In this document: one piece after another, positions 1-37,676 of the stretch
Numbering within the stretch: position 1 is the stretch's first letter
Layout of the letters: every line of letters starts with the position of its first letter
Origin: an uncultured Candidatus Melainabacteria bacterium
GTDB lineage: Bacteria > Cyanobacteriota > Vampirovibrionia > Gastranaerophilales > Gastranaerophilaceae
NCBI GenBank assembly: GCA_949915775.1
Contig: CATLEG010000009.1
Coordinates: forward strand, 1 to 37,676
Reading direction: 5' to 3'
DNA: 37,676 bases
Notes under the pieces: generated by a model
What the model was told of the DNA's origin: nothing
What the model saw: only the letters and a program-made list of their open reading frames with translations
Databases searched by the model: none
Made by a program: the position numbers and the translations under genes

Positions 1-61
1 AGAAAACTCGAAAGGTGGTGTATTATGTAAAACTTTATATATTTTATGGTAAAATAAATTT

Positions 62-499
62 ATGAAAAAAATACTTATACAGATAATTTTTATATTATTA
101 ATAGTTTCAATATCTTTCGTTTTTAAAACATTAGCTTCAAGTGATAAATTAGAACAAGATGCTATTGATGTACAACTGGAAAAATGTATTGAAAAAGATT
201 ATTCGACTTCGGGTATGAATAAATGCGTTTATGCTGCAATTGATGCCAGGCTTGAACAAATTTCTATTTATTCAAATATGATCAAGAAAGAATTATCTAA
301 GGAACAATTTACTGTATTTGTTGAGGCTCAAAAAGCATGGGAACATTATTATGAAATAGAGAAAAAGCTAATAGTAGAAACTGTATATAATAAAGAAGAA
401 GGAACTATTCATACTAATATTGCAGCCGGAATGTTACAAAATCTAGCTAAACAAAGGGCTTTATATTTGAAAAGTTATTTATATGAAGTGAAAGAGTAA
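62..499 (+). CDS. LprI-like (DUF1311) exported small protein
   Basis: 145 residues. Residues 1-25 form a hydrophobic signal peptide or membrane anchor (ILIQIIFILLIVSISFVF), so the rest is probably outside the inner membrane. The remainder has the layout of the DUF1311/LprI N-terminal family: paired cysteines in KCIEKDY and NKCVYAA, a D-x-x-L segment followed by an aromatic-rich helix, a QKAWEHYYE block, then a GT...A..L...R region. Family members include lysozyme-inhibitor-like lipoproteins. No lipobox is visible here. The next gene is a GH108 muramidase 70 nt downstream on the same strand, so a link with peptidoglycan hydrolysis is possible but unproven. Family call fairly sure, function unsure. 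Confidence 0.65.
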   Translation: MKKILIQIIFILLIVSISFVFKTLASSDKLEQDAIDVQLEKCIEKDYSTSGMNKCVYAAIDARLEQISIYSNMIKKELSKEQFTVFVEAQKAWEHYYEIEKKLIVETVYNKEEGTIHTNIAAGMLQNLAKQRALYLKSYLYEVKE

Positions 500-569
500 T
501 AAATTTATTTTACCTTATTAAACTTATTTATAATGAAATTTTGTGTATTAGCTTAATAAGGAGAAAAAT

Positions 570-1499
570 ATGACTAAAGAAAATTTTGAAAAAGCTCTTG
601 AATTTTTATTCCCGCCTGAAGGCGGGTATGTAAATAATAAACATGACAGAGGTGGACCTACAAATATGGGGATTACGCAGTCCACATTTAATTCTTATCG
701 AAAACGAAAAGATTTGCCATACAAAGATGTTAAGAACATTACAAGAGAAGAAGCAAAAGCTATTTATTATGATGATTATTGGAAGGTATCGGGTGCAGAT
801 AAAATATCAGATCCAAATATGGCTGTTGCTATGTTTGATACTGCAGTACTACATGGACCCGGAACTGCAAAAATATTTTATAATCAAAGTAATGGTGATT
901 TAAATAAATTTCTCGAAATAAGACAAAAGAGTTATGATAAAATTGTTGCTAATGATCCTGAACAAAAAATATTTTATAATGGGTGGAATAATAGAGTTAA
1001 TAATTTAAGAAATAGTATAAAAAATAACAAGTTTTCTGATAACAATTCTAATTCAATAGGTCACGAACCTTCCAATTTACTTAAAATAGGTATTGAAATG
1101 AATGTGGATAATTATGGTAATCCGATTTTTACACCTCAAGAAATCGGAAATATGTCAAGAGACGAATTTGAACGCAATTTTCCAATAATTGAACAACAAT
1201 TAAAAGAGGGATTAATAAGACCACAATCCGAACAGCCTAAAGACTATTCAAATTACAAAAATCCCGAAACGGGCACTGAAAAAATCTATACACGAGAAGA
1301 TATTTCAAAAATGTCAACAGATGAATATTCCAAGAATGAAAGAGAAATTTATGCCCAAATGAATAGTATCGGTATACCATATAAAAATGATTTACCATCA
1401 AATGTTAAAACACATGAAAAAGAAAAAAGTTATCCAACATCTTCATCAGATGGTAAATGGGTAACAATCAATGGTAATCATGTTTTAATAAAAGATTAA
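570..1499 (+). CDS. GH108 N-acetylmuramidase (phage-endolysin type) with C-terminal repeats
   Basis: 309 residues; start supported by AAGGAG 9 nt upstream. Residues 1-150 match glycoside hydrolase family 108: FPPEGGYVNNKHDRGGPTNM carries the catalytic Glu (E17), and the following region resembles the PG_binding_3 partner domain. It should cleave the glycan strand of peptidoglycan. There is no signal peptide, as in holin-dependent phage endolysins. Residues 170-309 are not a known domain. They contain two related segments of about 35 residues (TPQEIGNMSRDEFERNFPII and TREDISKMSTDEYSKNEREI) and end in WVTINGNHVLIKD, a tail that looks like those on phage structural or polyvalent proteins (from memory). 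No other phage gene is nearby, so this is a domesticated or stranded phage-type lysozyme. Confidence 0.8.
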   Translation: MTKENFEKALEFLFPPEGGYVNNKHDRGGPTNMGITQSTFNSYRKRKDLPYKDVKNITREEAKAIYYDDYWKVSGADKISDPNMAVAMFDTAVLHGPGTAKIFYNQSNGDLNKFLEIRQKSYDKIVANDPEQKIFYNGWNNRVNNLRNSIKNNKFSDNNSNSIGHEPSNLLKIGIEMNVDNYGNPIFTPQEIGNMSRDEFERNFPIIEQQLKEGLIRPQSEQPKDYSNYKNPETGTEKIYTREDISKMSTDEYSKNEREIYAQMNSIGIPYKNDLPSNVKTHEKEKSYPTSSSDGKWVTINGNHVLIKD

Positions 1500-1603
1500 C
1501 CCTATCTGCACCTCGAAAAAATGAAAAAGAGAATTTGGGCAGAAAAAGTTTAAAAAGTTGCGAAAAAATGATGAGAAAAATTCTCTTAAAAAATAAGCAT
1601 AGC

Positions 1604-1630
1604 AAAAACCGCCCACTGTGGACGGGTTTT
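1604..1630. terminator. Hairpin with T-rich flanks, likely terminator
   Basis: Imperfect stem AAAACCGCCCAC / GTGGACGGGTTTT. On the minus strand it ends in GGTTTTTGC. It lies beyond the displaced tRNA-Ser 3' fragment, so it may be the original terminator of the tRNA-Ser transcript. It could also end the GH108 message on the plus strand. The 100 nt between 1500 and 1600 hold no gene. Confidence 0.5.
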
Positions 1631-1669
1631 CAAATTTGTATCTGATTCTCAGTTTATGGACTGAAAAAC

Positions 1670-1810
1670 TAATAGGGATTTGTCTTGGTCGCTCGCGTGT
1701 AACGGCAATTCCGCGTTTTGCTCATGTGTTTTTCAACACAAACGCAAAAACGCTCCAGCCTCAGCTCGCTCCCGCTGAACCCGAAAAAGAGTCTTCAAAT
1801 CCAACCATTA
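1670..1810 (+). repeat. Palindromic element E3 embedded in a copy of the tRNA-Ser 3' end
   Basis: TAATAGGGATTTG at 1670-1682 is an exact copy of 1862-1874 in tRNA-Ser. TGAACCC at 1776-1782 continues the tRNA T-arm sequence. Removing 1683-1777 (95 nt) rebuilds the 18 nt found intact at 1862-1879. The 95-nt core has GCTCGCGTGTAACGG on the left, an internal hairpin (GCGTTTTG...CAAAAACGC, 1713-1753) and CAGCTCGCTCCCGC on the right. A degenerate inverted copy of the tRNA end (CAAATCCAACCATTA) follows at 1796-1810. The core closely matches 28826-28920. An ORF at 1618-1815 is only this repeat read through. Confidence 0.8.
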
Positions 1811-1854
1811 CATAAAATTAAAGTCCGCCAACCATAAAGGTTATCGGACTTTAA
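1811..1854 (-). terminator. Rho-independent terminator of tRNA-Ser
   Basis: The minus strand, directly after the tRNA, carries a 10-bp stem TTAAAGTCCG / CGGACTTTAA (arms 1818-1827 and 1845-1854) with inner pairing AACC/GGTT, followed by TTTTATG. Confidence 0.7.
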
Positions 1855-1856
1855 TT

Positions 1857-1945
1857 CGGAGTAATAGGGATTTGAACCCTAGATGCAGATTGCTCCACAT
1901 AACACCTTAGCAGGGTGCCGCCTTCAGCCACTCGGCCATTACTCC
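1857..1945 (-). tRNA. tRNA-Ser (anticodon GCT)
   Basis: Read on the minus strand, GGAGTAA / TTACTCC forms the acceptor stem with discriminator G. The D-arm is GCCGAGTGGCTGAAGGC, the anticodon arm GCACC-CTGCTAA-GGTGT with anticodon GCT (reads AGC/AGU), then a long class II variable arm, and the T-arm TAGGG-TTCAAAT-CCCTA. CCA is not encoded. Its 3' end is duplicated at 1670-1682. Confidence 0.95.
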
Positions 1946-1995
1946 GCATGAGTATATTTATATAATAACATAAATATTTTTTTAGTAAATATCTA

Positions 1996-2024
1996 TTGAC
2001 CACTTTCTTTTGTTAAGTTAAAAT
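1996..2024 (+). promoter_or_regulatory. Sigma-70-type promoter for the DUF151 gene
   Basis: TTGACC at 1996-2001, a 17-nt spacer, and TAAAAT at 2019-2024. GAGAGG lies just before the ATG at 2046, giving a short leader of about 15 nt. This is the best consensus promoter in the window. Confidence 0.65.
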
Positions 2025-2045
2025 GTTTTATAGAGAGGTCTTAAT

Positions 2046-2561
2046 ATGATTGAAATGAAAGTTATGGGCATTGCCCTTGATACCAGAACTGGTTCACCTA
2101 TTGTTGTTTTACATGACAAAGAAAATAGAAAAGCTTTACCTATTTGGATTGGATCTGCTGAAGCCAGTGCCATTATTAGGAAAATCGAAAATCTTAATGT
2201 TTCTCGGCCGATGACTCATGATTTAATTATTAATATAATTGAAAAAACAGGTTATAAATTAGATAAAATTGAGATTAATAATGTTGAAAAAGATACTTAT
2301 TATGCAAATTTGACACTTATTAACGATAATGGTGAAATTCTTGAAATAGATTCTCGTCCATCTGATGCAATTGCTGTCGCAATTAGAGTTGATGCTCCTA
2401 TTTTTGTTACGGCTAATGTTATTTCTAACGGGTCTGTTTCTACTGATTCTGCTAAAGATGAAGAAGAAGCTCAAGAGTTTAAGAAGTTTGTTCAAAGTAT
2501 TAAGCCGTCAGACTTTGCAAAATTAATGAAAGATAATGAACATCACGAAAGTGATCAATAA
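2046..2561 (+). CDS. Bifunctional nuclease domain (DUF151) protein
   Basis: 171 residues. Residues 1-135 match DUF151/BFN: KVMGIALDTRTGSPIVVLHD, LPIWIGSAEASAI, PMTHDLIINII and the signature SRPSDAIAVAIRVDAPIFV. Plant and mycobacterial members have been reported to have DNase and RNase activity; the role in this lineage is not known. Residues 136-171 are an acidic, charged tail (KDEEEAQEFKKFV...) that may form a helix. It has its own promoter and terminator, so it is transcribed alone. Family call is firm; the substrate is unknown. Confidence 0.85.
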   Translation: MIEMKVMGIALDTRTGSPIVVLHDKENRKALPIWIGSAEASAIIRKIENLNVSRPMTHDLIINIIEKTGYKLDKIEINNVEKDTYYANLTLINDNGEILEIDSRPSDAIAVAIRVDAPIFVTANVISNGSVSTDSAKDEEEAQEFKKFVQSIKPSDFAKLMKDNEHHESDQ

Positions 2562-2586
2562 TATTACAATTGTTACAAAAATTTTA

Positions 2587-2623
2587 AAACTTGAAATTGC
2601 ATGATGGTTTCAAGTTTTATTTT
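2587..2623 (+). terminator. Rho-independent terminator after the DUF151 gene
   Basis: Stem AAACTTGAAA / TTTCAAGTTT (2587-2596 and 2608-2617) followed by TATTTT. An in-frame ATG at 2601 lies in its loop, which argues against that ATG as the start of the next ORF. Confidence 0.7.
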
Positions 2624-2627
2624 ATAT

Positions 2628-2816
2628 ATGAATACTATTAAACCAATTCAGCAAAATAATATTTATAAAGTTAATCCTGTTAATTTGATCGAAAATAGAA
2701 AACAAAATGATCGGATGAGTTTATTTGAGCGGCAAGATAATAATATTTTTAACTTAAATCATCCAAAAGTCTCTGGCAGTGAAACTCAAGCGAGAAGTTT
2801 AGATTTTCTTGCTTAA
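2628..2816 (+). CDS. Small uncharacterised protein (62 aa)
   Basis: Not recognised. I start at ATG 2628 rather than ATG 2601, which lies in the terminator loop. Neither has a clear Shine-Dalgarno. The product is polar, Asn/Gln-rich, has no membrane segment and ends in SLDFLA. Its N-YKV segment (NIYKVNP) and -LA end resemble the next small protein (NPYRVDR, ...CLA), so the two may be distant paralogues. A real gene is plausible but not certain. Confidence 0.4.
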   Translation: MNTIKPIQQNNIYKVNPVNLIENRKQNDRMSLFERQDNNIFNLNHPKVSGSETQARSLDFLA

Positions 2817-2896
2817 TATTACTTAATATTTTGGAAGTTTTGGGCAATTTTTTGACAATAATATACTTTATATAATTACAGGGAAAAGGGGTAATT

Positions 2897-3079
2897 ATGT
2901 CATTAAATATTGGAAAAATTTTAGGAATAGGTCAAGCTCAAGCTGTAACAAATCCTTATCGCGTTGATAGGGCGCCGGAAAATTTTGTAAAAAAATCTTT
3001 TGAGTTTGGACAGGCAAATCCAAACCGTCCGGAATCCAGAGATGATATTAACGGAAAAAACTTATACTGTTTAGCTTAA
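2897..3079 (+). CDS. Small uncharacterised protein (60 aa)
   Basis: Not recognised. AAAAGGGG 7 nt before the ATG is a convincing ribosome binding site. N-terminus MSLNIGKILGIGQAQAV, then NPYRVDRAPENF, a charged polar stretch, and the end NLYCLA. No signal peptide or membrane helix. It shares the N-x-Y-[KR]-V motif and -LA terminus with the ORF at 2628-2816. The 3' end overlaps a minus-strand small ORF (3071-3229) by 9 nt. Confidence 0.5.
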   Translation: MSLNIGKILGIGQAQAVTNPYRVDRAPENFVKKSFEFGQANPNRPESRDDINGKNLYCLA

Positions 3080-3229
3080 CAAGAAATTATTTTTTGTATT
3101 AGTGCTATAAATCAGATTTATAGCATTAAATTGCGGGGTAAAAGAATAAATCTTTTGCTCTTTTTTCTTGAAACTGCAAAGACCTATGGCTTTTTCGTCT
3201 TCTTTGAACAAATTTTTAATAAATTCCAT
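3071..3229 (-). CDS. Small uncharacterised protein (52 aa)
   Basis: Short minus-strand ORF with AAAGGATG 6-10 nt before its ATG. It begins MEFIKNLFKEDEKAIGLCSF, continues KKKEQKIYSFTPQF and ends NNFLLS. The start looks like an amphipathic helix followed by an IGLC segment. The C-terminal part is encoded across a perfect 9-bp palindrome (TGCTATAAA / TTTATAGCA, 3103-3125). It is convergent with, and overlaps, the 2897-3079 gene. The upstream side faces the DUF1858 gene divergently. No function can be given. Confidence 0.42.
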   Translation of the reverse strand: MEFIKNLFKEDEKAIGLCSFKKKEQKIYSFTPQFNAINLIYSTNTKNNFLLS

Positions 3230-3268
3230 AATACACATCCTTTTATTTTTATTGTATAATTCGATTAA

Positions 3269-3283
3269 GGAGCGTGTCGCTCC
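3269..3283. repeat. Short hairpin GGAGCG-tgt-CGCTCC, possible element remnant
   Basis: Perfect 6-bp stem followed by ACCCGCAGGGG, in the leader of the DUF1858 gene. The two ends (GGAGCG..., ...CACCCGC) resemble the ends of the larger palindromic element at 13430-13550, so it may be a copy with its middle deleted. Confidence 0.4.
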
Positions 3284-3344
3284 ACCCGCAGGGGTAATAA
3301 TAGTTTAATGAATTTTGTTGCTAAGTCAAAAAAGGAGGTATATT

Positions 3345-3545
3345 ATGGCTAAAATTACTAAGGATATGAACATTATGGATATTGTACAACAGTGTCCTGA
3401 AAGTGTTGCAGTGTTTCAAAAATATGGTTTAGGATGTATTGGATGTGCAGCTGCTCACTTCGAAAATTTGGAAGCAGGGGCTAAAGTTCATGGATTTGAT
3501 CCTGACGCAATGGTTGCGGATATTAATGCCTTGATCGAAGAATAG
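3345..3545 (+). CDS. DUF1858 redox-disulfide domain protein
   Basis: 66 residues. Start at 3345 because AAAGGAGG lies 7 nt upstream; an upstream in-frame start at 3315 would read through this site. The whole protein is a DUF1858 domain (the type annotated as hybrid-cluster-protein-associated redox disulfide domain): ITKDMNIMDIVQQCPESVAV, then YGLGCIGCAAAHFENLEAGA with the C-x-x-C pair, then HGFD. It is cytoplasmic. The domain is thought to act in redox or Fe-S related chemistry, but the biochemical role is unsettled. Single-gene unit followed by a terminator. Confidence 0.85.
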   Translation: MAKITKDMNIMDIVQQCPESVAVFQKYGLGCIGCAAAHFENLEAGAKVHGFDPDAMVADINALIEE

Positions 3546-3555
3546 AAAATTTATT

Positions 3556-3593
3556 TTGCCGGTAAAGTTTGAAAAACTGTTGCCGGCAATTTT
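3556..3593 (+). terminator. Terminator after the DUF1858 gene
   Basis: Stem TTGCCGG / CCGGCAA (3556-3562 and 3583-3589) with further A/T pairing inside, followed by TTTTAATAA. Confidence 0.7.
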
Positions 3594-3812
3594 AATAACT
3601 TCAAATTTCCTAAAGATTATCTGGTTAAGTTTTAATGGTTTGTTTAATTAATAATAAAAACATTAGAATTATTAAGAAAAATTTACAAAAGCCTAAAAAG
3701 TTCTCTTATTAGGCTTTTTTGATAATATTGATAAATATTGAAAGTGTGCTATGTTTATAAAAACAACGTATTTAAAAAGTGGAAAATTTTGCTTTGAATA
3801 TATCAAAACCCC
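3594..3812. other. Non-coding stretch with a 21-bp repeat and a second terminator
   Basis: No ORF is supported between the DUF1858 gene and infA. It contains ATTATCTGGTTAAGTTTTAA at 3616-3635 (one mismatch to 13680-13699) and, at 3687-3720, the hairpin AAAAGCCTAA / TTAGGCTTTTTT. A small RNA running from about 3616 to the hairpin is possible but unsupported by a clear promoter. Confidence 0.35.
3687..3720 (+). terminator. Rho-independent terminator
   Basis: Stem AAAAGCCTAA (3687-3696) / TTAGGCTTTT (3709-3718) with six T residues at the 3' side. No gene lies directly upstream on the plus strand after the first terminator at 3556. Confidence 0.65.
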
Positions 3813-3840
3813 TTGCAATCAAATATTTTCCAAGTATGAT
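3813..3840 (+). promoter_or_regulatory. Promoter of the infA-rpsI operon
   Basis: TTGCAA (3813-3818), a 16-nt spacer and TATGAT (3835-3840). The leader then contains the near-palindrome GTGCACGCATGTGCAT (3848-3863) and AAAAGGAAAAC before the infA ATG. The same TTGCAA-16-TATNAT layout precedes tRNA-Gly. Confidence 0.5.
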
Positions 3841-3890
3841 TATAAAAGTGCACGCATGTGCATAATGCCGAAATTTGAAAAGGAAAACAA

Positions 3891-4106
3891 ATGTCAAAAG
3901 ATGTAATAGAATTAGAAGGTACTATTTTAGAGGCTATGCCGAACGCTATGTTTCGCGTAAAACTCCAAAATGATCACGAAATCCTTGCCCATATCTCAGG
4001 TAAAATAAGAAAAAATTTTATTAGAATTTTGCCGGGTGATAAAGTTAAAGTAGAAATGACCCCATACGATTTAAGCAGGGGAAGAATAACATTTAGATTA
4101 AAATAA
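3891..4106 (+). CDS. infA: Translation initiation factor IF-1
   Basis: 71 residues, the normal IF-1 length. Single S1/OB fold: [20 protein letters not shown], then [20 protein letters not shown] and [20 protein letters not shown]. It binds the 30S A site during initiation together with IF-2 and IF-3. It is the first gene of the operon in this window and precedes rpmJ by 51 nt, the order found in many bacteria. RBS AAAGGAAAAC lies directly upstream. Confidence 0.97.
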
Positions 4107-4157
4107 TTACATCTAAAATTTGAAAGTACATCTCACAAAATTATAAAGGAAAAAACA

Positions 4158-4271
4158 ATGAAAACTAGATCATCAGTAAAACCAATGTGTGACAAATGCA
4201 AAGTCATCAGAAGAAAAGGCAGAGTTGCCGTAATTTGTGAAAACCCTAAACACAAACAAAGACAAGGGTAG
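4158..4271 (+). CDS. rpmJ: 50S ribosomal protein L36 (bL36)
   Basis: 37 residues: [20 protein letters not shown] then [18 protein letters not shown]11, C14, C27 and H32 form the zinc ribbon, so this is the zinc-binding (C+) form. RBS AAAGGAAAAAAC precedes the ATG. The stop is followed at once by the first copy of the operon hairpin repeat. Confidence 0.96.
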
Positions 4272-4360
4272 TTCAGAAGGCAAGATGACCGGATGGCAGG
4301 AAGGCAAGCATTTTAACGAAGATAGCCTGACCTCTTGACCTCTGTTTCTCTGAACTTCTG
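4272..4360 (+). repeat. Ribosomal-operon hairpin repeat, copy 1 (rpmJ-rpsM gap)
   Basis: The 5' arm has iterated GGCAAGA-like units (AGAAGGCAAGATGACCGG, GGAAGGCAAGC). After a loop of about 14 nt the 3' arm reads ATAGCCTGACCTCTTGACCT. Outer arms GTTCAGA (4271-4277) and TCTGAAC (4349-4355) pair perfectly. Same orientation as the copies at 5302, 6055 and 7146. Confidence 0.8.
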
Positions 4361-4370
4361 TTATAAATTA

Positions 4371-4426
4371 GTCCAATCGACAGACTTAAAACGGTCGATG
4401 GTGAGGAAGTATTTAACCCTCATACC
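4371..4426 (+). promoter_or_regulatory. Two-hairpin leader upstream of rpsM
   Basis: Stem 1 is ATCGAC / GTCGAT (4376-4381 and 4394-4399). Stem 2 is GGTGAGG / CCTCA-ta-CC (4400-4426). They lie 90-140 nt before rpsM. In E. coli the alpha-operon leader before rpsM binds S4. Whether this RNA is an equivalent autoregulatory site is inference; no sequence match is claimed. Confidence 0.35.
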
Positions 4427-4512
4427 AAAAAAAATCTAACACCAGGGGCAAATGCTAATGTGAAACTTATTTAGAATATTTGTCCGAAAGCCAAAAGAAA
4501 GGAAAAAGAAAA

Positions 4513-4884
4513 ATGGCAAGACTTGTAGGGGTAGATTTACCTCGTAACAAAAGAATGGAAATCGCGTTGACATATATTTATGGCATCGGACCAACAAGAG
4601 CAAAAAAAATTCTTGAAGCAACAAATATTTCACCTGATTTAAGAACAGATGATTTGACAGATGAAGATATTAAAGTTTTAAGAAACGAATTAGCTAACTA
4701 TCACATTGAAGGTGACCTTCGTCGTGAAGTTACAATGCATATTAAACGTTTACAAGAAATCGGCTCATACAGAGGTATGAGACATAAACGTAACCTTCCA
4801 TGCCGCGGACAAAGAACTAAAACAAATGCTAGAACAAGACGCGGTAAAAAAGGTATGGCTATTACCAAAAAGAAAACAGCTTAA
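4513..4884 (+). CDS. rpsM: 30S ribosomal protein S13 (uS13)
   Basis: 123 residues from the ATG at 4513, which has AAAGGAAAAAG upstream; an in-frame TTG at 4480 would add 11 non-conserved residues. [20 protein letters not shown] then [14 protein letters not shown] (helix-two turns-helix) and the C-terminal [20 protein letters not shown] tail that contacts tRNA. It sits in the 30S head. rpsK follows after 28 nt. Confidence 0.96.
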
Positions 4885-4912
4885 GATAATTAAAACATAA
4901 AGGAAAACAAAA

Positions 4913-5299
4913 ATGGCAAGACCAGTAAAAACTAAGAAAAAAGAAAAAAAGAATGTATTGCAGGGTGTTGTACATATTCAATCAACATTTAACAATACAA
5001 TCGTAACTTCTACTGATACACAGGGTAATGCTATTGCTTGGGCAACAGCAGGTGCTTCAGGTTTTAAAGGAGCAAGAAAAGGTACTCCGTTTGCAGCTCA
5101 ATCAGCAGCTGAAATGGTAGCTAAAAAATCAATTGACCAAGGTATGAAAAAAGTTGAAGTTCATATCAAAGGACCTGGTTCAGGTAGAGAAACTGCAATT
5201 CGTGCAATTCAAGCTGCTGGATTGGAAATTACATTGATTAAAGATGTAACTCCTATTCCTCACAACGGATGCAGACCACCTAAAAAACGTAGAGTATAA
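4913..5299 (+). CDS. rpsK: 30S ribosomal protein S11 (uS11)
   Basis: 128 residues, normal length. Recognised by [38 protein letters not shown] and the C-terminal [16 protein letters not shown]. It lies on the 30S platform next to the mRNA exit region. RBS AAAGGAAAAC. The stop is followed immediately by copy 2 of the operon hairpin repeat. Confidence 0.97.
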
Positions 5300-5301
5300 T
5301 T

Positions 5302-5388
5302 GAGGGCAAGAAGTTCGGAAGGCAAGAAGGCATGCTGATTAACGAAAAATAGCCTGACCTCTTGACGTCTGTACCTCCTGACCTCCAA
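5302..5388 (+). repeat. Ribosomal-operon hairpin repeat, copy 2 (rpsK-rpsD gap)
   Basis: 5' arm GGCAAGAAGTTCGGAAGGCA, loop around TGATTAACGAAAAA, 3' arm TAGCCTGACCTCTTGACGTC continuing to ACCTCC. It is followed by a small separate hairpin GGCTTA-tct-TAAGCC (5393-5407) before the rpsD RBS. Confidence 0.8.
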
Positions 5389-5451
5389 CGGGGGCTTATC
5401 TTAAGCCAAAAAGATAAACCATAGATGCCCCGAAAAGAAAAGGAGAAAATA

Positions 5452-6054
5452 ATGGCTAGATATACAGGACCAAATAATAAACTATTTAGAAATAAAAAAG
5501 TAAAAGATTTGTCAAACAGAAAATTAACTACTTCTATGAGACAAACAGCATCAGGACAACATGGTGCAGTTAGAAAAAAACTTTCTGAATACGCACTTCA
5601 CCTGGCTGAAAAACAAAAAATCAGATTTACATATTTAGTATCAGAAAAACAGTTTGCTAAATATTACTCAGAAGCAGCAAGAAGAAAAGGCGTTACAGGT
5701 ACAATTCTTCTTCAATTGTTAGAATCTAGATTGGATAACGTTTTATTCAGAGCCGGTTTAGGTATTACACGTAAACAAACAAGACAAATCGTTAACCATG
5801 GTCATGTTCTTATTAATGATAAGAAAGTTGATATTCCATCATATCTTGTTAAAGCAGGCGATGTAATTACTATCAAATCAAAAAGCGCAGCATTCTTGAA
5901 ATCAGTTACAGAATTGATTGATATGGCTTGTGCTCCAGCTTGGATGACAATTGATAAAGAAGCTTTGAAAATCACTTTCGATAGAATTCCTGAAAGAGAA
6001 GAACTTGATCCTGAATTCAAAGAACAACTTGTAATTGAGTATTACTCTAAATAA
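5452..6054 (+). CDS. rpsD: 30S ribosomal protein S4 (uS4)
   Basis: 200 residues from ATG 5452 (AAAAGGAGAAAA upstream); nine extra residues from an upstream start are not family-like. The N-terminal region lacks the zinc-binding cysteines, so this is the zinc-free type. The S4 RNA-binding domain is at about 92-155 (SRLDNVLFRAGLGITRKQTR, then HVLINDKKVDIPSYLVKAGD). It is a primary binder of 16S rRNA and, in other bacteria, the repressor of the alpha operon. Its place between rpsK and rpoA fits that role; many cyanobacteria keep rpsD elsewhere (from memory). Confidence 0.96.
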   Translation: MARYTGPNNKLFRNKKVKDLSNRKLTTSMRQTASGQHGAVRKKLSEYALHLAEKQKIRFTYLVSEKQFAKYYSEAARRKGVTGTILLQLLESRLDNVLFRAGLGITRKQTRQIVNHGHVLINDKKVDIPSYLVKAGDVITIKSKSAAFLKSVTELIDMACAPAWMTIDKEALKITFDRIPEREELDPEFKEQLVIEYYSK

Positions 6055-6140
6055 TGGAAGACAAGAAGTTCGGAAGACAAGAAGGCAAGTAATTTTCTGA
6101 AAATAACCTGACCTCTTGACATCTGTTCTTCCTGTCATCT
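6055..6140 (+). repeat. Ribosomal-operon hairpin repeat, copy 3 (rpsD-rpoA gap)
   Basis: GGAAGACAAGAAGTTCGGAA, then GACAAGAAGGCAAG, loop of about 16 nt, and AACCTGACCTCTTGACATCT. Some units read GACAAG instead of GGCAAG. It begins at the base after the rpsD stop. Confidence 0.8.
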
Positions 6141-6175
6141 AAATAAAATAGTTAACAAAAAACTAGGAGAAAAAC

Positions 6176-7141
6176 ATGGAATTAAAAATTAAAAATGTTA
6201 ATACAACAACAAGTTCTGACGGTTCACAATACGGCAAATTCGTAATTGAACCATTAGAAAAAGGTTTCGGTACTACAATCGGAAACTCTTTAAGACGTGT
6301 GTTACTTTCAAGTCTTGAAGGAACTGCTGTTACTTCTGTAAGAATTGAAGGTATTACTCATGAATACACTGCAATTCCTGGTGTATTGGAAGATGTTATT
6401 GATGTAATGCTTAACCTAAAAGGCTTAGTTGTAAAAACCGATTCCAAAGAACCTCAACATTTGAGAATAGATGTTGATAGACCGGGTGCGGTTCTAGCAA
6501 GTGATATTCAGTTACCAGCTGGTGTTAAAGTTGTTAACCCTGACTGGTTAATTTGTACAGTTGCAGATGGCGGCAGCTTCCATGCTGATATTGTTGTTGA
6601 AACTGGTAAAGGTTATGTCGCACATGATGTACCTAGAGATTCTAAAGGTGTATCAATTGATGTTCTTCCAATCGATGCAACATTTATGCCAATCAAACGT
6701 GTAAGCTATAATGTTGAAAGCACTCGTGTTGGAGATTCTATTGATTTTGATAAATTAACTTTGGAAATATGGTCAAATGGTTCAGTAGATGTAACAAATG
6801 CATTAAGCTATGCTTCAAATCTTTTAATTGAACACTTTATGCAAATTTCAGCAATCACAGGTCAGCCAGTAATAGCACCTTCAATGGTTACAGAAGAAGT
6901 TGATGAAGATGAAGCTGAAAAAACAACTATGACTATAGAAGAACTTGAACTTTCAGTAAGAGCATATAATTGCTTGAAACGTGCAAGCATTAATTCTATG
7001 AGTGAATTATTGAAAAAATCAGAACATGATTTATTAAATATTAAAAATTTCGGTAAAAAATCATCAGATGAAGTTATCGAAAGACTTCACCACTTTGGTT
7101 TAGATTTAGCTCCAAACCCTGAAGTGGAAGAAGAAGTTTAA
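6176..7141 (+). CDS. rpoA: RNA polymerase subunit alpha
   Basis: 321 residues, typical length. Alpha-NTD at about 1-230: FVIEPLEKGFGTTIGNSLRR (assembly and dimerisation), then MPIKRVSYNVESTRVG. An acidic linker follows (EEVDEDEAEKT). Alpha-CTD at about 250-315: LELSVRAYNCLKRASINSMS and NIKNFGKKSSDEVIERL, the two helix-hairpin-helix surfaces that bind UP elements and activators. RBS TAGGAGAAAAAC. Copies 3 and 4 of the hairpin repeat flank the gene. Confidence 0.97.
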   Translation: MELKIKNVNTTTSSDGSQYGKFVIEPLEKGFGTTIGNSLRRVLLSSLEGTAVTSVRIEGITHEYTAIPGVLEDVIDVMLNLKGLVVKTDSKEPQHLRIDVDRPGAVLASDIQLPAGVKVVNPDWLICTVADGGSFHADIVVETGKGYVAHDVPRDSKGVSIDVLPIDATFMPIKRVSYNVESTRVGDSIDFDKLTLEIWSNGSVDVTNALSYASNLLIEHFMQISAITGQPVIAPSMVTEEVDEDEAEKTTMTIEELELSVRAYNCLKRASINSMSELLKKSEHDLLNIKNFGKKSSDEVIERLHHFGLDLAPNPEVEEEV

Positions 7142-7145
7142 TTTT

Positions 7146-7230
7146 GAAGGCAAGAAGTTCGGAGGGCAAGAAGGCAAGCCGTTTACATATAAAATAGCCT
7201 GACCTCTTGACATCCTGACCTCTGGTCCTC
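7146..7230 (+). repeat. Ribosomal-operon hairpin repeat, copy 4 (rpoA-rplQ gap)
   Basis: GAAGGCAAGAAGTTCGGAGG, then GCAAGAAGGCAAGCC, loop GTTTACATATAAAATA, and GCCTGACCTCTTGACATCC. Folding GGAGGGCAAGAAGGCAAGC against GCCTGACCTCTTGACATCC gives 14 of 19 pairs, with A-C and G-A mismatches spread through the stem. Confidence 0.8.
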
Positions 7231-7271
7231 ATAAATAGTAATAATAACAATAAAATATAAAGGACAAAAAA

Positions 7272-7700
7272 ATGAGACACCAAACTAAAAAACATACGCT
7301 AGGAAAAGCAAAGGATCAACGTGATGCTTTGTTGCGTTCTTTAGCTACTGAACTTTTTGTACACGGTGAAATCAAAACAACTATGGCGAGAGCAAAAGCT
7401 TTGAAACCATATGCTGAAGAAATTATCACCCTTGCAAAAAGAGGCGACCTTCATGCTCGTCGTCAGGCTGCTAAATTCATTTTTGACAAAGAAACAGGCA
7501 AATTTATGGATTTAGCAACTGGAGAAGTTTTTGAAGCACCTGTTGCTGATAAAAAATTAGCAGAAGAAACAGTTTTAAGAAAACTTTTCGTTGTTATCGG
7601 TAAAAAATATTCAGATCGTCAAGGCGGTTATACAAGAATATTTAGATTACCTCCAAGACGCGGTGACGCTTCTGAAATGGCTTTAATCCAGTTGGTATAA
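7272..7700 (+). CDS. rplQ: 50S ribosomal protein L17 (bL17)
   Basis: 142 residues. MRHQTKKHTLGKAKDQRDAL, then LRSLATELFVHGEIKTTMAR, is the conserved N-terminus. The C-terminus has YTRIFRLPPRRGDASEMALI. Residues about 75-100 (KFMDLATGEVFEAPVADKKL) are somewhat longer than the shortest L17 proteins. truA starts 3 nt after the stop, so the two are translationally linked. Confidence 0.95.
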   Translation: MRHQTKKHTLGKAKDQRDALLRSLATELFVHGEIKTTMARAKALKPYAEEIITLAKRGDLHARRQAAKFIFDKETGKFMDLATGEVFEAPVADKKLAEETVLRKLFVVIGKKYSDRQGGYTRIFRLPPRRGDASEMALIQLV

Positions 7701-7703
7701 GCC

Positions 7704-8477
7704 ATGCGTTATACGCTTCAAGTTCAGTATATCGGGAAAAATTATGCTGGAAGTCAAATCCAATTTGAGAATGGCAGGGAAATTGAAACTCCGACAATAC
7801 AAGGAGAACTTGAAAAAGCACTTTGTAAATTGAAAATCGGCGGATTTCCCGCTGAAAATAAAATCCGGCAAGTTAGAACAGTCTTTTCCGGACGAACAGA
7901 CAGAGGTGTAAATTCAGTTGGACAGGTAATTCATTTTGATACTGACAAATCTATTGTTGCTTCAAAGTTTGTCTATCAGTTGAATGAAATACTTCCAAAA
8001 GATATTTCTGTCAGTGACTTGAAAAGTGTTGATGATAGTTTTCATGCTCAAAAGTCGGCAAAACGCAGATATTACAGATATGTTTTTGTTAATCGTAAAT
8101 ATAAAAATGCGTTTGATGGCGATTTAATGAGAGTGAAATTCGACATTAACATTGAAAGAATGAATAAAGCCCTAAGTTATATTTTAGGCGAACATGATTT
8201 CTCAAGTTTCAAAAGTTCCGGAACGCTAAACCCGAGCAAAGTCTGTTTTATTGAAAAAGCTGTTGCAATGCGTGATGGTGATAAAGTGATTATTGATATT
8301 GTTGGAAACAGGTTTCTATATAATATGATAAGAACAATTGTCGGTACTCTTCTAGAAATAGAAGGGCATAATCGTTCGGCTGACCATATGTTAGAAGTTT
8401 TAAAAGCTTGTGACAGACGTAAAGCGGGACAAACAGTCAGTCCGTACGGGTTGACATTGATGAAAGTAGAATACTAA
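7704..8477 (+). CDS. truA: tRNA pseudouridine synthase A
   Basis: 257 residues. TruA makes pseudouridine at positions 38-40 of the anticodon stem-loop. The catalytic aspartate is D66 in FSGRTDRGVNSVGQVIHFDT. Other family blocks are AKRRYYRYVFVN and the C-terminal GNRFLYNMIRTIVGTLLEI. Start ATG 7704 lies 3 nt after the rplQ stop; its RBS must be in the rplQ end (weak), so coupling is likely. The rplQ-truA-rplM-rpsI order is shared with cyanobacteria and Firmicutes. Confidence 0.95.
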   Translation: MRYTLQVQYIGKNYAGSQIQFENGREIETPTIQGELEKALCKLKIGGFPAENKIRQVRTVFSGRTDRGVNSVGQVIHFDTDKSIVASKFVYQLNEILPKDISVSDLKSVDDSFHAQKSAKRRYYRYVFVNRKYKNAFDGDLMRVKFDINIERMNKALSYILGEHDFSSFKSSGTLNPSKVCFIEKAVAMRDGDKVIIDIVGNRFLYNMIRTIVGTLLEIEGHNRSADHMLEVLKACDRRKAGQTVSPYGLTLMKVEY

Positions 8478-8483
8478 AACTAT

Positions 8484-8518
8484 CACTTTGATAATATATT
8501 AATATAGCTATCAAAGTG
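8484..8518 (+). other. Intercistronic hairpin, truA-rplM
   Basis: Perfect 10-bp stem CACTTTGATA / TATCAAAGTG with a 15-nt AT loop and no U run after it. More likely an RNA processing or stability element, or a partial attenuator, than a full terminator. Confidence 0.5.
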
Positions 8519-8540
8519 GGCGAAAAAAGAAGGATAAGAT

Positions 8541-8978
8541 ATGAAAACATATTCAGCAAAACCTCTTGAAGTTGAAAGAAAATGGTATTTAATCGATGCT
8601 GAGGGCGAAGTTCTTGGCAGATTGGCTACCAGAATTGCTAATATTTTAAGAGGAAAAAATAAACCTGAATACACACCTAACGTTGATACAGGTGATTTTG
8701 TTATTGTAATCAACGCTGAAAAAGTTGTAGTTTCAGGTAAAAAAGAAACTGATAAAATTTATTACCACCACACTGGTTTCCCTGGTGGATTGAAATCAGC
8801 TAGCGTAAAAGAATTACGTGAAAAAGATGCAAGACTTTTAATTGAAAAAGCAGTTAAAGGAATGTTGCAGCATAACACTTTGGGTGATACTCAATTCACT
8901 AAATTAAAAGTTTACAACGGATCTGAACATCCGCACGCAGCACAAAAACCAATCGTTTTGGAAAAGGAGGCTAAATAA
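8541..8978 (+). CDS. rplM: 50S ribosomal protein L13 (uL13)
   Basis: 145 residues. [40 protein letters not shown] and [20 protein letters not shown] are the conserved blocks. RBS AAGAAGGA. The stop TAA overlaps the rpsI ATG by one base (TAATG), with AAAAGGAGG inside the last rplM codons serving rpsI. Confidence 0.96.
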
Positions 8979-9373
8979 TGTCTAATAATGAAATTATGGC
9001 TACAGGACGTAGAAAAACCTCTATCGCAGTTGTTAAACTTGTAAAAGGTAAAGGCAGAATTTTTGTTAACGGTAAAACTTTGAAAAACTATATCGGTAAC
9101 AGACCTGCTATCGAAATGTTAGTATATAGACCTTTAGTATTAACTGATAATCAAGAAAAATATGATGTGAAAGTAAAAGCAGTAGGCGGCGGTGTTGTTG
9201 CTCAATGCGGTGCTATCAGACATGGTATTTCAAGAGCGTTGGTTAAAGCTAATGAAGAATACAAAAACGTATTACGTTTAGAAGGCTTATTAACTCGTGA
9301 TCCACGTGTTAAAGAACGTAAAAAATACGGCCGCAAACGTGCAAGAAAACGTTTCCAATTCTCAAAACGTTAA
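8978..9373 (+). CDS. rpsI: 30S ribosomal protein S9 (uS9)
   Basis: 131 residues. MATGRRKTSIAVVKLVKGKG, GGGVVAQCGAIRHGISRAL and the C-terminal RKKYGRKRARKRFQFSKR; the last lysine-arginine reaches the P-site tRNA. I keep the ATG at 8978, which has an ideal RBS spacing; a second ATG 6 codons later is the family's more usual N-terminus. Last gene of the operon, followed by a terminator. Confidence 0.96.
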   Translation: MSNNEIMATGRRKTSIAVVKLVKGKGRIFVNGKTLKNYIGNRPAIEMLVYRPLVLTDNQEKYDVKVKAVGGGVVAQCGAIRHGISRALVKANEEYKNVLRLEGLLTRDPRVKERKKYGRKRARKRFQFSKR

Positions 9374-9386
9374 TTTTCAAATTATC

Positions 9387-9412
9387 AAAGACCGGTTTTA
9401 CCGGTCTTTTTT
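9387..9412 (+). terminator. Terminator of the infA-rpsI operon
   Basis: AAAGACCGG-tttta-CCGGTCTTTTTT, a 9-bp GC-containing stem followed by six T residues. It also forms on the minus strand after alkD, so it may serve both convergent units. Confidence 0.85.
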
Positions 9413-9472
9413 GTATGAATAAAAATGATTAAATAGATAATTGTTTATGCGTGTGATATGGTTAAGACTTTT

Positions 9473-10174
9473 TCAATTATTCATTCTCTTATTTTCTTTT
9501 TTAACTAATTTTTTTAGCTGAGATTTTGTATCTTTATCTATCCGAAAAGATTCACACATTTTTTGAATAGATTTATTGTATGTCCAAACATCAAGTTTTG
9601 ATACATTCAAATACTCCAAAGTTTTATCAGGAAATTTTACCATACATACAGAAAGTGCCCAGGCAGTACCCATTCTTGCGTAGTATCTGTCATCATTAAA
9701 TTCATCAATTTTTTGTAAAACTTTATCAATATATTCTTCATCTATAAAATGCGAAAGACACATTATAAAAGCAAAACGTTTTTCAAATTCTTTAGTGGAA
9801 TTAAAATATGATTGAATAAATTTCCAAACTAATTCTTTGTTTTTCTTTGTGAATTTTAATCCACCGCAAAAACAATCACAAACAGACCAGTTATCTATTT
9901 TAGGTACAAAATTTTTTATATATTCAAGAATTTTTTCAGGATTATCTTTAATTAATCCGATAATCATTCCTTGAATCATTGTTTCTTCCATATATTCACA
10001 ATTTTTGCAATCTAGGATAGTTTGCCAGTTTTCGTCAGAATATAAATCTTTTGCAATTTTTCGCAAAGTTGGAAGTCTTACTCCTAACACATTGTCAATG
10101 TTTGGAATTAATGAGGCTGAAAATTTTTTGTAATCTTTTTCTGATTCTTTTAATAATCTGGTTTTTAAATCCAT
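9473..10174 (-). CDS. DNA alkylation repair protein, AlkD-like HEAT-repeat glycosylase
   Basis: 233 residues, the length of AlkD. All-helical HEAT-like repeats. GVRLPTLRKIAKDLYSDENW is the N-terminal family block. DNWSVCDCFCGGLK holds the W96-x3-D100 pair matching the Trp/Asp of the AlkD DNA-binding groove, and GTAWALSVCMVKFP supplies a further Trp. AlkD enzymes release bulky or positively charged alkyl-purines without base flipping. The C-terminus is very lysine-rich. The start ATG overlaps the ispF stop by one base (TAATG), so the two are cotranscribed. Confidence 0.8.
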   Translation of the reverse strand: MDLKTRLLKESEKDYKKFSASLIPNIDNVLGVRLPTLRKIAKDLYSDENWQTILDCKNCEYMEETMIQGMIIGLIKDNPEKILEYIKNFVPKIDNWSVCDCFCGGLKFTKKNKELVWKFIQSYFNSTKEFEKRFAFIMCLSHFIDEEYIDKVLQKIDEFNDDRYYARMGTAWALSVCMVKFPDKTLEYLNVSKLDVWTYNKSIQKMCESFRIDKDTKSQLKKLVKKENKRMNN

Positions 10175-10644
10175 TATATTTTACCCAAAAGTATTGCGGC
10201 ATGTGCTTCTATTGCAAGTTCTTGTCCAACTGCATCCATTTTTTCATTAGTTTTAGCTTTTATTGATATGAATTCTGTTTCTAAAATATCAGAAAGCACT
10301 TCTTTCATCTTTGGAATATATGGCATCATTTTAGGACGCTGTGCAATAATATTACTGTCAAGATTAATTATTTTATAACCTTTTTCTTTAATTAGTTTAT
10401 ACACTTTTTTTAAAAGCAGCGTACTGTCTATGCCTTTGTAAAGGTTGTCTGTATCAGGGAAAAGTGTTCCGATATCTGATAAACAAAGTGCACCAAGCAT
10501 TGCATCAATTATCGCATGAATTAAAACATCAGCATCAGAATGGCCCAAAAGTCCTTTTTCGTGTGTAATTTTAATTCCGCCTATTATTAAATCGCGCCCT
10601 GTAGTAAGTTTGTGAATATCGTAACCTAGTCCTATTCTGTACAT
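10174..10644 (-). CDS. ispF: 2-C-methyl-D-erythritol 2,4-cyclodiphosphate synthase
   Basis: 156 residues, usual length. It cyclises CDP-ME-2-phosphate to MEcPP in the MEP isoprenoid pathway. Metal ligands D9 and H11 lie in GLGYDIHKL and H43 in HSDADVLIHAIIDAMLGA; DIGTLFPDTD and KAKTNEKMDAVGQ complete the active site. Starts with GAGAGGAAAT upstream on the minus strand. The gap to ppdK is divergent and must hold both promoters. Confidence 0.95.
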   Translation of the reverse strand: MYRIGLGYDIHKLTTGRDLIIGGIKITHEKGLLGHSDADVLIHAIIDAMLGALCLSDIGTLFPDTDNLYKGIDSTLLLKKVYKLIKEKGYKIINLDSNIIAQRPKMMPYIPKMKEVLSDILETEFISIKAKTNEKMDAVGQELAIEAHAAILLGKI

Positions 10645-10768
10645 ATTTCCTCTCTTTTTTACTTATTATTACACGAAATTTTATATTTATCAAAAATTTT
10701 TCATGTTCATGATACAATTTCCCTATAAAAGGATGATGATTAGTAAGAAAAAAAGGAGAAAAATTACT

Positions 10769-13429
10769 ATGACAGAAAAACGAGTATGGTTATTCAGAGA
10801 GGGTAATGCCGATATGCGCAATTTACTTGGCGGTAAAGGTGCTAACCTTGCTGAAATGACTAATTTAGGACTACCTGTTCCTCCGGGATTAACAATCACT
10901 ACAGAAACTTGTATGGATTATATTAACCACGGAAATAAAATGCCTGAAGGTTTGATGGATGAAGTTAAAGCAGCATTGAAAGATGTTGAAGCTCAAACAG
11001 GCAAAAAATTCGGTGACAGCCAAAACCCGCTTTTGGTTTCAGTTAGATCAGGTGCAAGACTTTCTATGCCAGGTATGATGGAAACAATTTTGAACCTTGG
11101 TTTGAACGACGAAACTGTTGAAGCAATGATTAAATTAACTAACAATCCAAGATTTTGCTATGATTCATACAGAAGATTTTTGACTATGTTTGGTTCTGTT
11201 GCCTGGGATATGGACAGACAAAAATATTTCGAATCAGAAGTTGAAAAAGTTAAAGAACGTGAAGGCGTTAAAGAAGATACAAAAATTTCAGCAGAAGGCT
11301 GGAAATCTTTAATCCCTGTATACAAAAAAGTTATCAAAGAAGTTACAGGTAAAGAATTCCCACAAGATCCATACGTTCAATTAGAAGAAGCTATCGAAGC
11401 AGTATTCAGATCTTGGAATATTCCTCGTGCAGTTGCTTATAGAAATATGAATAAAATCGACCACAATTTCGGTACTGCTGTTAACGTTCAAACAATGGTA
11501 TTCGGAAACATGGGCGATGATTGTGCTACAGGTGTTTCATTCACTCGTAACCCTGCTACAGGCGAAAACAAATTCTATGGCGAATATTTGACTAACGCTC
11601 AAGGTGAAGACGTTGTTGCAGGTATCAGAACTCCGAAACCTATCGCTGAATTAGAAACTGAAATGCCTGACTTATACAGACAATACGTTGATATTGCGAA
11701 AAAACTTGAATTAGGCTATAAAGATGTTCAAGATATGGAATTTACAATCGAAAAAGGTAAATTGTGGATTTTGCAAACTCGTAACGGTAAAAGAACAGCC
11801 GCAGCTGCTATCAGAATTGCTGTTGAAATGGAAAAAGAAGGTATTATCACAAAAGAAAGAGCAATCCAACTTGTTGATCCTTACAGTGTAAACCAAATTC
11901 TTTTACCTTGCTTTGATTCTAAAGCAATGGCAGATGCTCACAAGATTTGTACCGGTGTAAACGCATCTCCGGGTGCTGCTGTTGGTAAAATCGTATTTGA
12001 TACAGAAGAAGCAGCTCAACGCGGTGAAGCAGGCGAAAAAGTTATCCTTGTTCGTGTAGAAACTTGTCCTGATGATATTCATGGTATGGCTGTTTCTCAA
12101 GGTGTTTTAACATTACGCGGCGGCGCAACTTCTCACGCAGCAGTTGTTGCTAAAGGTATGGGTAAACCTTGCGTTTCAGGCTGTGAAGACTTGAAAATCG
12201 ACCTTGCAAACGAAACATTAACAGGATGCGATGGAAAAGTTTACCACAAAGACGAAATTATCTCACTTGACGGTGGCAAAGGTATCGTTATGGAAGGCGC
12301 TGTTAAACTTGTAGAAGCTCAAATTGATGATAACTGGAACACATTCTTCTCTTGGGTTGACGAAATCAAGAGAATGAAAGTTGAAGCTAATGCTGATACT
12401 CCTAAAGATATCGAAAACGCGTTGAAATTCGGTGCTGAAGGTGTTGGTCTTTGCCGTACAGAACACATGTTCATGGATCCAGACAGACTTCCTTGGGTTC
12501 AAAAAATGATTATTGCGGGAACTCCTGAAGCAAGAAAAGAAGCTTTAGCTAAACTTCTTCCAATGCAGTATTCAGACTTCTATGCAATGTTTAAAGCACT
12601 TGGCGACAAACCTCTTACAGTTCGTTTATTAGATCCGCCGCTTCATGAATTCTTACCTTCTAAAGAAGATTTAATCGCTGAAGTTGCAACTCTTAAAGCT
12701 CAAGGCAAAGATGCTTCTGAAAAAGAAGAAATGCTTCATATCGTTGAAGGCTTATCTGAATCTAACCCGATGATGGGATTACGCGGATGCCGTTTAGGTT
12801 TGACTTATCCTGAAATCAACGAAATGCAAGTAAGAGCAATCTTTGAAGCTTGCTGTGACTTGAAACGTGAAGGCGTTGCGGTTAAACCATGGGTAATGAT
12901 TCCTTTAATTGGTCACGTTAACGAACTTAAAACAGCTAAAGACATTTTAGTTCGTGTAGCAAGAGAAGTCATGGTTGAAAAAGGTACAGAAGTTGAGTAC
13001 AAATTTGGTACAATGATTGAAATTCCTCGTGCAGCTTTAACTGCAGATGAAATCGCTGAATATGCAGAATTCTTCTCATTCGGTACAAATGACTTAACTC
13101 AAATGACATTCGGTTATTCTCGTGATGATGCTGAAGGTAAATTCTTGAACAGATACGTTGAACAAAAAATCTTACCTTCTAATCCGTTCGAAACATTAGA
13201 CCAAAAAGGTGTTGGACAGTTAATTGAAATGTCTATGGAAAAAGGTAAATCAGTAAATCTATCGCTTGTCGGCGGTGTTTGCGGCGAACATGGCGGCGAT
13301 CCTGATTCAGTAAAATTCTGTGATAGAATCGGATTGAATTACGTATCTTGTTCACCGTTCAGATTACCGCAGGCAAAACTTGCAGCAGCTCAAGCGGTTG
13401 TTGAATCAAGAAAATTGGTTCATGCCTAG
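10769..13429 (+). CDS. ppdK: Pyruvate, phosphate dikinase
   Basis: 886 residues from ATG 10769 (AAAAGGAGAAAAA just upstream); 22 extra residues from an earlier ATG at 10703 include the RBS region and are not family-like. It interconverts pyruvate + ATP + Pi and PEP + AMP + PPi. N-terminal ATP-grasp domain (GGKGANLAEM; SVRSGARLSMPGMMET), central phosphohistidine domain with GGATSHAAVVAKG (H456, with the neighbouring regulatory-type Thr454), and C-terminal PEP/pyruvate barrel with GVCGEHGGDP (C838). Complete and intact. It suggests PPi-linked glycolysis or gluconeogenesis. The stop abuts a palindromic element. Confidence 0.97.
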   Translation: MTEKRVWLFREGNADMRNLLGGKGANLAEMTNLGLPVPPGLTITTETCMDYINHGNKMPEGLMDEVKAALKDVEAQTGKKFGDSQNPLLVSVRSGARLSMPGMMETILNLGLNDETVEAMIKLTNNPRFCYDSYRRFLTMFGSVAWDMDRQKYFESEVEKVKEREGVKEDTKISAEGWKSLIPVYKKVIKEVTGKEFPQDPYVQLEEAIEAVFRSWNIPRAVAYRNMNKIDHNFGTAVNVQTMVFGNMGDDCATGVSFTRNPATGENKFYGEYLTNAQGEDVVAGIRTPKPIAELETEMPDLYRQYVDIAKKLELGYKDVQDMEFTIEKGKLWILQTRNGKRTAAAAIRIAVEMEKEGIITKERAIQLVDPYSVNQILLPCFDSKAMADAHKICTGVNASPGAAVGKIVFDTEEAAQRGEAGEKVILVRVETCPDDIHGMAVSQGVLTLRGGATSHAAVVAKGMGKPCVSGCEDLKIDLANETLTGCDGKVYHKDEIISLDGGKGIVMEGAVKLVEAQIDDNWNTFFSWVDEIKRMKVEANADTPKDIENALKFGAEGVGLCRTEHMFMDPDRLPWVQKMIIAGTPEARKEALAKLLPMQYSDFYAMFKALGDKPLTVRLLDPPLHEFLPSKEDLIAEVATLKAQGKDASEKEEMLHIVEGLSESNPMMGLRGCRLGLTYPEINEMQVRAIFEACCDLKREGVAVKPWVMIPLIGHVNELKTAKDILVRVAREVMVEKGTEVEYKFGTMIEIPRAALTADEIAEYAEFFSFGTNDLTQMTFGYSRDDAEGKFLNRYVEQKILPSNPFETLDQKGVGQLIEMSMEKGKSVNLSLVGGVCGEHGGDPDSVKFCDRIGLNYVSCSPFRLPQAKLAAAQAVVESRKLVHA

Positions 13430-13550
13430 GAGCGTAGCGCGAGCAGAGGGCGAGACTTGTTGACAAAATGGCAAAGCCATTGTAGACAACAATCGAGACC
13501 CGTTAAGCGCGAACGAGTAAGAAGCCGCTTCACCCGCCATATTGGGTTTT
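13430..13550 (-). repeat. Palindromic element E5 directly after the ppdK stop
   Basis: Read on the minus strand it has TTCGCGCTTAACGGGTCT, an internal hairpin centred on ATGGCTTTGCCAT with TTGTTGTC / GTCAACAA-like arms, then GCCCTCTGCTCGCGC. This matches the E1 core at 29009-29104. Its outer arm GCGGGTGAAGCGGCT (13523-13537 complement) resembles the tRNA-Gly 3' end sequence found beside E1. No tRNA gene is next to it. The rest of 13430-13780 holds terminators and a 21-bp repeat, no gene. Confidence 0.65.
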
Positions 13551-13603
13551 GGAAATAAAGTTCAATATCGGTAGGGAAAAAGCTTAATCGCTTACAAATA
13601 ATA

Positions 13604-13638
13604 CAAAGACGGAGTTTTTAAACTCCGTCTTTGTTTGT
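13604..13638 (+). terminator. Terminator of ppdK
   Basis: 14-bp perfect stem CAAAGACGGAGTTT / AAACTCCGTCTTTG (13604-13617 and 13620-13633) followed by TTTGTAT. Confidence 0.85.
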
Positions 13639-13720
13639 ATATAGAAAAATATATTATAATAAGTTATCTAAATATATGAATTATCCGGTTAAGTTTTAAT
13701 TTTTAATAACGTTTTATGCA

Positions 13721-13748
13721 AAAAAGGAACTCAAAAGAGTTCCTTTTT
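13721..13748. terminator. Bidirectional terminator between ppdK and the 172-aa gene
   Basis: AAAAAGGAACTC-aaaa-GAGTTCCTTTTT, a 12-bp perfect palindrome with A and T runs on both sides. It probably ends the minus-strand gene at 13781. Confidence 0.8.
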
Positions 13749-13780
13749 CAAGGTTAGTTAAGGTTAGGAGTTAATTATTA

Positions 13781-14299
13781 TTATACGTATTCAGGTTTCC
13801 ATCGTTTAACTTCTTCGCTTTCAGCTTGTTTACAAGCTTCATATTCTTGATCTAGAAGTTTTAGTTGAGTTTCTAATTTTTGTTTTTCAGCCTGGATTTG
13901 TTTTTCCTGTTCATTCAAGAGTTTTTGTTCTTGTTTTCCCATTCTTTCTCGTTCCTGGTCATACATATTTTTGAAAATCCAGTTCTGATACATCTGTTGA
14001 TATTGAGGGTTACCCATTTGCTGCATTTGCATTCCAATCATAGGTCCCATCATCTGCATTTTTTGCTGCGCACCGAATAATGCACCATTGTGTGCATATT
14101 GCATGAACATCAACTGACGACCAAACATTGAACATGGAGTGTTCATCATATCGCTCATTGAAACTGAACCGTCTGCTATGTTTGCCGCATATTGCTGCAA
14201 ATCAGATAGTTTTCTTGTCAGATTCATCAAACGATAGTTCAAATCATGTCGTTGACGATTCAAGTCTAATTTTCGGTATGCGAAAATTAATAGAGACAT
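13781..14299 (-). CDS. Uncharacterised Met/Gln-rich coiled-coil protein (172 aa)
   Basis: Not recognised. The start has AGGAG 7 nt upstream. Residues 1-45 are a basic helical segment (LDLNRQRHDLNYRLMNLTRK). Residues 70-110 are unusually rich in Met and Gln (QQKMQMMGPMIGMQMQQMG). Residues 115-165 form a charged coiled coil (EKQIQAEKQKLETQLKLLDQ). No signal peptide or membrane helix. It is a single-gene unit between two terminators, downstream of clpP. Helical adaptor or secretion-related roles are conceivable, but nothing supports a choice. Probably lineage-specific. Confidence 0.6.
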   Translation of the reverse strand: MSLLIFAYRKLDLNRQRHDLNYRLMNLTRKLSDLQQYAANIADGSVSMSDMMNTPCSMFGRQLMFMQYAHNGALFGAQQKMQMMGPMIGMQMQQMGNPQYQQMYQNWIFKNMYDQERERMGKQEQKLLNEQEKQIQAEKQKLETQLKLLDQEYEACKQAESEEVKRWKPEYV

Positions 14300-14355
14300 C
14301 GTTTTACTCCTACCAAATTTTGTTAACTAACCTTTTTTTAACCTACATTTATATA

Positions 14356-14388
14356 AAAACATGCAATTTAAGAAAATTGCATGTTTTT
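14356..14388 (-). terminator. Terminator of clpP
   Basis: 15-bp stem AAAAACATGCAATTT / AAATTGCATGTTTTT with a 3-nt loop, T run on the minus strand, 28 nt beyond the clpP stop. Confidence 0.8.
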
Positions 14389-14415
14389 AACCCTGTTGTA
14401 AACTTTTGTAACAAA

Positions 14416-15030
14416 TTATTTATTTTCTCTGGTAACCACTTTGTCAATAAGTCCATATTCTAAAGCTTCTTGAGCTGTTAAGAAGTGGTCGCGTTCACAA
14501 TCTTCTTTAACTTTGTCATACGGCTGCCCAGAATTTTCTGCAATAATTCCAATAAGCATATCTTTCATTCTCAAGATTTCTTTAGCTTCAATTTCAATAT
14601 CTGTAGCTTGACCTTGAGCACCGCCAAGAGGCTGGTGAATCATAACTCTTGCGTTTGGTAATGCTAATCTTTTGCCTTTTGCTCCCGAACAAAGTAAAAA
14701 TGCACCCATAGAAGCAGCATCACCCAAACAAATTGTTGATACATCTGATTTAATTAATTGCATAGTATCATAAATAGCCATACCAGCAGTAATTACACCT
14801 CCGGGGCTGTTTATATAAAGCATAATGTCTTTTTCTGAATTTTCACTATCTAAAAGCAATAATTGCGCTACGACAGAATTTGCGACTTCATCGTTAATTT
14901 CAGTGCCTAAGAAAATAATTCTTTCTCTTAATAATCTTGAAAATATATCAAAAGAGCGTTCTCCTCTTGATGAAGCTTCAATAACTGTTGGGACATAGCC
15001 CATTATTTTCATGTAAGTTTGTTGATCCAT
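14416..15030 (-). CDS. clpP: ATP-dependent Clp protease proteolytic subunit
   Basis: 204 residues. Serine peptidase of family S14. Catalytic triad S107 (GDAASMGAF), H132 (MIHQPLGG) and D181 (ERDHFLTA). [19 protein letters not shown] is the oxyanion/substrate strand. It forms the double-heptamer chamber fed by ClpX or ClpA/C unfoldases; neither is encoded here (the ClpB at 33.7 kb does not pair with ClpP). GGAGAA lies upstream. Only 9 nt separate it from the transporter gene before it. Confidence 0.97.
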
Positions 15031-15039
15031 TTTCTTCTC

Positions 15040-16383
15040 CTAATTATTTTCTACAATTTTTTCTTCACTTGGTTCATTTTTTATAATTTCTAATTTGGTA
15101 ATTCTTGCACCATCTATTTCTTTAACAACAAAAGTGAAATTTTGCAAAGTAACTGTATCATTGATTTCAGCAAGACGACCCAGAATTTTTAAAACAAGAC
15201 CGCCGATTGTGTCGATATCTTCATCATCAATTTCATTTTCGTCTATATTAAAGAATTCAGCAAATTCATCAAGTCTCATGATTGAATTTGCAATATATGT
15301 ATTTGGTGCAATTTCTTTTATATCGCTTTCTTCTTCCTCATCGAATTCATCTTGAACTTCGCCAAAGATTTCTTCAAGAACATCTTCAAGAGTAATTAAT
15401 CCAGAAGTTCCGCCGAATTCATCAACAACAATTGCCATTTGTCCTTTACGTTTTTTGAACTCAAGAACAAGATTATCCATAGTCATAGTTTCGGGAACAA
15501 GTAAAATATTCCGTTGAATTTTTTCAACCGGACAAGTTTCGTCCTTTATTGAAAGCGAATATAAATCTTTTACATGGACAAGGCCTGTAATATGGTCGAT
15601 ATCTTCATCATAAACAGGGTATCTTGTATATTGATTTTCTGCTGCAAGTTTATTTAATTCTTCCAGAGGCATATCAATAGGTATACAAACCATATCTGTT
15701 CTGGGTATCATAACCTGTTTAGCAGTTAAATCAGAAAATTTAAATACATTATGAAGCATATCTTTTTCTGTTTCATTAAGAACTCCTCCATCATAACTTG
15801 CATTAACAAGCATATCAAGTTCTTCTGTAGAATGAACAAGTGAGCCTTTATGCGAATGAGGAATATTCATTAATTTTAAAACAAGATTTCCAAACCCATT
15901 TAATAACCATATGAAAGGATTAAAAATAAATGTTAAGACCTGCATAGGTTTAGCAACTAAAAGTGCTGTTTTTTCAGTGTATTCTAGAGCAATGGATTTT
16001 GGTATAAGTTCTCCGATTACAACATGGAAAAATGTTATAAGTGCAAATGCTATTGAGGCGGAGAGTGTATGAGTTGCAACGGTCTTTGAGATTCCCGGTA
16101 AAAAAACGAAAACCGGTTCGATAATTCTTGCAAGAGTTCCTTCGCCGACCCAACCTAAACCAATACTTGAAATAGTTACTCCAAGTTGAACTGCGGCTAT
16201 AAATTTGTCCAAATCTTTTAAAGCTTCTAAAGCTATTTTTGCGTTAAAGTTACCTTCATTTACAAGCTGCTCAATTCGTGTTTTTCTAACTTTTACCATA
16301 GCAAATTCTGATGCTACAAAAAATCCGTTAGAAAACAGCAAAAATGCGATTAAGAATAAATTTATATATATACTGCCGTCCAT
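15040..16383 (-). CDS. CNNM/CorC-family transporter (DUF21-CBS-CBS-CorC_HlyC)
   Basis: 447 residues. Residues 1-190 form the DUF21 membrane domain: LFLIAFLLFSNGFFVASEFA, LGVTISSIGLGWVGEGTLAR, and the FHVVIGELIPKSIALEYTEK motif typical of these proteins. Two CBS domains follow at about 215-335 (VMIPRTDMVCIPIDMPLEEL ... RYPVYDEDIDHITG; VVDEFGGTSGLITLEDVLEE). The CorC/HlyC transporter-associated domain is at about 350-435. Members are implicated in Mg2+/Co2+ efflux; older annotation says hemolysin. Inner-membrane protein, in an operon with clpP. Confidence 0.9.
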   Translation of the reverse strand: MDGSIYINLFLIAFLLFSNGFFVASEFAMVKVRKTRIEQLVNEGNFNAKIALEALKDLDKFIAAVQLGVTISSIGLGWVGEGTLARIIEPVFVFLPGISKTVATHTLSASIAFALITFFHVVIGELIPKSIALEYTEKTALLVAKPMQVLTFIFNPFIWLLNGFGNLVLKLMNIPHSHKGSLVHSTEELDMLVNASYDGGVLNETEKDMLHNVFKFSDLTAKQVMIPRTDMVCIPIDMPLEELNKLAAENQYTRYPVYDEDIDHITGLVHVKDLYSLSIKDETCPVEKIQRNILLVPETMTMDNLVLEFKKRKGQMAIVVDEFGGTSGLITLEDVLEEIFGEVQDEFDEEEESDIKEIAPNTYIANSIMRLDEFAEFFNIDENEIDDEDIDTIGGLVLKILGRLAEINDTVTLQNFTFVVKEIDGARITKLEIIKNEPSEEKIVENN

Positions 16384-16441
16384 TTAAAGTTCCTTCTTAC
16401 TATAATTGTAATTATAATATTATCTATAAAAAAATGCAATC

Positions 16442-17254
16442 CTATTTTTGAGGCATTTCTACTTCTTTCAGTTCTGTATATACCATTGGAGCAAAGCCTT
16501 TGGTTGTTGTAATACTTATTACTTTGTATAACGGCTTTTCTGAAAGAAGTGTCGGAGAAGTTACATGATAAACTCCGTTTCTCATTTTTTCACTGTTAGT
16601 ATGTAAATGTCCTGCTACAATAGAAATGACATTATCATGTTTATCTAATATTTCCAGATATTTTTCTTTCTGATAAACCATATGTGAAGGCATTTCTTTT
16701 TCTGCTACCACAGGAAAATGTTGAAATATTATCACTTTATCATTTTTGTATTTTTTTAATTTTTTATCAAGCCATTTTAAAGTATCTTCTTTATAATATC
16801 CGATAGAGCCCGGAATAACTTCTTTTGCACCATCAACTACAATAAATACAAATCCGTTTTTTTTGAAAACATAATTAGGTTTTTTATAATTATATAACCA
16901 GTTATATTCTTTTACAATTTCCAGATAATGTTTTTTTGAAAGTCCGTTATTTTTGAATACATCATGGTTACCAATTACTAGATAGTAAGGAATTTTTAAT
17001 TTATTAATAATTCTTATAAATTCTGGTAAATATTCAGCTTTTGGAGAATCAATATTATCTCCGGTAAAAACAACAAAAGATAGTCCTTTTTCATTATTAA
17101 TACTTTTTACTGTTTCTTTTAAAACATCTGCTCTGTATTCATCATTAGTTCTAAAATGAGAATCTGTAACTTGAGCAAATTTAACTACACTTGCAAAAAC
17201 ACCTGTTTGTAATAACAATATTGCTGTTATTGTTAAAAATATATTTTTAATCAT
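16442..17254 (-). CDS. Secreted calcineurin-like metallophosphoesterase
   Basis: 270 residues. Signal peptide about 1-21, cleaved near VFA-SVV. All metal-binding motifs are present: D31-x-H33 (TDSHF), GD at 65-66, GNHD at 95-98, H179, and GHLH at 215-218. The dinuclear centre hydrolyses phosphomono- or diesters; cell-envelope or periplasmic location. The substrate cannot be told. It lies 58 nt upstream of the transporter gene and may share its transcript. The rqcP gene starts divergently 55 nt away. Confidence 0.85.
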   Translation of the reverse strand: MIKNIFLTITAILLLQTGVFASVVKFAQVTDSHFRTNDEYRADVLKETVKSINNEKGLSFVVFTGDNIDSPKAEYLPEFIRIINKLKIPYYLVIGNHDVFKNNGLSKKHYLEIVKEYNWLYNYKKPNYVFKKNGFVFIVVDGAKEVIPGSIGYYKEDTLKWLDKKLKKYKNDKVIIFQHFPVVAEKEMPSHMVYQKEKYLEILDKHDNVISIVAGHLHTNSEKMRNGVYHVTSPTLLSEKPLYKVISITTTKGFAPMVYTELKEVEMPQK

Positions 17255-17309
17255 TTTTATCCTCTGGACAAATTATATCATGAATTATAATATATATAAA
17301 GGAGTAAAA

Positions 17310-17567
17310 ATGAGATTAGATAAATTTTTAAAAGTTTCAAGATTAATAAAACGAAGAACTGTTGCAAATGAAGTATCAGACAGCGGGCGAATACTTGTGA
17401 ATGATAATCCTGCAAAACCTGCAAAGCAGATTAAAGCCGGTGATGTTATAAAAATAGTTTATGCAAACAGAACTGTTTCTGCGCGAGTATTAAAAGTTCC
17501 CGAAGGAAATGTAAGTGTGCAAGAAGCTCCGACTCTTTATGAAATCATAAATGATTCTTGCATCTGA
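17310..17567 (+). CDS. rqcP: S4-domain RNA-binding protein RqcP (YabO)
   Basis: 85 residues from ATG 17310 (AAAGGAG 5 nt upstream); an earlier ATG at 17280 adds ten residues with no RBS. MRLDKFLKVSRLIKRRTVAN then DSGRILVNDNPAKPAKQIKA is a single S4 domain of the RqcP/Hsp15 type. RqcP binds the 50S subunit with peptidyl-tRNA and helps RqcH add alanine tails to stalled chains. RqcH is not in this window, so the assignment rests on sequence and length. The 3' end overlaps the convergent stress-protein gene by 23 nt. Confidence 0.85.
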   Translation: MRLDKFLKVSRLIKRRTVANEVSDSGRILVNDNPAKPAKQIKAGDVIKIVYANRTVSARVLKVPEGNVSVQEAPTLYEIINDSCI

Positions 17568-18414
17568 CAAGCCAAATATCACTTGTAACATTTTCAAGTA
17601 CTCTTTTACTAACAGAACCGGTTAAAAATCTGTCCATTTTTGATTTATTTTGAGTGCCTAAAATTATTAAATCAATGTTGTGTGCTCTTGCATAATCAAT
17701 TATTTTTTGAGAAGGGTTTCCATTTAAGATTTCAGTTTTGGTTGTGGTTATTCCATGTTCACCAAGCAAAGCTTTTATCCCTGTAATAGCGTTTGCCGCA
17801 TAATCCTGCTGCTGTTTTTGTATCTGCAAAAGCCATTCTGTATCTAACGTCCCATCCAAAAATAAAAGTGAAGGATCTTCATTTACCATACAAATATGTA
17901 CTTCTTTATCTGTTAAATTTATTGAAGGTATAATTTGTTCAATTATTCCAGAATAGCAGTCTGTACCGTCAGTTGTGAGTAATAATTTTTTTTTATTATT
18001 TTCTTCTTTTGCAATATAGTCAGAAATTTTACTGCTGTTAATTATTTCTTGAGAAACCGAACCTAGCCATTTTTGAATTCCTTTTTTGCCATGAGAACCC
18101 ATAAGTATTAAATCATAATCATCGGCTTCAGATTGTTCAAGTATACTTTCAATTGCAGAACCGCAGCTTTTTATTCTTTTGCCGGTTTTTAAATTCAAAT
18201 TTTGAATTTCTTCTTCAGCATAATCAAGAATTGTATCTGCAACATTTGCACATGAAATAGAAAAATTTTCTTCTTGAATATCTATTTCATCAGGCAAAAA
18301 ACTCCAGTCAATAACGCAAATAGTATCGATAATCGCATCTTTTATCCATTTTGAAATATTTTTTAGTGCACTAAAACTAATTTTTGAACCGTCGGTACAG
18401 AATAAAATTTTCAT
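17545..18414 (-). CDS. Tandem universal stress protein (two UspA domains)
   Basis: 289 residues. UspA domain 1 is about 1-135 (MKILFCTDGSKISFSALKNI ... LILMGSHGKKGIQKWLGSVS) and domain 2 about 140-289 (KLLLTTDGTD ... LIILGTQNKSKMDRFLTGS). The ATP-binding G-x2-G-x8/9-GS motif is close to canonical in domain 1. In domain 2 the second Gly is Asn (GTQN), so nucleotide binding may be confined to the first half. Cytoplasmic stress protein; single gene, divergent from the sigma factor gene. Confidence 0.88.
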   Translation of the reverse strand: MKILFCTDGSKISFSALKNISKWIKDAIIDTICVIDWSFLPDEIDIQEENFSISCANVADTILDYAEEEIQNLNLKTGKRIKSCGSAIESILEQSEADDYDLILMGSHGKKGIQKWLGSVSQEIINSSKISDYIAKEENNKKKLLLTTDGTDCYSGIIEQIIPSINLTDKEVHICMVNEDPSLLFLDGTLDTEWLLQIQKQQQDYAANAITGIKALLGEHGITTTKTEILNGNPSQKIIDYARAHNIDLIILGTQNKSKMDRFLTGSVSKRVLENVTSDIWLVRCKNHL

Positions 18415-18536
18415 AAATTTCTCCTCTTTGTTTTTGCTTACTATAATTTATGTTAAGGAAAATTACATTGTCTGGTAATCTATATTTTTTTTTGTTATCA
18501 TGCTTTTAGGGATTCTTATAGGAAAATGTTATAGTC

Positions 18537-19154
18537 ATGGCGCAAGAGCATAAAATTAAACAAAAACTTAACCTCAGAGATTATAAAGATTTGATTGAAA
18601 CAATTGCAAAGGTAGAATATCAAAAGTTTTCAACCTCGCATTTGATTGATTTGCCTGAACTTATAAATATTGGTAATCATACTCTATATATTCTGTTTAA
18701 GAATAATACTAATCAGGAATTTAATAATACTTATCTTTCTACTGCTATAAAATGGGCTATAAGAAATGAAGTTCGGCGCAGATATAAATGGTATTCTCTT
18801 AAAAACAAAAAACAGCAATTAGAAGAAGAAAATGAAAATTTAAGAGAAGAAGTTTATAAAACAATTCTATCAATTGATGAAATGCAGGATGCTGAAGTGC
18901 CGACACAAATTAAGGCTGAAGATAAAACTCCTGAAGAATCAATTGAATTATCCGAGTTGAAAGATGAAATTATTGAATCAATGAAAAAACTTCCGCAAAG
19001 GGAACGTGAATTGATTGAACAAAAGTTTTTTCAAGATAAAAAATTACGAGAAATTTCGGAAGAATTTAACATTTCACAGTCAAGAATTTCACGTATTATT
19101 CAGTCTGGATTGGACAAAATTAAAAGGGATTTAAAAAGGCAGGGGATAATTTGA
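18537..19154 (+). CDS. Alternative sigma-70 family factor
   Basis: 205 residues. Region 2 at about 55-90 ([20 protein letters not shown]) resembles the FliA/SigB-type core binding and -10 recognition helices. A charged linker follows. Region 4 at about 145-200 is clear: [20 protein letters not shown], then [20 protein letters not shown] as the -35 helix-turn-helix. No anti-sigma gene is adjacent. The stop overlaps the gcvPB TTG start by 4 nt, so the two are translationally coupled, which is unusual. Regulon unknown. The start has AGGAAAA about 10 nt upstream. Confidence 0.85.
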
Positions 19155-20578
19155 AAACTATTTTTGAAAAAAGTAATGGTATTGATGGTATCACTTTTAC
19201 AGATGAAAAAGAAGATTTAAGCTTTTTGAAAGAAAATTTGTTAAGAAAAACACCGGTTGGGCTTCCTCAGGTTAGCGAATTAGAGGCTATGCGTCATTAC
19301 AAAGAGCTTTCTGATAAAAATTTCTGTATTGAAAAAGGTTTTTATCCGCTTGGTTCTTGCACGATGAAATACAATCCTAAAGTCAATGAACTTCTTGCAG
19401 GTTTAGAAAATTTTTGTAATCTTCACCCGTATTCTGATGATTCTGATTGTCAGGGTGCTCTTGAATTAATGTATAAATTACAGGAAGCTTTGAAAAAAGT
19501 TACTGGTATGGAAGCTGTGACTTTACAACCTGCTGCCGGTGCACATGGTGAATTAACCGGCATGATGATTGTTAAAAAATATTTTGAAGTTAAAGGCGAA
19601 ACCAGAAAAAAAGTTATTATTCCTGATTCGGCACATGGTACCAATCCTGCAAGCGCGCATCTTTGCGGTTTTGAAATAGTTCCTGTTAAATCGAATGATA
19701 AAGGTCAGGTCGATATTGAAGCATTGAAAGAACTTATAGATAGTGATGTTGCGGCAATTATGATGACAAATCCTAATACTTTAGGAATTTTTGAAGAAAA
19801 TGTTTTAGAAATTTCTAAAATAATGCATGATAACGGCTCATTATTATATTATGACGGTGCGAATTTTAACGCTATTATGGGATATACAAATCCAAAATTA
19901 ATGGGATTTGATGTTGTTCATTTAAATTTACATAAAACATTTTCAACTCCTCATGGCGGCGGCGGCCCGGGAGCCGGCCCTGTGTGTGTTGCAGAACATT
20001 TAAAAGAATTTTTACCTGTTCCTGTAATTGCATTCGACGGTAAAAAATATTTTAGAAAATCCAACTTAAAACATTCTATAGGAAGCGTAAAAGGGTTTTT
20101 CGGAAACTTTGGAGTACTTGTAAGAGCTTATGCATATATTCTTATGATGGGTAAAAATCTTAAAGAGGCAAGTGAAAATGCAGTTTTAAACGCAAATTAT
20201 TTAAAAGAAAAATTAAAATCTGCTTATCTTTTACCATTTGATGAACCTTGTATGCATGAATTTGTATTATCAGGAGAAAAGCAAAAACATGAAAATGGTG
20301 TTTCAACACTAAATATTGCAAAAGCCTTAATGGATGAAAACACACATCCGCCAACGGTATATTTCCCGCTTATTGTGCATGAAGCCATTATGATTGAACC
20401 TACAGAATCAGAAACTAAAACTGTTTTAGATGATTTTGTGAGCGTAATGTTGAAAATTGCGGCTGAAGCAAAAACAAACCCTGAAAAACTTATTTCGGCC
20501 CCTCATACAACACCTGTAAAACGATTGGATGAAACATTAGCAGCAAGAAAACCAGACTTGAAATTTATAAGTCAATAA
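19151..20578 (+). CDS. gcvPB: Glycine dehydrogenase (decarboxylating) subunit 2, P-protein beta
   Basis: 475 residues. PLP enzyme; with GcvPA it decarboxylates glycine and loads the aminomethyl group on GcvH. PLP lysine is K262 in [38 protein letters not shown] and [19 protein letters not shown] are further family blocks. Start is TTG 19151, with AGGGGA upstream inside the sigma gene; the protein begins MKTIFEKS as expected for the family. gcvPA, gcvT and gcvH are not next to it in this window. Confidence 0.95.
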
Positions 20579-20589
20579 CGAGTAGTTTT

Positions 20590-20617
20590 GAGATTCTGAA
20601 ACAAGTTCAGAATGACG
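20590..20617 (+). repeat. REP-like palindrome of the 'ELVSAS' type
   Basis: GAG-ATTCTGAA-acaag-TTCAGAAT-GACG in the gcvPB-HgdB-like gap, an 8-bp perfect stem. The copy at 37170-37197 has ATGCTGAA / TTCAGCAT, so the stem change is compensated. Confidence 0.75.
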
Positions 20618-20660
20618 AAAAGCAAATTTTGTTAAACTGATAAAATAGTAAGAAAGTGAA

Positions 20661-21794
20661 GTGACAGACATTAGTATGGAAAATAATAAAAAAATTAAAA
20701 AGAAGGTGGCGTTTCCACATATGGGAAATGTATGTATAGCTTGGGCGGCAGCTTTGAAAAAAATTGGAGTTGAACCATTTATTCCTCCTTATACAAGTAA
20801 AAAAACATTATCATTAGGTACTAAACACTCACCCGAAGCAATTTGTCTGCCATATAAATTGATTTTAGGCAACTTTATTGAAGCAATAGAAGGCGGAGCT
20901 GATTATGTAGCAATGATAACATCTCCCGGTTGTTGTCGTTTGGGACAATACGGAAACAGCATTGAAAATGCTTTAAGTGATATGGGATATCAAGCAAAAT
21001 ATGTTGAATTATCTTTATATGACGGAATAAAAGGGATGTACAACGTACTGCGCGATATTAGCGGAAAAAATGATCCAATCTTATTTGCCAGAGCAATAAA
21101 TATTGCAATAAGAAAAATGTTTGTATTGGATGATTTGGAAGAAGTCCTAGCATATTACAGAGCAAGAGAAGTTAAATCCGGAGATGCTGATAAACATTAT
21201 GTAAAAGCTTTGCAGTATATCAAGGATGCCGATAGAACAAAAGATTTGAAAAGAGCTAAAAAATTAGCATTTGATGAAATGAAAAAGGTTGAAATTGATA
21301 AAAATAGAGAAGTTTTAAAAGTCGATTTGACAGGGGAAATTTATCTTGTATGCGACTCTTTTTCTAACCAAAATATTACCAAAGAACTTGGTAAAATGGG
21401 AGTTCAAGTTCGACGCAGCTTGACAGTAAGCGGTTTTATTAAAGATGCAATAATTCCTGAAGCATTTAGAAAAGGTGAAACACATTTACAGAGAGCTTTT
21501 AGAATGGCAAAGCCATATCTTATGCGTGATATCGGCGGTGATTCTCTTGAATGTATTTCAGATGTTGCATATGCTGATGAACGTGGTATTGACGGTATAA
21601 TTCATATAAGTCCGTTTACATGTATGCCGGAAATTATGTCACAAAATATTTTTCCTGCAATGAGAGAAGATTGTAAAATTCCGATTTTACCATTAATTAT
21701 GGATGAACAAACAGGAAAAGCCGGTTATCTTACAAGATTGGAAGCTTTTGTTGATTTGATGAGAAGACGTAAACGCAAACTTGCGAAACAATAG
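20661..21794 (+). CDS. 2-hydroxyacyl-CoA dehydratase (HgdB/DUF2229)-like Fe-S protein
   Basis: 377 residues. Resembles the acyl-CoA dehydratase D-component and the matching C-terminal part of large activase-fused proteins: VAFPHMGNVCIAWAAALKKI, ITSPGCCRLGQYGNSIENAL, ISPFTCMPEIMSQNIFPAMR and LIMDEQTGKAGYLTRLEAFV. Cysteines in SPGCC and PFTCMP are candidate [4Fe-4S] ligands. True dehydratases need an ATP-driven activase; none is encoded nearby, so substrate and reaction are open. Start uncertain: GTG 20661 with a weak AAGAAAGTGAA, or ATG 20676 five codons later. Confidence 0.7.
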   Translation: MTDISMENNKKIKKKVAFPHMGNVCIAWAAALKKIGVEPFIPPYTSKKTLSLGTKHSPEAICLPYKLILGNFIEAIEGGADYVAMITSPGCCRLGQYGNSIENALSDMGYQAKYVELSLYDGIKGMYNVLRDISGKNDPILFARAINIAIRKMFVLDDLEEVLAYYRAREVKSGDADKHYVKALQYIKDADRTKDLKRAKKLAFDEMKKVEIDKNREVLKVDLTGEIYLVCDSFSNQNITKELGKMGVQVRRSLTVSGFIKDAIIPEAFRKGETHLQRAFRMAKPYLMRDIGGDSLECISDVAYADERGIDGIIHISPFTCMPEIMSQNIFPAMREDCKIPILPLIMDEQTGKAGYLTRLEAFVDLMRRRKRKLAKQ

Positions 21795-21840
21795 TCACTT
21801 AGGGCATAAATAAAATAATAATTGAGGTAATTATAAATCT

Positions 21841-22695
21841 ATGCGAGAACTTTTTAAATCTGCGGCAAAAATTACAAATTTAAACTTAATACTGACTATA
21901 CCTTTAATTATTGGTATAATGATTTTTGATTTATACTCCGCTTATTCAAAATATACAGTTGATACTTCTTTAAAATCATTAATTGCGGCATTAACAATAT
22001 TATTTATGCTTGGAGTTTTTTGTTCAGGCTGGTTTTATATGGTTAAAGAAGCCGTAAAATTATCAAAAAAAGTTTTTGTATTGGATTCTGACAGAGCTCG
22101 TGAAACAATGAATTTGTTTAAGAAATTTCCTGAAGGAGTCGGCAAATTCTTTTTAGCATTTGTTGGTTTATATATAATTTTCTTTTTTATACAAATTATA
22201 ATAACACCAATGGTTTATATTCTTGGGACAAAATTAATTGGCGGTCTGGATAGTGCTGCAATGCAGAGTCTTCAAAGTATGGCAATGGATCCTGCTATTA
22301 CAACAAACGCCGGAATGGCAGAGTTTATTGAAAAATTAACTCCTGAACAGATTGTTTTTATGGGTAAATGGAGTCTTTTATTTATGGTTATAACATCAAT
22401 TGTAATGTATCTTTTGATGTTATGGATTCCTGAAATTATATATAAAACACCAAATCCGCTTGTTGCTTTGTGGCGTTCTTTAGTAAAACTATTTAAAGAT
22501 TTTTGGACAACATTAAGATTGTTTTTATCTTTGTGGTTTATGGGATTTGGATTGTTGTTTATTAATACATTTGCAATGTTTAATCCTGTAATCTATTTAA
22601 TTATGAGTGTTGTAATGTTTTATTTTTCTGTTTATATGATTGTGGTAATATTTTTATATTACGACAATAAATATATGAGCAATGATGAAAAATAA
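21841..22695 (+). CDS. Uncharacterised polytopic inner-membrane protein
   Basis: 284 residues, not recognised. About six hydrophobic segments: residues 15-33, 45-68, 100-128, 175-198, 217-245 and 248-275. A loop of about 45 residues between segments 3 and 4 (GGLDSAAMQSLQSMAMDPAI) is polar and Met-rich. The short motif LWIPEIIYKTPNPLVALWRS may be an amphipathic re-entrant stretch. GAGGTAA lies 12 nt before the ATG, a long spacing. The 3' end overlaps miaA by 14 nt, so the genes are cotranscribed. Confidence 0.7.
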   Translation: MRELFKSAAKITNLNLILTIPLIIGIMIFDLYSAYSKYTVDTSLKSLIAALTILFMLGVFCSGWFYMVKEAVKLSKKVFVLDSDRARETMNLFKKFPEGVGKFFLAFVGLYIIFFFIQIIITPMVYILGTKLIGGLDSAAMQSLQSMAMDPAITTNAGMAEFIEKLTPEQIVFMGKWSLLFMVITSIVMYLLMLWIPEIIYKTPNPLVALWRSLVKLFKDFWTTLRLFLSLWFMGFGLLFINTFAMFNPVIYLIMSVVMFYFSVYMIVVIFLYYDNKYMSNDEK

Positions 22696-23545
22696 AGTTA
22701 TAGCTGTTGTTGGCGCAACAGCGAGCGGTAAAAGTGCATATGCAATCGAACTTGCAAAAAAACTTGACGGTGAAATTATTTCGGCGGATTCAAGGCTTGT
22801 GTATAAAGGGATGGATATTGGAACAGCAAAACCATCTATTGAAGAACGTCAAGGCATAGTTCATCATATGATAGATATTGTTGAGCCGGATTTTGATTAT
22901 TCGGCAGGTCTTTATGCAAGACAGGCAAAAGAATGTTTGAACGATATTTTATCACGCGGGAAAACTCCGATTGTTGCCGGCGGTACGGGATTATATTTTA
23001 GAATATTGTTAGAAAATTACGATTTACCTGAAATTGAACCTGATTGGGAGTTGAGAAAAAAGCTATCAAAATTATCATTTGATGAACTTAATGATATTAT
23101 GAAAAGTCTTGATAGTAATGCTTCTGTAGAACTTAATGATAAGAAAAAAGCTATCAGATATATTGAAATTTTGAAAGCTACAGGGAAACCGTTAGACAAA
23201 TCGCGCGGAATAAAAGAAAATTCTTATGATATCGAATGGATTGGTCTAAATTTTCCGCGAGAACAGCTTTATGACCGTATAAACAAACGTGTGGATTTAA
23301 TGGTAGAAGCGGGTCTTATTGAAGAAACCCAAAAACTTCTTAAAAAATACGGCAGAATTATGAATATTACAGAAACCATTGGGTATCGTGAAATTATACA
23401 GGCACTTGACGGTGTTATGACAATGGAAGAAGCCCTGGATAAATTAAAACAGAATACCAGAAACTATGCAAAACGCCAGCTTACATGGTTTAGAAAAAAT
23501 GAAAAAATTAAATGGAATTATTATCCTGAAAAATTAAAAAAATAA
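22682..23545 (+). CDS. miaA: tRNA dimethylallyltransferase
   Basis: 287 residues. Transfers a dimethylallyl group to A37 of tRNAs reading U-starting codons. P-loop GATASGKS at 11-18, then ISADSRLVYKGMDIGTAKPS (the usual Gln after SR is Leu here), the DMAPP site GGTGLYFRILLE, and ITETIGYREIIQ with RNYAKRQLTWFRKN at the C-terminus. Two adjacent ATG codons are possible starts. It begins inside the end of the membrane-protein gene. With truA and rqcP it is one of several translation-related genes here. Confidence 0.95.
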   Translation: MMKNKVIAVVGATASGKSAYAIELAKKLDGEIISADSRLVYKGMDIGTAKPSIEERQGIVHHMIDIVEPDFDYSAGLYARQAKECLNDILSRGKTPIVAGGTGLYFRILLENYDLPEIEPDWELRKKLSKLSFDELNDIMKSLDSNASVELNDKKKAIRYIEILKATGKPLDKSRGIKENSYDIEWIGLNFPREQLYDRINKRVDLMVEAGLIEETQKLLKKYGRIMNITETIGYREIIQALDGVMTMEEALDKLKQNTRNYAKRQLTWFRKNEKIKWNYYPEKLKK

Positions 23546-23588
23546 TTTTGTGGGGTTAAAATGCAATAATTTCTAAAATTTTGTAATA

Positions 23589-23631
23589 ATATTACATAAA
23601 AGTGTCTCCTTATGTCATGATATTACGTAAA
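23589..23631 (+). promoter_or_regulatory. Candidate operator: spaced direct repeats before the XRE gene
   Basis: ATATTACATAAA (23589-23600) and ATATTACGTAAA (23620-23631) differ at one base and are 31 nt apart, about three helical turns. A short palindrome GTAATAATATTAC overlaps the first. The site lies 63-105 nt upstream of the regulator start, suggesting autoregulation (inference). Confidence 0.4.
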
Positions 23632-23693
23632 AACAACCTTTATTGTAAAATTTTAACATTTTCTATTTTGTATTTGTAGCATAAAATATTGTA

Positions 23694-24020
23694 ATGAGTG
23701 TAAAAAAAGAATTAGGATTAAAAATAAAAAGATTACGACATCGTTTGGGGTTAACACAAGAACAGTTTGCTGAACGTATAAATATTGCTACGCGTACTTT
23801 AGCCGGTATTGAAATAGGACAAACTTTTGTTTCTGCTCAAACAATTGAAAATATAATGAAGATTTTTAATATAACATTTGAAGATTTTTTTATATCAAGT
23901 CATCTAAGGCCTACTGAAGAACTTTTTGAAGATATCCAAAATTATTTAGAAACAATAAAAAATGATCGAAATAAAATTGAAACAATCTACAAAATAATAA
24001 AAGCTCTTTCAAATGAATGA
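23694..24020 (+). CDS. XRE-family helix-turn-helix regulator
   Basis: 108 residues. Residues 5-62 are a Cro/C1-type HTH: LGLKIKRLRHRLGLTQEQFA, then ERINIATRTLAGIEIGQTFV and SAQTIENIMKIFNITFEDFF. The last 40 residues are a short helical, probably dimerising tail. No Shine-Dalgarno precedes the ATG, and TAAAAT lies only 8 nt upstream, so the mRNA may be leaderless. Single gene; the target is likely its own promoter or the L,D-transpeptidase gene downstream. Confidence 0.85.
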   Translation: MSVKKELGLKIKRLRHRLGLTQEQFAERINIATRTLAGIEIGQTFVSAQTIENIMKIFNITFEDFFISSHLRPTEELFEDIQNYLETIKNDRNKIETIYKIIKALSNE

Positions 24021-24159
24021 TATTAAGAATTGTTAAGGGTTAATTGTGTTGATTTTGCATTATTGTGGGTTATTGTGTAATATATTTTCATATATTTTAG
24101 CAATTTTTCTTATCAAAAATACTTTATATTTATAGAGATATTAAGATAAGGAGAATATT

Positions 24160-25314
24160 ATGACATTAAGAATTGAGAAGAATGACTGTCCTTGGACTGT
24201 TGCTAAAAAAAACTTACAAAAACAAGGTTGTAAGAAAATTGGTAATCCACAAATAATAAAAGAAATGCAACGTCTTGCAAAACTTAATGGTTTTGATAAT
24301 GTTGATGACTTTGGGAAAAAATTTGTCACAGGTGCTGTATTAATTGATGAAGAAAAAGTAACCAAAAAGCCGATTGTCCGGAAAGTCGTTAAAAAGGATA
24401 CTTTACCGCCACCCAAAATAGATTCAAATTACATATCGGCTAATAATACAAGAATTTCACGAGATTCACTTATTAAAGACTCTGTAAAACATCACAATAT
24501 TAAATTAAAAGTTTCCAAAAATGACTCATTTAAAATCGAAGCAGCAAAAATTAATAATATAAAAGGAGATAAAAATAGAGTTATTGAATATAATAAAATG
24601 CATGGCTCAGGAAACTACGTTATTGTGGATAAAAAATCCTGTACAGCTACGGTTTATAATAAAGCAGGTCAAGTATTAAAATCTTATGAAGTTTTACTTG
24701 GGGCAACAAAAGGCGATGATTTCTCAACCGCATTTGCTGAAGATAAGAATTTAGTTTTAAATGGAAGAAGAACAGTGCCGGGTGAATATAAATTTACAAG
24801 GAGTAAATCTACCTTTGGCGGAATGCTGATGATGGGAAATTTAAATGAGACCAATGATCCTGATGTTAAAAATCGTAAATTTGCGCCGGGTGGAAAGAAA
24901 AAATTTGGAGGTTTCTATCAAGCTATACATAATACAGCAGATGCCAATACAAGAAACAAATATTATGCAAATAAAAATTTAGCTGATAACAGGCAATCTA
25001 TGGGATGCATAAATATTCCACCAGAAAATTTTAATGAGATGAAATCTAAGTATGGAATTGGTATTGGCTCAAAAGTATATATACTTCCAGAAACAAAAGG
25101 AAATGAACTTATTTTAACTAAACGTCAAGATGGAGAAGTAAAATTTGTTACCAAATATAGAGATCCTGTTCAGAATAAAAAACGTGAGAAAATTCAAACA
25201 GCAATTGCTCAAAAAAATATTACAAAACGAACTCAAGTTCAAAAACAACTCGCAAAACAGCAAAGAAAAAATAATGAATTTTCTATACTTAAACCATCAA
25301 CATGGTTTAGCTAA
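24160..25314 (+). CDS. L,D-transpeptidase (YkuD) with N-terminal LysM-like segment
   Basis: 384 residues; RBS AAGGAGAA. Residues 5-60 look like a divergent LysM (PWTVAKKNLQKQGCKKIGNP, then RLAKLNGFDNVDDFGKKF). A polar linker follows. The YkuD domain at about 150-305 starts NYVIVDKKSCTATVYNKAGQ and has H257 (AIHNTAD) and catalytic C283 (RQSMGCINIPP). Such enzymes make 3-3 peptidoglycan crosslinks or anchor proteins. The C-terminal 60 residues are basic and Gln/Lys-rich. There is no signal peptide, so export is unexplained. Confidence 0.82.
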   Translation: MTLRIEKNDCPWTVAKKNLQKQGCKKIGNPQIIKEMQRLAKLNGFDNVDDFGKKFVTGAVLIDEEKVTKKPIVRKVVKKDTLPPPKIDSNYISANNTRISRDSLIKDSVKHHNIKLKVSKNDSFKIEAAKINNIKGDKNRVIEYNKMHGSGNYVIVDKKSCTATVYNKAGQVLKSYEVLLGATKGDDFSTAFAEDKNLVLNGRRTVPGEYKFTRSKSTFGGMLMMGNLNETNDPDVKNRKFAPGGKKKFGGFYQAIHNTADANTRNKYYANKNLADNRQSMGCINIPPENFNEMKSKYGIGIGSKVYILPETKGNELILTKRQDGEVKFVTKYRDPVQNKKREKIQTAIAQKNITKRTQVQKQLAKQQRKNNEFSILKPSTWFS

Positions 25315-25407
25315 TAAATTTAATGTAAACTTGTATATAAGTCCCAAATTTCAAAGATATATCATAGAATTTTTTTCATGATAATATTATATCAAGAGGG
25401 ATATATT

Positions 25408-28400
25408 ATGATGAAAAAATTCGGTATTGGTTTAGGTATATTTTTAGTAACACTTTATATTTTATTTTTGATTACTCCGTTTATTGTCAGCGGAATTGCA
25501 AATTCGTACACAGATGAAATTTCAAAAATCGTTGAGGATGCTTGCGGGTTTAAGCTCAAACTGGAAAATATACGAGTTTTGACAACACCAAAACTAACTG
25601 TCGGCGGTGGTGTAGAGCATTTGGAACTTGCGTTGCCAAATGGCGAAACTTTTCTTACTGCTGATAATGCAGGCGGAAAACTTTCTTTGTTACCGTTACT
25701 TGTTCGAAAAATCGAAATTGATGTAGTAGGTGCTGAAAATATTAATCTTAACTTAAAAGTAAAAAAAGACGGTAAATTCTTGCTGGAAGATTATATTCCG
25801 CAATCTGAACCTAATACAAATCAAGCAGAATCTACAACTGGTCTTCCTCTGGGTTTCAAACTATCTAATCATCTTCCGGACATTAAAGTTAATAATTATA
25901 ATATCTCATTTATTGATGCTGTAAGTGATAAATCATACTCTATTTATGGTAATAAAGCCGCAATAACAGATTTTATCTTAAATAAAAAAATAAAAATCGC
26001 TGTTGACGGAAAAGTTATGCTGCAAGATAGAGAACAGTTTAGTTATAATGTTAAGCTATTAAATAAAATCATGCCTGATTTAGATTTGAATAAACTTGTT
26101 TTCGAACCTCAGCCTGTTTCTGAAAAACCTCAACAAAATGTTGTTATTAATATAATTGATATTCTCAAAGCAATATATAATAATCAATTAACTGCAAATG
26201 TTGATGCTAAAATTGTAACTACCGGAACTTTTGATGATATTAATTTTAACGGTTTTTGTAATGTTTCAAATCTTGGGGTTGCCGTAGACGGGAAAAAACT
26301 TCCGGCAAGCCGCATTGATATGACTTTAAAAGGTAACAGTATTAAAATGTTTACCGAGCTTTTTACTTCAGAAAAAGATAAGACTGAAATTATTGGAGAT
26401 TTTAAAACCGGTAAACATCCTAAAATTTCCTTAAATTGCAAATCTAATGCTCAATTTAAAGGCATTATTGATATGATTGATAGTATTGCAAAATCTTTTG
26501 GTTATAAAGATTTAGATACATTGACTGCAACTGGCGGTATTAATGCAGATTTTAGTTTAAAGTCAAATCTTAAATCTGTCGAATCTTCCGGCTATTTAAA
26601 AATTCCTTCTTCATCAATTGCTTATAAAAAATATGGTGCTTATTTAGATAAAATTTTTGCTGATATTGATTTATCAAATAGTATAATTAACATCGAAGAT
26701 GCCGGATTATCTATAGCATCTCAGCCTTTGAGAATAAACGGTACAATAAAACAAGATGCAACAGCAGACCTTAATATAAGTGCAAATAAACTTCAATTAA
26801 AAGGTTTACTGCTTGCTGCCGGTCAAATGGCTTTATTAAAAGAAAATGCGATAAACAGCGGAGATATTTCTGCAAACATTTCTATAAAAGGCAGATTAGA
26901 TAAAATCTCTCCGAAAATTAATGTAAACATAAACAATATAAATGTAAAAAATATTCCGTCAAATACAATTTTGGCTTTACAGCAGGCAATTATTAATTTG
27001 ACTACAGATGGTAAAAATATAGGCGGAGCTATTGATATAAGCAATGGAAAAGCTATAAATCCGGCTTTAACAGTTGCATTACCAGTCGCAAAACTTGCGC
27101 TTGATGAAAAAGATATTAATATAAATAATGCCTACATTTTATTTGACGGTTCACGTATTGATATTACCGGTAAAATTCTTGATTATATGGCTCAAAATAT
27201 TAAACTTGATATTTTAGCAAAAGGAAACGGACAAATTCATTTGAAAGGTGCTGTAAATGATGTTTATACTTCACAGAAACTTGATTTAAATCTATCAACA
27301 CCTCAAACTTTTTCTATTGCGATTCCGGGATTTAAAAAATCCAGTGTTAAGACGAATTTTAATATTATGGTTACAGGAAATGCAATTAATCCTATATTAA
27401 AAGGTTCTGTTTCAATTCCGACATTGAAAATTCCAGAGATGCTTCTTTCTATGGAAAATTTAAATATTTCATTAAATGGCCCGATAGTTAAAGGAAAAGG
27501 TACGTTAAAGAAATTTGTTTCCGGTGGAATTGTCGCAGAAAACCTTTCTTCTGATTTTAGTATGAAAAATAATGTATTCTATCTTTCTAATCTTATCGGT
27601 GAAGCTTTTGCCGGAAAAATTAACGGAAATATATCTTATAATCTTGCAAACGGTCATATTGGCGTAGATTTTAAAGGTTCTAATTTGGATGCAGAAAAAG
27701 CCATTGAAGGGACTGCTGGTTTAAAAAATGCACTTTCTGGCAAACTTGGCTTTAATGCAAATGTCACCTTATCCGGTGCAACTGACATTGAAATGATGAA
27801 AAACCTTAAAGGAAAAGCATCTTTTGAAATTACAGACGGAACATTAGGTAACATTGGTCGTTTTGATAATTTCTTATTCGCCCAGAATCTTCAATCTAAC
27901 AGTATTATCAGAGCAGCAGTAAATTCCGTATCAGCACTTCCTGCAATTAAAAATACTTCTCAATTTAAGTCTATTTCAGGTACATTGAATTTTAACAACG
28001 GATGGGCCCAACTAAACCCTGTTAAAATGACAGGAAACACAATGGCTTATTATATTACAGGCCGTTATAATCTTTTAAATGCAACAGCAAATGTAACTGT
28101 ATTAGGAAGACTTTCAGCTGAAGTTGTCGCATTATTAGGACCTCTTGGGGATTTATCTGTTAGTAAATTAACATCTTATATTCCAAAATTCGGTACAGCT
28201 ACAGGTAACATTATTAATGCTTTAACTACTGATCCAAAAAAAGAAAATACAACTTTAATTCCTGCAATTTCATCCAAAAATTACAAAGATTTTAAAGTTC
28301 AATTTAATGGCGGTGTAGAAAGCAGAAGTTCAGTAAAATCATTTAAATGGCTTTCAAAATGTGATACATCGGCAATTGAAAAAGTTTCAGTAAAAGAACA

Positions 28401-28560
28401 AGTTCAAAATACAAAAGAAGCTGTAAAAGATGCTTACCAACAAAAATCTCAAGAATTTGCAAATAAGCTTCAACAGCAAAGAGAACAGGCTCAAGAAGCA
28501 CGCCAGCAAATGCTTGATGCAAAAGAAGGGCTAAAAAACTTTAAAAACTTTTTAAAATAA
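25408..28560 (+). CDS. AsmA-like envelope protein (1050 aa)
   Basis: Start at ATG 25408 (AGAGGG 8 nt upstream) rather than ATG 25378. One N-terminal membrane anchor (FGIGLGIFLVTLYILFLITP), then a long beta-rich repetitive body of the AsmA/TamB/DUF748 kind: ACGFKLKLENIRVLTTPKLT at the N-terminus and an AsmA-type C-terminal region (VSGGIVAENLSSDFSMKNNV ... GTLNFNNGWAQLNPVKMTGN). Such proteins bridge the periplasm and are linked to lipid transport to the outer membrane. The last 55 residues are a Gln/Glu-rich coiled coil (KLQQQREQAQEARQQMLDAK). It supports a two-membrane cell. Confidence 0.8.
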   Translation: MMKKFGIGLGIFLVTLYILFLITPFIVSGIANSYTDEISKIVEDACGFKLKLENIRVLTTPKLTVGGGVEHLELALPNGETFLTADNAGGKLSLLPLLVRKIEIDVVGAENINLNLKVKKDGKFLLEDYIPQSEPNTNQAESTTGLPLGFKLSNHLPDIKVNNYNISFIDAVSDKSYSIYGNKAAITDFILNKKIKIAVDGKVMLQDREQFSYNVKLLNKIMPDLDLNKLVFEPQPVSEKPQQNVVINIIDILKAIYNNQLTANVDAKIVTTGTFDDINFNGFCNVSNLGVAVDGKKLPASRIDMTLKGNSIKMFTELFTSEKDKTEIIGDFKTGKHPKISLNCKSNAQFKGIIDMIDSIAKSFGYKDLDTLTATGGINADFSLKSNLKSVESSGYLKIPSSSIAYKKYGAYLDKIFADIDLSNSIINIEDAGLSIASQPLRINGTIKQDATADLNISANKLQLKGLLLAAGQMALLKENAINSGDISANISIKGRLDKISPKINVNINNINVKNIPSNTILALQQAIINLTTDGKNIGGAIDISNGKAINPALTVALPVAKLALDEKDININNAYILFDGSRIDITGKILDYMAQNIKLDILAKGNGQIHLKGAVNDVYTSQKLDLNLSTPQTFSIAIPGFKKSSVKTNFNIMVTGNAINPILKGSVSIPTLKIPEMLLSMENLNISLNGPIVKGKGTLKKFVSGGIVAENLSSDFSMKNNVFYLSNLIGEAFAGKINGNISYNLANGHIGVDFKGSNLDAEKAIEGTAGLKNALSGKLGFNANVTLSGATDIEMMKNLKGKASFEITDGTLGNIGRFDNFLFAQNLQSNSIIRAAVNSVSALPAIKNTSQFKSISGTLNFNNGWAQLNPVKMTGNTMAYYITGRYNLLNATANVTVLGRLSAEVVALLGPLGDLSVSKLTSYIPKFGTATGNIINALTTDPKKENTTLIPAISSKNYKDFKVQFNGGVESRSSVKSFKWLSKCDTSAIEKVSVKEQVQNTKEAVKDAYQQKSQEFANKLQQQREQAQEARQQMLDAKEGLKNFKNFLK

Positions 28561-28620
28561 TAATTAAAACTCAAAGTTGTAAACAGTTTTGATAACTGTT
28601 AAAATGGTTACCATTCATAA

Positions 28621-28657
28621 AAATGAGCAGTTTGTTTTTAAACTGCTCATTTACTTT
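28621..28657 (+). terminator. Terminator of the AsmA-like gene
   Basis: 13-bp stem AAATGAGCAGTTT / AAACTGCTCATTT (28621-28633 and 28640-28652), then ACTTTT. A smaller stem AACAGTT-ttgat-AACTGTT lies upstream at 28582-28600. Confidence 0.8.
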
Positions 28658-28766
28658 TACAAAACTTCAACCTTGCTGTGTTTTACAGCTTTCTATCATA
28701 CTTCCCAAATACACAAGTCCACAAAAATTATACAAAACCCATTTTACACAAAATTTGCATTAAAAA

Positions 28767-28788
28767 AGCAAGCCTTGAAATGCTTGCT
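28767..28788. terminator. Outermost hairpin of the tRNA-Gly 3' array
   Basis: AGCAAGC-cttgaaat-GCTTGCT, with an A run to its left that gives a U run on the minus strand. It lies just beyond the most distal tRNA-Gly 3' fragment (28808-28825), in the position of an original tRNA terminator. Confidence 0.6.
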
Positions 28789-28807
28789 ATTATTAGTTTT
28801 TAAAATT

Positions 28808-28960
28808 AGCGGGAGACAAGGCTCGTGTCTTGTTCGCTCGCGTTTAACGGCAATTCCGCGTTTTGCTTTTGTGTTTTACAACACAATTGCAAAACTGCTC
28901 CAGCCTCAGCTCGCTCGCGCAACTCGAAAAAACTCGTTCAATCCACTATCTCAGCTAATA
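28808..28960 (+). repeat. Palindromic element E2 within a copy of the tRNA-Gly 3' end
   Basis: AGCGGGAGACAAGGCTCG (28808-28825) copies 29189-29206 with one mismatch. AACTCG at 28921-28926 continues the tRNA T-arm. The 95-nt core between them (28826-28920) contains GCTCGCGTTTAACGGCAATT, a hairpin GTTTTGC...GCAAAAC around TTGTGTT/AACACAA, and CAGCCTCAGCTCGCTCGC. It is nearly the same as the core beside tRNA-Ser. A degenerate inverted tRNA-end copy follows at 28936-28958. ORFs across this region are repeat read-through. Confidence 0.8.
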
Positions 28961-28994
28961 AAAAAGAGCCACTTTCGTGACTCTTCTTTATTAG
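28955..28994. terminator. Middle hairpin of the tRNA-Gly 3' array
   Basis: CTAATAAA...TTTATTAG outer stem with inner AAGAG-c-CAC / GTG-a-CTCTT, and an A/T run on each side. It ends at the start of the second tRNA 3' fragment. Confidence 0.6.
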
Positions 28995-29143
28995 CGGGAG
29001 ACGAGGCTATCTTGACCTGCTCGCGTTAAACGGGTCTACGGTTGTCTGCTTACATGGCTAAAGCCATACGCAGACAAGCCTACGCCCTCTGCTCGCAGGT
29101 CGCTCGAACTCAAATGGAGTTCTCGTCTCTATCTTCCACTCTC
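28993..29143 (+). repeat. Palindromic element E1 within a copy of the tRNA-Gly 3' end
   Basis: AGCGGGAGACGAGGCT (28993-29008) exactly copies 29189-29204. CGAACTC at 29105-29111 continues the tRNA sequence. The intervening core is 96 nt: GCTCGCGTTAAACGGGTCT, hairpin TTGTCTGC...ATGGCTAAAGCCAT...GCAGACAA, then GCCCTCTGCTCGC. This is the same subtype as the element after ppdK. An inverted partial tRNA-end copy (GAGTTCTCGTCTC) follows at 29117-29129. Confidence 0.8.
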
Positions 29144-29148
29144 AAAAT

Positions 29149-29184
29149 AAAAAAGCCTTAAGACAAAAGTCTTAAGGCTTTTTT
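29149..29184 (-). terminator. Terminator of tRNA-Gly
   Basis: Perfect 16-bp palindrome AAAAAAGCCTTAAGAC-aaaa-GTCTTAAGGCTTTTTT, starting 2 nt after the tRNA CCA end on the minus strand. Confidence 0.9.
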
Positions 29185-29185
29185 A

Positions 29186-29260
29186 TGGAGCGGGAGACGA
29201 GGCTCGAACTCGCGACATCCTCCTTGGCAAGGAGGCATTCTACCACTGAATTACCCCCGC
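29186..29260 (-). tRNA. tRNA-Gly (anticodon GCC)
   Basis: Minus strand: acceptor GCGGGGG / CTCCCGC (one G-U pair), discriminator T, encoded CCA (29186-29188). D-arm around TTCAGTGGTAGAA, anticodon arm CCTCC-TTGCCAA-GGAGG (anticodon GCC), T-arm GCGAG-TTCGAGC-CTCGT. Two truncated copies of its 3' end lie downstream at 28993 and 28808. Confidence 0.96.
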
Positions 29261-29276
29261 ATCGGGTTACTTCTTT

Positions 29277-29304
29277 ATTATACATGAACAATTTTTTTTT
29301 GCAA
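29277..29304 (-). promoter_or_regulatory. Promoter of tRNA-Gly
   Basis: On the minus strand TTGCAA (29304-29299), 16-nt spacer, and consensus TATAAT (29282-29277), placing the start about 10 nt before the tRNA. Confidence 0.65.
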
Positions 29305-29374
29305 GAGGTTTTTACTTTTTTTTATTTGTGTTTTAATTATTTTTATAAAAGGGATAATTTAGAAAGGTGTATTT

Positions 29375-29935
29375 ATGTCAAAAGTATCAAAAATAGCAAT
29401 AATCACTTACGGTGTTGCTGCTGCTTGTGCTGTAGGAGGTGCTGTCCAATTACACAAACAAAATAAGCTGGCAGAAGAACGACTTAATAATATTGAAGCT
29501 CGCGTTGAATCTTATATGGAAAATCGTCCGCATGCTGAATTTATAAATATAAAAACTCAAGCTCATGGATATGGCAATTCTGGAGTATATATGCAATCAA
29601 GTTTGGATTCTCTTGCATATCGCGAAATTTTTACATCTTCTCATGCGGCCGCGGATTCTGCTGCTGTTAACGAATTTAATAAATTAGCAGCTTCTATAAG
29701 AAGAGCTTCTAAAACGCCTTCTTATAGATTAAGTTCTGATTTATATAATAAGCTTAGTAAAATGGTTACTCATAAGCAGTTTAAACAAATTGAAAAAGAA
29801 GCCAGCGGAGATATATTAACTCTACAATTCAAAGCTGACAGTGTGGCTTACAGAAGATTTTTTGAAAAACATGGGCTGTTAAATGATTCGACACTCAAAA
29901 AATTTACTGCCATAGCTAAAAAGATTAGACCATAG
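29375..29935 (+). CDS. Uncharacterised membrane-anchored protein (186 aa)
   Basis: Not recognised. GAAAGGTG precedes the ATG. One N-terminal helix (IAIITYGVAAACAVGGAV, residues 8-25) anchors it, with no clear cleavage site. A basic/acidic coil follows, then a mostly helical domain. Two similar segments, SLDSLAYREIFTSSHAAADS and KADSVAYRRFFEKHGLLNDS, each with a D-S-x-A-Y-R core, suggest an internal duplication. The 3' end overlaps dnaE (convergent) by 11 nt. Confidence 0.6.
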   Translation: MSKVSKIAIITYGVAAACAVGGAVQLHKQNKLAEERLNNIEARVESYMENRPHAEFINIKTQAHGYGNSGVYMQSSLDSLAYREIFTSSHAAADSAAVNEFNKLAASIRRASKTPSYRLSSDLYNKLSKMVTHKQFKQIEKEASGDILTLQFKADSVAYRRFFEKHGLLNDSTLKKFTAIAKKIRP

Positions 29936-32900
29936 CTGGTTCTTCTACAGTATCCATTGAGCGAACATCTATGTCTATCTTGTCGCCAAAGTATCTTTTT
30001 AATGTATTTACAAGTTCATTAGAACTTTCTACCCAAAATATTGATGCTGTCAGAACTTTGACTTCATGATTTGCTAAATCTTTTAGTTTAAATGTTACAG
30101 GGTCTGAGCCGCTGTGCTGGCATAAAATATTTTTCAAGGCATGAATTTCTTCAAACTTGAACTCATCCGTTAAAGTTATTGTAAATATATTAGAATTATC
30201 CACAGTTTTTACACTTTCCACAATTAATGTAGGTGGTTCGTCTTCAGTGCGTTTACTTACTTTTCCGGAGATAATAACTCTTTGTTCCGCTTGAAGGTAA
30301 TTTCCGTATTCTGCGATTTTGTGGTTAAACGCGATAACATCAATTTTACCAGACAAATCTTCAATTGTTACAAATCTGATAAATTTTGACGGATCTTTTT
30401 TGGTCGGAATCTGTTTTACAGCAGTCACAAGTCCGCAGATTGTTACAACTTTATCGTTTGGCAGTTCATTAATTTCTGTAATTTTATGTGTCATCAAGAA
30501 TGGCAATTTATCTCTGATTGTAGATAACGGATGGCTTGTAATATAAAATCCCAAGAATTCTTTTTCAAGATTTTGCAATGTTCTAGCATCATATTCTTCA
30601 TCAGAGCCTGACAGTTGAAATTTTGCTTCCTCAATAGCTGAAGTATCACCGAGCATGTCAAACAGACTGCCTTGACCGGATTCTTTAGCTTTAGATTCTT
30701 TTGAAGCTGTTGCTGTAATATATTCTATATTATCTATAAGCTGTTTCCTGCTTTTTTCTAAATTTGCAAAAGCACCGGCTTTGATCAAGCCTTCAAGAGT
30801 TTTTTTGTTTGAACATTTAATATCTAAACGTTTTATATAATCATAGATAGACTTGAAATCTCCGTTTTCTTCGCGTTCTTTGATAATTTCTTCAATAACA
30901 GCTTCTCCGACTTGTTTAATTGAAGCAAGTCCAAAACGAATATTATTACCATCAGGCGTAAAAGATGCCAGTGAATGGTTAATATCCGGCGGAAGAACTT
31001 TTATACCTTTTTTCAAAGCTTCTTCAATGTATAACTGAGTTTTTTCAGCATCACTTGAAACACTTGATAAGAGTGCGGATAAGTATTCAACAGGGTAATG
31101 GCATTTCAAATACGCTGTTTGATAAGCAACAAACGCATAAGCTGCCGAGTGGCTTCGGTTAAAACAGTATGATGCAAATGCAAGTATCTGGTTAAACAGA
31201 GCTTCTGCATCTTTTGAGGACATGCCATGTTGTGCTGAGCGTTCGATGAATTTCCCTTTTTGTTTTTCCATTTCATCGACTTTTTTCTTACCCATCATAC
31301 GGCGAACCATATCCGCTTGACCGAGTGAATAATCAGCTAATACCTGGAATACCTGCATGATTTGTTCTTGATACACAATTGTTCCGTAAGTGTCTTTTAA
31401 AACAGGTTCAAGAAGCGGGTGAGCATATGTGATTGCCTGACGTCCATGTTTTCTTTCTACAAAATCGTCAACCATGCCTGAATCCAGCGGACCCGGACGG
31501 AAAAGTGCAACTAACGCGCCTAAATCTTCAAAAACGTCAGGTTTTAACTTTTTAACAAGGTTTTTCATCCCTTGAGATTCAAGCTGGAAAACCCCGTCGG
31601 TGTCACCGACCATAAGCATGTCATAAGTTGGTTTGTCATCAAGAGGAATATTGTTGATATCAACTTTAATCCCTTGACGTTTTTCAATCATATCAACAGT
31701 TTTGTAGATAGTTGTAAGGTTTCGTAAGCCCAAAAAGTCCATTTTGAGCAAACTTAAAACTTCTGTAACATCATGAGGCGGATAACCTGTTTGGATAATT
31801 CCGTCTTTTGACGGTTGAACTGGTAAAATTTCATCCAGAGGCTTTGGTGCGATGATAACTCCGGCCGCGTGGGTACCAGTGTTGTTTTTGATACCTTCAA
31901 TACCGACTGCCAAATCAATAAGCTTTTTCATTCCTACGGTTTTACCTTCCATTGGGTCGCCGCAGGCTATTTGTTCGTCTTTATCATAAAGAGCTTTCAA
32001 TTCCGAACCGTCATATTCCATAGCTTTTTTCAAAGTTTTAGCTTTATCGTTAATGCTCATGGCAAGTTCGATTGCGGGATCAATAAGTCCTGCAAGACGG
32101 TTGCTTTCTGAAAACGGAATTTTTAAAATTCTTGCAATACCTTTGAATGCGGCTTTTGCAGCATAAGTACCAAAGGTAATAATCTGACAAACTTTATCTT
32201 CGCCGTATTTTTTTGTTACATAATCAATAACTTCTCCGCGGCGTTCAATACAAAAGTCGATATCAATATCAGGCATGGTAAAACGTTCGGGGTTCAAAAA
32301 TCTTTCAAACAAGAGTTTATGCTGAATGGGGTCAAGGTCTGTAATTTCTAACGCATAAGCAACAACCGAACCGGCAGCTGAACCACGTCCCGGGCCAACC
32401 GGAATTCCATGGGTTTTTGCGTAATGAATAAAGTCCCAGGTGATTAGGAAGTACGCAGAAAATCCCATCTGAGAAATTACGCCGATTTCATAATCAATAC
32501 GTTCTTTCAAATCAGGTGTAATTTCGCCATAACGTTTTTTTGCACCTTCAAATACAAGATATTCAAGATATGAATTAATATCATACCCTTTTGGAACTTG
32601 ATAGTCAGGTAAAGGACTTTTCCCGAGTTCAATTGTTAGATGGCATTTTTCTGCGATATCAACTGTATTTTGAATACATTGATTAAATGTCTCTCCATCC
32701 ATCCATTTAAATGCTTCTCGTAATTGTTCGGTAGTTTTTACATAAAATTCGTTATTAGCAAAATGAAATCTGTTCGGATCATCTTTGTCACTATTAGTTT
32801 GCATACACAACAAAGTGTCGTGCATATCGGCATCGTCACGAGTCAGGTAGTGTGAGTCGTTAGTAATAACCATTTTTATGCCAAGTTCTTTTGCAATTTG

Positions 32901-33476
32901 GATTAGTTGCGGGTTTGTGCGTTTTTGTTCGTCCAAATTATGATCTTGAAGTTCAATGTAATAATCATCACCGAACAAATCTTGATATTTTTTTGCAATA
33001 GCTTTTGCACCTTCAACATCATTTTTTAATAAGCTCTGCAAAACTTCGCCGCCAAGACATGCAGAAAGACAAATTAAACCTTCATGATGTTCTTGAATTA
33101 ATTCCCAATTAATACGCGGTTTAACATATCTTCCTTTACACCAAGCAACAGAAGTAAGTTTAATAAGGTTAGAATAACCTTCTTTGTTTTTTGCAAGTAA
33201 TACAAGGTGATAACAGGGGTTGTTATTTTTGTCATGTTCTTCAATATCGCCGTCATGAACATAAAATTCGCATCCTAAAATAGGCTTTATACCAGCTTCT
33301 TTTGCTGTGGTATAAAGTTCCATATCTCCATACATCACACCATGGTCTGTGATTGCAACAGCAGGCATGTTATTTTCTTTTGCAAAATTAACAAGGTCAT
33401 TAATTCTGATTGCACCGTCGAGAAGAGAGTATTCTGTGTGGACATGTAATGGTACTACTTGAATATTATCTGTCAT
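29925..33476 (-). CDS. dnaE: DNA polymerase III subunit alpha
   Basis: 1183 residues, typical DnaE length. PHP domain at 1-270 begins PLHVHTEYSLLDG (H11, H13), with AITDHG and TNDSHY present, so the metal site looks kept. Polymerase palm has GPGRGSAAGSVVAYALEITD and the catalytic PDIDIDF at about 402-408. The fingers and beta-binding regions follow, with OB-fold VVTICGLVTAVKQIPTKKDP near residue 1000. Replicative polymerase of the chromosome. Single gene, divergent from clpB. Confidence 0.97.
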   Translation of the reverse strand: MTDNIQVVPLHVHTEYSLLDGAIRINDLVNFAKENNMPAVAITDHGVMYGDMELYTTAKEAGIKPILGCEFYVHDGDIEEHDKNNNPCYHLVLLAKNKEGYSNLIKLTSVAWCKGRYVKPRINWELIQEHHEGLICLSACLGGEVLQSLLKNDVEGAKAIAKKYQDLFGDDYYIELQDHNLDEQKRTNPQLIQIAKELGIKMVITNDSHYLTRDDADMHDTLLCMQTNSDKDDPNRFHFANNEFYVKTTEQLREAFKWMDGETFNQCIQNTVDIAEKCHLTIELGKSPLPDYQVPKGYDINSYLEYLVFEGAKKRYGEITPDLKERIDYEIGVISQMGFSAYFLITWDFIHYAKTHGIPVGPGRGSAAGSVVAYALEITDLDPIQHKLLFERFLNPERFTMPDIDIDFCIERRGEVIDYVTKKYGEDKVCQIITFGTYAAKAAFKGIARILKIPFSESNRLAGLIDPAIELAMSINDKAKTLKKAMEYDGSELKALYDKDEQIACGDPMEGKTVGMKKLIDLAVGIEGIKNNTGTHAAGVIIAPKPLDEILPVQPSKDGIIQTGYPPHDVTEVLSLLKMDFLGLRNLTTIYKTVDMIEKRQGIKVDINNIPLDDKPTYDMLMVGDTDGVFQLESQGMKNLVKKLKPDVFEDLGALVALFRPGPLDSGMVDDFVERKHGRQAITYAHPLLEPVLKDTYGTIVYQEQIMQVFQVLADYSLGQADMVRRMMGKKKVDEMEKQKGKFIERSAQHGMSSKDAEALFNQILAFASYCFNRSHSAAYAFVAYQTAYLKCHYPVEYLSALLSSVSSDAEKTQLYIEEALKKGIKVLPPDINHSLASFTPDGNNIRFGLASIKQVGEAVIEEIIKEREENGDFKSIYDYIKRLDIKCSNKKTLEGLIKAGAFANLEKSRKQLIDNIEYITATASKESKAKESGQGSLFDMLGDTSAIEEAKFQLSGSDEEYDARTLQNLEKEFLGFYITSHPLSTIRDKLPFLMTHKITEINELPNDKVVTICGLVTAVKQIPTKKDPSKFIRFVTIEDLSGKIDVIAFNHKIAEYGNYLQAEQRVIISGKVSKRTEDEPPTLIVESVKTVDNSNIFTITLTDEFKFEEIHALKNILCQHSGSDPVTFKLKDLANHEVKVLTASIFWVESSNELVNTLKRYFGDKIDIDVRSMDTVEEPAMV

Positions 33477-33548
33477 AATTAAATTTTATCATAAATAATT
33501 AATTAAAAGTTAATTTCTCTGACTTTTTGAAAAATAACGTTAGAATAT

Positions 33549-33655
33549 AAGTGTGAGCAGAGGCACGAACGTAAGTGAGAGCCGAGCAACAATCAGCGAA
33601 AATGCTGAATTTTCGGTGTTGTTGAGAGCGGTGCCGTTTAATGCGAACACTGTTT
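33549..33655 (-). repeat. Palindromic element E4 in the clpB leader
   Basis: On the minus strand: TGTTCGCATTAAACGGCACC, a hairpin (CGAAAATTCAGCATTTTCG within CAACAACAC...TTGTTG arms), then GTGCCTCTGCTCACAC. It shares the [GT]TCGC-N-TTAAACGG left end and CTCTGCTC right end of E1, E2, E3 and E5. It fills most of the dnaE-clpB gap and would be transcribed in the clpB 5' leader. No tRNA fragment flanks it. Confidence 0.55.
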
Positions 33656-33672
33656 AAAAAGGAGTTAAACAT

Positions 33673-36309
33673 ATGCCAAATTTTGAAAAATTTACTAATT
33701 ATTCTCAAGAAATTCTAAACTCAGCCGGTGCAATTATGAATGAATACAAAAATTCAGAGATGCAGCCTGAGCATATTATGCTTGCCATGATTAAAGATGA
33801 TGGAATTATTAGAGATTATTTAACTGAATTGAAACTTTTAAATCAAAGTTTTATAAATAAAATAATGGAAGTTGTAAAATCTTTTCCAACAATTTCTACA
33901 CCGCCTTCGGGACAGTTATTTTTATCTAATTCGACATATAGATTATTAGATTTGGCAGGACAGCAGGCAGAAGAACTTAAGGATGAATACATCGGTATAG
34001 AATCGATTTTGCTCGGTATGACAAAACTTGAGAATACTCCTATTCAACTTTTATTAAAAAATTATGGTGTGGATTCTGGTAAAGTTTTAAATGCAATGAA
34101 GAAAATAAGAGGTAATAAAAAAGTGGATAATAAAAATGCTGAAGAAAATATGAAAGCACTTGAAAAATATTCAACAGATTTAACAGCGCTTGCAAGAAAA
34201 GGTAAATTAGACCCTGTAATCGGTCGTGATGAAGAAGTAAGACGTATTATTCAGGTTTTAAACCGCCGAACAAAAAATAATCCTGTACTTATCGGAGAAC
34301 CCGGGGTCGGTAAAACCGCAATTGTTGAGGGATTAGCGCAAAGAATTGTACGCGGGGATGTCCCGGAAAGCCTTAAAAACGTTAAACTTGTTTCTCTAGA
34401 TATGGGGGCACTTGTTGCGGGTGCAAAATTCAGAGGTGAGTTTGAAGAACGTTTGAAAGCTGTTTTAAAAGAAGTTGAAAGCTCAAACGGTGAAATTGTT
34501 ATGTTTATTGATGAACTTCATACGGTTGTCGGAGCTGGTGCCACTGAAGGTTCTATGGATGCCGGAAACCTTTTAAAACCGATGCTTGCAAGAGGTGTTT
34601 TGAGAACAATCGGCGCAACAACAATTAATGAATACCGCAAATATATTGAAAAAGATCCAGCTTTAGAAAGACGTTTTCAACCTGTTTTAGTTGGCGAGCC
34701 GTCTGTCGAAGATACGATTTCAATTTTGCGCGGTTTAAAAGAAAAATATGAAGTTCACCATGGTATAAGAATCCTTGACAGTGCTTTAATTCAAGCAGCA
34801 AAACTTTCTGATAGATATATTACAGATAGATTTCTGCCAGATAAAGCGATAGATTTGATTGATGAAGCAGCGTCATCTTTACGTATTGAAATTGACAGCA
34901 TGCCTGAAGAAATCGACAAAATGATGCGTCAGAAAATTCAGCTTGAAATTGAAAGAGAAGCTTTGAAAAAAGAAGTTGACCCCTCCCCGAAATCAGAGAT
35001 TTCGACCCTCCCTCAAGGGGAGGGTACTCCTATTGCCAAAATTGCAGATTTGACAAAACATATTGAAGAACTTGAAGGCAAAATTTCTAAAATGAAAACT
35101 CAATGGGAGCAGGAAAAAGCTTCGATTACAGGTGAAGCAGGTATAAAAGACGAAATTGATAAGGTTAAGACAAAAATTGAAGAAGCTGAGCGCAATACTG
35201 ATTTGCAGACTGCCGCTGAACTTAAATACGGCAAACTTCTTGAACTTGAAAAGCAATTAAAAGCCGCTCAAAACAAAGAACATACGGAAAATAAACTTCT
35301 TAAAGAAGAAATTAATGATGATGATATCGCAAATGTTGTAAGCAAATGGACGGGAATTCCGGTTACAAAACTTGTCGAAAGTGAAAAACAAAAACTTATT
35401 AATATGGAAGATATTTTGCATAAACGTCTTATCGGGCAGGAAGAAGCTGTTGAAACGGTTTCAGATGCAATTCGTCGTGCGCGTTCAGGTTTGAAAGATC
35501 CAAAACGTCCGATAGGAACATTCTTATTCCTCGGACCTACAGGGGTTGGTAAGACTGAACTTGCAAAATCACTTGCTGAATTTATGTTTAATGATGAAGA
35601 TGCATTGATTCGTATTGATATGTCTGAATATATGGAAAAACATACTGTTTCAAGACTTGTCGGTGCTCCTCCGGGATATGTCGGCTATGATGAAGGCGGT
35701 CAATTAACTGAAGCCGTCCGCAGAAAGCCTTATTCTGTTGTGCTTTTTGATGAAATTGAAAAAGCTCACCCTGATGTATTTAATATCATGCTTCAAATTT
35801 TTGATGACGGCAGATTGACAGACAGCAAGGGTAGAACTGTAGATTTTAAAAATACATTGATAATTATGACTTCAAATATAGGTTCAGACATAATTCTTGA
35901 AAATTCACTTAATTCTCTAGTGTCACAGTCAAATTTTGAAGATACAAAAGAAAAAGTTCTTGAAGTTTTGAGAAGCCGTTTCAAACCTGAATTTTTAAAC
36001 AGAATTGATGAAACAATTTTCTTTAAAGCATTAAATATGCAGGATTTAACTCAAATTGTTGATATACAGATGGAATATTTACGTCATTTGTTAAAAGATC
36101 AGGAAATCGAATTTGAAATTACACCTGATGCGAAAGAATTCCTTGCTACACGCGGATTTAACCCTGTATACGGTGCACGTCCTTTGAAACGTGTAATTCG
36201 TCAATTAATCGAAAATCCGTTATCAAAACAAATTTTGTCACAAAAATTCCTTCGCGGAGATAAAGTGACAATTGACGTTAATAATGATGAAATAGTGTTT
36301 AAAAAATAA
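33673..36309 (+). CDS. clpB: ClpB disaggregase (AAA+ HSP100) with a repeat-encoded insertion
   Basis: 878 residues; RBS AAGGAGTT. N-domain 1-145, NBD1 with Walker A GEPGVGKT (208-215) and [20 protein letters not shown], coiled-coil middle domain about 405-540, NBD2 with Walker A GPTGVGKT (621-628) and [20 protein letters not shown]. It extracts proteins from aggregates with DnaK. It is about 20 residues longer than typical ClpB. The excess is [18 protein letters not shown] (436-453) between ALKKEV and [10 protein letters not shown] in the middle domain, encoded by a GC-rich palindrome. The reading frame is intact. Confidence 0.96.
34979..35029 (+). repeat. GC-rich palindromic element inserted in frame in clpB
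   Basis: CCCCTCCCC, then hairpin GAAATC-aga-GATTTC (34989-35003), then ACCCTCCC-tcaa-GGGGAGGGT. The base composition differs sharply from the AT-rich gene around it. It encodes the 18 extra ClpB residues. The same CCCTCC...GGGAGGG theme occurs at 37206-37242, 37374-37388 and 37458-37478. Confidence 0.75.
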
Positions 36310-36311
36310 CA

Positions 36312-36344
36312 AAATATCCCACTCTCAAAAGTGGGATATTTTTT
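36312..36344 (+). terminator. Terminator of clpB
   Basis: Stem AATATCCCAC / GTGGGATATT (36313-36322 and 36331-36340) followed by a T run. It would also work for the convergent prepilin gene. Confidence 0.8.
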
Positions 36345-36363
36345 GATAAAATAGAATAACCGA

Positions 36364-37305
36364 TTAATAATACATCTTCCAACCATCAGCAATTATCCGC
36401 GCAGCACAACCAATACCATATGCATTACTTATATCTCCGGTTTCAAGGTCTCCACAACGATCCGAGTCTTTTTTTAATTCTTCATAACTATAATTAGATA
36501 CTAAATTCCCGTTGGGTAATATATAAAAAGTAAAAGAATCTCTGCCCCATTGGTTTGGGCCTTTGTTTTCACCATTTACATCTATTGTTATTGTACCTAT
36601 AAAATCAGGATTGTTGTTCCAAGGACTTGCCAACCAATTATATGCCCAAAAGCCATATAATGTTCCATCTGCCATGTATATTTTCCTTGTGTCAGGATCG
36701 TAAATTCCATAAGAATCGCCATTAAGGGCTCTATATTCTGTTCCATCATTCAACACCCCAACGGAACAACCTTCATCACCTACAAGATTGTGATCTCCAA
36801 ATTTCAAAATTTTAAAATATTTTTTTAAAATATTATCTGGAACTGAATAATCATTTTCGGAGTCACATCCATAATGATCATGAATAGCATACAAATTTTG
36901 CCAAAATTCAGTATTTCGTAAATCATCAGTATCAGCATCAGCAAGCATCATTTTCATACCGTTTTCCCAAACACTGACAGCTTTTTTGAGTTGATTAACC
37001 CAGACTTGTTTTTGGTAATTTTGGATAAGAGTTGGCAACGTCAACGCCGCCACAACACCAATTATGCCGAGGGTGATTAGGACTTCCGCCAAAGTAAACC
37101 CGAAGTTAAGCTGCCTTCTCCCCATTGGTGGGAGAAGGTGACACGAAGTGTCGGATGAGGGGGAAATACGAGATGCTGAAACAAGTTCAGCATGACGTGT
37201 TCTTGTCCCCTCCTTTTGTAAGGGAGGGTTAGGGTGGGTTTTAGATGCTAAAATAGTTTTATCATGACATAAATTTTTCATTACTTTTTCAATAATCTGT
37301 TTCAT
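36364..37305 (-). CDS. Type IV prepilin-like protein (PilE/PulG fold) with an expanded leader
   Basis: 313 residues from the ATG at 37305, chosen because AAAGGAAG lies just upstream; an earlier ATG at 37353 adds 16 residues. The prepilin signature NFG-FTLAEVLITLGIIG has the cleavage Gly and Glu+5 of class III signals, followed by VVAALTLPTLIQNYQKQ. The mature domain (about 240 residues) has several cysteines and an aromatic C-terminus. The leader is about 70 residues instead of the usual 5-15. Most of it (THPNPPLQKEG, RHAELVSASR, SPSSDTSCHLLPPMGRRQ) is encoded by three palindromic repeats. Pilin or pseudopilin of a type IV pilus or type II secretion-like machine. Confidence 0.82.
   Translation of the reverse strand: MKQIIEKVMKNLCHDKTILASKTHPNPPLQKEGTRTRHAELVSASRISPSSDTSCHLLPPMGRRQLNFGFTLAEVLITLGIIGVVAALTLPTLIQNYQKQVWVNQLKKAVSVWENGMKMMLADADTDDLRNTEFWQNLYAIHDHYGCDSENDYSVPDNILKKYFKILKFGDHNLVGDEGCSVGVLNDGTEYRALNGDSYGIYDPDTRKIYMADGTLYGFWAYNWLASPWNNNPDFIGTITIDVNGENKGPNQWGRDSFTFYILPNGNLVSNYSYEELKKDSDRCGDLETGDISNAYGIGCAARIIADGWKMYY
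37114..37163. repeat. Palindrome a in the prepilin leader
   Basis: CCTTCTCCC-cattggt-GGGAGAAGG (37114-37138) followed by GACAC-gaa-GTGTC (37140-37152) and GGATGAGGGGG. Encodes SPSSDTSCHLLPPMGRRQ on the minus strand. Confidence 0.75.
37170..37197 (+). repeat. Palindrome b in the prepilin leader ('ELVSAS' type)
   Basis: GAG-ATGCTGAA-acaag-TTCAGCAT-GACG. Same family as 20590-20617 with a compensated stem pair. Read on the minus strand it encodes RHAELVSASR, a peptide often seen where this repeat class is translated. Confidence 0.8.
37206..37242. repeat. Palindrome c in the prepilin leader ('PLQKEG' type)
   Basis: TCCCCTCCttttgtaaGGGAGGG followed by TTAGGGTGGG. Encodes HPNPPLQKEG on the minus strand, directly before the ELVSAS palindrome. 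Confidence 0.75.
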
Positions 37306-37360
37306 AAATTTCTTCCTTTCTGTTGTTAATTTATATATTGTTGTGTACATCATATCTTTT

Positions 37361-37564
37361 TACCCTCTCCCCTACCCTCCAAGGGAGGGGACATTTGTCC
37401 AATATTGTTCGGCAGGGCTACGTGCGTAGCACCTCCCACAAGGGGCGAGGGGATGTACTCCCTCCTTTTGTGAGGGAGCGGATTTGCGGACGGACGGAGT
37501 TTTGTAGGGTGCAATTAATTGCACCTTAATATTTTTGAGATCCTTCACTTTGCTCAGGATGACG
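37361..37564. repeat. Cluster of palindromic repeats upstream of the prepilin gene
   Basis: No gene is supported here. Elements in order: CCCTCC-aa-GGGAGG (37374-37388), ACCTCCCACAAGGGGCGAGG (37431-37450), CTCCCTC-cttttgt-GAGGGAG (37458-37478), the perfect 18-bp palindrome GGTGCAATTAATTGCACC (37508-37525), and GAGATCCT...AGGATGACG (37537-37564), a relative of the 20590 and 37170 repeats. ORFs across it on both strands are repeat translations. Confidence 0.7.
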
Positions 37565-37570
37565 AAATTT

Positions 37571-37648
37571 TTACACCATAACCAGTCCAAAATCCTTGCT
37601 AAACGTCTGTTGGGGGGGGGGGGCGATGTGTGAAGTTTTGTTAAACAT
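37571..37648 (-). pseudogene. Short ORF with a strong RBS running into a C12 tract
   Basis: On the minus strand AGGAGG (37661-37656) is ideally spaced from ATG 37648. Translation reads MFNKTSHIAPPPQQTFSKDF then GLVMV and stops at 37571 (25 codons). The C12 tract covers codons 9-13. With 11 or 14 C residues the frame would run on into NRRLARILDWLW and the repeat region to 37372. The start signals look real, so this is either a broken gene, a phase-variable one, or a sequencing slip. The window ends 28 nt upstream. Confidence 0.4.
37612..37623. repeat. G12 homopolymer
   Basis: Twelve consecutive G residues in an AT-rich context, inside the start of a short minus-strand ORF. Either a contingency tract or an assembly/sequencing artefact. 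Confidence 0.7.
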
Positions 37649-37676
37649 ATATTTACCTCCTGAGTTGCTCATATGG

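Follow-up and report, generated by a model that had tools for sequence, protein, structure and literature searches.

What is the array of short repeats behind the tRNA-Gly gene of this bacterium, and how did several copies of the tRNA's own 3' end come to lie in it? The window, i.e. the whole 37,676-nt stretch of DNA analysed here (contig CATLEG010000009.1, from an uncultured Candidatus Melainabacteria bacterium of the Gastranaerophilaceae), contains an intact tRNA-Gly(GCC) gene on the minus strand (29186–29260; ARAGORN and Rfam), followed on the same strand by two repeat units. The sequence AGCGGGAGAC[GA]AGGCT occurs three times, starting at 29189 (inside the tRNA gene), 28993 and 28808, with the spacings of 196 and 185 bp given in the original prediction. 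Unit 1 begins with a terminator-like palindrome (AAAAAAGCCTTAAGAC..GTCTTAAGGCTTTTTT; 29146–29185), followed by an inverted arm (..GAGACGAGAACTC; 29117–29143), recognized from its sequence and from the counts of the motif and of the TC to GA change over units, which is an imperfect reverse complement of the tRNA-Gly 3' arm with GA replacing TC. A copy of the 5' strand of the T-arm (GAGTTCGA; 29104–29111) directly precedes a 96-nt structured core of class b (GAGCAGAGGGCG..GTAGACCCGTTTAACGCGAGCAGGTCAAGATA; 29008–29103; found by a profile match, the sequence itself being a seed of that profile), and the unit is closed by a direct copy of the tRNA-Gly 3' end (GCCTCGTCTCCCGCT; 28993–29007), identical to the gene. 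Unit 2 comprises a terminator-like palindrome (28956–28992), a degenerate inverted arm (CTGAGATAGTGGATTGAACGAG; 28932–28955), a 95-nt structured core of class a (GAGGCTGGAGC..GCGGAATTGCCGTTAAACGCGAGCGAACAAGACA; 28826–28920; supported also by model matches) and the tRNA-Gly 3' end again, copied in direct orientation with one mismatch (CGAGCCTTGTCTCCCGCT; 28808–28825). Each unit has a terminator-like hairpin of its own, and the core of unit 2 is close to that of the tRNA-Ser unit (1681–1775; 89% identity), both as predicted. The predicted core lengths of 96 and 95 nt hold as well, but the common split point in the T-loop does not: the interruption reads TTCGA|GCC in unit 1 and TT|CGAGCC in unit 2, about 3 nt apart. 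The scaffolds of the two units are unrelated, with 50% identity upstream of the two cores.

Units of this kind are usually 180–200 bp long, encode no protein and are built, along the tRNA strand, of a terminator, an imperfect copy of the tRNA 3' arm in inverted orientation, a small hairpin, the 5' strand of the T-arm, a structured core of ~95 nt and a direct copy of the tRNA 3' end, in this order. The T-arm strand copy matches the T-stem of its own tRNA at 3.37 of 5 positions on average, compared to 2.18 of 5 for other tRNAs. The inverted arm is imperfect and modestly tRNA-specific (20 of 72 units fall in the top 5% by alignment score, with 3.6 expected). It keeps the complement of the T-stem and often has GA where the complement of the tRNA reads TC (26 units changed, 3 unchanged, the rest mixed or weak), and the motif GAGAA[CG] is found in the arm of 27 out of 74 units, compared to 1.4 in shuffled sequences. 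Among 49 core sequences, 96.6% of the cells in the predicted helices are paired, with 58 double-sided changes as compared to 14.6 ± 3.1 after shuffling and 1–5 in slid versions, i.e. the predicted core fold is conserved and backed by strong covariation. The outer helix of the core has the form GC-[GA.GA]-XY-[GA.GA]-GC, in which tandem G.A blocks flank the covarying pairs XY (GC/GC, AC/GT, GT/AC, GG/CC); two sequences have Watson-Crick pairs in place of one GA.GA block. No Rfam family was identified for the core at either gathering or relaxed thresholds. Taken on its own terms, the repeat family is real, structured and mobile-looking.

In the draft genome of the host (G000; 2.04 Mb, 98% complete) a strict model-free test revealed that 16 of 36 tRNA and tmRNA genes have their own last 16 nt repeated, at 12 or more of the 16 positions, within 600 nt downstream. 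When at least 14 of 16 matches were demanded over the same distance, 12 of 36 genes remained, as against 10 of 1260 mismatched tRNA/locus pairs. Inspection of the loci of this genome added shorter or decayed tails, and the tmRNA too was found to have a downstream unit. The core occurs 53 times genome-wide, and profile searches over the collected DNA identified 178 distinct core places. The tail of the adjacent tRNA (about 15–19 nt long) was recognized at 11 or more of 14 positions in 74 of 97 tRNA-adjacent cores, compared to 1.5% of comparisons with other tRNAs, and a perfect 14-nt tail is present in 43 of the 97; this genome survey bears out the supposition that the flanking fragments match the adjacent tRNA beyond chance. 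Between 1 and 3 core copies are found per locus, and 17 loci have at least two cores behind one tRNA. Five of these consist of near-identical neighbouring units, i.e. simple tandem duplications; the remaining 12, including the Gly array of the window, have unrelated scaffolds, many with different core classes, which points to independent insertions. The alternative raised with the original prediction, that the three Gly copies arose by simple local tandem duplication with no copies at other tRNAs, is at odds with the unrelated Gly scaffolds and with the presence of units throughout the genome. No significant trend was found for older units to lie farther from the tRNA, and the idea that older units are distal was rejected on these grounds.

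Several loci deserve a separate mention. Behind tRNA-Arg(TCT) of genome G002, a class-a core is nested within a class-c core (GGATA|GCG..CAAGAA|GCGAGTG), and the two are apparently successive insertions. At one tmRNA locus (L205) two units with different cores have scaffolds that are apparently identical, as read by eye in this one record. The tRNA-Gln(CTG) and tRNA-Pro(GGG) loci of the host exhibit the tail of their own tRNA and an inverted arm together with cores unrelated to classes a–c. Among the units behind tRNA-Leu(TAG) of the host (locus L070, 7660–10360, contig C3) there are two HigBA-like toxin-antitoxin pairs and a 215-aa ORF; thus, genes can sit between units like cassettes.

Occupied as well as empty sites were found. 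The tRNA-Ser(GCT) gene of the window is intact (1856–1946, minus strand; ARAGORN) and is followed on the same strand by a unit of terminator, inverted arm, core and direct copy of the tRNA 3' end (AATCCCTATTA; 1670–1680), delimited by alignment of the occupied and empty sites (1670–1855). This unit (~188 nt) is absent from the orthologous locus of a relative, G009, and comparison with the latter indicates that the distal tail (AAATCCCTATTA) is continuous with the native, ancestral downstream DNA. In G009 itself, at tRNA-Leu(CAA) and tRNA-Lys(TTT), the terminator that adjoins the tRNA in the host lies distal to an inserted unit, and behind tRNA-Asp, tRNA-Glu and tRNA-Lys(TTT) the two genomes have different core classes. 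The tRNA-Asp unit is 92% identical between the host and G034, a genome from another family, whereas its flanks are only 52% and 47% identical (47–53% when shuffled) and the tRNA-Asp bodies differ in the anticodon stem; behind the other tRNAs inspected in G034 no such unit was found. These are clear signs of mobility, and the whole Asp unit appears to have been transferred between families. The original prediction of repeated, targeted insertion is in this respect supported, by the tails that match the adjacent tRNA, by the 12 multi-core loci with unrelated scaffolds and by the occupied and empty sites.

The exact class-a core pattern is found in genomes of Gastranaerophilales/Melainabacteria or of gut metagenomes, along with a few records titled as other taxa, such as 'Brachyspira sp. 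RUG745', which may be misnamed. For Clostridia, Bacteroides, Planctomycetota and Verrucomicrobia, matches to the core pattern were dismissed as chance because the 5' half of the core is missing; they fall mostly in one conserved coding gene resembling adenylosuccinate lyase. Viral carriage of the core was considered and dropped, as the exact class-a pattern has no occurrence in IMG/VR.

Cores are found also outside tRNA genes. In the window, a solitary core (13437–13523, plus strand) interrupts the loop (TA|GC) of a small palindrome that closely follows the stop codon of the PPDK gene (TAG, 13427–13429), and the empty site in G009 reads GGAGCGTAG-CCGCTCC. Another core interrupts the stop codon of a gene (TA|A), so that TAA becomes TAG, while most core-free relatives read TAA; target duplication is absent at both sites. 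At 11 of the 15 distinct sites outside tRNAs, an A immediately precedes the core. A general rule of insertion into hairpin loops holds for T-loops and some palindromes, but is unconvincing over these 15 sites, for which the mean duplex energy of the flanks is -8.1 as compared to -6.5 with swapped flanks (SD 3.3).

A number of further arrangements were noted in the course of these comparisons. About 12 intergenic 84-nt core copies in the host lie inside CCCTC..GAGGG palindromes, which are themselves dispersed repeats. One core (contig C30:18849 of the host) lies within an incomplete copy of the tRNA-Pro 5' end (ATCGGGACGTGGCA), ~120 nt upstream of the intact tRNA-Pro gene. In genome G016 a core in the T-loop (C4:10202) could be taken for a tRNA intron, but this tRNA-Ile 3' half is the displaced half at the far end of an island, with the intact tRNA-Ile at the other end; the island (~5.5 kb; locus L333, 830–6430, contig C4) carries a retron-like reverse transcriptase along with a tyrosine integrase that is broken. 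The window also contains four related intergenic repeats (GAAGGCAAGAAGTTCGGAAGGC .. CTGACCTCTTGACCTCTG; 4264–4361, 5290–5388, 6057–6142 and 7134–7233), situated in, or beside, consecutive gaps of the rpsM-rpsK-rpsD-rpoA-rplQ operon.

The closest known counterparts of the Gastranaerophilales units are the tRNA-linked repeats (TLRs) of E. coli, among them the tyrT/tyrV repeats, known as RtT RNA (Rfam RF00391), and the RtT unit that follows proK. TLRs were first described in 1978, and E. coli K-12 has 22 of them at ten loci, defined by a 3' end of which 18–19 bp repeat the upstream tRNA or rRNA exactly (PMC8144298). They had no known function until some of the rrn-linked ones, which are transcribed and processed, were shown to bind Hfq and CsrA (PMC8144298). 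Our analysis of tyrV in E. coli K-12 revealed 178-nt repeats, each ending in the last 19 nt of tRNA-Tyr (19/19 three times), with the inverted arm GGGGAAGGATGAGAAGC and the parts in the same order as in the Gastranaerophilales units. In E. coli and Salmonella, the RtT-annotated unit that follows tRNA-Pro (proK) likewise ends with the tRNA-Pro tail (19/19 in proK) and has the inverted arm GAGGATGAGAACCTCC; in Providencia, units of the same type follow tRNA-Lys, and in Klebsiella tRNA-Arg is followed by partly similar ones. The correspondence extends over the tail, the spacer/terminator, the inverted arm (GGATGAGAA) with its TC to GA change, the hairpin, GGTTCGA, the structured core and its GCGAG motifs, the ..GAGTA end and the second tail. 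The tandem GA motif of RtT, supported there by covariation (PMC7657543, PMC8250186), has its equivalent in the covariation structure described above, and the tails of their own tRNAs, present in one to several units per locus at many tRNA loci, agree with the definition of TLRs. Thus, the shared architecture, including the TC to GA change in the arm, places the elements among the TLRs. The differences are that the core has no sequence match to RF00391 (none in the window at the gathering threshold and none in eight element loci at E ≤ 5, while E. coli controls score 133–138 bits), that nearly half of the tRNAs and the tmRNA are occupied in a Gastranaerophilales genome, with cores also dispersed outside tRNAs, and that occupied and empty sites and transfer across families are visible. 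Judged by their architecture, the elements extend the TLR/RtT class to a second phylum, where they form a new and expanded variant.

Other known systems share some of these features. Palindromic elements of Rickettsia and hairpin elements of organelles are also short, folded and protein-less, and also invade RNA genes, but none is known to carry the 3' end of an adjacent tRNA. Integrative elements targeted to tRNAs, as well as casposons, insert at tRNA ends, restore the gene, and leave direct repeats and arrays, but they are kilobases long and encode an integrase, in contrast to gene-less units of 180–200 bp. REP/RAYT elements are dispersed short palindromic repeats, often at gene ends, but the units described here have tRNA tails and the element-rich genomes have no Y1 transposase.

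Taken together, we consider it probable that the array is a locus of the TLR/RtT class, composed of protein-less insertion units of 180–200 bp that are placed at tRNA or tmRNA 3' ends and mobilized in trans. A unit would occupy the 3' end of the gene and supply a fresh tRNA 3' end, so that the tRNA gene stays intact, while the displaced original 3' end would be left behind the core of the unit. Because the two copies of the tail are direct repeats, the point of insertion within the tRNA end is mostly ambiguous. Arrays would grow as further units insert at that tRNA and, in some cases, by tandem duplication. In the predicted fold, the inverted arm would pair with the T-arm strand and the tRNA tail, holding the core out at the T-loop. 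As for the driving force, no dedicated enzyme was found, nor was a circle or another intermediate observed. We infer that a helper acting in trans, or else homologous recombination of tRNA ends with one another, is responsible; the recombination activity, supplied by the host or by other elements, would act either on the homology of tRNA ends or on the folded strand.

A possible though unlikely elaboration, suggested by analogy, is that the units are structure-based recombination sites, in which a host recombinase of the XerC/XerD type joins a folded strand to the double-stranded tRNA gene, as for the attC sites of integrons. The inverted arm of the folded single strand would rebuild the T-arm/acceptor duplex of the tRNA, with the core out at the T-loop, and joining of such a folded site could serve any tRNA tail. 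If this were true, TLRs would represent a new, protein-less class of mobile elements that spans at least two phyla.

We regard as unlikely the reading that selection acts on the units primarily as small-RNA genes, whose products are processed out of tRNA transcripts like RrA/RrB/RrF of E. coli, and that their spread is incidental. It is in line with the conserved core fold and with the E. coli TLRs behind rrn operons, which are transcribed, processed and bind Hfq and CsrA, but CsrA-binding scores were low for the 19 E. coli TLRs that are linked to tRNAs (PMC8144298). The presence of the element is moreover patchy, as within one genus the core counts range from 53 (G000), 29 (G009) and 28 (G021) to 0 in G001, G007, G015 and G018, and units decay; at tRNA-Leu(CAG) of G009 the tail has remained as a fossil once the tRNA changed.

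Could local replication errors explain the arrays with no mobile element at all? Zig-zag template switching at the terminator hairpin would copy the tail, the inverted tail and the tail again, and tandem duplication together with gene conversion would come later. A double fold-back would indeed yield the observed succession of tail, palindrome, inverted tail, hairpin, T-arm copy and tail, and the five tandemly duplicated loci and the duplication of tail and spacer at the Met and Ser(GGA) loci point the same way; at tRNA-Met the terminator of the unit resembles the native terminator in G009, which suggests local duplication in that case. However, the same core families occur behind many tRNAs, at stop codons and in palindromes, the whole Asp unit is common to two families and the TC to GA change is near-fixed, all of which makes such errors a quite improbable explanation on their own.

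More doubtful still is the view that a classical tyrosine integrase moves the units as miniature integrative elements, with the tail as the att core and excised circles re-integrating at the tRNA. The direct repeats of tRNA ends, the restored tRNA, the arrays and the precise transfer of the Asp unit would follow the attL/attR logic, and the island at tRNA-Ile in G016 is a conventional integrase island. Nevertheless, a single integrase would need to serve many different tRNA tails, and G012, with 17 cores, has one tyrosine recombinase, while G009, with 29, has two, both XerC/XerD-like, and no dedicated integrase beyond this pair; the search for a co-occurring tyrosine recombinase, proposed along with the original prediction, has to this extent come back negative.

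Very improbable is the proposal that the tRNA 3' end primes reverse transcription of an element RNA, with the inverted arm as the primer binding site and the product inserted behind the tRNA, in spite of the complementarity between the arm and the tRNA 3' arm and the conserved, RNA-like fold of the core. RVT_1 is missing from the genome with 53 cores, as well as from G002, G012, G019 and G022 (matches to reverse transcriptases were found in G009 and G021), the arm spans the T-stem and T-loop with a near-fixed TC to GA mismatch, unlike a primer site of the retroviral type, and the core insertions at stop codons bear no primer relation. The Y1 (TnpA_REP) transposase was likewise missing from G000, G002, G009, G012 and G021 but present in G007, a genome without the element, so that neither Y1 nor RVT_1 tracks the element, and priming of the copying by tRNA 3' ends, as suggested originally, loses its footing in the richest genome, which has no detectable reverse transcriptase or RAYT/Y1. 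The DEDD transposase of IS110/IS1111 was not found in the three richest genomes (G000, G009 and G021) either and does not track the element, and RAYT/Y1, reverse transcriptase and IS110 were all discarded as mobilizers, being absent from the richest host. Finally, a Cas1/casposase-like integrase, for which a tail of about 15–19 nt would be the target-site duplication and for which duplications of target sites and tandem integration at reused targets are described in casposons (PMC6563490), is hardly credible, given units without casposon genes and solitary core insertions without duplication.

Insertion units of the TLR/RtT class, mobilized in trans, therefore remain our preferred reading of the tRNA-Gly array. 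The combination of a tail of the own tRNA with an inverted arm bearing the TC to GA change (GATGAGAA) is diagnostic and can be used to find TLRs elsewhere. With many units, empty sites, mixed core classes at one tRNA and transfer across families in a second, unrelated phylum, the origin of TLRs becomes testable, and from the comparisons presented here they look like small mobile units that restore the very tRNA end they invade.
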